Below are positions 1 through 64,000 of a DNA stretch of 64,000 nt, piece by piece (within the stretch, counting starts at the first letter, position 1; each line of letters opens with the position of its first letter). The translations under genes were made by a program, and so were the position numbers. Source of the DNA: Bifidobacterium sp. B4142 (GTDB taxonomy: Bacteria; Actinomycetota; Actinomycetes; Actinomycetales; Bifidobacteriaceae); assembly GCF_026537325.1 (NCBI RefSeq), contig NZ_JAFNMJ010000006.1, forward strand, positions 80,837 to 144,836, in the 5' to 3' direction. The notes below the pieces were generated by a model. That model was not told the DNA's origin, ran no database searches, and saw only the letters and a list, made by a program, of their open reading frames with translations.

Positions 1-3000
1 GGTGCCAGGCGTTGCGGTCTTGTCAGCGGACACGTTCAGCTGGCCCCGAGGACTCAGCTTGGCATGGATCGGCCCCTGGGGGTCCCCGGAAGAGAATGTG
101 CTGTCTGCTGGGTCGCTTCCCTGAGGCCAACGGGTCATGGCAGGCAGGGAGATGGTCTGTGCCGGCTCCCCGGCCACCAGATCGATGACCGGTGCCGAGA
201 GGACAGGCGGGGATGCTCTGCCGCCTGTTACGGTGATGGGCAGGGTCAGCACCGACTCGTTGACGATGGCCTGGCTGCCTGGATCCCCATCACGGACGGC
301 AAAGGTCAATGAGGCTGGACCGGCATAGTCCTTGGCGGCGGTGAACCTCAGGGTGTGCTCGTCCACATAGGGGTCGGACCCGTCGGACTTGGTGGCGGAA
401 ACGGACTGGCGGGAGGTGATCCGTGCGGTCTTGCCTGCGCCCACCCTGACCTGATCGGCGATGTCGATGGTGATGCTCTGACCAGCCCGCACTTTGAGGG
501 CCGGAGCGCGTGGTCTTAGGACCGGGGGGAATACCCCATAGGCGGGGACCTTCACAAAGGCCATTGAGGTGATCTTGTACCGGGTGTTGGTGACGGTGTA
601 AGGCACGGCCCTGGCCTGGTTGGTCAGGTCGATGACCAGCTTGGTGGAGCCGGTTTCGCCTACGGTCCTGGCATGGGCCCTGGCCCCAGGATGAATCCCC
701 AGGCGCAGGTCATCGAGGGTGCCGGATGGATTGCTGATGGAGTCGGCCAGATTGACTTCCACGCTGCGCTTATCCACCGTATCCTCGGGAGCCACCTGGT
801 AATCCTGCGCTATGGGCGGCTGGATGGGGGCCTGGGGATCCGAGACCACGGTCAGAGTGGCCTGGTCGCTCAGCCCTGCCCGGTTGTGAGCCCGGTAGAC
901 CAGATAGGAGGTGCCTGGCTGTGAGGGGGCGGTCAGCCGGATCATGTCGTCCTTTACGCTGGCTTGGTCCAGGCCCTGGCGCTCCAGGTGGGGGTCCAGG
1001 CTCAAGGAGTGGTCATCCCCGGAGATGTCGTTGAGCAGAACCGGCACGTCGGCCACGGTCCCGGGCCGCAGCTTGACCTTGTCGTCCCGGGCGAAGACCC
1101 CGGTTACCGAGGAGTCGGGGAAGACGCCGATGCGCACGTGTGCCTGGGCACGCTGCCCCATCCAGTCCTCCACGGCGTAGGTGAACTCGTCAGTGCCATG
1201 CGAGTCGGGATAGGCCTCATAGATCAGGTAGTCGGCACCGGCTTTGACGATCCTGCCCAGCCTGGGTGCCTGATTGCCCAAGCCGGACAGGGTGTCGCAG
1301 TCTCCGTCCGGGTCGATGCCGGTCAGGGGGACGGGGATGCGCACCTTGGTCCCGGCAGCCACCTGGGCCCGCAGATCCTTGGGTGTAGGCGCGGGCTTGC
1401 TGGCCGGGTCGGAGGCATGCACCCGGAAGGTGATGGTGCCTGAGGCCGCGTTGCCCAGATCGTCCCTGACCGTATAGGTGGCCGTGAAGTCCCCGGTGCG
1501 CTCGCTGGCCTGATATCTGACCGTATCCCCGGATACGAAGGCCAGGCCCGCAAAGACCCGCTGATCCGTAGTCAGCTGCTGATCCAGGGTGACGCTGGTC
1601 CCGTCAGCGTGGGTGACCTTGTCCATGACTGGAACCGTGACCAGGCCCGATGAGCGGACCCCTACCGTCAGATTCGGGGCCTTGGGCGCTGAGGCTGCCC
1701 TGCTCAGGGAGGGAGGCTGCAGGACGATGGTCCCTTGGGCGCTGCCGCTGGCGTTGGCAACTGTGTAGGCAATGCTCAGCGGCCGTGTGGGGATTTTTCT
1801 GGCAGACAGGTAGACCCGGCGGTGGTCCACGATGCCGGCCTTGATGCCGGAGTCCGGATCCACCCGCACATCGGTCAGGGCCAGCACTCCGCCCATGGGA
1901 TCCAGGTCGTTGTCGAGCGGATCGACGATGGCGGTCTGGTCGGTCCCAAGTAGGGCTACATCGTTGACAGGAACCGGCAGCGCGGATCCGCCATGGTCGT
2001 GTTCTACCTCCAGCCTGACCAGCCCTTGGGTCTCCCGGTCACCCTGGGCCACCCGGTAGGGCACGTAATAGGTGCCCGGGTTGGCGGCGGTGGCAGTGAA
2101 GGAAAGGCTCTCGGTGTTGACCTTTATCTGGATTCCGTCGGGCTTGTCGACCCGGATCAGGCGGAGGGGCTGAGCGGCATTGGCGTGTACGCTCCTGCTC
2201 AGGTCCACGGTGGCCTCTCGGCCGGCAGTGGCCTGGCGAATGACCGGATCGACCAGTGGGGCCAAGGTGTTGACGGGTCTAATGGTGAAATAGATGAGTC
2301 CCTGACCGCTCATGACTCCGTCTGAAACAGTGACTTTGACTGCCAGCTGACCGGAGGTGGCCGATCCGGCACTCATGGTCAGCTGTCCGTCAGCCCTGGT
2401 GGACAGGGATATCCGATCCGAATTGACGGACTCGGCACCGGCCAGGGTCAGGGGGTCCCCGTCGGGATCCTCGAAGCCGGCCAGGGCGTTGACGGTGGTT
2501 GTGGCTCCCTGCTCCACCTCGTACTCGGGAGGGGTATCGTTCTGGACCGGTGCCTGATCGCCTCGGTCCATCTTGGCTGGGGCAATGTTGAGGTCGATGC
2601 CAGCCGAGGAGACCTGGCCGCGTCCGTCGGTGATGGAGTAGTTGATCCGGGCCCGGCCGACAGGTGCGTCGCTGGCATCCACCTGCAGGTAGCGGCCGTT
2701 CATGACCGGGGTCAGGCGAAGGTTGCCCTGTGAGCTGCGTGCATCCTCGATTCGCAGAACCGAGCAGTCGGTCTGGTGATCGTTACGCAGGGGATCCAGC
2801 AGGGCTCTGGATCCGGCCCGAATGCCCAGACTGTCGTCCTCGGCCTGGATGGGTTGGGATCCTGATCGACAGGTGGCAGCGAACCGCTGACGATTGTCGG
2901 CCGAGTCCTGACGCTGATCGGTCCTGTCCGTGTGTTTGACCTCCATGGTCTGCCACTGCGGCCGAATCACCTTGGTGGAGGTTCGGGGATTCCAGACATC

Positions 3001-4116
3001 GCCGGTCAGTACGTCATTGAGGATGACCCTCCGGTGGTTGGCTCGGAAGACTAGATCCGAGGTGGGGCCGATGGCCTCCAGGGTGGAGGCACGCGGCTGC
3101 GGTGACCGAACCTGCGGCATGGCTGTCCCTGTTGCGCACAATCGCAGGAAATTGTTCCCCGAAGAGGCCCAGGCCGTCCAAAGGCATCCGCCAGAGGAGA
3201 CCGGTTGAGCGGGTTGACCGCTGCCGCCGGTGTCTACAGTCTCAACCTTATTGCTGGGGTGATCCAGATCAACCAGGTGGACGCTTTCCTGATCGGTCAG
3301 GCCCACCCAGGGTCCCTGGCGGTCCATATCCACTGGAGTGGATTGGAGTTGCAGGTCTCCCCGGTGCGGTATCCGGATGGATCCCTGGGGCCAGTAAAGC
3401 CGGTCACCAGCCAAAAGGACGGGCCTTCCGTCGATGACGCTGAAGGCAGTGGCCCGGACGGGGATGTGGTTTGTCAGGGAGTCCAGTTCACGGTGGGCCC
3501 GGGAGTCTGGTCCGTCGATCCTCAACACGACCCCGTCCGAGGGCCGGTAGGCGTAGACGGCTCCGGAGGCATCCACGGTGACGGAGGCCCCGGAGCCCAG
3601 GGTCAGCACAGGGTCCCGGCGCTGCGGGTCCAGATCTCCCGGCGAAGCGGCCCGGCCCACCCAGATTTTGCCGGTCCGCGCCTGGAAGAGAACCAGTGTG
3701 GGTCCGTTGACCATCCGCTGGACCCTGGCATCCGAACGGGTGGTGTCCCCCAGGGTGGCGGTGGAGGCCGCTATGGGTGCCATGCCTCCCTCCCGGCCCA
3801 GGATGACCGCGTATCCGCTCTGGGCCAGGTCGAAGTGGTCGGTGCCCGTCGACAGGGCCACGTCCGCCTCTCCGATGTCGGGCTTGAACCGGGCGACCTT
3901 ACGCTCGTTCTGGGAGGTGATCCAGATGCTGCCGTCATCCACCTGAACGGCACGGCGGTCCACCCCATGCACGAATAAGACGCCCAGGATGAGCAGAACC
4001 AGCGCCGTCAGCGTGACGGCCAGGATGGCGGCAGGGTTCTTGGCGCGGACGGCCAGAGCATGCCGCAGGCGCAGCCCGGCCCGGCGCATCCGCAGGAATC
4101 CTCCCTGCAAGTCCAT
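1..4116 (-). CDS. Giant membrane-anchored Ig/Fn3-like repeat protein (C-terminus cut by window edge)
   Basis: An uninterrupted reading frame of 1372 codons that leaves the window at base 1, so the C-terminus is missing. The chosen ATG (4114-4116) has AGGAAAGGAA upstream. One hydrophobic segment (about residues 26-48) follows a basic N-terminus, which predicts a signal-anchor with the remainder outside the cell. The first ~350 outside residues read like a loose beta-propeller (DGSIWITSQN, GAVYAYRPSDG). The rest is made of tandem ~90-100-residue Ig/cadherin/Fn3-like modules with recurring D-P-D-G-D and Y-x-V-x-D/N-x-x-G patterns. It lies 165 bp downstream of a receptor-type Ser/Thr kinase on the same strand, matching the kinase-fn3 order of the bifidobacterial PFNA cluster, where AAA-ATPase, DUF58 and transglutaminase genes would follow off the left edge. 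Likely a surface protein for adhesion or sensing; ligand unknown. Confidence 0.75.
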   Translation of the reverse strand, partial: MDLQGGFLRMRRAGLRLRHALAVRAKNPAAILAVTLTALVLLILGVLFVHGVDRRAVQVDDGSIWITSQNERKVARFKPDIGEADVALSTGTDHFDLAQSGYAVILGREGGMAPIAASTATLGDTTRSDARVQRMVNGPTLVLFQARTGKIWVGRAASPGDLDPQRRDPVLTLGSGASVTVDASGAVYAYRPSDGVVLRIDGPDSRAHRELDSLTNHIPVRATAFSVIDGRPVLLAGDRLYWPQGSIRIPHRGDLQLQSTPVDMDRQGPWVGLTDQESVHLVDLDHPSNKVETVDTGGSGQPAQPVSSGGCLWTAWASSGNNFLRLCATGTAMPQVRSPQPRASTLEAIGPTSDLVFRANHRRVILNDVLTGDVWNPRTSTKVIRPQWQTMEVKHTDRTDQRQDSADNRQRFAATCRSGSQPIQAEDDSLGIRAGSRALLDPLRNDHQTDCSVLRIEDARSSQGNLRLTPVMNGRYLQVDASDAPVGRARINYSITDGRGQVSSAGIDLNIAPAKMDRGDQAPVQNDTPPEYEVEQGATTTVNALAGFEDPDGDPLTLAGAESVNSDRISLSTRADGQLTMSAGSATSGQLAVKVTVSDGVMSGQGLIYFTIRPVNTLAPLVDPVIRQATAGREATVDLSRSVHANAAQPLRLIRVDKPDGIQIKVNTESLSFTATAANPGTYYVPYRVAQGDRETQGLVRLEVEHDHGGSALPVPVNDVALLGTDQTAIVDPLDNDLDPMGGVLALTDVRVDPDSGIKAGIVDHRRVYLSARKIPTRPLSIAYTVANASGSAQGTIVLQPPSLSRAASAPKAPNLTVGVRSSGLVTVPVMDKVTHADGTSVTLDQQLTTDQRVFAGLAFVSGDTVRYQASERTGDFTATYTVRDDLGNAASGTITFRVHASDPASKPAPTPKDLRAQVAAGTKVRIPVPLTGIDPDGDCDTLSGLGNQAPRLGRIVKAGADYLIYEAYPDSHGTDEFTYAVEDWMGQRAQAHVRIGVFPDSSVTGVFARDDKVKLRPGTVADVPVLLNDISGDDHSLSLDPHLERQGLDQASVKDDMIRLTAPSQPGTSYLVYRAHNRAGLSDQATLTVVSDPQAPIQPPIAQDYQVAPEDTVDKRSVEVNLADSISNPSGTLDDLRLGIHPGARAHARTVGETGSTKLVIDLTNQARAVPYTVTNTRYKITSMAFVKVPAYGVFPPVLRPRAPALKVRAGQSITIDIADQVRVGAGKTARITSRQSVSATKSDGSDPYVDEHTLRFTAAKDYAGPASLTFAVRDGDPGSQAIVNESVLTLPITVTGGRASPPVLSAPVIDLVAGEPAQTISLPAMTRWPQGSDPADSTFSSGDPQGPIHAKLSPRGQLNVSADKTATPGT

Positions 4117-4281
4117 AATCCCCTGGGTTCCTTTCCTGTCCTGCCACACAGGCTTAGCTTCTTAACTCGTCCCGGACCGCCGTAAATGCTCTCTCTGAGG
4201 ACTGATTTTAGCTGGTTTGCAGGGGCTTGGTGGTCTGTGAAAGTCGGGGTGGTCGAATGTGAAAATTCATCCACCGAGGGT

Positions 4282-5835
4282 TTACTGAACAGCGCAGATG
4301 ATGGTCGGTTCCTGGGACATGCTCCGGTCGGCCCGCACCAGGGTGACGCTGATGCAGGTCTGGCCCCCCTGCGGATCGTCGATGCGGGCGGTCGGCTGTC
4401 GAGTCTGCACGCTGCGGCCACGGTCGTCGTTGCCACCTTGGTCCAGGGGATGCCAAACGTAGCTGTCTCCCGGTTTGGGGTCGGGATTGGCCCAGGTGAA
4501 AACTGCCGTGGTGCCCTGGTAACGGCCCTGACCCTGGGTGGGCGAGGGAACCGCGCCCTCCTGCAGATCCTGGGGGCCACTCGAATCCGTCGGGTCCGGG
4601 GACTGCGCCTGCTGGGTTTGGATCTGGGAGGCTCCTGTAGTCGGCTGTGAACCTCGCTCGGATCCGTTTGGCAGGCCGACAACGAAGGCCCAGACCAAGG
4701 CAACGGCCAGGACGGCAGCGAGGATCAGCGCCAGAAGAATCAGGCGGCGGCCGCCAGGAAACCGCCTGGCTTGGCTGTCTCCATGGTCAGCGACCGCCTC
4801 CCTGTCTGGTTGCAGACGCGATTCGGAACTGGTCCCTGTCCCGGTCCAGGTGTGACCGGACTCCTTGTTCTCCGTCCCGCCCGGAATGGCTCCGGTATGG
4901 GCGTGCGGGCGTACATCCCCCTTGGGATAGGGGTCGATTCCCTCGCCGATGAAAGGCGTCGCATGGCCGTAGAGCTGCTGCTGGACCTCCTGAAGGGCGC
5001 GGCCGAACTCAAGTGCCGAGTAGTAGCGGTCGTCCCGGTCATGGGCCATGGCCTTCTCCAGAACCGCAGCCAGCATAGGAGAGGCCTCACCCATGTGCAG
5101 AACCGGGGTCTCAGCTGTCAGAATCAGCTGTGACAGGTGATCCTCATCCCTGGCCCGGTAGGCGTACTCGTAGGGGGAGCGGCCGGCCAGCATGCCGAAG
5201 AGCGAGGCGCCCAGGGAGTAGATGTCGCTGGCCTCGGACCCTCCTGAGCGGTTGGCCAGGACCTCTGGAGCCGCCCAGGGTATGGAAAGGCCGCCGGCCC
5301 GTTCGCCTCCATAGATGCCCGAGGAGATGCCGAAGTCGGCCAGGACGGGCAGGCCCTGGTCGGTGATCAGAAAGTTGCTGGGTTTGACGTCCCGGTGCAG
5401 GATTCCGCGTTCATGGGCGCAGTAGAGGGCCGAGGCCATGCGCACTCCCAGGTCCAGCACGCCTTCCTGATCCATGCCTCCCTTGAGCATGATGGCCTTG
5501 CAGCTGCCGCCTGGAGCGTATTCGAGCACCAGACAATCCCGTCCGTCATCGCTGACAAGCGCCTGGTAAATGCTCAGGATGCAGGGGTGGGTGGAGAGCT
5601 TGGCCAGGGTCTTGGCCTCCCGCAGAAAGAGCTGATGGGTCTGCTGGTCCATGCTTCCTTGGAGGGCCACCTTGACCGCCACAGGTCGGTTGAGCCCCTC
5701 CTGCTCGTACAGGTAGACGGCGGCGGTGCCCCCCAGGTCCAAGGGACGCATAAGCCGCAGCCCGGGCAGCGCTGGCGCATCGTCCATGGCTGGAACCGCA
5801 CCTGGGCGCTGGGGGTGGGAACCGTTCTGCTGCAA
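4282..5835 (-). CDS. pkb2: Membrane-bound Hanks-type Ser/Thr protein kinase (PFNA-cluster Pkb2-like)
   Basis: 517 aa. The N-terminal kinase domain shows the Gly-rich loop (LGGTAAVYL), the VAVK lysine (K55), HRDVKPSN (catalytic D149) and DFG (D167). A Ser/Thr/Gly-rich linker leads to one transmembrane helix (about 364-388) and a ~130-residue outer domain without PASTA repeats. I chose the TTG start because AGGAGGT lies 8 nt upstream of it; the nearby out-of-frame ATG sits only 1 nt from that SD, and an in-frame ATG at 5787 has no better signal. The gene directly precedes the giant Ig/Fn3-like gene. In published bifidobacterial descriptions such kinases head a cluster with fn3, AAA-ATPase, DUF58 and transglutaminase genes. 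I infer that it senses through its outer domain and phosphorylates cluster partners. The gene symbol follows that cluster naming and is tentative. Confidence 0.85.
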   Translation of the reverse strand: MQQNGSHPQRPGAVPAMDDAPALPGLRLMRPLDLGGTAAVYLYEQEGLNRPVAVKVALQGSMDQQTHQLFLREAKTLAKLSTHPCILSIYQALVSDDGRDCLVLEYAPGGSCKAIMLKGGMDQEGVLDLGVRMASALYCAHERGILHRDVKPSNFLITDQGLPVLADFGISSGIYGGERAGGLSIPWAAPEVLANRSGGSEASDIYSLGASLFGMLAGRSPYEYAYRARDEDHLSQLILTAETPVLHMGEASPMLAAVLEKAMAHDRDDRYYSALEFGRALQEVQQQLYGHATPFIGEGIDPYPKGDVRPHAHTGAIPGGTENKESGHTWTGTGTSSESRLQPDREAVADHGDSQARRFPGGRRLILLALILAAVLAVALVWAFVVGLPNGSERGSQPTTGASQIQTQQAQSPDPTDSSGPQDLQEGAVPSPTQGQGRYQGTTAVFTWANPDPKPGDSYVWHPLDQGGNDDRGRSVQTRQPTARIDDPQGGQTCISVTLVRADRSMSQEPTIICAVQ

Positions 5836-5977
5836 GGGACATTACCTCCTAAGAACTGCCTGGAAACTGCTATCCACGATAACAGCACGTCGTTCCTGAT
5901 CAGGCATCGATTGAGCCTTCTGCCGGCGGTTCCGGACCAGCGGGTTTCGGGGCCTGTAGATGGACCATGCCGGACCC

Positions 5978-5983
5978 TATTCT
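5978..5983 (+). promoter_or_regulatory. -10 box for a leaderless adnA-like transcript
   Basis: TATTCT is followed by 7 nt and then the ATG at 5991. No Shine-Dalgarno precedes that ATG. A TANNNT box ending 6-7 nt before the start codon is the usual layout of actinobacterial leaderless genes. No clear -35 was seen. Confidence 0.45.
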
Positions 5984-5990
5984 TGTAGCT

Positions 5991-8900
5991 ATGAGCAAGC
6001 AGCCACCGGTGGATCCGCAAGAGGCCATGGAACCGGTCCGCGCCCTTATCGGCGATCGGCTCCAGAACGAGGAGGGTCGGCCTACCCGGGCCCTGGTGGT
6101 GGCTGGTCCTCCTCGCAGCGGCAAGACCAGGCTGACTACCCGGGCTCTGCTGGCCGGTATGGAGCAGTTTGGTGACGGAGCCAGCATGGCCGTATCAGGT
6201 AGGACCGCGGCCGACCAGGTCAGCCGCCAGGTCATTCTTGAGCGGGGCAGGTCCGACCGCACCCGGCCTGTGGGCACCCTGCAGGCCCTGGCCTTCCGTC
6301 TGCTGACACGGTCCCGGCTGGCCCAGGGGGGCCACGATCCGCTCCTGCCTAGGTTGCTCAACGGCGCCGAGGAGGATGCCCTGCTCAGGCAGGTTATGAC
6401 CGTCCATCTGGAGCATGTACAGGCCGGGGACGACTGCGCAGTCTGCCGACTCCTGGAACGCTACTTTCGCAACGGGGCGGGCTGGTCCTCCGTTTTGGTT
6501 GGCGATGACCAGGGACGGGTCGTAGGGGTCGCGGACAGATTCATCGCCCAGCTGCGGGACATGTTCGCCCGCATGACGGAATTGGGCCTGGATAGGGATG
6601 ACCGGGATCAGCTTCTGGATGCTTTGGCCGTCCAACCCATGGATCCCGACCGCCGCGACCGGCTGGGCCTGCAGTGGCGGCTGGCCTTCGCCCTGGAGGA
6701 TGAGTATCGCCAGAGCATCACCGAGAGCTACCCGGACGAATTCCGTCTGGACCCCTCCATGCTCATGGTCGAAGCCTCCCGCAGCCTGGACGGTCTGGCC
6801 GATGACGACCTGCCCGACCTGCTGGTCGTGGACGACTGGCAGGACATCACCCTGGCCGGGATGGGCCTGTTGCAGGGCTTGAACCAGGCTGGCTGCCGAC
6901 TCCTTCTGGTGGGCAATCCCGACCAGTCGGTCCAGTCCTTCCGCGGCTCCTACCCGGAATTTCTGGCCACTCGCCTGACGGCCTTGTCCAAGCCCATGCC
7001 AAGCGCCTCAGCCCCCCTGCTGGCCCAGGATTTCGCCTGCCTGGACGCCGCCACCGTGACCCTGAAACCCCGGAGAATGGTGGTTCCGGAAGCAGTTGCA
7101 GAGCATACCGAAAGCGGCCGGGGTTCCGACCCGGCGGCTCCAGGTTCCTACGCTGATCTGGTGGCTGCCAGGGTCAGCCTGGGCATCGCCGGAGTCGAGG
7201 AGAACGACACCCCCCTGCCCGACAGGCCTGGCAAGCTGCCCGCCTGGCCCGGTGCCGGACCTGTGGCACCCTTGACCGATGGCGACGGTCTTATCCGTGA
7301 TGGCAGCGTACAGACCAGACTCTTCCACACCCCCGACCAGGAGGACGATGACCTGGTTTGGCAGATCAAGCATGAGTTTCTGGCCAATCAGCGTGACTGG
7401 AACGACATGGCCGTCATCGCCCACGACAACATGACCCTGCGTACCCTGGGCCGCAAGCTGCGTGTTCAGGGTGTGCCGGTGCGCTTCTCCTCGGTGACCC
7501 GTCCGCTCAGCCAGGAGCCCGCCATCCAGGGCCTCTTCGCCCTGGTCGAGCTGGCCCAATCGGTGCTGGACCCTGGTGCCGCCGGAAGCGACCCGGACGA
7601 TCTTGCCCAGGTGGCCGCCTGGATCCGTTCTCGCCTGCGCACCCTGATGGCTGGGCCGCTCTTCCGTGTTCCCGCCACCGCCGCTCGCGCAGAGCGACCC
7701 GTCAGAATGGAACGCCTGGAGTCCATCATGGAGACCATGGCCGCATTGGCTCCCCTGTCCGACCAGCGGGGGAGTGACCCGGACTCATCGGGCTCCTTGG
7801 AGGACCTGCCGCTCCTGGGACAGGCCTGGCAGACCTGGGTCGAGGACCTGGCCGAGCGGCGGGCTCAAAGGGACCGTTCATCCGGCATCAGCGTCGATGA
7901 CTCCCTGTTGACCAGGCACGATTGCGCCGAGCCAGGGGACGGGTCTGGTCCCTTCTCCACAGCCTCGGCCCCGGACCAGCCGGTGGATCTGGGAGACCGG
8001 GGTGCTCAACAGCCAGCCATTCTGTCGGTTCAGGCTTTGGAGACCCTGCTGGTGCTGGATCCGGATGACCGATCCTCGGGAATCATTCTGGAGGCCATGA
8101 CCGCTATCGCCGGAGGTCGCCGGGAGGACCCTGACGTTCAGGTCCTGGACAGGGCCCTGCAGGTTCTGCATCTGACCGCCACCCGCATCAGCGCCCTGGA
8201 GGACCGTCAGCCCCAATACGTGCTCTGGGAGGCCTGGCGGAGCCTGGACCTGGCCGATGACTGGCAGCGGCGAGCCCTGATGGCCACCCAGGAGGGGGAG
8301 GAGGCCAACGACCGTCTGGACGCGCTCATGCGGCTCTTCCAGTACGCGGCTGGCTCCCGTCGTTTCCCCACGGTCGAGGCCTTCATGGACCAGGTGCGCA
8401 CCATGCAGATCGAGGCCGACTCCCTGGCGCGGATCGGGCCCATCGAGCACGCCGTCACCCTGACCACACCCGCCGGCGCCGCCGCCCTGGCCACCGACTG
8501 GCCGCTGGTCTGGCTGCCCGCCGTCCAGGACGGGGTCTGGCCTAATCTGATCCCCCGCGACACCATGTTCGGGGCCGAGGAGCTGGCCGACCTGGTCCTG
8601 CACGACCGCATCGGCGACCCCCTGGCGGACACGCTCAGCCACGATCCTGCCCTGCGCTCCATCCTCTACGCCGAGAAGAAGGGTTTCCTGGAGGCGCTGA
8701 CCAGGGCCCGGACCCAGGTACGCATCAGCGCGGTCTGGAACGATGACCTGGTTCCATCGGACTTCCTCTACGGCTACCTGCCCGAACGCTATCCACGCAC
8801 CGCCGATATGAGCCAGGCCGAGTTCAGCATGGTCGGCGCTGGCTCCGGCGGCAGTGAGCGCTATGGGGGGCTGGAGGTGTCTGCTAGGGGGCTGACGGCG

Positions 8901-10520
8901 GCCGCCCGGTCCATCCTGGCTGTTCAAGCGCTGCTCCCGGAAGATCAAGTCGACCGTGAGCGAGTGGACGATGCCGTGCAAGCCCTGCGGCTGCTGGCCG
9001 ACCAGGGCCAGGATTCGGCCGATCCCAGGCATTGGCCCTTCCTCTATGACCATGACCAGGAGGGCGCTGCTGAACCGGCCTCGGCGGAAGAAGTTCATAC
9101 TGCACAGGCCGCCGAGTCAAGGGCCGTAGGCGCCGCCTCAGGTGTCACATCGGTTACTGAAAGGGACCATGCCCCTCGTTCTGCACATGCTTCCGTCAAT
9201 CAAGCCGGTCAGGCGGATCGAATACAAAACCGTGACCAGGGTCGTGACCATCGCCATGAGCGCCGGTCCGACCGCCAGGTGGTCCTTCTTTCGCCCTCAG
9301 CGGTCGATGCCATCTGGAACTGCCCCCTGGAGTGGGCCCTGGGTGACCAGTTCTCCGGCCCCTCCCCGTCAAGGGTGCCTACGGAGTTCGGTTCCCTGAT
9401 TCACAAGGTGGCCAGCGAGGGCACAGCCCAGGGATTGGACCGTCCCGGCCAGGGTGATCCGGACGCCCGCCAGCAGCAGGTGCGGGATGCGCTCCTGGAC
9501 ATCTACCAGGAACTGGCCCCTCAGGAACAGCGCCTGCGGGACCCCGACGAACTCTATGACCAGCGTGGTCGCAGGAGCCGGGTGGAGCCCATCCTGGATA
9601 ACCTGGCCTCTTATTTCGTCCGCTCATCGGATTCCCAATACGGCCTTGATGGCAAGAGCCCGGTCCCGGTCGGCGACCTGCTGGGGGTTCAGAGCGAGCG
9701 CTCCTTCGACGTCAGCCTGTCTGTGGAGGACCTGGTTCCTGTTTGGGAAGCCACCTTCCCCGACAGACCTCTGGATGCCGATGGGCTCTTCGCCCTGATG
9801 TCCGGCCTGGTCGACGGCTTCCCAGCAGCTCTGGATTCTAGGACGACGGTCAGGCTGACCGGCCGCATCGACCGTCTGGAGGTCAGGTCCCTGCCCGAGG
9901 GCATCCGTCTGCGGCTGGTGGACTACAAGACCGGCAGGGTCCCCTATACCCAGGGGCAGCTCTTCAACGACCTGCAGCTGGTCTGCTATCAGCTGGGACT
10001 GGCCTTCCCGCCCACGCCCGGCAGCAGCCCGGAGGTGGGGGCGGCCTGGAGCCTGCCCGAGGCTCCCGATCTGGACAGGACCGAGGGGATGAAGCTGAGC
10101 CAGTCCCTGCTCCTGCAGCTGCAGGCCCCGCCCAAGGATGCGCAAACAGGGCTGCGCCGGGAGGAGATGGCCTATCAGCCGCCACTGTTCGAGCGTGACA
10201 GGCTGGTCACCATCGCTCAGCCCAGAACCGGCATGCCCTCCCCGCTCAAGTCCAAGGCTGAGCCTGCGGATCTGCCTGATCAGGTGCCGCCTGGGGTGGA
10301 TGCGGACCTGTGGGGCATGGTCCGAGCCGCCCGGGTCTCCTCCCAGGCTGTATGGGGGCTGACCATGATAGCCAGGGTCTTCTTCGCTGCCGGGGTCAAG
10401 CTGACGGCTGGCCGGGATGACGCGGTCTTCGACCCTGCCCGTTGCCATCGGGCCGGCAATGGTCAGGAATGTCAGGCATGGCAACTGGTGGCGCCCAATC
10501 TACTGGAGGATCAGGAATGA
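5991..10520 (+). CDS. AdnA/AddB-like helicase-nuclease subunit (UvrD fold with RecB-like nuclease)
   Basis: 1509 aa from the ATG at 5991. An in-frame ATG at 5967 also lacks a ribosome-binding site, and the -10 box points to 5991. Walker A reads GPPRSGKT (residues 39-46). The Walker B region reads VVDDWQD, where active UvrD motors usually have DE(F/Y)QD, so the second acidic residue is altered. A RecB-family PD-(D/E)XK nuclease motif, LRLVDYKTG, lies near the C-terminus. The stop codon overlaps the next gene's ATG (ATGA), so the two subunits are translationally coupled. In mycobacteria the AdnA/AdnB pair forms a heterodimeric double-strand-end resection motor, each subunit bearing motor and nuclease, with AdnA the weaker ATPase; the altered motif fits that. 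It is much longer than mycobacterial AdnA (about 1050 aa), with an insert rich in D/E/Q around 9050-9270. Confidence 0.8.
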   Translation: MSKQPPVDPQEAMEPVRALIGDRLQNEEGRPTRALVVAGPPRSGKTRLTTRALLAGMEQFGDGASMAVSGRTAADQVSRQVILERGRSDRTRPVGTLQALAFRLLTRSRLAQGGHDPLLPRLLNGAEEDALLRQVMTVHLEHVQAGDDCAVCRLLERYFRNGAGWSSVLVGDDQGRVVGVADRFIAQLRDMFARMTELGLDRDDRDQLLDALAVQPMDPDRRDRLGLQWRLAFALEDEYRQSITESYPDEFRLDPSMLMVEASRSLDGLADDDLPDLLVVDDWQDITLAGMGLLQGLNQAGCRLLLVGNPDQSVQSFRGSYPEFLATRLTALSKPMPSASAPLLAQDFACLDAATVTLKPRRMVVPEAVAEHTESGRGSDPAAPGSYADLVAARVSLGIAGVEENDTPLPDRPGKLPAWPGAGPVAPLTDGDGLIRDGSVQTRLFHTPDQEDDDLVWQIKHEFLANQRDWNDMAVIAHDNMTLRTLGRKLRVQGVPVRFSSVTRPLSQEPAIQGLFALVELAQSVLDPGAAGSDPDDLAQVAAWIRSRLRTLMAGPLFRVPATAARAERPVRMERLESIMETMAALAPLSDQRGSDPDSSGSLEDLPLLGQAWQTWVEDLAERRAQRDRSSGISVDDSLLTRHDCAEPGDGSGPFSTASAPDQPVDLGDRGAQQPAILSVQALETLLVLDPDDRSSGIILEAMTAIAGGRREDPDVQVLDRALQVLHLTATRISALEDRQPQYVLWEAWRSLDLADDWQRRALMATQEGEEANDRLDALMRLFQYAAGSRRFPTVEAFMDQVRTMQIEADSLARIGPIEHAVTLTTPAGAAALATDWPLVWLPAVQDGVWPNLIPRDTMFGAEELADLVLHDRIGDPLADTLSHDPALRSILYAEKKGFLEALTRARTQVRISAVWNDDLVPSDFLYGYLPERYPRTADMSQAEFSMVGAGSGGSERYGGLEVSARGLTAAARSILAVQALLPEDQVDRERVDDAVQALRLLADQGQDSADPRHWPFLYDHDQEGAAEPASAEEVHTAQAAESRAVGAASGVTSVTERDHAPRSAHASVNQAGQADRIQNRDQGRDHRHERRSDRQVVLLSPSAVDAIWNCPLEWALGDQFSGPSPSRVPTEFGSLIHKVASEGTAQGLDRPGQGDPDARQQQVRDALLDIYQELAPQEQRLRDPDELYDQRGRRSRVEPILDNLASYFVRSSDSQYGLDGKSPVPVGDLLGVQSERSFDVSLSVEDLVPVWEATFPDRPLDADGLFALMSGLVDGFPAALDSRTTVRLTGRIDRLEVRSLPEGIRLRLVDYKTGRVPYTQGQLFNDLQLVCYQLGLAFPPTPGSSPEVGAAWSLPEAPDLDRTEGMKLSQSLLLQLQAPPKDAQTGLRREEMAYQPPLFERDRLVTIAQPRTGMPSPLKSKAEPADLPDQVPPGVDADLWGMVRAARVSSQAVWGLTMIARVFFAAGVKLTAGRDDAVFDPARCHRAGNGQECQAWQLVAPNLLEDQE

Positions 10521-13500
10521 AGCAGACTGCCGAACAGTCCGCCATCGTCGATGCGGATGTCAATGAGGATCTTCTGGTGGTGGCCGGCGCCGGCTCGGGC
10601 AAGACCATGACCATGACCAGCCGGGTCATCGCCCTGATCCGTCGGGGAGTGCCCTCCGAGCAGATTCTGGGGTTGACCTTCACCCGCAAGGCCGCATCCG
10701 AACTCCAGTCCAGGGTGGGGGCGGCGGTCATCCGACGCGATCAGGGCAGAGGCACCTCGGCTGTGGACCCTGAACGCAACTTTCTTAAGCCGACCGTGTC
10801 CACCTATGACGCCTTCTTCCAGTCCATCGTGCGCCAGTACGGCCTGCTGGTGGGGATGGACCAGGACACCCGTCCCCTGAGTTCGGCAGGGGCCCACCAG
10901 CTGGCCTCCCAGGTGGTTGCCGACCATCTGGATCTGATCTTTCCCGCCGGCTCCTCGGCGCAGGATGGTGAACCCGACGACCTGGGCTCTGCGACCTTCT
11001 CGACGACCGTCAACCGGGTCCTGGGGCTGACCGGGGCAGTGACCACCTCCATGATCAGCAGCGACTGCCCTGATTTCGACCAGGCTGTGGAGCGGATCCG
11101 TGCCTGGGACCGCGCCTTTGTGGATCGCGCGGACCAGCTCATCGGTGACCAGCCCGTGCCGGACACCGAGCCCAGGGCCGGCAAGACGCCACCCAAACGA
11201 AGCAAGAAGGAGACCGACGAGCACTATCAAGGCAAAATCGAGGCTTTTCGAGACGCCAGGCAGAGCATTCGCCTTTACCGGGTGGATGCTATGCGCCGGG
11301 CGGTTCTGACACGAGAGAAGCTGCTGACCCTGGTCCAGGACTACCAGCGGGCCAAGCGTCAGGCCAACATGGCCGAGTTCGGCGACTTCACCCTGGCCGC
11401 CTTCCAGCTGGTCGAGCGTTTTCCCTCCATCAGTGCCCAGCTGCGTCGCCGCTATAGCCACGTTTTTCTGGACGAATACCAGGACACCTCCACCACCCAG
11501 GCGCTGCTTCTAGCGGCCATCTTCCATCCGCAAAATCGACAGGAGGATCAGGGGAGTGCGGACCAGGCTCCCGGCAGATCCGCAGTGACTGCCGTGGGTG
11601 ATCCCTTCCAGTCCATCTATGCCTGGCGAGGGGCCAGTCCCGGGGCCTTCCGCACCTTCCAGGCCCAGTTCGGCATGTTGGCCGACCGACCCGCCTCCGG
11701 CAATGGTCCCTTGTCTGGCGTGACGGCCTTTGGGCGCTCGCAGGATCAGGACCCGCTGACCCTGTCGCGCACCTTCCGCAACTCCAGCTGGGTGCTCAAG
11801 GCCGCCAACCAGCTGACCGTCCCCCTACGCCATCGGGGCCAGGAGAGCCGGTCCGAAGTAGAACTGCGCGAGGTGGATGTGGCCAGGCTCCGTCCCCGTG
11901 AGGATGCCGACCCGGGTACCGTGGGCCTCCTGGGCTACAGCACCGGCGGCCAGGAGATTGATGGCGTGGTCAGGTTCGCCCTCAAGGCACGTGAGCTTTA
12001 TGGCAATCACGGTGACGCGCCGCACGTGGCTGTTCTCTTCCGCTCCAAGGCTGCCCTGCCCAGGTACCGCGAGGCCATGGAGGCTGCAGGACTGAGCTGC
12101 CAGGTCGTCGGGTACTCCTCCCTCTTTGATCGACCCGAGGTCATGGACCTTAGAGCCCTGCTCTCCCTGATCTGCGACCACACCGACAGTGATTCCCTGA
12201 TGCGTCTGCTGGCCTCGGCCCGGTTCGGCATGGACGCGGCCGACCTGAGCGCTCTGGCATCCCTGGCCGCCAAGGTCAACGAGGACAGTCAGTACCGGGC
12301 CCTGATTCGTGCCGGCCTGGTCGAGTCTGACCCCGATCCGCGCCGCCGTCGTGAGGATCTGCACCGTTACCGTGACCAGGTTCCCAACGACGTTTTCCTG
12401 GTGGACCTGCTCCTGCGCGACGACCTGTCAGACCTCTTGAAGGGCTCCGGGCTCTCTGCCAGGGGAAGGGTTCTGGCCGCCGAGGCCGCCCGGGTCATCT
12501 GCCAGGTCCAGGCCGAGTCCTCGGCCCCCCTGCGCCAGGTGGTCATCGCCGCCATCCGTGCCTTGGATCTGGACGTGGACCTGGTCTTGTCTCGTTCCCT
12601 GGCCAATCCCCAACGTCCTCTGGAGCCCAGCCAGGCCAAGGTGGGCATCCAAGCCCTGCTGGATCAGGTTGATGTCTACCTGTCCGAGCTGCCCCAGGGT
12701 CTGGGGCCCAGCCTGCGCGGGTTCGTCTCCTGGCTGTCTTCCTTGGACCAGAGTCCCGAAATGCCCACTGACGGGGACGACCGGCAGGCCGATGTGGCCC
12801 TGATGACCGTCCACCAGGCCAAGGGTCTGGAGTGGGATGCCGTCGCGGTTGTCGGGCTCAAGCGTGGCGCCTTCCCCAGCAGCCAGGGCGATCGGCTCAC
12901 GGTCAAGCCCGCCTCGGACCAGCCGGTGGCCCAATCCCCGGACGGCCCGGTCTACCAGTACAACTGCACGGCCCGTACCTGGCTGGTCGATCCCGAGTCC
13001 GTGCCGGTGCCGGTGCGGGCTGATGCCATGATTCTGCCCCGCTTTCCTCACGATGCCCCCCTGGGAGCTGACCCTGAAGACCTGCTGGGTCGGCTTGACC
13101 TTGCGGGCCTGGAGGAGGAGGCCATGGGCCTGTCTCGGGAGAGCGGGCTGGACGACCAGGCCCGCCCGGTCCGGGCCGATGCCATAACCCCCTCTCAGCG
13201 CGAACAGTACGGCCGTCGGCTGCTGGACGACGAGCGGCGGCTGATCTATGTGGCGGCGACCAGGGCCCGACATGACCTGCTGCTGACCTTCAGCCAGGAT
13301 TCCCAGGCGGAGTCTGCCGCTTTGAACACGCCGGCTCCAGACCCGGATAAGGCCTCCAACTTCTGGACCGAGCTGGTGGAGCTCTTCCAGGAAGAGCCCG
13401 ATGCGGTCAAGCTGCAGCAGGCAGAGGATGCGCAGGAGGGCGAACTGACGCCGCCCTTGGGGCTCTTTGTCGGTGAGAACGCCCAGTCCTACCGCCAGTC

Positions 13501-14557
13501 CATTGTCGACCGCGCGCTGGATCAGGTGGATCAGGTCGCCGCCCGCGACGGCGAACGTGACCAGGCGCTCTGGCCTCCGGTGCTGAGTGCGCGCACACGC
13601 CAAGCCCTGGATCGTTCGGCCGCTTGGGTGCACGCCGGGGAACCGGGCGAGCCCGCAGTTGATGAGGAGGGCGATGACGGGCTCTACGCCAATGCGGCCC
13701 GCGTCCTGCAGGTCAGCACGGGTCGTCTGGGTGTCGCCGATGACCAGCTGCTCACGGACCTGGATCTGCTGCGGCGCACCGGCCGACGGATCCTGGGGCA
13801 TGGGGCTAGCAGCGTCACCGCAATCCAGGCTGGTTCGGCAGGGGGCGACCCCAAGATGGAGAGGGATTACTGGCAGGGGCTGGTCAGACCCATACCTCAG
13901 GTGGCCTCCCCGCAGGCCGAGGCAGGCACCCGCTTCCATGACTGGGCCAGGCGCTTCATCCTGCCCGAAATTTCCGACCCTCAAGGACTGGTGGACCTGC
14001 CCGATCAGGCGGAATCGCCGAATCTGCTCGATGGTCCGCTTGGTCCCGGGGCCATGGCCGAGCGGGCCCGCATGCTGGCCGGGCTTGACCAGGAGCGGGA
14101 GTCCCTGGATTCCCAGGCCGATCCCGTGCAGGCCCGTCTGCTGACCTGGGAGCAACGGCTGGCCGAGTCTGACTGGACCCAGCGCACTCCCGTCTGGGTG
14201 GAACGGCCCATCGTGGCGGTGCTGGCAGGCCAGATTGTCAAGGGCAAGTTGGATGCCGTCTTCGCAGGCGGACTGGACCCTGATCGCCCGGATCTGCGCT
14301 ACACCATCGTGGACTGGAAGACCGGTGCCCGACCGCACGGAGAGGAGTCGACCAACCGCCGTCTGGTCCAGCTGGACTTCTACCGGCTGCTCCTGTCACG
14401 CTTGGAGGGTATCGGCCTGTCGACCATCGACGCCTGCCTTTATTATGTAAGCGAAGACCGGCCCCAGGATCGACTCATCAGGGCCCGTGCCAGGACCGAA
14501 GAAGAAATTCTCGCATCCCTGGCCGAGGGCATACCCGAGCAGTCGGACGAGGACTGA
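10517..14557 (+). CDS. AdnB/AddA-like UvrD helicase with C-terminal RecB nuclease domain
   Basis: 1346 aa, superfamily 1A helicase. The start ATG overlaps the stop of the upstream subunit (ATGA), with GGAGG 7-11 nt upstream. The N-terminus has the UvrD Q-motif region (QTAEQSAIV), Walker A GAGSGKT (24-30), motif Ia LTFTRKAASEL and Walker B DEYQDTSTTQ. Later come VALMTVHQAKGLEW (motif V region) and RRLIYVAATRARHDLLL (motif VI). The C-terminal nuclease shows YTIVDWKTGARP. All motor motifs look intact, unlike the partner, so this is probably the main translocating motor. The role inferred is DNA double-strand-break end resection for recombination. AddA of Firmicutes has similar layout; the partner's domain content favours the actinobacterial AdnAB type. 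Confidence 0.88.
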   Translation: MKQTAEQSAIVDADVNEDLLVVAGAGSGKTMTMTSRVIALIRRGVPSEQILGLTFTRKAASELQSRVGAAVIRRDQGRGTSAVDPERNFLKPTVSTYDAFFQSIVRQYGLLVGMDQDTRPLSSAGAHQLASQVVADHLDLIFPAGSSAQDGEPDDLGSATFSTTVNRVLGLTGAVTTSMISSDCPDFDQAVERIRAWDRAFVDRADQLIGDQPVPDTEPRAGKTPPKRSKKETDEHYQGKIEAFRDARQSIRLYRVDAMRRAVLTREKLLTLVQDYQRAKRQANMAEFGDFTLAAFQLVERFPSISAQLRRRYSHVFLDEYQDTSTTQALLLAAIFHPQNRQEDQGSADQAPGRSAVTAVGDPFQSIYAWRGASPGAFRTFQAQFGMLADRPASGNGPLSGVTAFGRSQDQDPLTLSRTFRNSSWVLKAANQLTVPLRHRGQESRSEVELREVDVARLRPREDADPGTVGLLGYSTGGQEIDGVVRFALKARELYGNHGDAPHVAVLFRSKAALPRYREAMEAAGLSCQVVGYSSLFDRPEVMDLRALLSLICDHTDSDSLMRLLASARFGMDAADLSALASLAAKVNEDSQYRALIRAGLVESDPDPRRRREDLHRYRDQVPNDVFLVDLLLRDDLSDLLKGSGLSARGRVLAAEAARVICQVQAESSAPLRQVVIAAIRALDLDVDLVLSRSLANPQRPLEPSQAKVGIQALLDQVDVYLSELPQGLGPSLRGFVSWLSSLDQSPEMPTDGDDRQADVALMTVHQAKGLEWDAVAVVGLKRGAFPSSQGDRLTVKPASDQPVAQSPDGPVYQYNCTARTWLVDPESVPVPVRADAMILPRFPHDAPLGADPEDLLGRLDLAGLEEEAMGLSRESGLDDQARPVRADAITPSQREQYGRRLLDDERRLIYVAATRARHDLLLTFSQDSQAESAALNTPAPDPDKASNFWTELVELFQEEPDAVKLQQAEDAQEGELTPPLGLFVGENAQSYRQSIVDRALDQVDQVAARDGERDQALWPPVLSARTRQALDRSAAWVHAGEPGEPAVDEEGDDGLYANAARVLQVSTGRLGVADDQLLTDLDLLRRTGRRILGHGASSVTAIQAGSAGGDPKMERDYWQGLVRPIPQVASPQAEAGTRFHDWARRFILPEISDPQGLVDLPDQAESPNLLDGPLGPGAMAERARMLAGLDQERESLDSQADPVQARLLTWEQRLAESDWTQRTPVWVERPIVAVLAGQIVKGKLDAVFAGGLDPDRPDLRYTIVDWKTGARPHGEESTNRRLVQLDFYRLLLSRLEGIGLSTIDACLYYVSEDRPQDRLIRARARTEEEILASLAEGIPEQSDED

Positions 14558-14684
14558 GTCTGTGGCAGACCCCGCAAGATAAGGCGATGGGTGCCGCGCA
14601 TCAGCAATCATGAACAGCAGGCGATCGGCAGACGGCCAAGTGCCGTCGTTGGGCCGGGCACGCCCGAATGGAGCAATGAGACAG

Positions 14685-15425
14685 ATGACAACGTCCAGTA
14701 TTCACGACCAGGCCTCCCGGCGGAGGGGGAGCGAGGAAATACGACCCATGGTCTGGGCGGATATGCCCGACTTGGTGGGGACTTTCGACGCTACTTGGAA
14801 GGTGCAGGAGGATCCCGAGGGCACCGTGTCCCGGCTGAGCGCCGCCCACTTCATCCTGCACTACCTGGTGGGTACCACCAGGGCCCGGATAGCTGTTGAT
14901 GGGCAGGACTTTCTGGGGGTGACCCTGCTGGCCGAGGGGCGTGGCGAACTGTGCTTCCCCCAGGCCCAGGAGGAGCTGGAGCGAGTGGACCAACAGCTGT
15001 CTGCCACAACCTTGGGCGCTCAGACCCTGGATCGGGCCCGCCAGTGGCAGCTGACCGAGGTCAAGCTGGAGGAGCAGTGCGATCTGGCTGTCCCACCCCA
15101 GGCTGAGCTGAGGCTCTTCCTGGTCTCCAGCCGTGCCCGGGGACGCGGTGTGGGCGGCGCCCTGTGGCGGGACACCCTGGAGCATCTGGATCAGGCGGGT
15201 ATCGAGCGCTTCTACCTGCATACGGATTCCTCCTGCGACGTGGGCTTCTACGACCACAAGGGCATGGAGCGGTTGGCCGAGCTCAAGGGGCGGGACCATG
15301 CGGCCTTCGCCGGGCGTGACCCCTCCGACGACCCGCAGTTCTTCGAGGGAATCGACGACATCTTCATTTACGGAGGCCGTGTGAGCGACCAGCTGGGCAA
15401 GGACGGTGACCGTGGCGGCCGCTAA
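14685..15425 (+). CDS. GNAT-family N-acetyltransferase
   Basis: 246 aa. The start ATG at 14685 was chosen for GGAG 11 nt upstream; an ATG at 14676 lies only 2 nt from it. The acetyl-CoA-binding motif A reads LFLVSSRARGRGVGGALW (R-x-x-G-x-G/A type) about two thirds along, followed by the usual motif B pattern RFYLHTDSSCDVGFYDHKGM. A ~130-residue N-terminal stretch has acidic and hydrophobic features and no second recognisable GNAT motif. The 3' end overlaps the downstream MFS gene by 20 nt, suggesting one operon and perhaps acetylation plus export of the same class of compound. The substrate cannot be told from the sequence. Confidence 0.75.
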   Translation: MTTSSIHDQASRRRGSEEIRPMVWADMPDLVGTFDATWKVQEDPEGTVSRLSAAHFILHYLVGTTRARIAVDGQDFLGVTLLAEGRGELCFPQAQEELERVDQQLSATTLGAQTLDRARQWQLTEVKLEEQCDLAVPPQAELRLFLVSSRARGRGVGGALWRDTLEHLDQAGIERFYLHTDSSCDVGFYDHKGMERLAELKGRDHAAFAGRDPSDDPQFFEGIDDIFIYGGRVSDQLGKDGDRGGR

Positions 15426-16722
15426 ATCCCCATTCCTGCGCCTGTTCACCTACCCGGGCGCCGCCGGCTTCTGCCTGTCGGCCGTTCTGGCCCGTCTGCC
15501 CCTGGGCATGATGGGTCTAGGCATCGTGCTGGCCCTGAACAACATCTATGACAACTGGACCTCGGCCGGTCTGATGAGCGCCGTCTACACGCTCTGCGCG
15601 GCCCTGGTCACCCCCTTCTACGCCCGCTTGTTCGACCGGTTCGGCCAGCGTCGGGTCGGGGTGACCGCCTTGATCGTACAGGCTCTGGCCATCCTGGGAT
15701 TCGCTGTGGGGGCCATGCGCCGGGTTCCGCTGGGAGTGCTCTTCGTGCTGGCGGCCCTGATGGGCCTGACCCAGTTCGCCTTCGGAGCCCTGGTGCGTAC
15801 CCGCTGGGCCTGGGTGCTGCGCGAGGACAAGACCAATCTGCTCAACACCGCCTACGCCCTGGAGTCGGGACTGGACGAGTGCGTCTTCATCCTGGGACCC
15901 ATCCTCTCCGCCTACCTGGCTACCTCGGTGAGCCCGGTCTCCCAGCTCTACCTGCCTGCCCTGGCCCTGTTGGTCGGCGGACTGACCTTCTTCGCCATGC
16001 GTTCCACCGAGCCCCCGGCCGTCGTTCGTATGGAGGCCGTCGATCAGTCGGCAGCGGATCATTCCCCGGTGGATGCCCACGGAACCGTTCTGCCGAGTGA
16101 TACTGACGGCCACCAGGGATCGCGCTCGGCCCTGGTCTACCCGGGCATCCTCCTGCTGGTCGTCATCTTCGTCGTCTTCAACATGAGCTTTTCTGCCGTT
16201 GACGTCTCGGTGACCGCCCTGACCAAGTCCATGGGTCGCGAGGGTGCTGTGGGTCTGCAGCTGGCCCTGTTCGCCCTGGGTTCCCTGTGTGGGGCGCTGA
16301 TCTTCGGCTCGGTCAGACTCAAAGGATCCCGCTGGCGCTATCTGACGACCTTCCTGGTGCTGCTGACCCTGGGCTACGTGGTCTTCCGCCTGGTCATGGA
16401 CAACCTGGCTCTGCTGGGTCTGGCCGAGGTGCTGACCGGTCTGTGCGTCTCGCCCATCTTCGCCACCGGCAACCTGATCGTGCGCGAGAACGTGGATGCC
16501 CGGGCCCTGACCGAGGGGCTCTCCTGGCTGTCTACCGGAGGATCCATCGGCACATCCCTGGGTTCCACCCTGGCTGGGGTCGCCCTGGATCAGTTCGGGC
16601 CCCACGGCGGCATGACCATACCGGCGGTGGTCACCTGCTGCGCTGTCCCTCTGGCCCTGCTGGGCTGGGCCAGGAGCCGCAGGAGGGGTATGGTCGAGAA
16701 AAAGACCGAAAATACACAGTGA
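15406..16722 (+). CDS. MFS transporter, 12-TM exporter type
   Basis: 438 aa with a GTG start inside the 3' end of the acetyltransferase gene. About 12 hydrophobic segments are visible. The loop between TM2 and TM3 has the MFS signature LFDRFGQRRVG, and a cytoplasmic linker of about 45 residues (EPPAVVRMEAVDQ...) separates the halves. It lacks the sugar-porter signatures seen in other carriers of this window. The overlap with the GNAT gene points to shared expression. Probably an exporter of a small molecule; substrate unknown. The same strand continues into dapB 32 bp later, which has its own strong ribosome-binding site. Confidence 0.75.
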   Translation: MTVAAAKSPFLRLFTYPGAAGFCLSAVLARLPLGMMGLGIVLALNNIYDNWTSAGLMSAVYTLCAALVTPFYARLFDRFGQRRVGVTALIVQALAILGFAVGAMRRVPLGVLFVLAALMGLTQFAFGALVRTRWAWVLREDKTNLLNTAYALESGLDECVFILGPILSAYLATSVSPVSQLYLPALALLVGGLTFFAMRSTEPPAVVRMEAVDQSAADHSPVDAHGTVLPSDTDGHQGSRSALVYPGILLLVVIFVVFNMSFSAVDVSVTALTKSMGREGAVGLQLALFALGSLCGALIFGSVRLKGSRWRYLTTFLVLLTLGYVVFRLVMDNLALLGLAEVLTGLCVSPIFATGNLIVRENVDARALTEGLSWLSTGGSIGTSLGSTLAGVALDQFGPHGGMTIPAVVTCCAVPLALLGWARSRRRGMVEKKTENTQ

Positions 16723-16754
16723 AATGAAATGAACAATCGAGAAGGAGGCAGCCG

Positions 16755-17492
16755 ATGATCCGGGTATCGGTGCTGGGCGCAGACGGACGCATGGGAACCG
16801 AGGTGGTGTGTGCTCTGAATGGCGCGCAGGATATGCAGACGGCCCTGCTGCTGGGTCCGGACGATGATCCGGCGGCCATTAATCCGAGCAACACGGATGT
16901 GGCGGTCGACTTCACCAGCCCCGATGCTGTCCTGGCCAATACCCTGACCCTGATAGAGCAGGGGGTCCACTCCGTCATCGGCACCACCGGGTGGACCAAG
17001 GAGCGTCTGGACCAGGTCAAGCAGGCCCTGGACGGGCATCCTGGGCTCAGTGTCTTCATCGCTCCCAACTTCGCCATCTCCGCAGTGCTGGCCGACCGGT
17101 TCGCAGCCATGGCTGCCCGCTACTTCGAGTCGGCCGAGGTGGTCGAGATGCACCATCCCGACAAGGTCGACGCCCCCTCCGGCACGGCTCTGGGAACCGC
17201 TTCCGCCATCGCCGAAGCCCGTCGCCAGGCTGGCATGGGTCCCATGCCCGACGCGACCCAGCAGGCTGATGCTTCTAGGGGCCGGGTGGTTGACGGTGTC
17301 CACGTCCATGCCGTCCGGCTGCGGGGCCTGAACGCCCACGAGGAGATCCTCATGGGCAACCCCGGCGAGCAGCTGACCATCCGCGCGGACAGCTTCGAGC
17401 GTGTCTCCTTCATGCCCGGAGTCCTCCTGGCCGTGCGCCGTGCCGGGAGCATTCCCGGGTTGACCGTGGGCCTGGACCACTATCTGTTCTGA
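16755..17492 (+). CDS. dapB: 4-hydroxy-tetrahydrodipicolinate reductase
   Basis: 245 aa, normal length for DapB. The N-terminal nucleotide-binding loop is VLGADGRMG, IGTTG follows in the middle, and the active-site signature is EMHHPDKVDAPSGTAL, with the catalytic His and Lys. The C-terminus ends GLDHYLF as in the family. AGAAGGAGG lies just before the ATG. The enzyme makes tetrahydrodipicolinate in the diaminopimelate/lysine pathway, which feeds peptidoglycan. It is followed by dapA-type sequence, as expected for this pathway cluster, but the adjacent dapA copy is broken. Confidence 0.95.
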   Translation: MIRVSVLGADGRMGTEVVCALNGAQDMQTALLLGPDDDPAAINPSNTDVAVDFTSPDAVLANTLTLIEQGVHSVIGTTGWTKERLDQVKQALDGHPGLSVFIAPNFAISAVLADRFAAMAARYFESAEVVEMHHPDKVDAPSGTALGTASAIAEARRQAGMGPMPDATQQADASRGRVVDGVHVHAVRLRGLNAHEEILMGNPGEQLTIRADSFERVSFMPGVLLAVRRAGSIPGLTVGLDHYLF

Positions 17493-17520
17493 TATCCGCA
17501 AGAGCGTCCCCTTCTGCAAG

Positions 17521-17526
17521 TAGCGT
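17521..17526 (+). promoter_or_regulatory. -10 box of the broken dapA copy (leaderless)
   Basis: TAGCGT sits 6 nt before the ATG at 17533. The flanking string CTGCAAGTAGCGT is repeated exactly in front of the intact dapA at 21610, so it is a conserved promoter. Confidence 0.5.
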
Positions 17527-17532
17527 GAAGAT

Positions 17533-18425
17533 ATGACTGAGACTGGTGCCCATCTGCTTCCTCCTGCCCCATTTGGCCGGGTGATCCCCGCCATGATCAC
17601 GCCTATGAATAAAGACGGATCCGTTGATTACGAGGCTGCCGCCAATCTGGCCCGGACCCTGGTGGCCGATGGGGCCGACGGCATCCTGGTCAACGGCACA
17701 ACAGGCGAGTCTCCTGTCACCCATATGGAGGAGAAGGTCAACCTGGTCAAGGCCGTCAAGGATGCCGTTGATGTGCCTGTCATCTCTGGAGCGGGTTCCA
17801 ACGACACGGCGCACACAGTACGGATGGTGGAGATGACCCAGGAGGCCGGGGCCGATGCCCTGCTGGTGGTCATGCCCTACTACTCGCGGCCCTCCCAGGA
17901 TGGGGTGGTGGCCCACTTCCGTTCGGTATGCCAGTCGGCTCAGCGGCCGATTATTCTCTACGATGTGCCTGGACGGACCGGACTGCACGTAGAGCTGGAC
18001 ACCTACCGGAAGCTGGCCGAGCTGGACGGGGTAACAGCCGTCAAGGATGCCACGGGCGACCTGGCCTCCATGCCTCGCAAGCGCCAGGAGACCGGCCTGA
18101 CCTGGTATTCAGGTGACGATGGCCTCTATCTACCCTTCCTGGCCTTGGGTGCGCGGTGATCGCCCATGTAGCCTCCGGGCCTATGAAGCGCCTGGCCGAT
18201 GAATTCGATGCCGGGGACCTGGATGGCGCAAGGGATTTGGCCGCACGTCTGGATCCGCTGGTTCAGGCTCTGAATGGCCAGGGTCAGCAGGCCGTCATGG
18301 CCAAGGCTGCTCTGAAGGCGGCCGGGAGACTGGATCAGACCGCCATGAGGCTGCCCAATCTGGGTCCCGATGAGGATCAGGTGGCTCTTGCTTGTAAGGG
18401 CATGAAGGCTGCCGGACTGATCTGA
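17533..18425 (+). pseudogene. dapA: Broken first copy of dapA (frameshift by deletion)
   Basis: The first 207 codons read as dihydrodipicolinate synthase (FGRVIPAMITPM, NGTTGES, MPYYSRPSQDG, catalytic VKDATGD) and then hit TGA at 18157-18159 after LALGAR. The missing C-terminal part continues in another frame (VIAHVASGP...) to a stop at 18423-18425. Compared with the intact copy at 21610, the junction lacks 13 bp after the GGTGC of codons for LGA, removing the VGIISVM region and shifting the frame. The two copies agree at roughly 85% of amino acids by eye in the shared N-terminal part. That is high enough for a common origin and too low for a very recent duplication. Promoter and start context are also shared. 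A functional 207-residue product is unlikely because the last barrel strand and C-terminal helices are lost. Confidence 0.88.
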
Positions 18426-18449
18426 ATTACTCCTGAGAGCAATGGCGCT

Positions 18450-18518
18450 ATTGCCCCTGCCTTGGACAGATCATCGCGGACTCCTTCTCCAGCCACGTCC
18501 ACCGGGTACAGCAGGTGG
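18450..18518 (+). pseudogene. Remnant of an RNase J gene
   Basis: The piece aligns with bases 23385-23478 of the intact RNase J gene. It reads I-A-P-A-L-D, then a 25-bp deletion, then IIADSFSSHVHRVQQV against IIVASFSSHVHRVQQV in the intact protein. It starts 24 bp after the end of the broken dapA, so the order dapA-rnj once existed here in a full second copy. Everything before and after this scrap of the gene has been lost. Confidence 0.8.
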
Positions 18519-18964
18519 GAGCAAACCGTTGCTGGTTGTTGGCCGCCCCCGCCGGCTGTTAAGGCAAAGGGGGTCTGTGCCGGGGGAGGTTCAGCAGTGT
18601 TTGGCTTGAAGGTTGTGGGTAAGAGTCTTTCAATAGGGCTTGAATTATTCCAAAGCTGAGGCTTTTGGGTGACCTTATGTAACAAGGTGGTTATTTGGTT
18701 TCCCACTTTTCGATGATGCTGGGTAAATAGAACGGCATCCTGCCGGTTTCGAAGAGGTTGAAATTCGTTTCTTGTGAAATCCGATCCGTGGTTAAAGACG
18801 AGGTCGATGCCTTAAAGCCTCAGGTCTATAATCAGAATAAAGGTGGTGTCGGGTGGAAGACGTCGTTGTCTGAGGCCCTTGGTTATTTGAAGCCTTTCTC
18901 GCCGTTAGCAGGGTTCTTGGGTTCCGTGCTTGCGCAGATGCAGGGCGAAGGGTGAGTGGTGGTG
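18519..18964 (+). other. Low-GC decayed stretch with one doubtful small reading frame
   Basis: About 450 bp with more A+T than its surroundings. The only reading frame of note is TTG-started at 18758-18955 (65 aa, ending LKPFSPLAGFLGSVLAQMQGEG), which runs up to the next gene but shows no Shine-Dalgarno and no family I recognise. It may be the tail of a lost gene. I found no hairpin, repeat or further RNase J similarity. Confidence 0.3.
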
Positions 18965-19744
18965 ATGTCTGTGTCCAGCGGGGTGTTGGATGGCGCTGAG
19001 GATCGGGTTGATGCGTTTGTTCTGTCGTCGGTCATGTCGCGTGTGGTCGGGAGCGTGCCGCATGCTCGGCCTGGCGCCCGTGAGTTCTCCCTGGGCGGGG
19101 TGCTGTGGAAGACGGTGCTGTACGGGGTGGCCTATGTGGCTGGGGTCGCCTGTGGCTGGCTCGTCCTAACCGACGACAGCCAGGATTGGGTACGTGCCTG
19201 GATAGCTGATTCTATTTTGCTTGCTGTGCTTTCCGTCTTGGCTGTGTGGATCCTGTTGGGGCGGTATGAGGATGGGAAGGGGCGTCCGGGGCCTTGGTTC
19301 GTGGCCTTGTCTTTCCCGTGCGCTCCGGGGTTCGGCGTGGGTTTCGGGGCTGCCGGCCGTACCTCTGGTGGGGTGTTCCGGTGGGTGTTGGTGTCTGTGG
19401 CTGTGCTGGTGGCTGTCGGGGTGTTGGTGTTTCCGTTGCTGATGCGGCTGGTGCGCAATGGGTTCCTGTCGTGGGCGGCGATGGTGGTGTTGTGTGTGGT
19501 GCCGTCCTGGATGCTGGCCAGGGTGACGGGGTCGGCTGGTGCTTCCTTGTTCTGGTGTTGTGTGGTGGGCGTGGTTGGCGCTTTGTGGTTCGTGTTGGAC
19601 ATGTGGGCGATCGAGAAGTGCGCGGACACGCATCGTGACGCGGCTTTCGAATGGCTGGCGGCCTGGGCGCTGGTGTTCGATCTGATCGTGCTGATCGCCT
19701 CCCTCCTGGGAGCCTCCAATAATGACGATGACGCCAGCCGGTGA
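18965..19744 (+). CDS. Bax inhibitor-1/YccA-like integral membrane protein (copy 1)
   Basis: 259 aa from the ATG at 18965; a GTG 9 nt upstream is possible. About six to seven hydrophobic segments. The pattern fits actinobacterial Bax-inhibitor-1-like proteins: an early K-T-V-L...AG-V-A-C-G-W helix, a GRPGPW stretch before the third helix, a conserved FRWVLVSVAVLVAVGV helix, and a last helix after a soluble loop, FEWLAAWALVFDLIVLIASLL, comparable to the family's W-x-AAFGL-x-x-T-x-VW-L end. Homologues are proposed membrane-stress or ion-leak proteins; the bacterial role is not settled. A paralogue with a frameshift follows at 20563. Assignment is by pattern only and could be wrong at family level. 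Confidence 0.55.
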   Translation: MSVSSGVLDGAEDRVDAFVLSSVMSRVVGSVPHARPGAREFSLGGVLWKTVLYGVAYVAGVACGWLVLTDDSQDWVRAWIADSILLAVLSVLAVWILLGRYEDGKGRPGPWFVALSFPCAPGFGVGFGAAGRTSGGVFRWVLVSVAVLVAVGVLVFPLLMRLVRNGFLSWAAMVVLCVVPSWMLARVTGSAGASLFWCCVVGVVGALWFVLDMWAIEKCADTHRDAAFEWLAAWALVFDLIVLIASLLGASNNDDDASR

Positions 19745-19847
19745 CGCCGGGCGGCACCATGGGCATGCTGCCGTTGACATCAATATCGGATGTTCCGTTC
19801 TGACAGACCGTCGGGACGGGTTTATGAAGAAAGGAAAGGTGATGATC

Positions 19848-20417
19848 ATGACCAGTGCCTTGTTCTCGAAGAGGCCGCGTCGTGTGGATGTGATGAAAGG
19901 GTACGAGCCCATGTACGACGCGACGATGCAGGAGTGTCTGCAGCGGCCCTTCTACCTGTACGCGAGGGGGAAAGGGCGTTCCTGTCGCAAGGAGATATGG
20001 ATTTTCGCCGCGTTCATCTGGGTCATGTCCACTGCTATGACCGGCCTGTTCTCCTCGGGTTCCTTGGCCGTCATACCGGGGCTGTTCTCCCTGGCGGTGC
20101 TGGTGCCCATGTATGCCCTGACGGTGCGGCGTCTGCATGACCTGGCCCTGTCGGGGTGGCTGGCGCTGGTCCCTTACGCGCTGACGGTGGTGGCCGTGGG
20201 TCTGATTGTCGGTCCGATGGTGTCGGATGCCCAAAAAGAGCTGGACCTGTCCGCCCCTTCGCCCCCGGGGATCATCATCCTCCTTCTGGCTGCGGTCGTT
20301 CAGCTGGCCATCATGTGCGTCCCCTCGCGTCGCCGTCATCCATTTGTCGATAACGGAAGCCTCGGTGTGAGTCGGACTGGTACGGCGCAGTATCCAGAGG
20401 ACCCGAACGGACAGTGA
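19848..20417 (+). CDS. DUF805 family membrane protein
   Basis: About 189 aa from the ATG at 19848, picked because AAGGAAAGG lies 8 nt upstream; an ATG at 19842 is too close to it. After a soluble ~35-residue N-terminus come four hydrophobic helices. The family hallmark RRLHDLALSGWLALV (R-R-L-H-D-x-x-x-S-G-W) is present, preceded by PFYLYARGKGRSCRKEIWIF, which corresponds to the usual F-x-G-R-x-R-x-E-(Y/F)W-x-F start. DUF805 proteins (YhaH type) have no proven function. The gene sits between the two Bax-inhibitor-1-like paralogues. Confidence 0.8.
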   Translation: MTSALFSKRPRRVDVMKGYEPMYDATMQECLQRPFYLYARGKGRSCRKEIWIFAAFIWVMSTAMTGLFSSGSLAVIPGLFSLAVLVPMYALTVRRLHDLALSGWLALVPYALTVVAVGLIVGPMVSDAQKELDLSAPSPPGIIILLLAAVVQLAIMCVPSRRRHPFVDNGSLGVSRTGTAQYPEDPNGQ

Positions 20418-20562
20418 CCCCTATCCTGTAACAGGAAAGGGCGAACCTCGACGATGCGGGATGGAAAGAGACCTGCATGAACGGCACTGATGCAGGACCG
20501 GAATCGACGGTCTGGCGGGCCGAGTGGCGGATTCGATGCTTTGAGCGGGATGGTGGTGAGTG

Positions 20563-21340
20563 ATGGCTGGTGTTTCCGGCTCTTTGCGGCTTCCTGTGGG
20601 GAGGTCCTGGCTGCAGAGCGCGTCTTCGGTCATGTCGCGGGTGGCGGGGTGTGCGCGTCATGCGCCTGCGGGTGAGCGTGTCTTTTCGTGTGCCGGTGTG
20701 GTGCGCAAGCTGGCGGTGTGCGGTGCGGCCTTCCTGGCGGGGTTTGTGCCGGGCTGGGCGTTCCTTTACGACCAGGAGGAGCAGTGGGTGCGCGGCCGTT
20801 GCATCCAGTTTCTTCTGGTGGGCCTGTTCTCGATTTTTGCGATGTGGTGGTTTTTTGAGTCGGTTCGAGAGCCGTGGGGGGCGTCCTGGGTTTTGGTGTC
20901 TGGCGCTGACGATGCCGATGATGCCCTGCTGGGGGGTGGCGTTCGGCGCGGCAACTGGTATGCATCCGGGGGTGATGCGCTGGGTGTTCGTGTCGGTGGC
21001 CGTGTTGGTGGTGGCCGGGGTGACCTGGCTTCGGTTCGTGTCGGATCTGGTGCGTGTCCGTGTGGCGGCCTGGGCGGCTTCGGCCGCTTCGTGCGTGGTG
21101 TCGTCGTGGATGCTGTGCCTGCTGTTCGGGGGCTCCCCCTTGTCGTGCCTGCCCTGGTGCATGGCGGTGGGCGCGACGGGCGCCTTGTGGTTTCTGCAGG
21201 ACCTGTGGGCGATCGATTATTGTGCGGGCGACAATCGTGACGCCTCCTTCGAGTGGCTGGCGGCCTGGGCGCTGATCTTCGACCTGATGACCCTGGTGGC
21301 CGCACTATATCGCGGCGGCACCGCCGCACAAGGGCAATGA
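20563..21340 (+). pseudogene. Bax inhibitor-1/YccA-like paralogue (copy 2), frameshifted in a G6 tract
   Basis: The N-terminal half (SSVMSRVAGCARHAP..., KLAVCGAAFLAGFVPGWAF) is read from the start at 20563. The C-terminal half (GRPGFWCLALTMP...FEWLAAWALIFDLMTLVAALY) is read in the +1 frame and ends at 21340. Both halves match copy 1 along its length. The switch falls at the run of six G at 20876-20881: with five G the frame would read PWGRPGFW, matching GKGRPGPW of copy 1. It is therefore either a recent pseudogene, a homopolymer sequencing error, or a slippage site. The G6 tract is short for phase variation. Confidence 0.65.
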
Positions 21341-21427
21341 GCTTGCCCCGGGGGGATGCTGCTCTCTGCCCGGCTGAGTAGTGCCAGGTGATGGATAGAC
21401 GCGGATCGAACGCACAACGTGGGAGGC

Positions 21428-21453
21428 GGCAGGGTGGCCTGGCTTGCCCTGCC
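21428..21453 (+). terminator. Weak hairpin after the membrane-protein island
   Basis: GGCAGGG (21428-21434) pairs with CCCTGCC (21447-21453) across a 12-nt loop, without a T run. It could end transcription of the island; evidence is modest. Confidence 0.3.
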
Positions 21454-21597
21454 TTCTGGCTTATGCTACTGGGAACCGCCTCTTTCTCCTTCTGTTGATT
21501 TGGGCAGGGACCGTGGAGGTTCGGCGCACGTTGCTTGTCCAAGACTGACAGTGTGAGGGGGAGGGTGTCGCGAGGGTGATGAGTCCCCGTCTGCAAG

Positions 21598-21603
21598 TAG
21601 CGT
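21598..21603 (+). promoter_or_regulatory. -10 box of intact dapA (leaderless)
   Basis: TAGCGT lies 6 nt before the ATG at 21610, with no Shine-Dalgarno. The string CTGCAAGTAGCGT is identical to that in front of the broken dapA copy (17514-17526). Confidence 0.55.
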
Positions 21604-21609
21604 TGAAGT

Positions 21610-22521
21610 ATGTCTGAGCTTCAAACCCATCTGTTGGACAAGGCCCCGTTTGGGCGGGTCGTGCCGGCCATGGTCACCCCCATGGACCATGACGGGTCCG
21701 TGGATTTTGAGGCCGCTGGCAAACTGGCCCGCAGGCTTGTCGCTGATGGGGCGGATGGGTTGCTGGTCAACGGCACAACCGGCGAATCTCCGGCCACCCA
21801 CATGGAAGAAAAAGTCGATTTGGTGCGAGCCGTCAAGGATGCCGTCGATGTGCCCGTCATCTCTGGAGCAGGCTCCAATGATACGGCTCATACGGTACGC
21901 ATGGCCGAGATGACCCAGGAAGCCGGGGCGGATGCGCTCCTGGTGGTCATGCCTTACTACTCCAGACCCTCCCAGGATGGGGTTGTAGCGCATTTCAGGT
22001 CCGTCTGTCAGTCTGCGGATCGTCCCATTGTGCTCTACGATGTACCTGGCCGCACCGGGTTGCACGTGACTGTGGATACCTACCGTCGCCTTGCCGAATT
22101 GCCGCATGTCGAGGCAGTCAAGGATGCCACTGGTGACCTGGCCGCAGTTCCCATCAAGCGCAAGGAGACGGGGCTGATCTGGTATTCAGGTGATGACGGG
22201 CTGTACCTGCCCTTCCTGGCCTTGGGTGCCGTCGGCATCATATCGGTCATGGCCCATGTGGCCAGCGGTCCTATGCAGGACCTGGCGACTCGGTTCGATC
22301 AAGGCGACCTGAAAGGGGCACAGAGGTTGTCGACCGCCTTGGCGCCGCTGGTCCAGGCTCTGAACGGCCAAGGGCAGCAGGCGGTCATGGCCAAGGCCGC
22401 TTTGAAAGTGGCCGGCGTCTTGGACAGCACGACGATGAGGCTCCCTAATCTTGGGCCTGGCAAGGACCAGCTGATCCAAGCCGAGAAAGGCATGAAGGCC
22501 GCAGGGCTGATGCGTTCCTGA
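21610..22521 (+). CDS. dapA: 4-hydroxy-tetrahydrodipicolinate synthase
   Basis: 303 aa, full length. The signature residues are present: GTTGES (55-60), Tyr in MPYYSRPSQDG, the LYDVPGRTG Tyr (143) and the Schiff-base Lys171 in VKDATGD. It condenses pyruvate with aspartate semialdehyde, the first committed step to diaminopimelate and lysine. It is the only intact copy in the window and lies 4 kb away from dapB, because a broken dapA and a membrane-protein island intervene. The start follows a TAGCGT -10 box directly, so the mRNA is probably leaderless. RNase J follows 62 bp downstream, the arrangement also seen in decayed form at 17.5-18.5 kb. Confidence 0.95.
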   Translation: MSELQTHLLDKAPFGRVVPAMVTPMDHDGSVDFEAAGKLARRLVADGADGLLVNGTTGESPATHMEEKVDLVRAVKDAVDVPVISGAGSNDTAHTVRMAEMTQEAGADALLVVMPYYSRPSQDGVVAHFRSVCQSADRPIVLYDVPGRTGLHVTVDTYRRLAELPHVEAVKDATGDLAAVPIKRKETGLIWYSGDDGLYLPFLALGAVGIISVMAHVASGPMQDLATRFDQGDLKGAQRLSTALAPLVQALNGQGQQAVMAKAALKVAGVLDSTTMRLPNLGPGKDQLIQAEKGMKAAGLMRS

Positions 22522-22583
22522 CAAGCAACCAAGCGTCGCCCCTGTATCAGACGGGGGTACAGATAATAGAAACACAAGTGAGA

Positions 22584-24437
22584 ATGGCAAGAAAACAAGA
22601 AGAATCAAACACGACCGGCAAGAGTAGAAATCGTCGGTCCTCCTCCAAGAACGGCAAGCAGGGGTCAGGCAGGTCCCGGGGCGAGTCCCGCAACCGCCGC
22701 AACGGCGCCATCGCCCGCGGCAAGGGCACTCAGGCCGAGCAGCGTCTGGTGGCGCCCCCCAAGTACCGCAAGGGTTCCATGCGCATCGTCCCGCTGGGTG
22801 GCCTGGGTGAGATCGGTCGGAACATGAATGTGATCGAGTACAACGGCCACATCCTGCTCATCGACTGCGGCGTGCTCTTCCCAGAGGAGGAACAGCCGGG
22901 CGTGGACCTGATCCTGCCCGACTTCAGCTACATCAAGGACAAGCTGGACCAGGTGGATGCCCTGGTGCTGACCCACGGGCATGAGGACCATATCGGCGGC
23001 GTGCCCTACCTGCTCAAGCTGCGTCCGGATATCCCTCTGATTGGCTCCAAGCTGACCCTAGGGTTCGTTGACGCCAAGTGCGAGGAGCACCATCTTAAGC
23101 CCACCGAGGTTGAGGTCAAGGGCCGCGACAAGCTCAAGGTAGGCCCCTTCAACCTGGAGTTTGTGGCGGTCACCCACTCCATCCCCGATGCCCTGGCCGT
23201 CTCCGTGCGCACTCCGGCAGGCCATATCATCGACACCGGCGACATGAAGATCGACCCGCTGCCACTGGACCATCGCCTGACCGACCTGCGCGAGTTCGCC
23301 AAGCTTGGCGAGTCCGGCGTGGACCTGCTCATGGTGGACTCCACCAACGCCGAAGTTCCCGGCTTCGTCAAGCCCGAAATCTCCATCGCTCCTGCCCTGG
23401 ACAAGGCCTTCGCCGAGGCTCAGCGCAAGATCATCGTGGCCTCCTTCTCTAGCCATGTCCACCGGGTGCAGCAAGTGGTCGATGCCGCCCACAAGTTCGG
23501 CCGCAAGGTGGTCTTCGCCGGCCGGTCCATGGTCCGCAACATGTCCATTGCCTCCGACCTGGGCTACCTGCACCTGCCTGAGGACACCGTGGTCGATCTC
23601 AAGGATGCCCACAGCATCCCCGACGAGAAGATCGTCTACATGTGCACCGGATCCCAGGGCGAGCCCATGGCGGCTCTGGGCCGCATCGCCGACGGGACCC
23701 ACCGCGATATCACCATCAACGAGTTCGACACGGTCATCCTGGCCAGCTCGCTGATCCCCGGCAATGAGCACGAGGTCTACAAGGTCATCAACAAACTGGT
23801 GCGCCTGGGCGCCAAGGTGGTCAACCGCGACAACGCAGCCATCCACGTTTCCGGCCACTCCGACGAGGGCGAGCTCTTGCACTTCTACAACATCGTGCAG
23901 CCCAAGTGCGCCATGCCCATCCACGGCGAGAACCGGCATTTGGTGGCCAATGGCCTGATTGCCGTAAAGACCGGCGTGGATCCGCAGAACGTGGTCCTGG
24001 CCGAGGACGGCGACGTGGTGGACCTCTACCATGGCCAGGCCGCCGTGGTTGGATCCGTGCCCTGCGGATACGTCTATGTGGACGGCGATTCAGTGGGCCA
24101 GCTGACCGACGACGAGCTGGAGCAACGCCGGATTCTGGGCACCGAGGGCTTCGTCTCCGCCTTTGCCGTGGTCGACACCGAGACCAGCAAGGTCGTCTCC
24201 GGCCCCAAGCTCTACCTGAACGCTGTGGCCGAGGACGAGAGCGAATTCAAGTCCATCAACGCCCAGATAGTCGATCAGCTTGAGGATGCTATGGCCAAGG
24301 GGACCACAGGCACCTACCAGCTGCAGCAGATGATGCGCCGCACTCTGGGCGGATGGATCTCCCGCAAGCTGCACCGCAGGCCCATGATCGTGCCCGTAGT
24401 GGCAGACATCGCCACCGACGTGCAACCGCAGGATTGA
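22584..24437 (+). CDS. rnj: Ribonuclease J
   Basis: About 617 aa. A basic, disordered N-terminal extension of ~60 residues (K/R/S/G-rich, typical of actinobacterial RNase J) precedes the metallo-beta-lactamase/beta-CASP core. The metal motif is LTHGHEDHIGG near residues 130-140; others include IIDTGDMKID, SFSSHVHRVQQ and HVSGHSDEGE. The C-terminal domain ends IATDVQPQD. It is a 5'-3' exonuclease and endonuclease in RNA processing and turnover. The start is uncertain: GTG at 22578 or ATG at 22584, neither with a Shine-Dalgarno. A GATAAT box at 22562-22567 suggests a very short leader. A strong hairpin ends the transcript. Confidence 0.93.
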   Translation: MARKQEESNTTGKSRNRRSSSKNGKQGSGRSRGESRNRRNGAIARGKGTQAEQRLVAPPKYRKGSMRIVPLGGLGEIGRNMNVIEYNGHILLIDCGVLFPEEEQPGVDLILPDFSYIKDKLDQVDALVLTHGHEDHIGGVPYLLKLRPDIPLIGSKLTLGFVDAKCEEHHLKPTEVEVKGRDKLKVGPFNLEFVAVTHSIPDALAVSVRTPAGHIIDTGDMKIDPLPLDHRLTDLREFAKLGESGVDLLMVDSTNAEVPGFVKPEISIAPALDKAFAEAQRKIIVASFSSHVHRVQQVVDAAHKFGRKVVFAGRSMVRNMSIASDLGYLHLPEDTVVDLKDAHSIPDEKIVYMCTGSQGEPMAALGRIADGTHRDITINEFDTVILASSLIPGNEHEVYKVINKLVRLGAKVVNRDNAAIHVSGHSDEGELLHFYNIVQPKCAMPIHGENRHLVANGLIAVKTGVDPQNVVLAEDGDVVDLYHGQAAVVGSVPCGYVYVDGDSVGQLTDDELEQRRILGTEGFVSAFAVVDTETSKVVSGPKLYLNAVAEDESEFKSINAQIVDQLEDAMAKGTTGTYQLQQMMRRTLGGWISRKLHRRPMIVPVVADIATDVQPQD

Positions 24438-24460
24438 TCACCACTGCCTGCATGCTGATT

Positions 24461-24502
24461 CCAAAGGCTCCGGCCGCCCAGATGGACGGCCGGAGCCTTT
24501 GG
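24461..24502. terminator. Bidirectional terminator between convergent genes
   Basis: A perfect 16-bp inverted repeat, CCAAAGGCTCCGGCCG (24461-24476) and its complement (24487-24502), with a 10-nt loop, lies between rnj (plus) and the dehydrogenase gene (minus). Confidence 0.85.
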
Positions 24503-24524
24503 TGTTATCAGTAGGCAGCAGTGC

Positions 24525-25589
24525 TTACATGCTCACGATGATCTTGACGTGGTTTTCCGCGTCCTCACGTAGCGGACGGAAGCCCTTGTCCACGATGTCT
24601 TCGACTCTGATCCGGTCGGTGATGAAGGTGGACAGGTCGATGTTCCGGTCATGGATCAGCTTGATGGCGTCGGCATGATCGTTGGCGTATCCCATGGACC
24701 CCGACATCAGCTTCTCGCCGAAGCCCATCTCCATGGTCACGTTCAAGTTGATGGGCTTGACGTGAATGGCCACGACGACCAGGCTGCCTTGGGCCTTGAG
24801 CGCCGACAGAAGCTGGTGGACCACCGGTTCCGCGCCGGCTGCGTCGAAGGCCACATCGGCGCCACGGCCGTCAGTCTCGGCATTGACCCGCTCCAGCAGA
24901 TCCTCCTTGCTGGGGTCGATGACCAGGTCAGCGGCACCGGACTGCAGGGCCTTGTCCTTGCGGGCCTGGGAGAGCTCGGACATGATGACCTTGAGTCCCT
25001 TGGCCTTGAGCACGGTTCCAAGCAGCAGGCCGACTGGCCCCGCCCCGCCGACCAGGGCGGTCTGCCCGGGCTCGGTGTGGATCAGACGCACGGCGTGGTA
25101 GGCCACTGAGAAGGGTTCGATCAGGGCTGCCTGATCCAGGGGCAGATCGCCCACAGGGAAGACACGCTCGGCGGCCACCACCATGTGTTCGCTCATGCCG
25201 CCGCCCCAGCCGTTGATGCCGATGAAGCCCAGCTTGGAGCAGTCGTTGTAGTTGCCGGCCTTGCAGGCCGGGCATTCTCCGCAGGCCATTTCGGCCTCGA
25301 CTACCACGGAGTCGCCCACCTTCATGTCGGTGTGCACGTCATCGGCGATTGCCTCGATTGTGCCCGAGATTTCATGGCCAAAGACCACCGGCAAGGTCTC
25401 CCCGGAAAGAGGGTGCGGGGTGTTTTTGGAGTTGCCGCCGTTTTGTTCGCCGTCGTAGTAGAGGTGAAGGTCGGAACCGCAGATGCCGGTGAAGGCGGGA
25501 TGGATCTTGATGGTTCCCGGTTTGAGCTCAGGCTCGGGCACGTCCTCCAGACGTACATCTTCCTTGCCGTAGTACATAAGTGCTTTCAT
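24525..25589 (-). CDS. Zinc-dependent dehydrogenase, 2,3-butanediol/sorbitol type
   Basis: 354 aa from the ATG at 25589, which has AGAAAGGG upstream. Medium-chain dehydrogenase fold: catalytic zinc ligands Cys37 and His72-Glu73 (GHEISG), structural zinc cysteines 103, 106, 109 and 117, and a Rossmann loop VGGAGPVGLL. The sequence around FTGICGSDLHLYYDG and KLGFIGINGWGGGMSEH matches (R,R)-butanediol dehydrogenases, which interconvert acetoin and butanediol with NAD; related polyol dehydrogenases cannot be excluded. It is transcribed alone, convergent with rnj. Confidence 0.8.
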   Translation of the reverse strand: MKALMYYGKEDVRLEDVPEPELKPGTIKIHPAFTGICGSDLHLYYDGEQNGGNSKNTPHPLSGETLPVVFGHEISGTIEAIADDVHTDMKVGDSVVVEAEMACGECPACKAGNYNDCSKLGFIGINGWGGGMSEHMVVAAERVFPVGDLPLDQAALIEPFSVAYHAVRLIHTEPGQTALVGGAGPVGLLLGTVLKAKGLKVIMSELSQARKDKALQSGAADLVIDPSKEDLLERVNAETDGRGADVAFDAAGAEPVVHQLLSALKAQGSLVVVAIHVKPINLNVTMEMGFGEKLMSGSMGYANDHADAIKLIHDRNIDLSTFITDRIRVEDIVDKGFRPLREDAENHVKIIVSM

Positions 25590-25704
25590 GGCGTAAACCC
25601 TTTCTGACATGCAGGCCGGTACGGTATGGACGGAGTTGACAACCCAGCTTCCCGTCCTCGCGAATGGGTGGCGCCCCTTCTTTGGGGACCATCCCATCTA
25701 TATA

Positions 25705-26463
25705 CTAACGCGTACATGCAGCTGGCATAAGAGGGCTTTCGGCCAGGACCTCACCGTCCTGGCCGAAGTCGAAGTCGCCCAGCCAGTGTCCGAACCTGCT
25801 GGGCCCCTTGCCGCACCAGACCACACAGGCGCTGCGGTCAGCCTGTCCGCTCAGCAGGCGGTTGGCGGTTCCGGTCACCCTGTCGTTGCCCAGGCGGTAA
25901 TCCAGGAACTTGCCGTCCCCGTAGTGGCTGGTCACCCGCTGACGCTGCTCCTGGTCAAGCACCCGCCAGGGGTCGGCGGCGCAGAAGACCCTGGCGGGCA
26001 GGTCCTGCTCCGCCGCCTGGATCAGTGCCAGACCTCCGCCCAAGCTATGTCCGGTAAAGAGGACCCCGCGCACGGCTCCCGCCTTGCGTCGGGCCAGGTC
26101 AAGTGCCTGCTGAGCCAGGATGCCTGCCTGCTGCGTCTGTCCTGGCTCCCCGTTCAGCGGCGGCAGGAAGCAGGTCAGCGCGGCATGGATGTCGTGCCGG
26201 GGGTCGTCGCGCAGATTGGTGCCTGCATAGACTACGGCCATATGGGCATAGTCCGGACCGCCATCCAGGTCCTGGGCGGCGATCATGCCCTCGAAGCCGT
26301 TCTCAGGGCAGTAGCGGGAGCGCAGCACCCAGTAGATGCCCAGAGCTGGATCCTCGAACCAGTGCAGGCCCGGCCGGGTCTTGACGTCCCCTCTGCCGAT
26401 CCCATAAGAGTATTGGCAGAGCATGTTGAGCTGATGCGTGGTGAATCCGGTCCGAACCTGCAT
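25705..26463 (-). CDS. Lipase-class-3-like alpha/beta hydrolase
   Basis: 252 aa from the ATG at 26463, with AGGAGG 5 nt upstream. The nucleophile elbow is LFTGHSLGGGLA (Ser140), followed by the typical FCAADP strand end. A first strand with an oxyanion-type VVYAGTN precedes it. No signal peptide or membrane anchor, so it is probably cytoplasmic. The N-terminus (TTHQLNMLCQYSYGIG) resembles DUF2974/Mbeg1-like lipases of Firmicutes and Actinobacteria. The substrate is unknown. It is co-directional with the dehydrogenase downstream, with about 115 bp between them. Confidence 0.65.
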   Translation of the reverse strand: MQVRTGFTTHQLNMLCQYSYGIGRGDVKTRPGLHWFEDPALGIYWVLRSRYCPENGFEGMIAAQDLDGGPDYAHMAVVYAGTNLRDDPRHDIHAALTCFLPPLNGEPGQTQQAGILAQQALDLARRKAGAVRGVLFTGHSLGGGLALIQAAEQDLPARVFCAADPWRVLDQEQRQRVTSHYGDGKFLDYRLGNDRVTGTANRLLSGQADRSACVVWCGKGPSRFGHWLGDFDFGQDGEVLAESPLMPAACTR

Positions 26464-26675
26464 GGCGCCTCCTCTCTGCCCGGCTGGTAAGCCATCGGCC
26501 TTGATCAACCGCCTGGATGCGTGGTTATTCCCGTCCGGACTGCGCCGTAAGGAAAGAGGCGAATCGTCCTTCTGGCCCGTCGGCGGGTGTCCGCATTAGA
26601 CTTGGAATGCCATATCCGTACAGGACCTATGCTGATGCCGGTGGGGGCACCGGCATCCATGCGTGAAAGGAAATT

Positions 26676-29291
26676 ATGCCCGGAGCCAATCTGACTCGTG
26701 TGGAAGCCGAAGAACGAGCCCTCGTCGTGTCCAATGTCAGCTATAAGGTCAATCTGGACCTGACCAAGGGGCCTGCCACTTTCCCTTCCACGGCCTTGAT
26801 CGATTTTGATGCCCGGCCTGGGGAGTCCACCTTTGTTGATCTGATAGCCGACCAGGTCAGCCTGATCGAGCTGAACGGCCGGCGTCTGGATCCGGCCCTG
26901 GCCTTCCGGGATGACCGGATAGAGCTCGACGACCTGATGGGGCATAACCAGCTTCGGGTGGAGGCCCTATGCCGTTATTCGCGCACTGGGGAGGGGCTGC
27001 ACCGCAGTGTGGACCCTTCGGATGGCAACGTCTACCTCTACTCCCAGTTCGAGGTGCCCGACGCGCGCAGAGTCTATGCCGTCTTCGACCAGCCGGACAT
27101 CAAAGCCGTCTTCGACTTCACTGTGGATGCTCCGGCATCCTGGACGGTTCTTTCCAATATGCCTCCCGCCTCCCACCAGGACCTGGACAGCCGAACCGCC
27201 GAAGGGACCCTGGAGGGCGGCCGCGCCGAGGACGCGACCCGCTGGACCTTCCAGACGACCCCGGTCATGAGTTCCTATCTGACCGCCTTCGCCGCCGGGC
27301 CCTACGCACGATGGACCAGCGAGTATCGGAACGAGGACGGACGGACCATCCCCATGGGCCTGTACTGCCGGCAGGCGCTGAAGGACTCCCTGGCCGGTGA
27401 TGCCGAATACCTCTTCGACATCACCAAGAAAGGCTTCGCCTTCTATGCCAAGACCTGGAACCTGCCCTTCCCCTGGGCCAAGTACGACCAGATCTTCGTG
27501 CCAGAATACAATGCAGGCGCCATGGAGAACATCGGCCTGGTCACTTTCCGCGACTCCTACGTCTTCGAGTCCAAGGCCACTGGGGCGCAGATCAACCGCC
27601 GCGTGGAGACTGTCCTGCACGAACTGGCCCACATGTGGTTCGGCGACCTGGTGACCATGAAGTGGTGGAATGATCTGTGGCTGAATGAATCCTTCGCCGA
27701 GTTCATGTCGACCCTGGCCACTGCCGAGGCCACCGAGTGGACCGACGACTGGGCTACCTTCTGCTCAGGCGAAAAGAGCTGGGCTCTGACCGAGGATCAG
27801 CTGCCCACCACCCATCCGGTGGTGGCCCCCATCCGCGACCTGCACGACACCGAGGTCAACTTCGACGGAATCACCTACGCCAAGGGCGGTTCCGTGTTGA
27901 AGCAGCTGGTCGCCTATGTGGGCCGTGAGCGCTTCTTCCAGGGCATTCACAACTATCTGACGGCTCATGCCCATGGCAACGCCACACTGAAGGATCTGCT
28001 GACCGAGCTGGAGAAGACCAGCGGCCGCGACCTGGGCAGCTGGTCCCGGCTCTGGCTTGAAGAGGCCGGCATCACCACCCTGACCTGCCAGGTGCAGACC
28101 GATGAGCAGGGGGCCATCACCGCCATGAGGATTGATCAGACTGCTCCCGAGGAGCATCCGGTCCTGCGTCCGCACCGACTGGCCGTGGGCTTCTACGACG
28201 AAGACAAGTCCGGCAAGGTGGTGCGCACGGACCAGTTCGAGCTGGACCTGGACGGCCAAGGAGCTGAGGTGCCCCAGGTCGTCGGCAGGAAGCGTCCGGC
28301 ATTGGTCATGATCAACGACGACGATCTTACCTACGCCAAGCTGCGTCTGGACCGGGACTCCCTGGAGTATGCTGCGCAGAACCTGTACCGGATCGAGGAC
28401 CGTCTGGCCCGGGCCGTGGTCTGGCTCAGCCTATGGGACATGACCCGGGACGCGCAATTCCCTGCCGAACGCTTCATCAGCCTGAGCCTGAAGGCCTTGG
28501 CCACTGAGCACCAATCCACCACCTTCCGCTACGCCCTGTCCCAGATCTCCACGGCCGCCCACCATTTCACCGCATCCCGTCGTCGCCAACCCATGCTGCA
28601 GCTGGTGGCAGGAACGCTCTGGGACCTTGCCGTGAAGGCCCAGCCCGGTTCGGACGAGCAGTTCCAATTGGTCCGCGCTTACCTGGGCTACGGGGACGAT
28701 ACTGACTTCGAGGAACACGCCCGTGGGCTGCTGAGCGGCGACCTGAAGCTGGAGGGGCTGACCGTCGACAACAACACCCGTTGGCTGATCATCCACGCCC
28801 TGTCCGCCCACGATCTGCTGGCTGACGGGGAGATCGACCGGGAGCTGGCCGCGCGAGACACTACTGAAAATCGTGAGTTCGCCATGGGCTCCCGGGCTGC
28901 CTGTCCGACGGTCGAGGCCAAGGCCTGGGCCTGGGGTCAGGCCCTGCATAACGAGGATCTGACCAACTCACAGATTGAGGCCCTGGCAGACGGCTTCTCC
29001 GGCTCGGGGGACCAGGAGCTCTTTGCGCCTTACGTGGACCGCTTCTTCGCTGCCGTGGACCAGGTCTGGGCCCAGAAAACCTTCCATATCGCGGAGACCC
29101 TGCTCAACCCGCTGTCGGCAGGCGGGCTCTACCCGTCCAAGGCCGACCCGGCCGCCCTGGTCAAGGCGGGCGATGCCTGGCTGGCCGACCATGCCGAGGC
29201 TCCTAAGGCCTTGCGGGGAATGATCATCCAGAATACGGAGTCATCCAGGCGCATCCTCAAGGTTCGCGAATACAACGAGCGGCTGCGCTAG
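26676..29291 (+). CDS. pepN: Aminopeptidase N (M1 family)
   Basis: 871 aa, standard length for actinobacterial PepN. The exopeptidase motif GAMEN is at 281-285, and the zinc site is HELAH (315-319) followed by the distal Glu in NESFAEF (about 338). AAAGGAAA precedes the ATG. It is a cytoplasmic metalloenzyme that removes N-terminal residues from peptides and so finishes the breakdown of imported or endogenous oligopeptides. It is transcribed on its own, with a GC-rich imperfect hairpin downstream. Confidence 0.95.
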   Translation: MPGANLTRVEAEERALVVSNVSYKVNLDLTKGPATFPSTALIDFDARPGESTFVDLIADQVSLIELNGRRLDPALAFRDDRIELDDLMGHNQLRVEALCRYSRTGEGLHRSVDPSDGNVYLYSQFEVPDARRVYAVFDQPDIKAVFDFTVDAPASWTVLSNMPPASHQDLDSRTAEGTLEGGRAEDATRWTFQTTPVMSSYLTAFAAGPYARWTSEYRNEDGRTIPMGLYCRQALKDSLAGDAEYLFDITKKGFAFYAKTWNLPFPWAKYDQIFVPEYNAGAMENIGLVTFRDSYVFESKATGAQINRRVETVLHELAHMWFGDLVTMKWWNDLWLNESFAEFMSTLATAEATEWTDDWATFCSGEKSWALTEDQLPTTHPVVAPIRDLHDTEVNFDGITYAKGGSVLKQLVAYVGRERFFQGIHNYLTAHAHGNATLKDLLTELEKTSGRDLGSWSRLWLEEAGITTLTCQVQTDEQGAITAMRIDQTAPEEHPVLRPHRLAVGFYDEDKSGKVVRTDQFELDLDGQGAEVPQVVGRKRPALVMINDDDLTYAKLRLDRDSLEYAAQNLYRIEDRLARAVVWLSLWDMTRDAQFPAERFISLSLKALATEHQSTTFRYALSQISTAAHHFTASRRRQPMLQLVAGTLWDLAVKAQPGSDEQFQLVRAYLGYGDDTDFEEHARGLLSGDLKLEGLTVDNNTRWLIIHALSAHDLLADGEIDRELAARDTTENREFAMGSRAACPTVEAKAWAWGQALHNEDLTNSQIEALADGFSGSGDQELFAPYVDRFFAAVDQVWAQKTFHIAETLLNPLSAGGLYPSKADPAALVKAGDAWLADHAEAPKALRGMIIQNTESSRRILKVREYNERLR

Positions 29292-29298
29292 CACCCTG

Positions 29299-29337
29299 CC
29301 CGCCCTGCCCCGAGTGGCGACGGGTCAGGGGCGGGTC
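29299..29337 (+). terminator. Imperfect GC-rich hairpin after pepN
   Basis: CCCGCCCTG pairs with CAGGGGCGGG around a GAGTGGCGAC loop region with one bulge. There is no T run. It lies between pepN and glmM. Confidence 0.4.
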
Positions 29338-29425
29338 CATAATGAACCTGTCGCCTGCATGCAGGATGGTACGTGAGGATCGGCGGGGCCTTCAGTGGCC
29401 TGGCAGCCGGGTTCGGAGGAGAGCA

Positions 29426-30802
29426 ATGCCCAGATTATTCGGTACCGATGGTGTACGTGGTTTGGCCAATAAAGACCTAACTGCACAGCTGGCCCTGGAT
29501 CTAGGCGATGCCGCGGTCCGGGTCCTGGGTCGTGGCGCGGATCGGTCCGCTGGCCGTCGACGTGCGCTGATCGGCCGCGACACACGGGTCTCCGGCGATT
29601 TTCTGGCCTCGGCCCTGGCCGCCGGCATGTCATCGGGCGGCTTCGACGTGATCGACGTGGGCATCATTCCCACTCCAGGCATCGCCTACCTGACCAGCGT
29701 GCTCAACGTAGAGATGGGGGCAGTCATCTCCGCCTCCCACAACCCCATGCCCGACAACGGTATCAAGTTCTTCGCCCGGGGCGGGTTCAAGCTCCAGGAT
29801 TCCAAGGAGGACGACATCGAATCGGTCCTGGGCCAGGACTGGGAGCGTCCAGTGGGCGAGGGCGTGGGCCGCGTCTCCCATGACACGGTCACCGCCACCA
29901 ACATGTACATCGACCACCTGGTGGAGGCTGTGGCCCCTGTCGCCCCCGACAAGACCCAGCCCAAGCCCTTGGACGGTCTGCGGATCGTGGCCGACTGCGC
30001 CAACGGGGCGACTTCGGTGGTAGCTCCCGAGGCTCTGCGCCGGGCTGGGGCGGATGTGGTGGTCATCAACGCCTCTCCCGATGGCTACAACATCAATAAG
30101 CATGCCGGATCCACCCATCCCGAGCAGCTGCAGGCCATGGTCAAGGCCTCGGACGCGGTCATGGGCGTGGCTTTTGACGGGGATGCCGATCGTTGCCTGG
30201 CTGTGGACGAAGAGGGACACATGGTCAACGGTGACCAGATCATGGGTATTCTGGCCCGCGCTAAGCAGCGTGAGGGCAAGCTGGCCAACGACACCCTGGT
30301 GGTCACCGTCATGAGCAACCTGGGACTCAAGCTGGCCCTGAAGCAGATGGGCATCGTCACCGTTCAGACGGCCGTGGGCGACCGTTACGTTCTTGAAGAG
30401 ATGCTGCGCGGCGGCTACACCCTGGGCGGCGAGCAGTCCGGGCATGTCATCAACAGGGAGTTCGCTACCACGGGCGACGGGACCCTGACAGCCCTGACCT
30501 TGGCCAAGGAGGTTGTGCGTTCGGGCAAGAGTCTCAAGGAGCTGGCCGCCGACTTCCCACAGCTGCCCCAGCGGCTGATCAACGTGTCCGGGGTGGACAA
30601 GAACGCAGCCCGCACCAATGCCAAGGTCCAGGACGCGGTCGAGGCGGAGGAGCGGATGCTGGGGAGCACTGGCCGGGTCCTGCTGCGGCCTTCGGGAACC
30701 GAGCCCCTGGTCAGGGTCATGGTAGAGGCGGCCACCCAGGAGCAGGCCGACCAGGTCTGCCAGCGGCTGGCGGGAGTCGTGGCCGACGAGCTGGCCATCT
30801 GA
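29426..30802 (+). CDS. glmM: Phosphoglucosamine mutase
   Basis: 458 aa from the ATG at 29426, which has GGAGGAGAG in front. Signatures: FGTDGVRG at the N-terminus, the phosphoserine loop ISASHNPMPDNGIKFF (Ser104), the metal loop FDGDADRC, the sugar-binding GGEQSGH, and the phosphate-binding RPSGTEPLVRVM near the end. It converts glucosamine-6-phosphate to glucosamine-1-phosphate for UDP-GlcNAc and peptidoglycan. The deformylase gene follows 30 bp later on the same strand, so they are probably cotranscribed. Confidence 0.95.
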   Translation: MPRLFGTDGVRGLANKDLTAQLALDLGDAAVRVLGRGADRSAGRRRALIGRDTRVSGDFLASALAAGMSSGGFDVIDVGIIPTPGIAYLTSVLNVEMGAVISASHNPMPDNGIKFFARGGFKLQDSKEDDIESVLGQDWERPVGEGVGRVSHDTVTATNMYIDHLVEAVAPVAPDKTQPKPLDGLRIVADCANGATSVVAPEALRRAGADVVVINASPDGYNINKHAGSTHPEQLQAMVKASDAVMGVAFDGDADRCLAVDEEGHMVNGDQIMGILARAKQREGKLANDTLVVTVMSNLGLKLALKQMGIVTVQTAVGDRYVLEEMLRGGYTLGGEQSGHVINREFATTGDGTLTALTLAKEVVRSGKSLKELAADFPQLPQRLINVSGVDKNAARTNAKVQDAVEAEERMLGSTGRVLLRPSGTEPLVRVMVEAATQEQADQVCQRLAGVVADELAI

Positions 30803-30832
30803 TTCGACGACCCAGGAAAGGCGGAATCGTTC

Positions 30833-31486
30833 ATGTTCGGCAGGAAAACGGCCTTCGATGCCGATCTCAATCACCGGGTGGAGTCCATGCTGGGCGAGGC
30901 TGGCAGGGAAGAGCTCCTGCCCATCGTGCAGATGGGCGAGCCAGTCCTGCGTCAGCAGGCCCGGCCCTACAAGGGTCAGCTGGCAGCCAAGACGCTGAAC
31001 AGGCTGCTCAAGGCCATGCGTGCCACCATGCTTGAGGCTCCGGGCGTGGGTCTGGCAGCACCCCAGGTGGGCTTGGGCCTGGCCATCGCAGTCATCGAAG
31101 ATCATGTCCATGACGATGAGGACGACCCCCGCCAGATTGACGAACTGCCCTTCAGGGTCATTATCAACCCTTCCTATGAGCCTATCGGGCAGGAGACGGC
31201 CGCCTTCTACGAGGGATGCCTGTCCCTGGAAGGATTCCAGGCGGTTCGGCGGCGCTGGCTGGACATCACGGCCAGCTGGGAGGACCGTTCAGGGCGTAAG
31301 CACCGCCAGCGCATGCACGGCTGGCCGGCCCGCATCTTCCAGCACGAGACCGACCATCTGTCCGGCGAAGTCTACATCGACAAGGCTGAGATTCGCAGCC
31401 TGTCTTCCGATGAGAACCTGAGCGAGTACTGGGCCTACGACCCGGTTCCCACCGATGCGGCACGGGAGTTGGGATTCACCCTCTGA
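30833..31486 (+). CDS. def: Peptide deformylase
   Basis: 217 aa. The three deformylase motifs are present: GVGLAAPQVG (71-80), EGCLSLEGF with metal ligand Cys129, and HETDH with His171, Glu172 and His175. Motif 2 has L-E where most enzymes have V-P, and motif 3 has HETDH in place of HEIDH, as in divergent actinobacterial forms. It removes the formyl group from nascent proteins. AGGAAAGGCGG lies upstream. The last 52 nt overlap, tail to tail, the end of the SRAP gene on the other strand. Confidence 0.9.
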   Translation: MFGRKTAFDADLNHRVESMLGEAGREELLPIVQMGEPVLRQQARPYKGQLAAKTLNRLLKAMRATMLEAPGVGLAAPQVGLGLAIAVIEDHVHDDEDDPRQIDELPFRVIINPSYEPIGQETAAFYEGCLSLEGFQAVRRRWLDITASWEDRSGRKHRQRMHGWPARIFQHETDHLSGEVYIDKAEIRSLSSDENLSEYWAYDPVPTDAARELGFTL

Positions 31487-32166
31487 GCCGTTTTGACTCT
31501 CTGATCCAGGGCCATGCCCTCAGTCAGCTCCGGCCCGTCCCCTTTCAGGGGCGCCACTGGGTGCATGATCAGCGCCTCGGAGGCATGGCGGCCAGACTCT
31601 GCAGCCAGGGGCAGGATTGCTCTGCCATCTACGTTTGGGTCCAGCCAGGAGTCCAGGGTCGCATCAGTGATCAGCAAGGGCATCCGATCGTGCACCCGGG
31701 ATGCCTCTGGCGTGGCTTGTGTCGTCAGGATGGTGGCCGTCAGCAGCCAGGGTTGGCCTGGCTGAGCCCTCCACCAGGAGTAAAGGCCGGCGATGCTCAG
31801 GGTATGGCCGTCGGGAGCCTGAAAGTAGTAGGGTCGGTGGTCGGATGTCCACTCGTAGTAGCCGCTGGCCGGAATGATGGCCCTGTGACTCCTGGCAGAG
31901 TCCGAGTAGGTCCGTTTGGTCAGGGCGCTCTCCACCCGGGCATTGTGGGTAGGATAGGCCATTTGGCTGCTGTCCGACCAGGAGGGGACCAGATTCCAGC
32001 GGGCCGGATGCAGGTGCCGCTGTCCACGTCGGTCCTGGGCCACCAGGGCGATGGCCGACCCGGGGCTGATGTTCCAGGAGGGCCTGGGCAGCCCCGGAGC
32101 CTGCCGGGCACCATAGATTTCGGCCAGTTTGGAGTAGTCCAGGTCAGCTGCGAATCGTCCGCACAT
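31435..32166 (-). CDS. SRAP-domain DNA-protein-crosslink protein (YedK/HMCES family)
   Basis: 243 aa from the ATG at 32166, giving the obligatory N-terminal Met-Cys2 (MCGRF). Cys2 forms the protective thiazolidine link to abasic sites in single-stranded DNA once Met is removed. Other family residues are visible: SWNISPG, ARVES, IIPASGYYEW and HDRMPLLI with the catalytic His. There is no Shine-Dalgarno; a TAGAAT box ends 7 nt before the ATG, so the mRNA is probably leaderless. The 3' end overlaps the deformylase gene by 52 nt. The role inferred is shielding abasic sites at replication forks. Confidence 0.9.
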   Translation of the reverse strand: MCGRFAADLDYSKLAEIYGARQAPGLPRPSWNISPGSAIALVAQDRRGQRHLHPARWNLVPSWSDSSQMAYPTHNARVESALTKRTYSDSARSHRAIIPASGYYEWTSDHRPYYFQAPDGHTLSIAGLYSWWRAQPGQPWLLTATILTTQATPEASRVHDRMPLLITDATLDSWLDPNVDGRAILPLAAESGRHASEALIMHPVAPLKGDGPELTEGMALDQRVKTAQRVNPNSRAASVGTGS

Positions 32167-32173
32167 GGACCCC

Positions 32174-32179
32174 ATTCTA
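32174..32179 (-). promoter_or_regulatory. -10 box for the leaderless SRAP gene
   Basis: TAGAAT on the minus strand is followed by GGGGTCC and the ATG at 32166. Confidence 0.55.
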
Positions 32180-32393
32180 TGGATGTTCTGAGCCCCAGTC
32201 GAGGAAACGCCGCTAGCCTTTCCCCGGACTGGCTTGAATGGCCATTGCCGTCTCCTCCCTGCTATTATGAGAATGGTCTGTGGCAGCGGTGCATGCATTG
32301 AGGACCGCCGTGGCCGCAGCAGAGTATCCAACGATGTATTTTTGCCCTGCCTGGCATGAAACCGGCGGCGGCATTGTGATTAGGAGATGGTTT

Positions 32394-33512
32394 ATGCCTC
32401 AGAAGATCAAAGCGTCGATTGCCTATGGAATCGGCAAGGGGTTTGCCCAGCCCGAAGAGATTATCATTGACGATCCCATCGGCGCGGAGGTCCTGGTGGA
32501 TGTGCAGGCCTCCGGCCTATGCCATTCGGATCTGCATCTGGTAGAGGATGATGACAAGTTCTTCCCCTTCCCGGCTGTGATCGGCCACGAGATCGCCGGC
32601 ATCGTCGAGGCCGTGGGCCCCGAAGTGTCCGGCATCAAGGTGGGTGATCATGTGGTGGCCTCCCTGGAGCAGGTCTGCGGCCATTGCGCCAACTGCCTCA
32701 AGGGTCAGCCCCAGTCCTGCACTCAGCAGCAGGAGTGCGTGCGCGGCGAAGGCGAGAAGCCCCGTCTGTCCTTCCCTGACGGCCGGCCCATCACCCAGGC
32801 CTTCGGCACCGGCGGTTTCGCCGAGAAGGCCCTGATTCACGAGAACCAGCTGGCTGTGGTCAACAACCAGGTCAAGTGGGATGAGGCCGCCTGCATCGGC
32901 TGCGCCACCATCACCGGAGCCGGCGCGGCCATCAACACCGCCCATGTGCGTCCCGGCGACACCGTGGCCGTCATCGGCACCGGCGGCATCGGCCTGAACA
33001 TCATCTCAGGAGCCCGAATCTGCGGGGCCAAGCGGATCATCGCCATCGACCTGCTGGACAACAAGCTGGAATTCGCCCGCAAGTTCGGTGCGACCGATGT
33101 CATCAACTCCAAGAACGAGGATCCTGTGGCCAAGGTGCGCGAGCTGACTGACGGCGGCGTGGATCAGGCCTTTGAGGCCATCGGCCTGCCCGTCACCATG
33201 AAGCAGGCTTGGGACATGCTGGGCGTGGGCGGCACCGCCTATCCGATCGGCCTGACCAAGCCGGATGCCACGGTCTCCCTGGAGATCAACCCGGCCGATC
33301 TGCTGGTCCACCAGCGCGGTTTCAAGGGCGTGTGGATGGGCTCCACCAACATCAAGCATGACATCCCCATGTATGCGGACTTTGCTGTGGATGGACGGCT
33401 GAACATGCATGACATCGTCAGCCAGGACATCAAGCTGAGCCAGATCAATGAGGCCTACAAGCAGCTGGTCAACGGCGAAGTCATCCGTTCGGTCATCACC
33501 GAATTCGACTGA
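32394..33512 (+). CDS. Zinc-binding NAD(P)-dependent alcohol dehydrogenase
   Basis: 372 aa from the ATG at 32394, with TTAGGAG about 8 nt upstream. Catalytic zinc ligands are Cys43 and His65-Glu66 (VIGHEIAG); structural zinc cysteines are 95, 98, 101 and 109. The Rossmann motif is VIGTGGIGLN and the end is VIRSVITEFD. Overall pattern (GLCHSDLH, QAFGTGGFAEKALIHENQLAVV) matches class III-like/mycothiol-type or Zn alcohol dehydrogenases of Actinobacteria. Likely interconverts alcohols and aldehydes in fermentative redox balance; substrate not determinable. A single-gene unit closed by a strong hairpin. Confidence 0.85.
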   Translation: MPQKIKASIAYGIGKGFAQPEEIIIDDPIGAEVLVDVQASGLCHSDLHLVEDDDKFFPFPAVIGHEIAGIVEAVGPEVSGIKVGDHVVASLEQVCGHCANCLKGQPQSCTQQQECVRGEGEKPRLSFPDGRPITQAFGTGGFAEKALIHENQLAVVNNQVKWDEAACIGCATITGAGAAINTAHVRPGDTVAVIGTGGIGLNIISGARICGAKRIIAIDLLDNKLEFARKFGATDVINSKNEDPVAKVRELTDGGVDQAFEAIGLPVTMKQAWDMLGVGGTAYPIGLTKPDATVSLEINPADLLVHQRGFKGVWMGSTNIKHDIPMYADFAVDGRLNMHDIVSQDIKLSQINEAYKQLVNGEVIRSVITEFD

Positions 33513-33582
33513 TCTCCTTCAACTGGCGGCATGGCTGCTGAAGGTCATGCCGAGCAGGGGCCCTGACAGGGGTTCCGACTGC

Positions 33583-33619
33583 AGGGGTTCCGGGTGCTCA
33601 AGGCATCCGGAACCCCCTT
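33583..33619 (+). terminator. Rho-independent terminator after the alcohol dehydrogenase
   Basis: AGGGGTTCCGGGTGC pairs with GCATCCGGAACCCCCT (one G-U pair) over a 5-nt loop and is followed by TTT. It separates two convergent genes. Confidence 0.8.
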
Positions 33620-33644
33620 TGCTGTTCAGCTGATCCGAACTGGA

Positions 33645-34775
33645 TTAGGACAGGAGCCTACCGATGTTCTCGGCCGCTGCTGATAGGTTGTCGGCGGCCT
33701 TGGCCATGGCATCCTCAAGGCTGACGGCCCCGGGGCTGATGCTGAAGATGGCGTCGATGCCCACCTTGTAGAGCTCTTCGGTCCCGGCGCCCACGTTGCC
33801 GGCCAGGGCGATGACCTTGCAGCCGGGGGAGGACTCCTTGACGGCTTGGGCTGTGCCCATGGGGGTTTTGCCGAAACCGGTCTGGAAGTCGATGCCGCCC
33901 TCGCCGGTGAAGCAGAGGTCGGCGCCGCAGGCCAGCTCCTTAAGACGGGTGGTCTCCACCACGATGTTGACGCCCGAGGCCATGACGGCCGGAGTGAAGG
34001 CCAGGAACCCTGCGCCCAGACCACCGGCGGCCCCTGCGCCCGGCTTGGTCTCCACCTCCCGATGCAGGTCCTTGCGAATGACGGCTGCATAGTGGGCCAG
34101 CGCTGCATCCAGGGTGGCCACCATGGATGGGTCTGCACCCTTTTGCGGGCCGAATACGGCCGATGCTCCTTCGGGGCCTGTCAGGGGGTTGGTCACATCC
34201 GAGGCCAGACGAATGCGGGTGCGGGCCAGCCGGGAATCCAGCCCGGAGACGTCGATTCGGTCCAGCCGGGCCAGCGCCGCTCCACCCTGGGTCAGCTCAT
34301 GCCCTTGGGCGTCCAGAAGCCGGGCACCCAGGGCCTGGGCCATGCCGGCGCCACCGTCGTTGGTGGCCGATCCGCCCAGGCCGACGATGATTTCCTGTGC
34401 TCCCTGGTCCAGGGCCTTGCTGATCAGCTCGCCCGTGCCGTAAGTGGTGGCGGTCAGCGGGTCGCGGGTCTGTTCGTTGACGAACTGGATGCCGCTGGCC
34501 GCAGCCATCTCGATGGCGGCTGTCCGTCCGTCGCCCAGAATGCCGTAGCTGGCGTTCACGGTCTGCCCCAAGGGTCCGGTGACCTGGGCCTGGATCATAT
34601 GGCCTCCGGTGGCATCGACCAGGGACTGGACCGTGCCCTCGCCGCCGTCGGCCATGGGCACCAGGACCATTTCGGCCTTGAGGGGGCTGCGTCGCAATCC
34701 GCGTTCGATGGCTTTTGCAGCCTCCTTGGCGGTCAGGCTGCCCTTGAAGGAGTCGGGCGCAATGATGATTTTCAT
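33645..34775 (-). CDS. glxK: Glycerate kinase (GlxK/GarK type)
   Basis: 376 aa. The family N-terminus KIIIAPDSFKGSLTA is intact, with MADGGEGT, GLGGSATNDGGAGM, and GEGGIDFQTGFGKTP later on. These mark type-1 glycerate kinases (PF02595), which phosphorylate glycerate (usually to 2-phosphoglycerate) so it can enter lower glycolysis. It lies 27 bp downstream of the GntP-type permease on the same strand, and a CdaR regulator is divergent, which makes a complete uptake, kinase and regulator locus. Confidence 0.92.
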   Translation of the reverse strand: MKIIIAPDSFKGSLTAKEAAKAIERGLRRSPLKAEMVLVPMADGGEGTVQSLVDATGGHMIQAQVTGPLGQTVNASYGILGDGRTAAIEMAAASGIQFVNEQTRDPLTATTYGTGELISKALDQGAQEIIVGLGGSATNDGGAGMAQALGARLLDAQGHELTQGGAALARLDRIDVSGLDSRLARTRIRLASDVTNPLTGPEGASAVFGPQKGADPSMVATLDAALAHYAAVIRKDLHREVETKPGAGAAGGLGAGFLAFTPAVMASGVNIVVETTRLKELACGADLCFTGEGGIDFQTGFGKTPMGTAQAVKESSPGCKVIALAGNVGAGTEELYKVGIDAIFSISPGAVSLEDAMAKAADNLSAAAENIGRLLS

Positions 34776-34802
34776 GGTTGTTGCCTTTCCTGACTCGTCA
34801 TT

Positions 34803-36101
34803 TCAGAAGACCAGATAGACCAGCATGGCCACCAGGGTCATGGTCAGGCCTACCAGGAACTCAAAGGGGACCACCTTCATCCGCTCGCCCAAGGTCATGT
34901 TGATGGACTTGGCAGTGACGTGGAAGTAGTTGCCGTGGGGCAGCTGGTCAATGACCGTGGCGCCTGCCTGCATGGTGACGGCTGCAGCCACCCCCGAGGT
35001 GCCGAAGGCCAGGATGGACTTGCCGAAGGAGCTGCTGCCCAGAATGACGCCCGTGGAGGTGGAGGCCGTGGCTGCGGCCATGAGGACGCCGGCGATGGGG
35101 GCCAGCATGGATCCGGGCACGCCCATGGCGTGGATGAGGCTGACGATCTGCTTGGGCAGGTCGGAGCTGGTGATCAGTCCGCCCAAGGCCCCGGCTCCGA
35201 TCAGGATAAGGACCACATCAACCATGCGCTGCAGGCCGGCGCTGGTGTATGTGAGGATTTTGCCGCCCTGTCCCATGGCCAGCAGACCCAAGAGGGATGC
35301 CAGGGGCAGGATGTACATGGCATCCACCTGGAACCGCTCCAGCAGGCCGATATGCAGAATAGAGCCCACGGGATTGAGCAGAAGCAGAACCACAGCAGTG
35401 ATAGGGGCCACCAGGGAGCGTCCCAAGGAGGGCAGATCCTTGTCCTTGGAGGCTTTAGCTGCATCATCGCCCAGGTCGTCCATGGTGACGATACGCCCGC
35501 GATGCTGCATGATGGTGGCCAGCAGGACGGCCATGGCCAGTCCGCATAGTGCCGGGATGAAACTGCCGATCATGACTGCCGAGGGCTGTATGTGGAACCC
35601 TGAGGCCACCGCGATCGTGTTGGGATTGGGGGAGATGATGTTGCCGGCCTTGCCGCCCCCGGACAGGGCGATCAGCAGGGCCAGCTTGGAGATCCTGAGC
35701 CGACTGCCAACCTCGATGGCGATGGGCGCCACGATCAGGACGGCCACGGGGATGAAGACTCCGACGGCGCAGATGATCATGGTGGCCAGGGCCAGGGAGA
35801 GGATGGCCATGCGCTCGCCCAAGCCGTCTACTATGGCTCGGGCTATCCGGTTGGCAGCGCCGGACTCCATCATGACTCCCGCCAGCACGCCGGCAGCCAG
35901 GACCCGGATAACCGTGCCCATGACGCTCTGGGATCCGGCTACCACGATGTTGACGGTCTGCCCTAGGGAGGCGCCGCCGATCAGGCAGCCCAGGATTGCT
36001 CCCAGCATGAGTGCATAGGTGGTGTTGAGCTTCTTGAGAATGAGGATGATGGCCAGGGCCAGGCCCAGCAGGGCGGCCCACCATGACAGGGTAATGTCCA
36101 T
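34803..36101 (-). CDS. GntP/GntT-family permease, probably for glycerate
   Basis: 432 aa from the ATG at 36101, preceded by AAAGGAAC. About 12 hydrophobic segments. Family signatures include the N-terminus DITLSWWAALLGLALAIILI, the GGGKAGNIISPNPNT loop, and the late A-T-A-S-T-S-T-G-V-I-L-G stretch. GntP carriers bring in gluconate and related hydroxy-acids by proton symport. Pairing with a glycerate kinase argues for glycerate as substrate. Co-transcribed with the kinase and divergent from cdaR. Confidence 0.85.
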   Translation of the reverse strand: MDITLSWWAALLGLALAIILILKKLNTTYALMLGAILGCLIGGASLGQTVNIVVAGSQSVMGTVIRVLAAGVLAGVMMESGAANRIARAIVDGLGERMAILSLALATMIICAVGVFIPVAVLIVAPIAIEVGSRLRISKLALLIALSGGGKAGNIISPNPNTIAVASGFHIQPSAVMIGSFIPALCGLAMAVLLATIMQHRGRIVTMDDLGDDAAKASKDKDLPSLGRSLVAPITAVVLLLLNPVGSILHIGLLERFQVDAMYILPLASLLGLLAMGQGGKILTYTSAGLQRMVDVVLILIGAGALGGLITSSDLPKQIVSLIHAMGVPGSMLAPIAGVLMAAATASTSTGVILGSSSFGKSILAFGTSGVAAAVTMQAGATVIDQLPHGNYFHVTAKSINMTLGERMKVVPFEFLVGLTMTLVAMLVYLVF

Positions 36102-36220
36102 GTCGGTTCCTTTGATCCGTAACCTGTGCCAGGGACCAGGGCCGGCACCGTCGTAGCTGCCGGGCCAGTCCAGTAACGATCCCATTCTTTTCTCGCTTTT
36201 AGTGTGGCTCTGTTATGGAC

Positions 36221-36271
36221 TTTTTGCCAGGGCACCCATAATCGAAAAGCGATGGGTGACGATGGCAAAAA
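36221..36271. promoter_or_regulatory. 51-bp nested dyad, candidate CdaR operator
   Basis: Two perfect inverted repeats are nested: TTTTTGCCA (36221-36229) with TGGCAAAAA (36263-36271), and inside them CACCCAT (36233-36239) with ATGGGTG (36252-36258). The structure lies between the divergent permease and cdaR genes, ending 32 bp before the cdaR ATG. A dimeric regulator site is the simplest reading; an RNA hairpin in the cdaR leader is the alternative. Confidence 0.6.
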
Positions 36272-36303
36272 TGGTTCATGTACCATGTCCGTAAGGAGGC
36301 GCC

Positions 36304-37494
36304 ATGACCATAGACCCTGCGACGGCGCAGACAATCGTCGATAATCTCAAGGATGTAACCGAGTACAATATCAACTTTTTCGACACCGAGGGAGCCATGG
36401 TGGCCAGCACTGATGCTTCGCGCATAGGCAGCTTCCATGACGCGGCCCGTCAGGCGGCCGTTGACTGCCAAACCGTTGCCGTGGATCGTCGCCATCCTTA
36501 TCAGGGCGCCCGTGACGGGGTCAACGTGCCGGTGGTGCTCAATGACGCTGTGGTGGCGGTCATCGGCATCACCGGCCCAGTGAACAAGGTTGGCGCTCTG
36601 GGCGGGATCATCGAGCGTATGACCGAGCTCATGCTCTGCGCCAACATGGAGCAGATTGACAGATTCAACCGGCGGATCATGACCAGCAACTTGGTCAACC
36701 TACTGACTCTGGAGCACAAGGACGACGAATTGATGAACGCCCTGGCCCTGGCCCTCGACCTGGATCTGTCGGGTCCACGACGGGCTCTGGTCGGCCGGAC
36801 GCCAGGTATCCGGCTGGAAAGGCTCAACCAGGATAGGCTCTACGAGAGGCTCTGCAAGACCTGTCTGTCCTTCGGGGTTCCCCTTTTCGCTGTGAGCCCA
36901 AAGGTCTTTCGCATCTATGCGCCGCAGATGGGGGATGCTGAGCTTGATGAGTTCGTGGCTGCGCTGCGTCAGGCTCTCGGTCGGGCAGTCGGCTCCAAGG
37001 TGGTGCTAGGCGCGGGGATGATCCAAGCGGATCCGGGCCAGTACTGGCACAGCTACCGGCAGGCCTGCATCGCCGCGCGCTGGGCCGGATTCACCGACGA
37101 TGACCAGCGGTATCGGTACGAGCAGATGGGCGCGGGTCTGCTCATCACCTCACTGCCCGCCGAGCAGTGTCAGACCTTTGTGGATCAGGTCTTTGCGGGC
37201 CTCCCTCCGGATCGTGTCGATTGGTTCGAGAGGGTCTTCAGCGCCTACATCCGGCACAACGGCAGCATCACCCACGCCGCCCAGGAGCTTTTCATCCACA
37301 AGAACACCATGCAGAACCGACTGGATGCCCTGGCCAGAGAGACAGGCTACAATCCCCGCCGCCTAAGCGATTATCCCGACCTGGCCATGGCCTTCGAACT
37401 GCGCAAATACCTGGCCTACAAGGATATCCCCGATGAACGCGCCGAGTTGGGTGAGCATCCTGAGACCGCCGACCATCCTAGGGAAACGAGCTAG
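36304..37494 (+). CDS. cdaR: CdaR-type transcriptional regulator of glycerate/sugar-diacid use
   Basis: 396 aa. An N-terminal sugar-diacid recognition domain (MTIDPATAQTIVDNLKDVTEYNINFFD...GVNVPVVLNDAVVAVIGITG) is followed by a middle GGDEF-like region and the C-terminal PucR-type helix-turn-helix (GSITHAAQELFIHKNTMQNRLDALARETGYNPR). E. coli CdaR activates glycerate, glucarate and galactarate genes. AAGGAGG lies 5 nt upstream of the ATG. Divergence from the GntP permease and kinase operon, with a large dyad between, makes it the local regulator. Confidence 0.9.
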   Translation: MTIDPATAQTIVDNLKDVTEYNINFFDTEGAMVASTDASRIGSFHDAARQAAVDCQTVAVDRRHPYQGARDGVNVPVVLNDAVVAVIGITGPVNKVGALGGIIERMTELMLCANMEQIDRFNRRIMTSNLVNLLTLEHKDDELMNALALALDLDLSGPRRALVGRTPGIRLERLNQDRLYERLCKTCLSFGVPLFAVSPKVFRIYAPQMGDAELDEFVAALRQALGRAVGSKVVLGAGMIQADPGQYWHSYRQACIAARWAGFTDDDQRYRYEQMGAGLLITSLPAEQCQTFVDQVFAGLPPDRVDWFERVFSAYIRHNGSITHAAQELFIHKNTMQNRLDALARETGYNPRRLSDYPDLAMAFELRKYLAYKDIPDERAELGEHPETADHPRETS

Positions 37495-37534
37495 AACAAA
37501 TAAGGCCGAACCAGGTCGGGCTAGACTCCGTGTC

Positions 37535-38254
37535 CTATTTTTGCGCCGTCTGACTACCGGCGGAAAGCTGGTTCAGTTCGGCCCGGACCTTCTGAAGCTT
37601 GGCAAAGGCTGTGTTGCGGGCCTGGGTGGTCCGGGCCCGGCCATGGTCCCCGGCCAGCTTGGCCTCCTGGGTCTTGAGCAGGTCGATGCGCTCGCGGACG
37701 GCGAGTCGGCTGTCCAGATCCGTGCCGTCAGTCCGGTCCAGGGTCACCTGGGCGCACAGGCTGTCCCAGAGCTGATCCATATCGTCGCCCACCAGGGTCA
37801 GACTGGTCTGATCGGCAGGGCGGGGCCTGCCTAGGTGGAGCGTATGCCTGGTCTCATGACCGGCCTTGGTAGGCAGGGCCCGGCGGACGGCCGGCGTGCA
37901 GACGAGTCCCTCTTCACCTTGGTGAATGGTGATAAAAACCATGCCTGAGGAGCGCATGGCGGCGATGTGCTCCAACACGTCCTCCGGCACATCGGGGGTC
38001 TTCAGCCCGACGGCCATGACCAGCACCTCATGGCAGTGTGCGCCATCCGTCACAGGAACAGTCCCGGGCCGCAGCAGGGCCAGCATGACGATCTTGTCGA
38101 TGCTGGTGGAGAAGTGCTGACGCAGCCGTGAGGAGACGGGAGGTCGCGTGGTGAAGGCCCTTATGGGCAGTTCGCTCTTGGCTGCTGGAATGGCGGTGGC
38201 GGGCGGCAGGCCCAGGGATAGCGCGGATACGCCTTCGTAGGTTGCGATTGTCAT
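37535..38254 (-). CDS. DUF4391-like protein
   Basis: 239 aa from the ATG at 38254 (AGAAAGGCCAAGG upstream). The middle part, LRQHFSTSIDKIVMLALLRPGTVPVTDG followed by CHEVLVMAVGLKTPDVPEDVLEHIAAM and GMVFITIH, follows the DUF4391 pattern: a predicted alpha/beta domain with a W/K-L-x-P strand, an E-I/V-x-V-F strand, and D-x-x-I helix. The last ~60 residues form a basic, heptad-rich coiled coil (LDSRLAVRERIDLLKTQEAKL...LQKVRAELNQL). DUF4391 genes often accompany SNF2-type helicase and methylase genes of defence islands, but no such partner is here. Function unknown. Confidence 0.55.
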   Translation of the reverse strand: MTIATYEGVSALSLGLPPATAIPAAKSELPIRAFTTRPPVSSRLRQHFSTSIDKIVMLALLRPGTVPVTDGAHCHEVLVMAVGLKTPDVPEDVLEHIAAMRSSGMVFITIHQGEEGLVCTPAVRRALPTKAGHETRHTLHLGRPRPADQTSLTLVGDDMDQLWDSLCAQVTLDRTDGTDLDSRLAVRERIDLLKTQEAKLAGDHGRARTTQARNTAFAKLQKVRAELNQLSAGSQTAQK

Positions 38255-38377
38255 CCTTGGCCTTTCTGTCTCTGTTTCCATTATTCTACCGGCAGGAGCG
38301 CGACCAGTAGCATGAATGTCCGTTTGACGGCATGACATGACTTGTTGTCTATCAGGCAAACGTTTTTATGAGTGTTG

Positions 38378-39307
38378 CTACTTGTCGCATAGATCGTCGC
38401 TGTTCGTCTGTAACGTTGCTTGATCGATCTGGAGATGCCCCCTTCGGTATTGCCGGGGTGTGATCCCGTATTCACGAGTGAAGGATCGTGTGAAACTGGT
38501 CAGATTGGGGAATCCAGCATCGGCGGCAATATTTGTTATGGGGCCACTGGACCGATCCATATTGGCTCTTGCGTCGTCCAGTCTCAATTTGGTCAGATAA
38601 GACTTGAAGGTGGAGCCAGTGGTCTTTCGGAATAGACGGCTGAAGTGCTCTCTGCTGTAGCCAAAGTAGGCGGCCGCAGTCCGCTCGGTCAGATTCTCGG
38701 TGTGGTGATTGGCTAGATAGCCGAGAATCTGCCTGGTGACATTGCGCCCTGATCTGATTGATTCCGGCGGCCGCACGCCGATGGTGAATCTGGTGTACAG
38801 CGAGTGCAGCAATTGATAAAGCGTTGCATTCAGCAGAAATGCCGAAGCCGTGTTCTGATATTCATACAGGCTGCCGATGCTGATCATCAGCTGGTCCAGA
38901 TTCTTCCGGTCTTGCATGTTGGCATGGGGACTGGAGAGCGAGAAAAGAAACCTGTCGGCAAAGGGGTAAATCCGACCTACGACTTCATTGTTGAAGGTGA
39001 CTGAGATGATCTTAACCAAACCTTTGCTGTGGCTGACGGTGCGGCCCTGGTGCATCTTATACGGGCTGATCAGCAGGTTATCGTTGTCCCTGAGCATATA
39101 GTGCTGGTCTTCGACCTGGAAGGAGCCGCCACCATGGATGGTGTGAATCACTTCCAGACCCTGGTGCCAATGAGCGCTAACCAATTCGTCATTGTCATAA
39201 TGAACGATGACCAGGCCTGGATAGCCCTCGGGATAAATGTCCTCTTCCAAGAAGTCGGGGCTGATCACTGTGTTGTATTGATGGGCTTCCTTTGGATTTT
39301 GCAGCAT
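38378..39307 (-). CDS. AraC-family transcriptional regulator
   Basis: 309 aa from the ATG at 39307, with AAAGGAG upstream. An N-terminal cupin-like sensor domain (SAHWHQGLEVIHTIHGGGSFQVEDQHYMLRDND) is followed by the two helix-turn-helix units: LTERTAAAYFGYSREHFSRLFRKTTG and ITNIAADAGFPNLTSFTRSFTREYGITPRQYRR. It is divergent from the sugar porter and esterase pair, which it most likely controls in response to a sugar. The shared region (39308-39466) holds a TTGACA promoter and a short ACCTG/CAGGT dyad around 39356. Confidence 0.9.
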   Translation of the reverse strand: MLQNPKEAHQYNTVISPDFLEEDIYPEGYPGLVIVHYDNDELVSAHWHQGLEVIHTIHGGGSFQVEDQHYMLRDNDNLLISPYKMHQGRTVSHSKGLVKIISVTFNNEVVGRIYPFADRFLFSLSSPHANMQDRKNLDQLMISIGSLYEYQNTASAFLLNATLYQLLHSLYTRFTIGVRPPESIRSGRNVTRQILGYLANHHTENLTERTAAAYFGYSREHFSRLFRKTTGSTFKSYLTKLRLDDARANMDRSSGPITNIAADAGFPNLTSFTRSFTREYGITPRQYRRGHLQIDQATLQTNSDDLCDK

Positions 39308-39396
39308 TGAACATCTCCTTTCCGAGGAAAGCAGTCTGTACATTATTTCATTTCACCTGGCAGACAGGTCACAAAATGTCGTATCCGGGTCACCGA

Positions 39397-39424
39397 TTGA
39401 CATTCTCAGACCCTCGGGTATGTA
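39397..39424 (+). promoter_or_regulatory. Promoter of the sugar porter-esterase operon
   Basis: TTGACA (39397-39402), 16-nt spacer, TATGTA (39419-39424). An overlapping TGTATA at +2 gives an 18-nt spacer. It lies 43 nt before the GTG start. Confidence 0.55.
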
Positions 39425-39466
39425 TAGCTTTGTGGTAACGATGTGTCATGCTACAAAGGAGTGACC

Positions 39467-40918
39467 GTGTCACAAAAAAACAATCAGTCGTCATCGTCTG
39501 GTGATGTGACGGAAGTTCTTGATCCGTCTGTGCGACGCCGCATCATCCTGGTCTGTCTGGCAGGGGCAACAGGAGGATTGCTGTTCGGCTACGACACCTC
39601 AGTGATCAACGGGGCCGTGGATTCCATTGCCGGCACAAAAGCAGGTTTTGGCCTTAACAGCTTCATGAGCGGCATTTCGGTATCGGCTGCCCTGTTGGGC
39701 TGCGTGATCGGTGCCTGGTTCGCTGGCAAACTGGCTGACCGATTTGGGCGAGTAAAGATCATGCTTTCGGCGGCTTTACTCTTTGTGGTCAGTTCAATAG
39801 GGTCGGCCTTCGCTCCGGAAATATGGAGTTTCCTACTCTTCCGCATCATCGGCGGCATTGGCGTGGGCTTTGCTTCTGTGGTCGGACCGGCCTATATTGC
39901 CGAGGTTTCGCCCACGAAAATGCGTGGATTCCTGACCAGTTTCCAGCAGTTTGCGGTGGGCATCGGCATGCTGGCCTCCGTTATAGTCAACAATGTGCTG
40001 GCCAAAAGTTCAGGTGGAGCTGACCAGGCTTTGTGGTTTTCCTTGCCCACCTGGCGGTGGATGCTGTTGATGATGTTGGTCCCTGCTCTGATCATGCTGA
40101 TTGTCTGCTTTAAGTTGCCCGAGTCGCCCAGGTACTTGGTCATGAAAGGACGTGACCAGGAGGCTGCCACCCTGCTCAGGCAACTCAATGGCACCCGGGA
40201 TCCACAGGCAAAAGTGGCTCAGATAAGGCTTTCGGTCGGCAATGAGACCAGTCCACGGCTGTCTGATCTGCGCGGACGCACCTTCGGCCTGAAAAAGGTG
40301 GTCTGGATAGCTATTGCTGTGGCGCTGTTCCAACAGTTCAACGGGGTCAACATCATTCTTTACTATGATTCCAGCCTTTGGCGATCGCTCGGTTTTTCTG
40401 AGCAGCAAGCGTTGAACATTTCGGTTATCCGTGCGGTGGTCGCTTTCGTCCCCATGATCATTTCCATGGCGTTGATTGACAGGATCGGCCGGAAAAAGCT
40501 TCTGGCCTTCGGTTCTGCTGGCATGACCGTCTTCCTTCTTCTCGCTACCTTCGGCTTCTACCATGCCCAGGTCACCGCCACGGGGTTGTCCTTGAAGGGT
40601 GTGTGGGCGCCGCTCACTCTGGTAGCGGTCTACCTCTTCTACTTCACATTCTGCGGCACATGGGGGCCGGCCATGTGGGTGGTCATCGGTGAGATCTTCC
40701 CCAACAATATCCGTGCCATGGGCGTGGCCGTAGCAACCGCTTTCAACTGGATCGGGAATTTTTTGGTGTCCACCTCCTTCCCTTGGCTGCGGGATGGGAT
40801 CGGCACCGGCAACGTATATTTGCTGTATACCGTCTTCGCGGCGCTGAGCCTCCTGTTCGTTCTGAAGGTTCTGCCAGAGACCAACGGCGTAGAGCTGGAA
40901 GATATGAGGGCTGAATGA
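39467..40918 (+). CDS. Sugar porter family MFS transporter
   Basis: 483 aa from the GTG at 39467, placed 5 nt after AAAGGAG; a GTG at 39461 and an ATG at 39443 are in frame but overlap or precede that site. Twelve transmembrane segments with the sugar-porter signatures GGLLFGYDTSVINGA (TM1), DRFGRVK (loop 2-3), PESPRYLVMKGR (after TM6), QQFNGVNIILYY (TM7), DRIGRKK (loop 8-9) and PETNGVELEDM at the C-terminus. It imports a monosaccharide or related sugar by proton symport. Its stop overlaps the start of an esterase-like gene, so the imported sugar may be acylated. Confidence 0.88.
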   Translation: MSQKNNQSSSSGDVTEVLDPSVRRRIILVCLAGATGGLLFGYDTSVINGAVDSIAGTKAGFGLNSFMSGISVSAALLGCVIGAWFAGKLADRFGRVKIMLSAALLFVVSSIGSAFAPEIWSFLLFRIIGGIGVGFASVVGPAYIAEVSPTKMRGFLTSFQQFAVGIGMLASVIVNNVLAKSSGGADQALWFSLPTWRWMLLMMLVPALIMLIVCFKLPESPRYLVMKGRDQEAATLLRQLNGTRDPQAKVAQIRLSVGNETSPRLSDLRGRTFGLKKVVWIAIAVALFQQFNGVNIILYYDSSLWRSLGFSEQQALNISVIRAVVAFVPMIISMALIDRIGRKKLLAFGSAGMTVFLLLATFGFYHAQVTATGLSLKGVWAPLTLVAVYLFYFTFCGTWGPAMWVVIGEIFPNNIRAMGVAVATAFNWIGNFLVSTSFPWLRDGIGTGNVYLLYTVFAALSLLFVLKVLPETNGVELEDMRAE

Positions 40919-41952
40919 TGAGCAACGATTCAGAGATGACTGTAACCGACGAGGAACGTGAACTCCTGGAGGGTTGGACCGAGGTTGACGGGGACCTGGA
41001 TGGCTGCAGTGCCGATATAGTCCAGGCCGTTCTGGGCTCCCGGCTGACTTTCGGGCGCATGGATGCTCCCCGCTCCCGTCACTGGCAGGTGCCCGAGGGA
41101 GTGGACTGCCTCAACGACATCGCTTATGTGGACGATGGTCTGCGGGCCCACAAGCTGGATCTTTACCTTCCTCATGATGCCCTGCTGCGCAACGGCAAGG
41201 TGACCCCGGTCTACATCGACATCCACGGCGGCGGGTTCATGTACGGCTACAAGGAGCTCAACCGGAACTTCTGCACCCACCTGGCCCAGCGCGGCTTTGC
41301 GGTTTTCTCAGTCAACTACCGACTGGTCCCGAGCACGGACTTCATGGGCCAGCTGGGTGATGTGCTGACGGCTCTGACCTGGATAAAGAACCACCTGGAC
41401 GCGTATCCGGTTTCGCCTGATCGGATCTTTCTGACGGGAGATTCGGCCGGAGGCACGTTGGCCCTCTATACGCTGGCAGTGGAGTCCGATGACCAATTCG
41501 CGCAGAGGCTGGGGCTGAAACCTGCCGGTCTGCGGCCTCGGGGCGCTGCCTTCGTCTCAGGGCTTTTCGATCTGACTACTTACTTATCGGCGGATCTGGA
41601 AGACTTCCATCCAACTGGTTCGCCCACCGATGACCTGGCAATCGTTGCTCCATCCTTCTTTAGAAGCTTCATACATGCTGGGGGCGACCAGGTGGCCGAC
41701 CTGACGACCTTGGTCGACATGGTCCACCTGCCGCCGGTCTTCCTGAACACTAGTGCCGACGATTTTCTGCAGGGTGACGCTCTGAAGCTGGCCGAGATTC
41801 TGTGCAGGAAGGGCCGCGACTTCGAGCTGCAGGACCCGAGACTCAACCGCCTGCAGACCCTGGGACATGTCTATCCAGTGGCCATGACCTGGCTGGTGGA
41901 GAGCCGGCAGGCCCTGGACCAGATCCACGATTTTTCCTACGACCTGATTTGA
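40915..41952 (+). CDS. Alpha/beta hydrolase of the hormone-sensitive-lipase type (esterase)
   Basis: 345 aa. Two adjacent in-frame ATGs overlap the porter stop (ATGATGA); GAGGG is better spaced for the second (40918). The oxyanion motif HGGG is at 104-107, the nucleophile motif is GDSAGG (Ser177), the acid is in NTSADDF, and the His is in LGHVYP. No signal peptide. Such enzymes deacylate small esters, including acetylated sugars. Translational coupling to a sugar porter suggests removal of acetyl or similar groups from the imported sugar; that link is inference. Confidence 0.8.
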   Translation: MMSNDSEMTVTDEERELLEGWTEVDGDLDGCSADIVQAVLGSRLTFGRMDAPRSRHWQVPEGVDCLNDIAYVDDGLRAHKLDLYLPHDALLRNGKVTPVYIDIHGGGFMYGYKELNRNFCTHLAQRGFAVFSVNYRLVPSTDFMGQLGDVLTALTWIKNHLDAYPVSPDRIFLTGDSAGGTLALYTLAVESDDQFAQRLGLKPAGLRPRGAAFVSGLFDLTTYLSADLEDFHPTGSPTDDLAIVAPSFFRSFIHAGGDQVADLTTLVDMVHLPPVFLNTSADDFLQGDALKLAEILCRKGRDFELQDPRLNRLQTLGHVYPVAMTWLVESRQALDQIHDFSYDLI

Positions 41953-42065
41953 GCCCTTTGCGCGCCCGGTTCATCCGGTCGTTGACTATGATGGGAGGGG
42001 AAAATATGGGCATCGATGGCGTAAGGCCCCCGGTACCTGCACCGCCGCTTACAGAGGAGTGATTC

Positions 42066-42269
42066 ATGGACGAGAAGACCTTGGTAGAGAAGCTGAGCAA
42101 CCTGGAGACCATCGACCAGCTGGTGGACCTGGCCAAGCAGATTGGCAAGCCCCTGTCCTACAACGATGCGGACCAGCTCTTCGGCAAGATAAACCAGTGC
42201 AAGAACGATGTCGCGGAGCTGGGTGGCGACACTATTGCCAAGCTGGCCAAGCAGGTCTTCGGCATCTGA
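42066..42269 (+). CDS. Small acidic protein resembling a Nif11/double-glycine leader peptide
   Basis: 67 aa with AGAGGAG upstream and its own terminator. The central part, ETIDQLVDLAKQIGKPLSYNDADQLFGKIN, has the D-L-A-K-x-x-G-x-x-(L/F)-S/T-x-x-(D/E)-A-x-x-L-F-x-K pattern common to Nif11-like and double-Gly precursor leaders. It is followed by ELGG and a 13-residue tail, DTIAKLAKQVFGI, which would be amphipathic if helical. A TTGACT box lies upstream at about 41982. No cyclase, peptidase-transporter or immunity gene is adjacent, so it may simply be a small cytoplasmic protein. Expression as a gene is likely; the precursor role is speculative. Confidence 0.6.
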   Translation: MDEKTLVEKLSNLETIDQLVDLAKQIGKPLSYNDADQLFGKINQCKNDVAELGGDTIAKLAKQVFGI

Positions 42270-42284
42270 AGCATCAGGCCCATT

Positions 42285-42318
42285 GAGGGCGGGCCGGCAT
42301 CCGGCTTCGCCCTCTTTT
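42285..42318 (+). terminator. Terminator of the 67-aa gene
   Basis: GAGGGCG (42285-42291) pairs with CGCCCTC (42308-42314), with an inner CCGG/CCGG pair, followed by TTTT. It touches the stop of the convergent gene. Confidence 0.75.
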
Positions 42319-43715
42319 CATGCCCGGGCTCGGGCCTCCTGCTCGATTTGGGCTAGGCTTTTGCCCCTGGTCTCGGGCACCCTGACCCAGGCGAAAACCA
42401 AGGCGCATACATTGATGAGGGCGAAGAGCAGGTAGGCGCCGGTGCCGCCCAGCCGGGCCAGCAGAGTGGGGAAGACCAAGGAGAGTCCGAAGTTGGTCAG
42501 GTTCATGGCCACGTTGGCGTAGCCCATGCCGCGGCTCTTGACCTCCTGAGGGAAGATCTCGGACAGGAGCAGCCAGGTGACCGGGGCTACCAGGCCCTGG
42601 ACGAAAACCACGTAGATCATCATCATGCCGATCATGATCCAGGCGGCCGTTCGTGACCCGGAGCCGGGGGCGCCGACGAACTGGTAGCAGACCCCGATGG
42701 CGGCGAGAAAGACGATGGTGCCTGCAAGTCCCGCGGCCAGTATGGCGCGGCGGTCAAATCGGTCAATCAGCCCCAGTCCTCCGATGGTGGCCGCTATGGC
42801 GGAGACCAGGATGACGGGCACAGTGGCGACCATGGACAGGGAGGGGTCGAAGCCAAGGGTATCGGTGAAGATGGTCGGCGCGTAGTAGTTGACGATATTC
42901 AGCCCTGTCAGCTGGTTGATCATGGCCACGCCGATGCCCACGATCAGCACCCGCCGGAGCCAGGGGGCCTTGAAGCTGGCGGTTGTCGCACTCTTGGGCT
43001 GTGAAAGCTCCTGCATGGTCTCCCGGGCCTCTTTTTCGTCGTGTGTAGCCTCAAGGAAGGCCGCCGCCTGGTCCTGTTCGCCTCGGCGGATCAGGTGGGC
43101 AGGACTGTCATGAAGGAAGCATGCCAGCAAAGCCAGCAGGACGGCTGGTGGCACTACTGCCCAGAGCATGGTCCGCCAGTCGGCGCCCATCCGGTTCATG
43201 ATGGCGTTGACGCTGACCGCCAGCAGCTGCCAAACCACGATCATGACCGAGTTGACCGAAACCACCCGTCCGCGTTCAACCGTGCCGACCATATCGGCCA
43301 GGTAGATGGGCACAATGGTCGAAGTCATGCCTATGCCGACCCCGATGACCAACCTCCCCAGTTCCAGCAGGGGCAGGCTGGGGGCCAGGGCGCTCAGCAG
43401 AGCTCCGGGGATGGCCAGCAGGGCGCCGGTCAGGATGATGAGTCTGGGACCCAAGCGGTCGTTGAGCCTGCCTGCCAGGTAGGATCCCAGCGCCGCCCCT
43501 ATCAACAAAGCGGAGGTGACCATGCCCTGCTCGCCGGCCGTCAGGTGCCCGTCCGGACCCGAGCCTAGGTTCATGCCGACCAGCGTCCCGGAGATAACGG
43601 TCAGGGTGTAGCCGTAGAGGCCTCCGGCCAGCACGCCTAGCGAGGTCATCAGCTGCAGGTTGCGTCGACGTTCTTGGAGCGTGGTTGTGGATGCCTTCGT
43701 TTCCCTTGGAGCCAT
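42318..43715 (-). CDS. Sugar porter family MFS transporter (second)
   Basis: 465 aa from the ATG at 43715 (AAAGGGG upstream). Twelve segments; signatures include GGLYGYTLTVISGTL (TM1), GRLNDRLGPR (loop 2-3), HDSPAHLIRRGE (after TM6), QLTGLNIVNYYAPTIF (TM7), DRFDRR (loop 8-9) and VPETRGKSLAQIEQEARARA at the C-terminus. PES after TM6 is replaced by HDSP, and the loop 2-3 motif departs from D-R-x-G-R, so it is a divergent member. The substrate is probably a sugar or polyol. It is a single gene, divergent from the nucleoside hydrolase. Confidence 0.85.
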   Translation of the reverse strand: MAPRETKASTTTLQERRRNLQLMTSLGVLAGGLYGYTLTVISGTLVGMNLGSGPDGHLTAGEQGMVTSALLIGAALGSYLAGRLNDRLGPRLIILTGALLAIPGALLSALAPSLPLLELGRLVIGVGIGMTSTIVPIYLADMVGTVERGRVVSVNSVMIVVWQLLAVSVNAIMNRMGADWRTMLWAVVPPAVLLALLACFLHDSPAHLIRRGEQDQAAAFLEATHDEKEARETMQELSQPKSATTASFKAPWLRRVLIVGIGVAMINQLTGLNIVNYYAPTIFTDTLGFDPSLSMVATVPVILVSAIAATIGGLGLIDRFDRRAILAAGLAGTIVFLAAIGVCYQFVGAPGSGSRTAAWIMIGMMMIYVVFVQGLVAPVTWLLLSEIFPQEVKSRGMGYANVAMNLTNFGLSLVFPTLLARLGGTGAYLLFALINVCALVFAWVRVPETRGKSLAQIEQEARARA

Positions 43716-44021
43716 GGGTACCCCTTTCGCCAGCTCATCCGGGCAGAATCAGAGTCATCATAGGCACCTGGGGGAGCGGCTTGTGCGTCTGGCTTGTCAT
43801 TATGGACAGTGCAATCAGCCAGAAGGCAGATGCCGGACTCGTCACCTGAGTTCTGGTTGCCGAAGCCATGAGCATCTGAGGATATTGTCCACGGCTAGTT
43901 CCTGTCATGAGCGGCGAAACAGCCCGGTCCAACCTATGGTAAACTCGTATGCGCGCCAAGAACGCCGTGGGTGCTTACGGCCATGGTTCTATACAGCCAT
44001 GGCGACGAAAGGAAGCATTGC
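43716..44021. promoter_or_regulatory. Divergent intergenic region
   Basis: 306 bp between a sugar porter (minus) and the nucleoside hydrolase (plus). A TGG-extended TAAACT box (43940-43945) is a plausible -10 for the hydrolase. CCATGG occurs twice near 43981 and 43999. No terminator, repeat or small gene could be supported. Confidence 0.35.
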
Positions 44022-44978
44022 ATGCGCAAGCTGATTCTCGATCTGGACACTGGTGTCGACGACACTCTGGCTATTTCCTACGCCCTGGGCAGCCCCGAAG
44101 TTGAGCTGATCGGCATAACGGGTACCTATGGCAACGTTCTGCTGGAGCAGGGCATCCGGAATGATCTGGCCATCACCGACTTGCTGGGACACCCGGAGGT
44201 CAAGGTCTATCCGGGTCTGCCCCACGCCTCCAAAGCCGACTCCTTCAAGGTGCTGCCTGTCTCCGTCTTCATTCACGGCGAGAACGGCATCGGCGACGCG
44301 GCCATCCCGGACTCGCACCGCAAGGCGGAGACGCAGTCGGCTGTAGACTTTATCATCGATTCAGTCAACACCTACGGCAAGGACCTAGTATACGTGCCCA
44401 CAGGCCCCATGACCAACATCGCCGCCGCCCTGGCGAAGGAGCCCGATATAGCCCAGCGCATCGGCTCCATTGTGCTTATGGGCGGTGCTCTGACCGTGCC
44501 GGGGAATGTGGATGCCTGGCAGGAGGCCAACATCTCCCAGGATCCGGACGCGGCAGATGCGCTCTTCCGCTCCGGCGCGCCCGTGACCATGGTCGGTCTG
44601 GACGTGACCCTGCAGACTCTGCTCACCTACAAGGAGACCGCCCGCTGGCGGCAACTGGGCACTGCGGCAGGCACCTTCCTGGCGGATATGACCGACTTCT
44701 ATATCAAGGCCTATGAGACCACCTCGCCCCACCTGGGAGGCTGTGGCCTGCACGATCCGCTGGCCGTGGGCGTGGCCGTGGATCCGACCCTGGTCACCAC
44801 CCTGCCTATGAATATGAAGGTCGAGACCGAAGGGGCCACGCGCGGGCGCACCATCGGGGACGAGCAGCGGCTCAATGATCCGCACAAGACCATGCGTGTG
44901 GCCGTCGACGTAGATGTGCCCCGCTTCCTGAACGAGTTCATGACCCGCATCACCAGTCTGGCCTCCCAGACCGAGTGA
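44022..44978 (+). CDS. Inosine/uridine-preferring nucleoside hydrolase
   Basis: 318 aa from the ATG at 44022, preceded by AAAGGAAG. The calcium-binding N-terminal motif is ILDLDTGVDDTLA (D7, D9, D13, D14). TGPMTNIAAAL and MGGALTVPGNVDAWQEANI give the ribose-binding region with the Asn and Glu of the active site. HDPLAVGVAVDP carries the late metal-linked Asp. It cleaves nucleosides into base and ribose for salvage. A nearby MFS carrier 51 bp downstream probably takes up the nucleoside. Confidence 0.9.
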   Translation: MRKLILDLDTGVDDTLAISYALGSPEVELIGITGTYGNVLLEQGIRNDLAITDLLGHPEVKVYPGLPHASKADSFKVLPVSVFIHGENGIGDAAIPDSHRKAETQSAVDFIIDSVNTYGKDLVYVPTGPMTNIAAALAKEPDIAQRIGSIVLMGGALTVPGNVDAWQEANISQDPDAADALFRSGAPVTMVGLDVTLQTLLTYKETARWRQLGTAAGTFLADMTDFYIKAYETTSPHLGGCGLHDPLAVGVAVDPTLVTTLPMNMKVETEGATRGRTIGDEQRLNDPHKTMRVAVDVDVPRFLNEFMTRITSLASQTE

Positions 44979-45029
44979 TGTCCGCCATCCCCGGCAAGTT
45001 CACGCAAGAGAAAGAGTATTGAAGACATT

Positions 45030-46418
45030 ATGTCCGAAGAACAACCCACCGAGGATTCGACAGCCGTACGATCATTGATCCTGCTGCTGATCACCTTTGT
45101 CCTGGGCACCTTGTGCCTGCAGGGCTTCAACCTGGTATTCCAGCAAGTCGGCAAGGATGCGGGCGCACCTGATCAGGCCTCGCTGATCACGGCCCTGCCC
45201 AGCATCGTCCTGGGCATCGTCTGCTTCATCTACGGTTCCTTGGGCGACTTCGTCTCCCTGCGCAAGCTGGTCACCTTTGGCTTGTGCATATTGTTCGTGG
45301 GGTCCGTGTACGGGTATGTGGCCAACACGATTATGGCCCCCAACATCTGGAATGTGATTGCGGCCCGGCTGCTGCAGACCGCCGGGGAGCAGGTGGCCGG
45401 CTCGGCCTACCTGGTCGTGGCGACCAAATATCTCAAGCCCTCGCTGAAAGTGATCTTCTTTGGCATCTTCACGGCAGGCTACCAGGTGTCTGCAGCCATC
45501 GGCATCTTCGCTGCTGGTCTGCTCAGCTCGCTGGCCTGGCAGTACCTGTTCCTTATTCCTGCGGTCACGATCTTCTTCCTGCCCGTTCTGCTCAAGAGCC
45601 TGCCCACCGGCGGTGGCAATGGCGAGAAGGTGGACTGGCTGGGCTTTGTCATTTTCGGCCTGGCAACGGCCTTGTTGACTCTTTTCTTCTCATATGCCGC
45701 CTGGTGGCTGCTGGTGGCCTCCGCGGTCTGCTACCTGATCTTCGGGCTGTATATCAGCCGGGCCCGCAGCCCTTTCATCACCCCGGCCTTCTTCCGCAAC
45801 AAGCGCTGGTTGATGGGCATCGCCCTGATCCTGATCTTCTACTTCATGAACTACTGCATGTCGCCCATCTTCAACGCCATCGGGCGTGACGTCTACCGGG
45901 TGCCGACCTCCACGGTCTCCCTGCACGTGGTCTGGGCATTCCTGGTAGCCGCCGTGCTGGGCACCACCTCGGGTGCCATCGTGGACAAAATCGGTCGCAA
46001 AACAGCGATCATCATCGCTGCCTGCTTGATGATACTAGGCTTCGCCGGATCAGCCCTAGTGGTCAATTCCGGCCTTCTGGCTCTGACTCTGACTGCCTGC
46101 GTCTACTACGCCGGCGTCGGCCTCATGTACTCGCCTATCGTCTCCACCGTGCTTGACACCCTGCCACAGGAGCAGTCAGGCCGCGGCGTGGGCATGAACG
46201 ACCTGGTCATGAATGTCACCGGCTCCATCGGCATCGCCATCATCGGCGGCCTGATGGGCAAGACCAGCCTGGAAGGCTTCAGCATCATGGGTGCCACCGG
46301 CCTGGCGGCCAACTACAGCAACCTGCTCCTGATCGGCGCTGCCGTAGCATTGCTTGGCCTGATCGTGTACTTGATCTGCAACAAGTTCATCTACGCCAAG
46401 CCTGACGACCAGCACTAG
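45030..46418 (+). CDS. MFS transporter coupled to the nucleoside hydrolase
   Basis: 462 aa with about 12-14 hydrophobic segments. The first half shows IYGSLGDFVSLRKLVTFGL at the loop 2-3 position and LLQTAGEQVAGSAYLVVATKYL in TM4-5, as in 14-TM drug-proton antiporter-like carriers. The second half has DKIGRKTAIII. It has no sugar-porter signature. Position 51 bp after the nucleoside hydrolase, same strand, with a strong hairpin after it, supports a two-gene operon and a role in nucleoside uptake. Export of a nucleoside analogue is the alternative. Confidence 0.75.
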   Translation: MSEEQPTEDSTAVRSLILLLITFVLGTLCLQGFNLVFQQVGKDAGAPDQASLITALPSIVLGIVCFIYGSLGDFVSLRKLVTFGLCILFVGSVYGYVANTIMAPNIWNVIAARLLQTAGEQVAGSAYLVVATKYLKPSLKVIFFGIFTAGYQVSAAIGIFAAGLLSSLAWQYLFLIPAVTIFFLPVLLKSLPTGGGNGEKVDWLGFVIFGLATALLTLFFSYAAWWLLVASAVCYLIFGLYISRARSPFITPAFFRNKRWLMGIALILIFYFMNYCMSPIFNAIGRDVYRVPTSTVSLHVVWAFLVAAVLGTTSGAIVDKIGRKTAIIIAACLMILGFAGSALVVNSGLLALTLTACVYYAGVGLMYSPIVSTVLDTLPQEQSGRGVGMNDLVMNVTGSIGIAIIGGLMGKTSLEGFSIMGATGLAANYSNLLLIGAAVALLGLIVYLICNKFIYAKPDDQH

Positions 46419-46434
46419 GCTCCCGAGAAAAGCA

Positions 46435-46488
46435 TCGACCGCCTGACCGCGATAAGAGGAATCGCCTTTCGCCCGGTCAGGCGGTCGA
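46435..46488. terminator. 15-bp stem hairpin between convergent genes
   Basis: TCGACCGCCTGACCG (46435-46449) pairs perfectly with 46474-46488 across a 24-nt loop. There is no T run, so it may act mainly as an mRNA end barrier. Confidence 0.65.
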
Positions 46489-46599
46489 CCCATATATATG
46501 GTGGGTATGTGGTGGGCAGTGCGCAACGGGGAATTGCCGATGCCGCCCTCAGCCTTGCTTTGAAGCCCTGTCAGTTCTGCATGGGGAAGGGCCTGCGAT

Positions 46600-49086
46600 T
46601 CAGCCGCGGATCAGGGCCAGGGTCAGCATGTCAGGGGTGGGGCACTCATTGCCAGCCTGAATCCTCACCCTGACAGACCGGTCGGGCAGGGCATTCAAGC
46701 CTTGCCCATTCAGGGGGTACCGGTCGAGGACCGTGCCGTGCTCATGGCTCCTGACTGGTTGCCCCAGCTCCAAGCCTTCCGCTCGCAGAGAATAACGAGC
46801 TGTGCTGTTCTGGCTGCGCATGGCCACCTCCAGCATCCTTGCTTTCCCAGTGGCATCATGGAGCCGGTAGGAGAAGCAGCCGCCAGTCAGTGCGCGACGG
46901 GTGTTCGCTCCTTCGATCAGCTCCTGCCGGTCATTCCGACCCTGATATTCATGGTCGATCTCGGACTGCTGGGATCCGCATTTCACCTGATCGCAAATCT
47001 GACGCTCATGGGCCTGTTCCTGAACATCAATGTTTTTCAAGATGCGATGAACGCGGTCTTTATCCCAATCCTGTGCCCAAGGCAGATAAACCGAGTACCT
47101 GGAGGCCTCTATAGAGGTGAAGGGGACCAGCAACAGGCGCGAGTCGGTCCACTCGGGGTCCCTTTCCGCCTCCCGGGCTGGTGCGTGCGGTCTGGCGACG
47201 GCCACCTCGATGGCGCCGTCGTCCTGGGGGTGGGGCAGAAGGAAGTCCTTGGGCTCTCCCAGGAGCAGAGGCAGGTCGCCAAGCGGGCGCAGAGGACCGG
47301 CGGCGATATGACCGGCTCGGGAGTCGTCTGCCTTCAGGCCCTCCAGATCAGCGTCATCGCTGCGGGCAGCCATGACCTTGACACCGCGCAGCAGGCTGAT
47401 CCAGTCCGAACCGTCAGGCAGGGGCTCGGCAGTCACCCGGACCCGGTGGGCCACCTCCAAAGTTGCTTGTCCAGTCCAGGTCAGGCGCAAATGGTCGAAG
47501 CATGGGCTGTTGTTTGAAGCGGACCTCGTTGGTTCGACGGTCAGCTGGGCCTGCTGTCCTTGCATGACCCGGTACCTGGCATCCTCAAGCCACCAGGGAT
47601 GACGTAGGTAAAGGTCCACGGTCTGTTGCTCCTCCGGCGGACCTTCCAGGTCCAGACGGCCCAGGTTGGCTGTTCCGGGGCCGGGAGCATAGGATAGTCC
47701 GACGCGCAGTCCGCGGGCGGACCAGTCCAGGACGGCAGGAATGAAGAGGTTGACCACCAGGGACTCGGATTTGCTGCCGGGCTCATTTCCTGGTTGGCGT
47801 TCGAAGATCATGCTGTTGTAGCGTGCGTGATTCTCCAGGCCTGTGCCAACGCAGCACCAGAAGGAGCGCTGGGCGCTGGAGTAGACCCGGTAATGCCGTG
47901 GACGCATAGGGGTGAAATAGACGAAGCCGTGCTCGTGGATGCCTACTGTGGAGACCAGATGATTGACCAGCACCCGCTCGTAGAAATCCAGGTATCGGGC
48001 CTGCCCTGTGCGCCTATAGAGGCTCAGGGCCAGCTTGGCCATGTTGCAGCTGTTGCAGGTCTCCAGGCCTTCCCGGGAGGTGACCACGGCGGAGAAGTCG
48101 TCCGGCGGGTTGAAATGCTCCGAGACGGAGTGGGCACCGATGGAGACCGTGCGCCGGTCCACCACCCCATGCCAGAAGGTGTCTACGGCCCTGCGATAGG
48201 TTTTCTCGCGGGTGATCTCAAACAGACGCTCGTAACCCAGGACCTTGGGGATCTGCGTGTTGGCATGCAGGCCTGTAAGCCGATCCTTGCCGCCGGCCAG
48301 CGGTTCGAAGAAGGCCTGGTCGGTCAGGCGGCGGGCCTGGCGCAGATAGCGTTCTCTCCCGGTCAGCTGGTATAGACGGGCAAAGACATCGTTCAATCCT
48401 CCGTATTCACAAGACAGCATGGCTTGGAAATCCTGCTCGGCAATGGCGTCCGCTAGATTGCACCACCAGTCAGCCAGCTGCAGAACCATGTCGTGGGCCA
48501 TGGCGGAGGCATCTGCTGCTTGGCTGTTGTTTTCAGGGATTTGGAAGGCCTGCCAGCAATCCAATAGACCCGCCATGAGCTTGTGGAGGTTGTAGAGGGG
48601 AACCCATGCGCCTTGCAGATCGAATGACTGTGCCTGGATATGGCCTTTTCGCAGGCTTCGGAAGAGCTCGGCGCTGTGGGGCATGCCGCCTAGGAAGCCG
48701 TCGCCGGAGGCTCGTTGACATTCACGCAGGACAGTCAACATATAGGTTGCCCTTGCCAGGAAGCGGTGATCGAGCAGAGTCTGCCAGTATGCCGCCAGGC
48801 CGGATAGGTAGTGGCCGCCCATATGGCCATCCAGGCCCATGGATTCCCAGTTAGGGTAAGGGCTGTCCTGGTGGGGCAGGCCGACCTCGCGCCGGTATGG
48901 GGCCAGCAGACGGTCAGGATCCAGGCTGAGCAGGTAGTCCGCACCGGCCTGCTGGGCATCAGCATAGGTACTGCCCGGGGTCAGGCAGATCTGGGACGGG
49001 GCAAAGGTGAAGTACTCATGCTCCTGCCCATGTTTCCGTCGGAGCTGGTTTGTGGGTGATGCGGATCGTACGTGTGTATCGGTCAT
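46600..49086 (-). CDS. Beta-L-arabinofuranosidase-type glycoside hydrolase (GH127/GH146 clan)
   Basis: 828 aa from the ATG at 49086, with AGGAGG upstream. The N-terminal DUF1680-type (alpha/alpha)6 barrel has YPNWESMGLDGHMGGHYLSGLA. Active-site elements follow the cysteine-nucleophile glycosidase scheme: a Glu in SVSEHFNPP (about 323), the zinc ligands Glu342 and Cys344 in ETCNSC, and the Cys pair 411-412 in FWCCVGTG. C-terminal beta domains follow. No signal peptide, so it acts on imported arabino-oligosaccharides. Its pattern is nearer the larger Bacteroides-type enzymes (GH146) than HypBA1. A LacI-type operator core overlaps its promoter. Confidence 0.82.
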   Translation of the reverse strand: MTDTHVRSASPTNQLRRKHGQEHEYFTFAPSQICLTPGSTYADAQQAGADYLLSLDPDRLLAPYRREVGLPHQDSPYPNWESMGLDGHMGGHYLSGLAAYWQTLLDHRFLARATYMLTVLRECQRASGDGFLGGMPHSAELFRSLRKGHIQAQSFDLQGAWVPLYNLHKLMAGLLDCWQAFQIPENNSQAADASAMAHDMVLQLADWWCNLADAIAEQDFQAMLSCEYGGLNDVFARLYQLTGRERYLRQARRLTDQAFFEPLAGGKDRLTGLHANTQIPKVLGYERLFEITREKTYRRAVDTFWHGVVDRRTVSIGAHSVSEHFNPPDDFSAVVTSREGLETCNSCNMAKLALSLYRRTGQARYLDFYERVLVNHLVSTVGIHEHGFVYFTPMRPRHYRVYSSAQRSFWCCVGTGLENHARYNSMIFERQPGNEPGSKSESLVVNLFIPAVLDWSARGLRVGLSYAPGPGTANLGRLDLEGPPEEQQTVDLYLRHPWWLEDARYRVMQGQQAQLTVEPTRSASNNSPCFDHLRLTWTGQATLEVAHRVRVTAEPLPDGSDWISLLRGVKVMAARSDDADLEGLKADDSRAGHIAAGPLRPLGDLPLLLGEPKDFLLPHPQDDGAIEVAVARPHAPAREAERDPEWTDSRLLLVPFTSIEASRYSVYLPWAQDWDKDRVHRILKNIDVQEQAHERQICDQVKCGSQQSEIDHEYQGRNDRQELIEGANTRRALTGGCFSYRLHDATGKARMLEVAMRSQNSTARYSLRAEGLELGQPVRSHEHGTVLDRYPLNGQGLNALPDRSVRVRIQAGNECPTPDMLTLALIRG

Positions 49087-49164
49087 GACCCCTCCTTGCG
49101 GCAAATATCTAGTGGCCGCGCACGACGACCAGCGAAGCAGGGGCCGACTATGCTGCTGGAAGTA

Positions 49165-49193
49165 ATTATAGCGCTTAGCGGTTTGCTACAGTC
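49165..49193 (-). promoter_or_regulatory. Promoter and overlapping LacI-type operator of the GH127/146 gene
   Basis: On the minus strand TATAAT (49170-49165) is preceded at 17 bp by GACTGT (49193-49188). The palindromic core AGCGCT (49170-49175) within TAAGCGCTATA overlaps the -10, so a bound regulator would block transcription. Confidence 0.6.
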
Positions 49194-49194
49194 A

Positions 49195-50386
49195 TGAGGG
49201 CACCAGGGACCGTGTCCAGGATCCGCATAGTTCCTATGAGGACATGAGCGGTTGACCATCAAAGCAGTGGCTGAGACGCTTATTGGAGAATCGGGATGTG
49301 CTGGTGGCGGTCGTTGCGGATTGTTGTGGTTGCGGCAGCCATCAGATCCGACGGCCAGAGCGGTTGTCTTTCTTGCGTGGTTCTTATTTCATCAATCCAT
49401 TCAGGTTGAGGCATTGGTCGAGTTAGAGCAATACAGCCGAACCAGGACGATGGGTCTTGTACGCTTCAGACTGATCTGCATGGATCAAGCCATTTAATGG
49501 CTGATGGCCCCTTCTCGCGGAATGGTTGGTGCCAAGACAGCGGCAGAGTCGCATGCCCAGCGCAGTGACTGCTTTTCCAGTGAATGGACCATCTTGCCAG
49601 AATGCCTCTCATGGGCCAAAGCAGGGATGGCATACGGCGCGAAAGCACTCATACGCGACCCGATCTGCCTGGTTCTTGCATGCGGGGCTCCTGACCAGCC
49701 TCGACTTCTCTATCGTGCATTGTCTCTGCAGATCCTATACTTGTACGGCTTCGGCCTTCCGTGGCTGAATTGATGGGCTGATGAGCGATTCCTGGTTTGT
49801 CATCAGTTTGTGCGTCTTTGGCGGGTGAGGCGAAGATTAGGACAGATGCAATGCATAAAACAGCAAATGCGAGTTGCTTGAATGTGGGAAAACGGCCAGA
49901 GACGAACTCTATCGTTGGCTTTGCCGGGTTGATCAGAGCCTGGACACATCTATCGAGGTTGATGCAGACTTAGGGATCGATGCTGATGGGATAAGATGAC
50001 ACTCTTGCTTTAGGTTGTGATTGGAAGATGGTAGTCGGTGGCTGCGCTTACCTGGTGTGCCTTTTGTTCGTGTTGGAGCTTTGTGTTTGGGTTTTGTGGT
50101 CTGTTTTGCCGAAAGCGGGTTGCCTATGCCCGCGCTTTTGGCTTTTAGACTTGGTGATTGTGGATGCCTGACGCGGCAGCGACCGTCAAGGCCGATCGCA
50201 ATCCCGTTCTCGGCTTTCTCTGCATTAAAGTCGGGCTGGGTTGCTGTTTGCTGGCGGTGTGTGGTTGGTCCGACTGGGGTCTGGTTGTGGTTTGTAGGGT
50301 TGTTGGGTGTGGTGGCGGTCCCGTCGTGTTGGGGGTGGCGGGGCCGCCTGTTGGCCTGGGTCCTGTTGGGGTGTGGCCCGGGCTGC
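49195..50386. other. 1.2-kb gene-poor stretch, probably decayed sequence
   Basis: No reading frame here has a ribosome-binding site with coding character. A frame beginning TTG at 49252 reads T-I-K-A-V-A-E before losing similarity, which recalls the first residues of LacI regulators; that is too short to count as evidence. Frames at 49504-49773 and 50021-50398 show no family. From about 50000 the plus strand becomes very G+T-rich towards the RCC1-gene end. No complete inverted repeat or transposase could be recognised. Confidence 0.4.
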
Positions 50387-53300
50387 TTACTCGTGTGAAG
50401 TGTTTGTTTGGGTTTGTTGTCGTCGGTTTTTGGCGGCTGTGGCGGCTCCTGCGGCGAGCAGTCCTGTGGCGAGCAGGAGGAGCATGCCGTTTCCTCCGGT
50501 CAGGGGCAGGCTGGCGATGGACAGGTACCGGTAGGTGTTGCTTGTGTCGGTTTGCTGCTGTCTGCCGTCCTGGGTCCAGTCGATGGCTGCGGGGACGGGG
50601 CCTGGCGTGTAGGCGGGCGTGGTGGCGTTCCAGGTGCCGTCCGCGTTGGGCGTCAGGTTTTTGCCGGCGGCAAGGCAGGCGCCTTGCTGCCGGGTTTGGT
50701 CGAAGCAGATGCTGGTGGCTTGTGGTTTTCCGGGGAAGCCGACCGGTCCTGGCCGGCTGGCCGGCCAGGCTTCAGCGGGCTCGCGCCCCAGCTGGCCGTT
50801 GATGTTGCTCCCCCAGGAGTACAGGTTGCCGTCTGAGGCCAGGCCGTAGGACAGGTTGTCCCATCCGGCGCTCACCTGCACCCAGGTCAAGCCGGAAGGC
50901 CCGTCTGCCGGCGCCGCCACCTGGACCGGGGTATGCCGCTCAATGGTGGTGCCGTCCCCGATCTGGCCGTAATCGTTGTTGCCCCAGGCGTACAGGCGCC
51001 CGGCAGAATCGATGCCAAGAGACGTGCTGTTGTGGACGCTGACCTGCTTCCAGGATTGCCCAGCATAGGAAGGGCGGGCCTGGGCCAGTGTACACACCAT
51101 AATATTGGCGTCCCCGTTGCCGACGCTGCCGCTGAAGCTGCTGCCCCAGCCGTAGGCGTTGCCGTCGGAGCCGATGGCCAGCGAGCTGTAGTCGCCCATC
51201 TGGAACTGTCCCCAGGATGACACGCCCTCTGGTTTGGCCACAGGGACAGGGGTGAGCCTGTCTGGCGTTATTTGCCCGGTGCCCAGCTCGCAAGCCCTGG
51301 AGTATCCCCAGCCGTAGAGCTGGTTGTCCGAGCCCAGAGCCAGGGAATGCCAGCCCCAGCCGCTCATCCGCTTCCAGGTGAACCCTGAGGGCGCATGCTC
51401 CGGCAAGCTTACCCGGACGGGAGTGTATTGCCGGGTGGTGGTCCCGTTGCCTACATAGCCATGCTCATTGAGGCCCCAGCTGTAGAGCTGGCCGTCGGAG
51501 CCCAATGCCAGCGCGTGCAGGCTTCCCGCCTCCACATGCTTCCAGGTGAACCCTGCTGGCGCGTCTTGGGGCTTGTCGACCTTGCCGGGCCGGGGGTCGG
51601 CCGGGATGCCGTTGATGGTCTTGCCGCCGATGCTGCGTCCCAGCGTGGCGTTCTCGTTGTCGCCCCAGCTGTAGATATTGCCGTCGGAGCCCAGGCCCAG
51701 TGTGAACATGTATCCTGCCGAGGCCTGCACCCAGGTGAACCCGGCTGGCGCGCCTTCGGGCTTCAACGCCCGGACCGGCTCATGCCGGTCGGTGGCGGTG
51801 CCGTCGCCCAGTTGGCCGTACTGGTTGCTTCCCCACGCGTACAAGTTGCCGTCCGAGGCGACAGCAGCGATGTTTCCTCTTCCTGCGCTGATTTGGCTGA
51901 ATCTGATGCCGCGCGGCTTGGGCGGGGTCAGGGTCACCTTGGTGCCTCCGGTCTCGGGTCCTTGGGCGGGGCTGATGGTCCAGTGCTGCGTGTCCGTCCT
52001 GGTCCACCGGGCGGTCAGGGTGATGTCATGGGTGACGGGCTGGGTGAAGTCGTAGGCCACATTGTCTTGGAACCAGCCGTCGAACAGGCAGCCGTCGGCT
52101 TTCGGGTCCGGCTGGGGGCGTTCCGCCTGCCCGTCCTGGGTGACGGCCTGGCTGGGGGGCATGCCCGTGGGGGCGGGGCAGGAGCTGTCCTTGGAGGTGA
52201 AGCCGACCTGGTATTTGGGGGCGATATATGTGTATTGCAGGTGCGCGTCCGGCTGCGGCCCGTTCCTGTTCCAGACGACCCTCACGTCCACGGCCCCCGG
52301 GTCATGCGCGGGCGTGGTCGCCTGCCAGGTGCCATCAGGGTTGGCCGTGATCCCCCCCATGGCCTTGGCCTGGCCGAACAGGACATCAGTAGGCGTGGTG
52401 GCGCCGGGGAAGACGACCATGACCGGCCGGTTCCGGTCGGTGGTGGTGCCGTCGCCCAGCTGGCCGTTGCCGTTGACTCCCCAGGTGTAGAGCTGGCCGT
52501 TCGAGCCGATCGCCGCAGAATGGTTGCAGCCTAGGATCGCGTATTTCCAGGTGAACCCGGCGGGCGCTCCTTGGGGCTTGCCGACCGGGATTGGCCTGCT
52601 CCTGTTGGTGGTGGTGCCGTCGCCCAGCTGGCTGTGTTCGTTGCTTCCCCAGATGTAGAAGCTGCCGTCCGAGCCTAAAGCCTCGGTATGCCAGTCGCCT
52701 AGGCTGATTTGTTTCCAGGTGAATCCGTCGGGGGCTCCTTGGGGCTTGCCGACCAAGGTCGGCGTGTGCCGGTCGGTGGTGGTGCCGTCGCCCAGCTGGG
52801 CTCTGTAGTTCTGTCCCCAGGTGTAGAGCTGGCCGTCCGAGCCGATGGCCGCGGAATGCTGCCAGCCTATGCTGACCTGTTTCCAGGTGAATCCGTCGGG
52901 GGCTCCTTGGGGCTTGCCGACCAGGACTGGCCTGCTCCTGTCGGTGGTGGTGCCGTCGCCCAGCTGGCCGTACTGGTTGTTCCCCCATGTGTAGAGGCTG
53001 CCGTCCGAGCCGAATGCTGCGGTATTCAAGTCTCCTAGGATGAATCGTTTCCAGGTGAATCCTTCTGGCGCGCCTTGGGGCTTGCCGACCGGGATTGGCC
53101 TGTTCCGGTTGGTGGTGGTCCCGTCGCCCAGCTGGCCATGGCCGTTGTCTCCCCATGTGTAGAGGTTGCCGTCCGAGCCGAACGCCGCGGAATGGGACCA
53201 GCCTACGCTGGCTTGTTTCCAAATGAATCCTTCTGGCGCGCCTTGGGGCTTCTTCACTTGGACTGGCGTGTTCCTGTTGGTGTTGGTGCCGTCGCCCAGC

Positions 53301-54028
53301 TCGCCGCCGCCGTTGTCTCCCCATGTGTAGAGGCTGCCGTCCGAGGCGAGGGCCGCGGAATGCATGCCGCCCATGCTGAGCTGGCTGAATTTGATGCCGC
53401 GCTGTGCTGGCGGGGTGAGGGTGACCTTGGCGCCCCCGGTTATAGGCCCTTGGCTGGGGCTGATGGACCAGTTGTCGTCTCCCTTGGTCCACCGGGCGGT
53501 CAGGGCGATGCTGCGGGTGACGGGCTGGTTGAAGTCGTAGGCGACATCGCCTTGGAACCAGCCGTCGAACAGGTACCCGTCCCTGGACGGGTCGGGGCTG
53601 GGCCGGCTGGCCTGCCCCCCGTCGGGGATGGTCTGCCCGCCGATGCTGCTGCCGCCGGCCGGGTCGAAGCTGACCGTCCAGGTTTGAGAGGATTGGGCCT
53701 GCGGCCGGCTGCCTGTGGTGTCGGGAGCGTCGGGCGCGGCCAGGGGGGAGGATGACGGCAGTGGGGAGGATGTGGTCAGCGGGGATGAAGGGGCTGGCGG
53801 GGTGGCGGTCAGCGCGCTGCCAGCGGCGTCGGGCTGCCGGCTATCTGCGCTGGGGGTTTCGGGGTCCTGCTTCCTTGGGTTTTCCAGGGTGGCGTGCGTG
53901 GCCGTGCCGGATGGTTTGCCGACGGTGGCATCGGCTGCGGCCAAGCCTCCGGCCAGGAGGCTGGCAGGCAGGATGACGACAAGCAAGATGCCGATGGCCC
54001 TGGCCGAGATGTTCGAATGCTGGCGCAT
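50387..54028 (-). CDS. LPXTG-anchored RCC1-propeller surface protein with InlB-type repeats
   Basis: 1213 aa from the ATG at 54028; an in-frame GTG at 54037 is possible. Signal peptide (ILLVVILPASLLAGGLAAADA), then a Pro/Ser/Thr-rich linker. Two similar modules follow. Each has an InlB/Flg_new-type repeat (DGYLFDGWFQGDVAYDF...LTARW; DGCLFDGWFQDNVAYDF...), a TIG-like strand (ISPSQGP-x-TGG-K-VTLTPP), RCC1 repeats (LYTWG-x-N-x-x-GQLGDGTTT; six in module one, seven in module two), and then a second TIG-like part (ITANPDGTWQATTPAHDPGAVDV). The C-terminus is LPLTG, a hydrophobic helix and a basic tail, which is a sortase signal. Probably a wall-anchored adhesin or binding protein; partner unknown. 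Confidence 0.88.
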   Translation of the reverse strand: MRQHSNISARAIGILLVVILPASLLAGGLAAADATVGKPSGTATHATLENPRKQDPETPSADSRQPDAAGSALTATPPAPSSPLTTSSPLPSSSPLAAPDAPDTTGSRPQAQSSQTWTVSFDPAGGSSIGGQTIPDGGQASRPSPDPSRDGYLFDGWFQGDVAYDFNQPVTRSIALTARWTKGDDNWSISPSQGPITGGAKVTLTPPAQRGIKFSQLSMGGMHSAALASDGSLYTWGDNGGGELGDGTNTNRNTPVQVKKPQGAPEGFIWKQASVGWSHSAAFGSDGNLYTWGDNGHGQLGDGTTTNRNRPIPVGKPQGAPEGFTWKRFILGDLNTAAFGSDGSLYTWGNNQYGQLGDGTTTDRSRPVLVGKPQGAPDGFTWKQVSIGWQHSAAIGSDGQLYTWGQNYRAQLGDGTTTDRHTPTLVGKPQGAPDGFTWKQISLGDWHTEALGSDGSFYIWGSNEHSQLGDGTTTNRSRPIPVGKPQGAPAGFTWKYAILGCNHSAAIGSNGQLYTWGVNGNGQLGDGTTTDRNRPVMVVFPGATTPTDVLFGQAKAMGGITANPDGTWQATTPAHDPGAVDVRVVWNRNGPQPDAHLQYTYIAPKYQVGFTSKDSSCPAPTGMPPSQAVTQDGQAERPQPDPKADGCLFDGWFQDNVAYDFTQPVTHDITLTARWTRTDTQHWTISPAQGPETGGTKVTLTPPKPRGIRFSQISAGRGNIAAVASDGNLYAWGSNQYGQLGDGTATDRHEPVRALKPEGAPAGFTWVQASAGYMFTLGLGSDGNIYSWGDNENATLGRSIGGKTINGIPADPRPGKVDKPQDAPAGFTWKHVEAGSLHALALGSDGQLYSWGLNEHGYVGNGTTTRQYTPVRVSLPEHAPSGFTWKRMSGWGWHSLALGSDNQLYGWGYSRACELGTGQITPDRLTPVPVAKPEGVSSWGQFQMGDYSSLAIGSDGNAYGWGSSFSGSVGNGDANIMVCTLAQARPSYAGQSWKQVSVHNSTSLGIDSAGRLYAWGNNDYGQIGDGTTIERHTPVQVAAPADGPSGLTWVQVSAGWDNLSYGLASDGNLYSWGSNINGQLGREPAEAWPASRPGPVGFPGKPQATSICFDQTRQQGACLAAGKNLTPNADGTWNATTPAYTPGPVPAAIDWTQDGRQQQTDTSNTYRYLSIASLPLTGGNGMLLLLATGLLAAGAATAAKNRRQQTQTNTSHE

Positions 54029-54469
54029 GATATGCACAAACCCCTATCCACGCATACGCGGTCATGCTTCCCAGTGCCCCCGCCTCATGTAAAGCCGCAA
54101 GCCGCACATGTATTCCCTACAACCAGAAACAACCTTATCACGCTCAGCCTCATCACTTTAAAGCGAAGCATCCCGCTCCCAGCAGCAGGGGCGTCCGTCA
54201 TACGGCTGCCCTTCACCTTTGGAACATTAACAGGGTAACTTTTTAGGGATTCTTGCGGGCTTGTCTGGTCGATTCCTCATGCTTATGTCGGTTCGTGGAA
54301 CAGTGAATGCCTGGGGGGTCCGAAGACATTCCGCTTGTGTGGAAAGCACCAGTTGTTGATTTTTGCATCGGTCGGTTACAAGTGTGGCTGATGACATTGA
54401 TCAGCAAGTGATTCCCTCTTACCTTCAAGTGAGAGAGACTGGCCTTGGGCAGGATGACTGGCTAAAGTT
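54029..54469. other. Intergenic region upstream of the RCC1 gene
   Basis: About 440 bp, richer in A+T than the genes beside it. It must hold the RCC1-gene promoter and the end of the metallopeptidase transcript. I found no convincing hairpin and no frame with coding character. AGGGG before 54037 is the likely ribosome-binding site of the RCC1 gene. Confidence 0.4.
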
Positions 54470-55543
54470 TTAGTGCCCGCAGGGCAACTGGTCCATATGC
54501 CCGCTGTAGTCGTGGTTGACTGCATTGGTATCCCAAGGGTAGGGCAGAGCGGTCTGCGGATATATGTCCGCAAGCAGGTCGTAGCCGATCGGGTCGTATT
54601 CGTGCAGCTCATTCCTGGTGTTGAGCGGGCCTCGGACCCCGTCCCAGGTGTCGTCGGCGCTCTCGGCCATGACGTTGAACCACATGGATGTAAGGGTGGC
54701 GAAGTACTCTTCGATGTTGCCGATCAGGTAGGTTCGCGGCCAGAGTCCAGCCTCCATTGCATGGCTGTAGGCGGCCTGGATTCGATGGGCCAGACTCTGA
54801 TCTTCCAGACGGTTGATGCCCAGCAGGTGGATGGCGTGGCCGAATTCATGGGCCAGTATGGACTCGTTAGGGTACCGGGTCTGATGCATGCCCTCAGTGA
54901 TGCGCTCGATATTGGCTGCGGAGATGGAAGTGACCGGGTCACCGATCATGCCGCCGTACCCTTCCACAGGGCGATCCATAATCTGGGCGCCGCCGCGATG
55001 TTCAGGTATGTCATAGACATCCTCATGAGGCCCGTAGATGGCGACCCTGGCCCCAAGGGAGATCATGGTCCGGGCTATCCGCGGCGATGCGGACATCATG
55101 GTGTCGATCAGGTCGGCCGCCAACAGCCGGGTGTGGTGCCTGACGTCTTCAGATGACTCGATGGGGATTCCGCAGCGGCAGTTGGTGAACTGCGTATACT
55201 GGCAGTGCCAGTTGTTGACCACGATCTCGACTTCCGGATCGGCCTGCTGACCCTGTTGATTGACGATGGCCGCTTCCGCTCGTACGGACAGGCGTCCCAG
55301 AACAGTGCGATCCAAGGGGTCTCTGGTAATCAACGTGGACCGTTTCTTGATGGGTTCATAGACATTGAGCAGATTCCACTCCACGTCGGTCCTCTCCATC
55401 AGCGGCAGAGGATGGTCGTCCAGGGACAGACGGAAATGCCTGGGATCTGAGGCTCCCTCCACCTCCTGGTCCCAGTAGAGCTCGATGCGTCGAGGATCGA
55501 TCATCTGGCTGAAAATCATCCGAGGCGGGTTGGTGTGGGGCAT
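54470..55543 (-). CDS. HEXXH zinc metallopeptidase, gluzincin type (ATLF-like)
   Basis: 357 aa from the ATG at 55543, with AAGGGAGA upstream. Residues 1-110 look like a beta-sandwich (IELYWDQEVEGASDPRHFRLSLDD). The catalytic half has YDIPEHRGG, ILAHEFGHAIHLLGI (His232, Glu233, His236) and a downstream NIEEYFATLTSMWFN, whose Glu278/279 would be the third zinc ligand. E-Y-F-A after HEFGH is reminiscent of the anthrax lethal-factor-like (ATLF) gluzincins. No signal peptide or transmembrane helix is visible, so it is either cytosolic or exported by a non-classical route. It lies beside the AraC, POT and GH127 genes and shares DNA motifs with them. Confidence 0.65.
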   Translation of the reverse strand: MPHTNPPRMIFSQMIDPRRIELYWDQEVEGASDPRHFRLSLDDHPLPLMERTDVEWNLLNVYEPIKKRSTLITRDPLDRTVLGRLSVRAEAAIVNQQGQQADPEVEIVVNNWHCQYTQFTNCRCGIPIESSEDVRHHTRLLAADLIDTMMSASPRIARTMISLGARVAIYGPHEDVYDIPEHRGGAQIMDRPVEGYGGMIGDPVTSISAANIERITEGMHQTRYPNESILAHEFGHAIHLLGINRLEDQSLAHRIQAAYSHAMEAGLWPRTYLIGNIEEYFATLTSMWFNVMAESADDTWDGVRGPLNTRNELHEYDPIGYDLLADIYPQTALPYPWDTNAVNHDYSGHMDQLPCGH

Positions 55544-55634
55544 GGGGATCTCCCTTCGTTGCAAAATCACCTTGCTGTTTTCATCCTATGAGCGTCGGCC
55601 GCGAAATCGGCCTGGCAGAGACCACTGCGTCATT

Positions 55635-55650
55635 AAAACCCACCTATTGT
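55635..55650. promoter_or_regulatory. Candidate AraC site upstream of the metallopeptidase gene
   Basis: AAAACCCACCTATTGT. The same motif with one base change and one extra C occurs at 56563-56579 in front of the AraC gene. Confidence 0.45.
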
Positions 55651-55668
55651 CCTTATGATCGACCCGGT

Positions 55669-55681
55669 TGTAGCGCTCAGT
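55669..55681. promoter_or_regulatory. Candidate LacI-type operator upstream of the metallopeptidase
   Basis: TTGTAGCGCTCAG, with palindromic core AGCGCT at 55672-55677 overlapping the AraC stop codon. The same core occurs before the GH127/146 gene and the ABC permease gene. Confidence 0.4.
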
Positions 55682-56528
55682 GGGAGTTGAAGTGCCTTTG
55701 GTGAAAGGTTCTTCGGTAGCGGGTGGGGCTGATGCCGGTGTTGCGTTTGAATACCTTCATGAAGTATTTGTCGTCCTTGTACCCGACGATGGCCCCGATG
55801 CCTTCCACTGTGTCGTCGGTCTCCACCAGCAGCGACTTAGCCGCCTCCATGCGGAAGCGTTCGATCTCCTGGGAAATGGTGATGCCGAACTTCTGCCGGT
55901 ATTTGCGCGATAGGTAGCTTTTGTTGTAGCTGAAGTAGTCGGCGATTTGGCTCAGGCTGATCGGCCCCAGAGCGTGTATGCGGATCCAGTCGCGCACCGG
56001 CTGCAGTTCATGAATGTTCATAGACGGGGTGTGCAGAAGCTGCTTGGCCTGCATGGTCACCTCATAAAGCACGCAGGCCAGGATAGCATTCAGATAGTGT
56101 TGATCGCCGTGCATCTGGTAGACGTCCAGCAACTGGTTGGTGATGACGGTGATCCGGTCCATGAACAGGTGCTCGCTGTAGGCAGGCAGGAGGATGCTCG
56201 AAGCCTCGTCCGCTTCGGGATCATCGCTGTTGCCTCTGACTGGGGTCAAGCCAGGCAGATTGAAATGCATCCAATCGAATCGCAGGCTCTCGGTGATGGC
56301 GCGAAATCCTCGATGCTCTAGGTTGGGAGGCACGATCAGGAAGGTGCTCGGACCCACCATGTAGCGCGTGTCGCCAATCTGCAAGGGCAAAATGCCCTGG
56401 ATGTTGCAGATGATTTCGAAGGTCCTGATGACGCGTCTGCTGTGCTGCCAGCCTGGGTCGCCTATAAAGGTGCCGGCAGACACCAGCTCGGGCTGCGGCT
56501 GGCTTTCCTGGTCATAGAACAATGTCAT
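55677..56528 (-). CDS. AraC-family transcriptional regulator of the POT-GH127 operon
   Basis: 283 aa from the ATG at 56528 (AGAGGT upstream). N-terminal cupin-like sensor (IICNIQGILPLQIGDTRYMVGPSTFLIVPPNLEHRG) and C-terminal double helix-turn-helix (ISLSQIADYFSYNKSYLSRKYRQKFGITISQEIERFRM; VEGIGAIVGYKDDKYFMKVFKRNTGISPTRYRR). It is divergent from the transporter-GH127 pair and just upstream of the metallopeptidase, with a shared motif before both promoter regions. Likely activates these genes on binding a plant sugar, by analogy with similar clusters. Confidence 0.9.
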   Translation of the reverse strand: MTLFYDQESQPQPELVSAGTFIGDPGWQHSRRVIRTFEIICNIQGILPLQIGDTRYMVGPSTFLIVPPNLEHRGFRAITESLRFDWMHFNLPGLTPVRGNSDDPEADEASSILLPAYSEHLFMDRITVITNQLLDVYQMHGDQHYLNAILACVLYEVTMQAKQLLHTPSMNIHELQPVRDWIRIHALGPISLSQIADYFSYNKSYLSRKYRQKFGITISQEIERFRMEAAKSLLVETDDTVEGIGAIVGYKDDKYFMKVFKRNTGISPTRYRRTFHQRHFNSH

Positions 56529-56562
56529 GAAAATCGACCTCTCGTCGGAGAAAATAGGTAAA

Positions 56563-56579
56563 AAAACCCCACGTATTGT
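56563..56579. promoter_or_regulatory. Candidate AraC site in the divergent AraC/POT region
   Basis: AAAACCCCACGTATTGT, 35 nt upstream of the AraC ATG and about 215 nt from the POT start. It is the partner of the motif at 55635. A separate GGGTC-GGT-GACCC dyad lies at 56703-56715, and a TATAAA box near 56760 may be the POT -10. Confidence 0.45.
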
Positions 56580-56794
56580 GAATTCTAGGCCACCGGCTAT
56601 GAGATTCGCCATCACTACCATTGAAGGCAGCATAGGCAGCGGAGCCTAGGCATATGAGAAAGAGACGGAACGACCGTGGCAGACCGAACCATACCAGCGC
56701 AGGGGTCGGTGACCCAGACGCCTGTAAAGAATCTATACCTCAAAATCATCCACCTTTTCTATAAATTCACCACTATTCCGGGAGCGATGCAATC

Positions 56795-58294
56795 ATGAAA
56801 CACACGGAGAGCACCTTGGAAGAGGTCAGGGACGACAAGGGCTTCTTCGGACATCCTCGTGCTATCGGGACCCTGGCTCTGGGCAATTTCTGCAACTCGG
56901 CCGCCTGGGGCGCATTCTACGCACTGATGATCTACTACCTCTACACCCCATTCTCCAAGGGGCTGGGGTTCTCCCAGGGGGATGCGGCTCTGATGATCGC
57001 GGCCATGGGAGCGGCCAACGGGTTGCTCAATATCGTGGGCAGCTGGCTGTCTGACAGGGTCCTGGGAATGCGTAAGGCGCTGATACTAGGCAATCTTCTC
57101 AAGGCCACAGCCTTCTTCATCCTTGCTATACCGCCGACCAGGCAGGTCTTCGGGCAGACCATGGCCTACATCGCCCTGGTGCTGCTGTCCATGCCCATCA
57201 TGGGGATGTCCAATGCCTCCCTGACCGGGCAGCTCTACCGCAAGGAGGATGCCCGCAGACGCGACGCGGCATTCACCATCCACCAGTTTGCCAACACGGT
57301 GGCTGGGATCATCACCCCGGTCGTGGTGGGCCAGATCGGTCTGAGCAACTACCATATCGGCTTCGCTGTGGCCGGGATCTTTGCCCTGCTCTACGGCGCG
57401 GCTATCTTCTTCACACAGTATCGGTTCTTTGGACCCCTGGGTGAGGCTCCCATCAAGCCCCTGTCAGCCCAGGAGCGCCAGAAGATACTCAAGGGTCTGG
57501 TCATCGGGCTAGTTTTGCTGGCGCTGGTCATCGCCGCCCTGGTCTTGACCAAGCATTTCAACCTGAATGCCATCATCAACGCCGTCACCACCTTCGCTTT
57601 CGTAGTACCCATCTGCTTCCTGGTCAACCTGTTCACCAAAAAAGACCTGACCGCCCGTGATCACACCCATCTTCGGGCCTTTCTCTGGTTCTTCTTCGCT
57701 CAGATCGTCATGGCCCTGGGCGCCACTCTGTTGACCAGCGCCATCGCCATTTTCCTGGACAAGAAGGTCAACCGGGTGATCTTCGGTATCACCATCGCCC
57801 CGGGTTCGCTCCAGGTCATCTACATGGTCATGGATCTGATAGCCGGGCCTATTTTCATCTTCCTGTGGACTAAAACTCGTGTCGGGGCAATCCGGACCAC
57901 CTATAAGTATGGTATGGGGCTGCTGGTCACGGCTCTGGCTTTCTTCACGCTGACCATACCCTCCCTGATTCTGGGTGGGAGCGGATCATCCGGCTACTCT
58001 CTTTGGTGGGTGCTGATTTACTACGCCTTCATGGCCCTGTCCGACCAGCTCGTAGGTCCGATCGGCAGCTCCCTGGTCTCCGGACTCTCTCCTGAGTCCT
58101 ATGAGACCCAGCTGCAGACGGCATGGAACCAGACCGCGGCCATCGGCAATGCCATTGCCATCATTTTCTTCAAATTCTTCCAGACGGCCGATCAGCAGGT
58201 CTATCTTTTCCCCATCGTGGCTGCGGCCCTGGCGACTGTTGCGCTGGTGCTAACCGTCTTCAGCCGTCACATAGAAAGGCAGATGGCAGCATGA
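56795..58294 (+). CDS. POT/PTR-family transporter lacking the ExxER motif
   Basis: 499 aa with about 14 hydrophobic segments. The N-terminus FFGHPRAIGTLAL and the later GLGFSQGDAALMIAAMG-x-x-x-x-L-x-x-x-GSWLSDRVLGMRKALILG place it in the POT (oligopeptide symporter) family. TM1, however, reads GNFCNSAAWGAFYALMIYYL where POT proteins have T-E-x-x-E-R-F-x-Y-Y-G-x...YYL: both Glu are Asn and Arg is Ser. That triad links proton binding to transport in known members. The stop overlaps the GH127 start (ATGA), so carrier and arabinosidase are made together. The substrate is probably a small arabinosylated peptide or arabinoside; that is inference. Confidence 0.82.
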   Translation: MKHTESTLEEVRDDKGFFGHPRAIGTLALGNFCNSAAWGAFYALMIYYLYTPFSKGLGFSQGDAALMIAAMGAANGLLNIVGSWLSDRVLGMRKALILGNLLKATAFFILAIPPTRQVFGQTMAYIALVLLSMPIMGMSNASLTGQLYRKEDARRRDAAFTIHQFANTVAGIITPVVVGQIGLSNYHIGFAVAGIFALLYGAAIFFTQYRFFGPLGEAPIKPLSAQERQKILKGLVIGLVLLALVIAALVLTKHFNLNAIINAVTTFAFVVPICFLVNLFTKKDLTARDHTHLRAFLWFFFAQIVMALGATLLTSAIAIFLDKKVNRVIFGITIAPGSLQVIYMVMDLIAGPIFIFLWTKTRVGAIRTTYKYGMGLLVTALAFFTLTIPSLILGGSGSSGYSLWWVLIYYAFMALSDQLVGPIGSSLVSGLSPESYETQLQTAWNQTAAIGNAIAIIFFKFFQTADQQVYLFPIVAAALATVALVLTVFSRHIERQMAA

Positions 58295-60462
58295 GTCAGC
58301 AATTCAATATGAGCGGGCCTATTGAGATCAGCCAGGCCAGCGTCGACGACCCCTTCTGGTCAGCCGAGCAGGAGCTGGTCAGAACAGCGGTCCTGCCCTA
58401 CCAATGGAGGGCTCTCAACGACCAGGTGCCTGGTGCTTCACCCAGCTACTGCATGCACAATTTTCGCGCTGCCGCCGCTCTCAACGAGAGGCTGAATGGG
58501 CAGGAGGAAAGTGGAGACTTCCAGCCGCCGACTTACACCAATCAGGGATTCCGCTGCCTGCCGAAGGATCCGGATCATCCCGATCCGGATAAGTTCTATG
58601 GTTACGTTTTCCAGGACACCGACTTCTCCAAATGGGTGGAAGCCGTGGGGTACTCCCTGGCGCATCATCCGGATGCCGAACTGGAGCGGCTTGCCGACGG
58701 GGCCATAGACATTGTCTGTGCCGCCCAACTGGACAGCGGATACCTGGACACCTACTACATCCTCAACGGGATGAACCGGCACTTCACCAATCTCAAGGAT
58801 CATCATGAGCTCTACTCCCTGGGCCATTTGATAGAGGGTGCCATCGCCTATTTCCAGGGCACGGGCAAGACCAAGCTTTTGCATGCGGCCGAGCGGTTTG
58901 CCGACTATGTGGCTGCGACTTTCGGACCGGCCGACGATCAGCTGCACGGCTATCCGGGTCACGAGATTGCCGAGATGGCTCTGATCCGCCTGTATGAGAC
59001 CACCGGAATCAAGCGGTATCTGGACCTGGCGGCCTACTTCGTCAATCAGCGGGGAACAAGCCCCCTCTACTTCGAGCAGGAGGATCGGCAGAGGGCAGCC
59101 TATGAGCATGCCAACTTCACTGTCGACGACAGCAGGCCAGCACCCTATGCCTACTATCAGGCCCATGAACCGGTGGCTCAGCAACGTCAAGCCGTCGGGC
59201 ATGCGGTCAGGGCCGGGTATCTATATTCGGGAGTTGCCGATGTGGCCAGGCTGACCGAGGACTCTGCACTGAATGAGGCGGTGCATGCCATCTGGCGTGA
59301 CATTGTTGATAAGAAACTCTACGTCACGGGAGGGGTGGGTGCCGACGCGGATGCCGAATCGCACTCCTATGCCTACGACCTGCCCAACGACACCGGATAT
59401 TGTGAAACCTGCGCTTCTGTGGCTCTGATCTTCTTCGCCCGTAGAATGCTGCAGCTGGACCCCAGATCGGAATATGCCGACGTGATGGAGCTGGCCCTCT
59501 ATAACACGGTGCTTGACGGTATGGCCATGGATGGCAAGAGCTTCTTCTATGGCAATCCCCTCGAGGTCAGGCCCCAGACCAAGCTGAACAAGGATCCCCG
59601 CTACAGTTACGTGCCCGTCGTGCGTAAACGGTGGTTCGGATGCGCCTGCTGCCCGCCCAACTTGGCCCGCCTGGTCGAATCGGTGCAGAATTACGCTTAC
59701 ACCCTTGCCGAGGATGGGTCCACGTTCTTTGTACACCTCTACATCGGCGGTAGGATCCAGACGGACCTGGGGGAGGGGTCGATCGCTTTGCAGGTGCATT
59801 CGGAATTGCCTTGGAAGGGTGTAATCCGCCTAAAGGTTCAGGCTTCCGGTGATGGCTGGACCACCCTGGCTCTCCGTCTGCCTTCCTGGGCTGGCGGCGA
59901 TGCAGCTGCCGATGCGGTGACGGTCCGCACAGGCCAAGGTTCCTCGGATGTTATCAGCCGACGTGTGGAACAGGGGTACCTCTACCTTTCCGGTCCCTGG
60001 AAGAAGGGCGATCGGATCGACATCGACTTCGACATGCCAGTGCGTGCTGTTGCTGCCAATCCTCTGGTCAGCCAGGATGCGGACAAGGTGGCGGTGACCA
60101 GGGGACCCATAGTCTACTGCGCCGAGGAAAGGGACAACGGGGCCAACCTGCATCTGCTGCATCTGGACGGCAATGCCTTGTCGGGTGATGCAAGCCGCGT
60201 GAGAGTCGAGCCCTTCACTTTTCAGGCCGGGGCATATCTCGACGATTCTAAGGCCGAGGGTCATGTCGATGCGGTCAGCCGCAGCATGGTCAGACTGCGG
60301 GCGCCAGCCTGGCGGGAGTCAGCAGACGGGGCTGATACTGCTCCGCTCTACCGTCAATGGCAACCGGTCCGTCGTATGCCGACCACGGCCACCCTGATTC
60401 CCTATTTCGCTTGGTCTAACCGTGGCGAAAACGAGATGAGGGTTTTCTTGAACGTGGACTGA
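58291..60462 (+). CDS. GH127 beta-L-arabinofuranosidase (HypBA1-like)
   Basis: 723 aa from the ATG at 58291, overlapping the transporter stop by 4 nt; AGAAAGGCAG lies upstream. It aligns by eye along the length of B. longum HypBA1: VLPYQWRALND, VFQDTDFSKWVEAVGYSLAHHPD, LDSGYLDTYY, YDLPNDTGYCETCASVA, WFGCACCPPNLARL, the end PYFAWSNRGENEMRVF. Expected active-site residues are all present: acid/base Glu356, zinc ligands Glu372, Cys374, Cys453 and Cys454, with Cys453 the nucleophile. HypBA1 releases L-arabinose from Ara-beta-1,2-Ara and Ara-hydroxyproline. No signal peptide, so it acts inside on imported material. Confidence 0.93.
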   Translation: MSQQFNMSGPIEISQASVDDPFWSAEQELVRTAVLPYQWRALNDQVPGASPSYCMHNFRAAAALNERLNGQEESGDFQPPTYTNQGFRCLPKDPDHPDPDKFYGYVFQDTDFSKWVEAVGYSLAHHPDAELERLADGAIDIVCAAQLDSGYLDTYYILNGMNRHFTNLKDHHELYSLGHLIEGAIAYFQGTGKTKLLHAAERFADYVAATFGPADDQLHGYPGHEIAEMALIRLYETTGIKRYLDLAAYFVNQRGTSPLYFEQEDRQRAAYEHANFTVDDSRPAPYAYYQAHEPVAQQRQAVGHAVRAGYLYSGVADVARLTEDSALNEAVHAIWRDIVDKKLYVTGGVGADADAESHSYAYDLPNDTGYCETCASVALIFFARRMLQLDPRSEYADVMELALYNTVLDGMAMDGKSFFYGNPLEVRPQTKLNKDPRYSYVPVVRKRWFGCACCPPNLARLVESVQNYAYTLAEDGSTFFVHLYIGGRIQTDLGEGSIALQVHSELPWKGVIRLKVQASGDGWTTLALRLPSWAGGDAAADAVTVRTGQGSSDVISRRVEQGYLYLSGPWKKGDRIDIDFDMPVRAVAANPLVSQDADKVAVTRGPIVYCAEERDNGANLHLLHLDGNALSGDASRVRVEPFTFQAGAYLDDSKAEGHVDAVSRSMVRLRAPAWRESADGADTAPLYRQWQPVRRMPTTATLIPYFAWSNRGENEMRVFLNVD

Positions 60463-60475
60463 AGGCTGCCATCCC

Positions 60476-61903
60476 TCAAGCATGCTGCGGTTTCTGAGAG
60501 CGACGCGGGGCGGCCAGAATCAGCAGAACCTCCAGGGTGCCAACGATCAGCAGCAAGATCAAGGCATGCTGGGAGCCATTGATGGTGCCCAGCCGCCGGT
60601 CTGCCACTGCGGCCTGGCCTGCTGCTACGATGGTGGCCGCCAGGCTGCTGCCGATGGCTGCGGCGAACTGCTGGACGGTGTTGAAAATGGCGTTGCCGTC
60701 GGCCTGTTGCTCCGAGCTCAGCCGATGCAGACCGTTGGTCATGATGTTGCCGAAGCTCAGCCCGATGCCCAGCATGAAGAAAATATAGAGCACCAGGACG
60801 GTTATGGCTGTCAGTCGGCGGGCCGTCAGAGCAAATCCGAGGAGGCCGACAAAGGCAACACAGCTACCGCTGATGATGGGAATGCGCGGGCCTAGCTGAT
60901 CGTAGAGCCTGCCGGAGAGCGGTGCCAGAACAGCTCCGATCGCCGCACCCGGCAGCAACACCAGTCCGGCCTGCAGAGAGGTGCATCCATCAACCAGCTG
61001 CAGGTGGTTGGGCAAGATGAAGGAGAGAGCCAGGGCACAGATCTCGAATAGAATGTAGGCTCCGACATGCAGGGAGAAGCAACTGTCAGTGAACAAGTAC
61101 ACGTCGATGATCGGATAGGCCTGATGCTGGGCGCGGAGGCTGAACGCTGTCAAGGTGACAAGCCCCAGGGCCAGCGTTCCGCCAAACCTCCAGGAGAGCC
61201 ATCCTGCCGATGCGTTGCTGATGCCGAAGATCAGACCTACAAACCCTAGAACCATCAGGAACACGTCAAGCGGGCCCAGCCCGGCCGCTTGCCTGTCTGC
61301 GGACACAGGAACCGAGGGTATACAGGCCAGGCCGGTCACCAGCGAGATGACCAGTACTGGGATCAGGATGATAAAGACGAAACGCCATCCGATCGTGGTC
61401 GCTACCAAACCGCCGAAGGTGGGGCCGACGGCTGGTCCGATAGCTGTAATCAGGGTGCCTACGCCCATCATGGTGCCGATGCGCTTTATCGGGATCTCCT
61501 GGAGGATGATGTTGAACATCAGCGGCAGGGCGATACTGGTGCCCAACCCTTGTATGGCCCTTCCCAGCAGCAGGAGCGGGAAGATTGGAGCCAGCGCGTC
61601 GATGACCAGTCCGGTCAGGAAGAGCAAGTTAGCGCACAGAAAGAGGGTTCGGCTGCGGAACCGGCGCTTGAGGGCCGCCGAGAGCGGGGTGATGGAGGCA
61701 ACGACCAAGAGGTAAAGGGTGGTCATCCATTGCACGCTGGAGGTTCCGATGCTGAAATGGCTCATGAGGGCAGGGAAGGTGATATTCATGGCCGTTTCCA
61801 CGATCACTCCGCAGAAGGACATGATGCCAGTGGCTACTACAGCGCCGATTACCATACGGGGGATCGCTGTACTTTGCTCTTGGGCTGCTTGGGTTGAGCT
61901 CAT
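60476..61903 (-). CDS. MFS multidrug exporter, DHA2 (EmrB/QacA) type
   Basis: 475 aa with about 14 hydrophobic segments. Motif A in loop 2-3 is degenerate (LSAALKRRFRSRTLFL), motif C reads TAIGPAVGPTFGG, and LLLLGRAIQGLGTSIALPL forms TM4. These mark 14-TM drug-proton antiporters. AAAGGAG precedes the ATG. The start overlaps the stop of a MarR regulator (ATGA), the usual layout of a self-regulated efflux operon. It sits 13 bp from the convergent GH127 end. Confidence 0.88.
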   Translation of the reverse strand: MSSTQAAQEQSTAIPRMVIGAVVATGIMSFCGVIVETAMNITFPALMSHFSIGTSSVQWMTTLYLLVVASITPLSAALKRRFRSRTLFLCANLLFLTGLVIDALAPIFPLLLLGRAIQGLGTSIALPLMFNIILQEIPIKRIGTMMGVGTLITAIGPAVGPTFGGLVATTIGWRFVFIILIPVLVISLVTGLACIPSVPVSADRQAAGLGPLDVFLMVLGFVGLIFGISNASAGWLSWRFGGTLALGLVTLTAFSLRAQHQAYPIIDVYLFTDSCFSLHVGAYILFEICALALSFILPNHLQLVDGCTSLQAGLVLLPGAAIGAVLAPLSGRLYDQLGPRIPIISGSCVAFVGLLGFALTARRLTAITVLVLYIFFMLGIGLSFGNIMTNGLHRLSSEQQADGNAIFNTVQQFAAAIGSSLAATIVAAGQAAVADRRLGTINGSQHALILLLIVGTLEVLLILAAPRRSQKPQHA

Positions 61904-62349
61904 GAGTGAGACTCCTTTCCGGCCTGGGAGGAATCACCGGAATTCAAGGAGATGAAATAGGTCAGCACACGATCGAAGACAGCCAGATCACGCTGGTCGA
62001 ACTGGCGCTCCATGGCCTTTTGCTGGCTGTCTATATATAGCCGCACGGCTTTCTGCAGGGCCCGGGCCTTTGCGGTCGGAACAATGATGCGTTGACGGCC
62101 GTCCCCGGGATCCCGTTTGGCGCCGACCAGTCCGCTGGCCTCCATACGCTGCAGGATTATTGTCGTTGTAGACGGGCGGATGTCGAATTCCATTTCTATG
62201 TCCCGTTGGGTGTGGTCCTGGGACTCGCCCAGGAAGTCGATGATGGACATCTGGGTGCCCGTGAGCCCATATCGAGCCGCGTAGGCATCCATGGATCGTG
62301 ACATGAGGTTGGCTGCCCGTTTGATTCGCTTGCCGTAGTCTTTGCTCAA
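61900..62349 (-). CDS. MarR-family regulator of the efflux pump
   Basis: 149 aa with a TTG start, chosen because GGGAGGG lies just upstream and no ATG is available. The winged helix-turn-helix reads LTGTQMSIIDFLGESQDHTQRDIEMEFDIRPSTTTIILQRMEASGLVGAKRDPGDGRQRIIVPT, with the wing D-x-x-D-x-R-x-R. Translationally coupled to the DHA2 pump, so it most likely represses the operon until a drug or phenolic ligand binds. A SlyA-like palindrome lies 23 nt upstream of the start. Confidence 0.9.
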   Translation of the reverse strand: MSKDYGKRIKRAANLMSRSMDAYAARYGLTGTQMSIIDFLGESQDHTQRDIEMEFDIRPSTTTIILQRMEASGLVGAKRDPGDGRQRIIVPTAKARALQKAVRLYIDSQQKAMERQFDQRDLAVFDRVLTYFISLNSGDSSQAGKESHS

Positions 62350-62371
62350 AGGCCCTCCCTTGGATTGATCG

Positions 62372-62383
62372 TTAGCTACCTAA
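62372..62383. promoter_or_regulatory. SlyA/MarR-type operator
   Basis: On the minus strand TTAGGTAGCTAA, a TTAG-N4-CTAA palindrome close to the SlyA consensus TTAGCAAGCTAA (10 of 12 bases). It sits just upstream of the MarR gene, as expected for autoregulation. Confidence 0.55.
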
Positions 62384-62453
62384 TGAATAATCACCCAAGT
62401 ATGGACAAACGTTCATGTCGGGTTGTTAAAGGCGGCAATGAGGTCTTTGGATT

Positions 62454-62474
62454 CTTCTGCAGGCATCGCAGAAG
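62454..62474. terminator. Small hairpin after the LacI gene
   Basis: CTTCTGC (62454-62460) pairs with GCAGAAG (62468-62474) over a 7-nt loop. It lies in the 222 bp between the MarR start and the LacI end. Weak evidence as a terminator. Confidence 0.3.
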
Positions 62475-62571
62475 TCTGCCGCACCGTTACAGCAAGCAGC
62501 GTAGTACTTGTGATCTGACATCTACTTGGGCCAAAGCTATGATGCCGTGTCAGATGGTCCGGGGGAAGTTG

Positions 62572-63609
62572 TTACTTTTGCCTGACTTGTTTCTGTCGCT
62601 GGCTGATGTCGATGACCGAGCCGCGCTGGATCAACTTCGCCGGAATAAGCGTCTTGGTGTTTGTAGGAACGTATTCTCCCTCACACTGGAGCTTGACTTT
62701 TGCAAAGGCCTCACGCCCGATGGTTTCAAAATCCATGCGCATGGTAGTCAGACTCAATCTTGGGACCGTTCCGATCAGAGAATCGTCGACACCGATCACG
62801 CTGACATCTTCAGGTACTCTTTTGCCGGAGTCTTTGAGGCCCTCAATGGCTCCATAAGCCATCTGGTCGTTGGCTGCATAGATGGCTGTGCAATCAGCTT
62901 CATGCGCCAAGGCTCGTCCTGCCTCATACCCGCTGTCTGCTTCCCAATCACCTATATAAGTCGGCGGCACTGGGATGCCGTAAGCCTGAAGAACGTCCCT
63001 CCATCCCTTGGCCCGGCTTTCCGCAGCTCGTGAAGTCGAGGGGCCTGAGATGTGGTAAACAGTGCGGTGGCCTTTTTTGAGCAGATATTCGACAGCCGAA
63101 GTTGAGCATCCGTATTGATCGGCATCGATAGTGGGGCAATGAGGGGAAGGCTTCTCGGTGATGAGCACGACGGGAAGCTCCTTGCTGGGTCTAAAACGAC
63201 CAAAATCGCCGACTCTTTGTTCAAGCACCACGATGACGCCGTCCACAGGCAACTGCTTCATCTGCTCTAGGATATCCGCTAAGGTAATTTCCGATGAGTG
63301 GTTGACGACGTGGACGGTCGCCGCATATCCGAATTCTGATGCGGCTTCCACAGCGCCGTCCAGGATGCGTGCATTGCCAAATGTGGTGATGTTGAACAGG
63401 ACGATGCCAATATTGTTGAACCGGCCGTGCTTCAGCGCCCTGGCGGCATAATTCGGCCGGTAGCCCAAGGCTTCCATGGCGTTCAGCACTTTTTGTCTGG
63501 TGTTCGGGCGCACAGCTGTGCTGTCATTAACGACTCGCGACACAGTTTGCGGCGATACCTCGGCAAACTGTGCAACGTCCTGTATCGATACCTGTTTCTT
63601 CCGTCCCAT
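62572..63609 (-). CDS. LacI-family transcriptional regulator
   Basis: 345 aa from the ATG at 63609, preceded by AGGTAGG; an upstream in-frame TTG (63675) has no Shine-Dalgarno. The helix-turn-helix reads VSIQDVAQFAEVSPQTVSRVVNDSTAVRPNTRQKVLNAMEALGYRPNYAARAL, with the hinge helix typical of sugar repressors. The periplasmic-binding-like sensor follows (GIVLFNITTFGN..., SVIGVDDSLIGTVPRLSLTTMRMD). It is divergent from an ABC sugar permease gene. Its probable operator is TTGTAGCGCTTCG in that operon's leader, with relatives before the GH127/146 gene and the metallopeptidase. Confidence 0.92.
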   Translation of the reverse strand: MGRKKQVSIQDVAQFAEVSPQTVSRVVNDSTAVRPNTRQKVLNAMEALGYRPNYAARALKHGRFNNIGIVLFNITTFGNARILDGAVEAASEFGYAATVHVVNHSSEITLADILEQMKQLPVDGVIVVLEQRVGDFGRFRPSKELPVVLITEKPSPHCPTIDADQYGCSTSAVEYLLKKGHRTVYHISGPSTSRAAESRAKGWRDVLQAYGIPVPPTYIGDWEADSGYEAGRALAHEADCTAIYAANDQMAYGAIEGLKDSGKRVPEDVSVIGVDDSLIGTVPRLSLTTMRMDFETIGREAFAKVKLQCEGEYVPTNTKTLIPAKLIQRGSVIDISQRQKQVRQK

Positions 63610-63705
63610 GCCTACCTGATCCAGCTCATGGGAGCTTGCCGTCCTTAGCGTCGGTTGCTCCTTGGTGGCAGACAATATGTTTGCGACACCATTTTTGTAA
63701 ACACC

Positions 63706-63711
63706 ATTATA
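63706..63711 (-). promoter_or_regulatory. -10 box of the LacI gene
   Basis: A perfect TATAAT on the minus strand, about 97 nt upstream of the ATG at 63609. An imperfect TGTTTGC/GTAAACA dyad (63678-63704 region) just downstream could be an autoregulatory site. Confidence 0.5.
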
Positions 63712-63730
63712 TCAGAGATTCAGAGAATAT

Positions 63731-63758
63731 TTGATTCGCAGATACGTGCTATTATGAT
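63731..63758 (+). promoter_or_regulatory. Promoter of the ABC sugar-transport operon
   Basis: TTGATT (63731-63736), 16-nt spacer, TATGAT (63753-63758). Transcription would begin near 63765, leaving a leader of about 87 nt that contains the operator core at 63827. Confidence 0.55.
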
Positions 63759-63822
63759 AACGAAAACATCCGGTGAACGTCCATTGCAGTTCGATATGGT
63801 CGGAGCTTGTTTGTTTGTGTTG

Positions 63823-63835
63823 TTGTAGCGCTTCG
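63823..63835. promoter_or_regulatory. Candidate LacI operator in the ABC operon leader
   Basis: TTGTAGCGCTTCG, with palindromic core AGCGCT at 63827-63832, between the promoter and the ribosome-binding site (GAGGGAGAAGG). Confidence 0.55.
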
Positions 63836-63851
63836 AGGGAGAAGGTCAGAT

Positions 63852-64000
63852 ATGGCTGCTGTTGCTAGCGGCGATGCTACCCGGTCAAGCAGTGCACCCC
63901 GGGGCCACGTGAGTTCTCGTTGGCGTGGTTGGTTGTTTATGGGGCCGTTTGCGGTGGTGTTTGTGGTGGTGTTTGTGGTGCCGGTGGTGTATGCGGTGTG
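63852..64000 (+). CDS. ABC sugar transporter permease, N-terminal fragment
   Basis: Only the first 49 codons are in the window. After a polar N-terminus (MAAVASGDATRSSSAPRG) comes RWRGWLFMGPFAVVFVVVFVVPVVYAV, which matches the first membrane helix of MalF/UgpA-type permeases (W-L-F-x-x-P-x...P-x-x-Y-A). GGGAGAAGG lies 5 nt before the ATG. Placement beside a LacI regulator supports a sugar importer. The rest of the operon, probably a second permease and a binding protein, is outside. Confidence 0.65.
   Translation, partial: MAAVASGDATRSSSAPRGHVSSRWRGWLFMGPFAVVFVVVFVVPVVYAV

What the first reader, a model, noticed from the sequence alone, without database searches (positions are those of the whole stretch)
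56795..60462. Coupled POT-type carrier and HypBA1-like GH127: candidate uptake route for arabinosylated hydroxyproline glycopeptides
Seen: a POT-family transporter and a GH127 with every HypBA1 active-site residue share an ATGA start/stop overlap, under a divergent AraC regulator, with a metallopeptidase alongside. Known: HypBA1 releases arabinose from Ara-Hyp and Ara-beta-1,2-Ara-Hyp linkages of extensins; POT carriers move di- and tripeptides. Inference: the substrate is not a free sugar but a small glycosylated amino acid or peptide, imported whole and stripped inside. I do not know of this pairing as a described system.
Basis: partly seen in the sequence, partly recalled or inferred. Interest (0 to 1): 0.72.

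Follow-up and report, generated by a model that had tools for sequence, protein, structure and literature searches.

The report
Bacterial kit for eating plant glycopeptides
A bacterium of a bee-gut group carries a small gene set, recurring in related bacteria, whose parts look made to take in sugar-decorated, proline-rich pieces of plant cell-wall protein and dismantle them inside the cell, using a carrier that descends from peptide transporters but has lost their peptide-gripping residues.

Summary
In detail: a POT-related carrier (56795-58294) and a GH127 with all eleven tested HypBA1 active-site residues (58291-60462) overlap by ATGA, divergent from an AraC gene, with a metallopeptidase behind the AraC gene. 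The pairing is no accident: 20 of 26 related carriers in Bifidobacteriaceae lie within 8 kb of a GH127/GH146-family gene (0.6 expected), and an Olsenella has a similar set. The carrier is not an ordinary peptide POT: its clade lost ExxER and the TM4 lysine, which all 19 canonical POTs compared keep. What supports a glycopeptide substrate is the company: an M34-type peptidase whose model best matches Pro-Pro endopeptidases and, beside relatives, Xaa-Pro aminopeptidases, a prolidase-like enzyme, Xaa-Pro dipeptidyl-peptidase, alpha-galactosidase and serine dehydratase; those checked for export signals look cytosolic, but for one. That is close to a kit for extensin (alpha-Gal-Ser, beta-Ara-Hyp). 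In the window's genus the four-gene set is intact in three of 27 genomes and scarred in seven. Best reading: a POT-derived carrier for Hyp-glycopeptides or glycosyl-Hyp, coupled to internal deglycosylation. The substrate is inferred, not shown. Ten literature searches found no description of such a system.

The parts
56795..58294 (+). POT-derived MFS carrier lacking the ExxER motif
58291..60462 (+). GH127 beta-L-arabinofuranosidase-like enzyme, no signal or TM segment by hydropathy, translationally overlapping the carrier (ATGA)
56634..56794 (.). divergent promoter region between AraC gene and carrier, strongly conserved in two relatives
55677..56633 (-). AraC-family regulator; relatives of it (tblastn E <= 1e-12) occur in 14 of 24 stretches around related carriers
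54470..55570 (-). M34-type metallopeptidase, no signal or TM segment: N-terminal Ig-like domain plus a catalytic domain that best matches Pro-Pro endopeptidases

Best explanation
The window holds one copy of a conserved uptake-and-dismantling module for glycosylated fragments of plant hydroxyproline-rich glycoproteins (extensins and kin; for a bee symbiont probably from pollen). Proposed mechanism: (1) extensin-type protein is cut outside the cell into small pieces, by other enzymes or, in genome G016, by a cell-wall-anchored M34-type peptidase encoded in the same cluster [inferred]. (2) A POT-derived carrier, whose charged peptide- and proton-binding site has been replaced by Asn, Ser, Gly and Trp, imports a beta-arabinosylated Hyp or short Hyp-glycopeptide [inferred]. 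(3) The cytosolic GH127, translated from an overlapping start codon, removes arabinose from it [active site shown, substrate inferred]; in relatives GH36 would remove the alpha-galactose from Ser. (4) The cytosolic M34 Pro-Pro-endopeptidase-like enzyme and proline-specific exopeptidases free the amino acids [fold and neighbourhood shown, activity inferred]; arabinose enters the AraA pathway [gene present]. (5) The divergent AraC protein switches the module on [inferred].
Against: The window's own cluster has only the M34 peptidase; none of its scanned neighbours is an M24, S15 or GH36 gene, and the own genome has only two M24 genes, the baseline. Nine of 24 stretches have carrier and GH127/GH146 without any peptidase family tested, and two have carrier with GH42 only. 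A cytosolic endopeptidase suits peptides longer than those POTs usually carry; an oligopeptide-binding protein gene in G088, G080 and G066 suggests that an ABC importer may bring in the peptides. The neighbour queries were picked from these same stretches and the controls come mostly from other families, so the 0 of 19 control is lenient. The M34 match is by fold only: TM-score 0.29 by query length and 0.51 by target, 16% identity, and Pfam's ATLF score is below its cut-off. No hydroxyproline dehydratase was recognised in the own genome. proC near carriers is each genome's only strong proC, so no evidence for Hyp use. GH127 members cleave other beta-L-arabinosides too.
Confidence: 0.6

Rival explanations
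1. The carrier imports a peptide-free sugar such as beta-1,2-arabinobiose or another beta-L-arabinoside released outside the cell, as the B. longum ABC importer does, and the peptidase genes form a separate regulon that happens to lie near.
For: HypBA1 in B. longum acts on imported beta-Ara2 (PMC7263609 passages). The charged peptide site is replaced by Asn and Trp, as often in sugar carriers (general knowledge). Eleven of 24 stretches show carrier and glycosidase genes with none of the peptidase families tested: nine with GH127/GH146 (the own genome's second pair and its orthologues, and the broken L068) and two with GH42.
Against: Same-strand series of carrier and Pro-peptidase genes in Olsenella, G088, G080, G066 and G100, with glycosidases in or beside them. 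The M34 gene is broken together with the GH127 gene in five genomes of the own genus. GH146 lies with S15 and SBP5 in G016 too, on another contig than its carrier.
Confidence: 0.23
2. The carrier imports other small plant glycosides (flavonoid or other arabinosides, rhamnogalacturonan-II or arabinogalactan fragments), with GH127, GH146, GH42 or GH36 chosen to fit each; peptidases are incidental.
For: Carriers beside GH42 and GH2. The GH127 matches NCBI's aceric acid hydrolase model, though far below its cut-off (392.6 against 950). The window's other PF07944 gene matches 5opj best (BT0349, recalled).
Against: Recurrent Xaa-Pro peptidases and a Pro-Pro-endopeptidase fold are unexplained by this.
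Confidence: 0.1
3. The carrier is a passive facilitator or exporter (arabinose or peptide overflow), since loss of ExxER in plant relatives is linked to passive or outward transport.
For: Plant NPF2a proteins lost the motif, and some NPFs without it are proton-independent efflux carriers (PMC6288477 passages).
Against: The same paper notes members without the motif that still transport actively. Pairing with a cytosolic hydrolase by translational overlap suits uptake better (inference).
Confidence: 0.05
4. It is an ordinary proton-coupled di/tripeptide POT beside an unrelated GH127.
For: TIGR00924 and PF00854 scores above cut-off.
Against: ExxER and TM4 Lys lost; pairing far above chance.
Confidence: 0.02

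Closest known systems
Bifidobacterium longum HypAA/HypBA2/HypBA1 pathway with ABC importer (BLLJ_0208-0213)
   Same: Targets beta-arabinosides of hydroxyproline-rich glycoproteins; intracellular GH127 with the same active site.
   Different: There the sugar is cut off outside and imported by an ABC system; here a single POT-derived carrier is paired with the glycosidase, with Pro-directed peptidases in the module or its relatives, and no ABC gene among the seven window genes scanned (54.5-63.7 kb).
Proton-coupled oligopeptide transporters (POT/PTR2, SLC15 type)
   Same: Homologous over nearly the full length; best solved relative is 4ikv (E 7.8e-53; Geobacillus POT, recalled).
   Different: Lacks E, E and R of ExxER and the TM4 Lys; forms its own clade.
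Plant NPF glucosinolate and cyanogenic-glucoside carriers
   Same: POT-superfamily members that carry glycosides made from amino acids (PMC5336358 passages).
   Different: Plant proteins; by the passages seen, the glucosinolate symporters keep an ExxER/K motif.
Pro-Pro endopeptidases PPEP-1/2/3 (peptidase family M34)
   Different: About 11-16% identity; extra N-terminal Ig-like domain; window copy has no secretion signal by hydropathy.
Bifidobacterial GH146 Bll4HypBA1, acting on Araf-beta1-Hyp of the protein backbone
   Same: Shows that GH146 can release backbone Ara-Hyp (PMC10850190 passages). The GH146-type enzyme of the own genome's second pair, the one neighbour enzyme searched against PDB, matches 5opj and 8k7y best (5opj being GH146 BT0349 is recalled).
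   Different: No carrier or peptidase partner is mentioned in the passages I read.

Membership tests
POT/PTR2 transporter family (sequence family) | Scores above curated cut-offs of PF00854 and TIGR00924 | tested here: met
   58.5 against 27 bits; 174.9 against 130.2 bits
Proton-coupled oligopeptide transporter (function) | ExxER motif in TM1 | tested here: not met
   N, N, S in the window; 19 of 19 canonical rows keep it
Proton-coupled oligopeptide transporter (function) | Conserved lysine in TM4 | tested here: not met
   Gly in 27 of 27 rows of this clade, Lys in 19 of 19 canonical rows
Proton-coupled oligopeptide transporter (function) | Acidic residue in TM10 holding the peptide N-terminus | tested here: inconclusive
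   Asp in the window carrier and Olsenella, Gly in the own genome's second carrier; role from PMC11265797 passages
Proton-coupled oligopeptide transporter (function) | Transport of di/tripeptides with protons | not testable with these tools
   needs a transport assay
GH127 (HypBA1 type) | PF07944 plus GH127 middle and C-terminal domains | tested here: met
GH127 (HypBA1 type) | Zn Cys3-Glu site, acid/base Glu, substrate-binding H142/Y145/H194/R273 | tested here: met
   11 of 11 positions
GH127 (HypBA1 type) | Hydrolysis of beta-L-arabinofuranosides | not testable with these tools
   needs an enzyme assay
B. longum HRGP locus | ABC importer beside GH127 | tested here: not met
   none of the seven genes scanned between 54.5 and 63.7 kb is an ABC component
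B. longum HRGP locus | GH121 and GH43 partner enzymes in the genome | not tested
   no search of the own genome for them was made
Peptidase M34 / Pro-Pro endopeptidase | Fold of PPEP-1/2/3 | tested here: met
Peptidase M34 / Pro-Pro endopeptidase | HExxH with downstream Tyr and Glu, Tyr to Glu 7 residues | tested here: met
   8 of 8 rows; PPEP-2 numbering from a passage of PMC9147577
Peptidase M34 / Pro-Pro endopeptidase | Pfam ATLF (PF07737) score above cut-off | tested here: not met
   19.3 against 27.4 bits in the window protein; 6 of 8 members match at E <= 0.1, best E 0.00027
Peptidase M34 / Pro-Pro endopeptidase | Cleavage between prolines | not testable with these tools
   needs a peptide assay

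The most novel reading that the evidence does not exclude
A previously undescribed clade of POT-superfamily carriers has exchanged the proton/peptide site for a neutral glycan-binding site and imports intact O-glycosylated (hydroxy)proline peptides, which a Pro-Pro endopeptidase, GH127/GH146 and GH36 glycosidases and Xaa-Pro peptidases take apart inside the cell: a dedicated glycopeptide diet in bee-gut and other gut Actinomycetota.
Probability: 0.4. Interest if true: 0.85.

Novelty: new variant of a known kind. Interest (0 to 1): 0.74.

Why it matters
The described bifidobacterial route for extensin-type glycoproteins strips sugars outside the cell and imports them as sugars. Whole-glycopeptide import would explain how gut bacteria could gain both carbon and nitrogen from the proline-rich proteins of plant walls and pollen, would give the POT fold a new substrate class in bacteria, and gives genes to test it in culturable bee symbionts. 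The lost ExxER motif also makes these carriers natural test cases for how POT proteins are energised.

Tried and rejected
Hydroxyproline dehydratase (HypD) as the sink for Hyp: the own genome has one PF02901 gene, matching pyruvate formate-lyase best on the part scanned; G100, G104 and G136 have further glycyl-radical genes, and the two that I scanned (both from G104) score about 550 against the HypD cut-off of 1100; those of G100 and G136 were not scanned. proC as a Hyp-pathway marker: near carriers in four genomes but the only strong proC hit in each, so dropped. PDB sequence search with the peptidase profile gave only chance hits; only the predicted fold placed it. More members of the carrier clade in the Olsenella's family: none at E <= 1e-40 in the other 139 of 140 genomes. 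In the phylum sample 28 of 32 carrier places outside the own genome were checked and all 28 have ExxER. Svx, a plant-pathogen gluzincin proposed to cut extensins (PMC9266454 passages), has its zinc Glu 22 residues after HExxH against 43 here, so I did not file the peptidase with it. GH121 and GH43 partners in the own genome were not searched for.

Limits of the counts: one search used the 14 Bifidobacteriaceae genomes with strong hits of this clade, 26 carriers (the G088:821609 copy is broken); left out were the broken G136 copy, a 55-residue fragment in G066 and the second piece of the G088:821609 copy. The PF07944 list was cut by the tool, so some GH genes may be missing. The null treats related genomes as independent and ignores contig ends. 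The 24 stretches are not independent: many are orthologous, L081 and L082 overlap by 5 kb and share one S15, one serine dehydratase and one GH36 gene, and L068 and L086 hold broken copies. The 24 neighbour queries came from the window and from these stretches; 16 of the 19 control stretches are from other families and three are shorter than 15 kb; at a looser cut-off one control, L104, has a weak AraC match (E 2e-7). In one search four spurious antisense ORFs were drawn in and were dropped; for the tree L037 was cut at its front and L077 after 420 residues. The tree program warned that long branches meet at the split of the two groups and that the root is only a midpoint. One of the 27 rows (L083) is truncated and has no letters at the TM1 positions. 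In G133 and G148 the peptidase match runs over one TGA; in the alignment these proteins end a few residues earlier than the window's. Gene calls are from a home-made codon score. The export check is a hydropathy scan, not a signal-peptide predictor. The GH127/GH146 split of neighbours rests on best BLAST or PDB match, not on a tree.

Literature searches behind the statement that I found no description: (open-access library only). Papers seen as passages: PMC7263609, PMC10850190, PMC11265797, PMC5928203, PMC8012813, PMC6288477, PMC5336358, PMC9266454, PMC9147577; all others as search listings only.
Full report
What is there. The window comes from a Bifidobacterium near the B. asteroides group (bee-gut bifidobacteria, recalled): its carrier is 97-98% identical to those of B. 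asteroides ESL0199 and B. polysaccharolyticum W8117. The carrier ORF (56795-58294) and the GH127 ORF (58291-60462) share an ATGA overlap. An AraC-family gene (55677-56633, minus strand) is divergent, and an HExxH protein (54470-55570) follows it on the same strand. All four genes are under purifying selection between three strains, the carrier most strongly (dN/dS 0.035-0.049).

The enzyme. The GH127 keeps all eleven HypBA1 positions tested, including the Cys3-Glu zinc site and the substrate-binding residues named in PMC10850190. A hydropathy scan finds no signal or TM segment. Its closest solved relative is 4qjy, then HypBA1.

The carrier. By profile it is a POT protein, and its best solved relative is 4ikv. 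But in a 46-row tree it falls in a group of 27 rows separated with 100/100 support from 19 canonical POTs (the program warns of long branches at this split). In the canonical rows E, E, R of ExxER and the TM4 lysine are present in 19 of 19. In the other 27 the second E, R and K are found in none, one row keeps the first E, one truncated row has no letters in TM1, and K is Gly in all 27; at the first TM1 tyrosine position 17 of the 27 have Trp. R and the TM10 acid hold the peptide ends in PepT2 (PMC11265797 passages). The window carrier has Asp in TM10; the second carrier of the same genome has Gly. There are precedents in plants for POT-superfamily glycoside carriers (PMC5336358 passages) and for loss of the motif (PMC6288477 passages).

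The pairing. The own genome has two carriers of this clade, each next to a PF07944 gene: the window pair, and C8:162544-164010 with a GH146-type gene at C8:160278-161426. Of 189 Bifidobacteriaceae genomes searched, at least 14 have such carriers. 20 of 26 carriers lie within 8 kb of a PF07944 gene, against 0.58 expected and at most 5 in 20,000 random placements. Of the six exceptions two lie near contig ends (G080:C9, G066:C19), two lie 10 and 14 kb from such a gene (G100, G080:C1), and two have GH42 instead (G104, G088:821609). Outside the family, an uncultured Olsenella (isolate RUG001) has a similar set (L037); none of the other 139 genomes of its family has the carrier at E <= 1e-40. In a phylum sample of 396 genomes, 28 of the 32 carrier places outside the own genome were checked and all are canonical.

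The company. I compared 24 stretches around this clade with 19 around canonical POTs, using one set of 24 neighbour proteins drawn from the window and these stretches (E <= 1e-12). Of the 24 stretches, 19 hold a GH127/GH146 gene, 14 an AraC relative, 8 GH36, 7 the M34-like peptidase, 5 M24 and 3 S15 (two loci, as L081 and L082 overlap). None of the 19 controls matches any of them; the controls are mostly from other families, and the query choice favours the 24. Pfam gives M24 aminopeptidase P type and prolidase type, S15 Xaa-Pro dipeptidyl-peptidase, GH36 melibiase, serine dehydratase, oligopeptide-binding SBP_bac_5, M1, GH42 and GH2. In Olsenella the order is M34-like, GH146-type, carrier, M24, all on one strand, with GH36 beyond. 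In G088 it is SBP5, M24, M24, M34-like, carrier, carrier on one strand, divergent from GH36 and GH146. In G016 it is GH127, GH36, carrier, M34-like. In G100 the stretches L153 and L072 overlap and give one cluster: S15, GH146, DUF5695, AraC (reverse), GH127, carrier, M24, GH36, GH2, carrier. Against this, nine stretches (the own genome's second pair, its orthologues, and a broken copy) have carrier and GH127/GH146 with no peptidase family tested, and two have carrier and GH42 only.

An unbiased check is the genome-wide M24 count (10 genomes): five of the nine Bifidobacteriaceae have two; of the 11 extra copies in G100, G088, G080 and G066, 7 lie in carrier stretches, and one more lies with GH36, GH146, DUF5695 and S15 on G080:C13, which by gene order may continue the cluster cut at the end of G080:C9 (inference). 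In G016 GH146 lies with S15 and SBP5 on a different contig from its carrier.

Loss as a unit. In the window's genus (27 genomes) the set is intact in G000, G133 and G148. In G128, G132, G135, G137 and G145 a stub of the peptidase gene sits next to a stub of the GH127 gene at the same site, with the downstream flanking genes kept wholly or in part. In G136 and G144 broken carrier and GH127 pieces remain (very short for GH127 in G144). Among these ten I saw none with some of the four genes intact and others broken; the remaining 17 gave no strong match and were not searched for scars.

Putting it together. Extensins carry alpha-galactose on Ser and beta-arabinofuranose chains on Hyp; grass-pollen allergens carry Hyp-Ara (PMC8012813 passages). 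The clusters offer an enzyme family for each bond: GH127/GH146 for Ara, GH36 for Gal, M34/M24/S15 for Pro-rich peptide. Those scanned show no export signal, apart from the anchored M34 of G016. Cytosolic sugar- and peptide-cutting enzymes next to one carrier are best explained if the substrate enters with both parts. This step is inference; no transport or enzyme data exist here. Weak points: the window cluster itself holds only one peptidase; POTs usually carry very small substrates, so larger peptides may come in by an ABC importer; the fate of Hyp is unknown, as no HypD was recognised in the own genome.

Known or new. The B. longum pathway cuts sugar off outside and imports beta-Ara2 by an ABC transporter (PMC7263609 passages). 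A GH146 enzyme that clears Ara-Hyp from the backbone is known (PMC10850190 passages). I found no report of a POT-type carrier coupled to GH127/GH146, nor of whole-glycopeptide import from such proteins, in ten searches of the open-access library. I therefore rate it a new variant of a known kind (bacterial use of hydroxyproline-rich glycoproteins), with a possible new carrier class inside it.

Noticed in passing
window 46600-49104 (-): A second PF07944 gene in the window, without TM or signal segment by hydropathy, closest to structure 5opj (464 bits; GH146 BT0349, recalled).
   Followed up: partly
window 50387-54037 (-): Long repeat protein (about 1213 aa, RCC1-like by eye, not scanned) with an LPLTG C-terminal motif; its repeats differ and cross-match among relatives.
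   Followed up: no
window 60476-62349 (-): LmrB-like efflux MFS gene overlapping a MarR-family gene, just downstream of the GH127 on the opposite strand; present in several relatives that lost the module.
   Followed up: no
L158 5573-12524 (G016) and L152 263-14000 (G080): GH146-type genes with S15 Xaa-Pro dipeptidyl-peptidase, SBP5, M24, GH36 or DUF5695 genes on contigs where no POT-type carrier was seen in the stretch; L152 may be the other half of a carrier cluster cut by a contig end.
   Followed up: partly
L072 2-3064, L075 17352-19901, L081 7932-11483: DUF5695 protein (about 850-1180 aa) of unknown function recurrently beside GH127/GH146; a candidate further glycosidase of the same pathway.
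   Followed up: no
L156 9282-12736: In G100 a long M34-like peptidase gene (open frame about 650 aa) lies next to an aminopeptidase P type M24 gene.
   Followed up: no
L035 11874-14819 and L086 10522-13446: A GH3 enzyme gene directly beside the GH127 gene (B. asteroides ESL0199) or beside its scar (G144).
   Followed up: no
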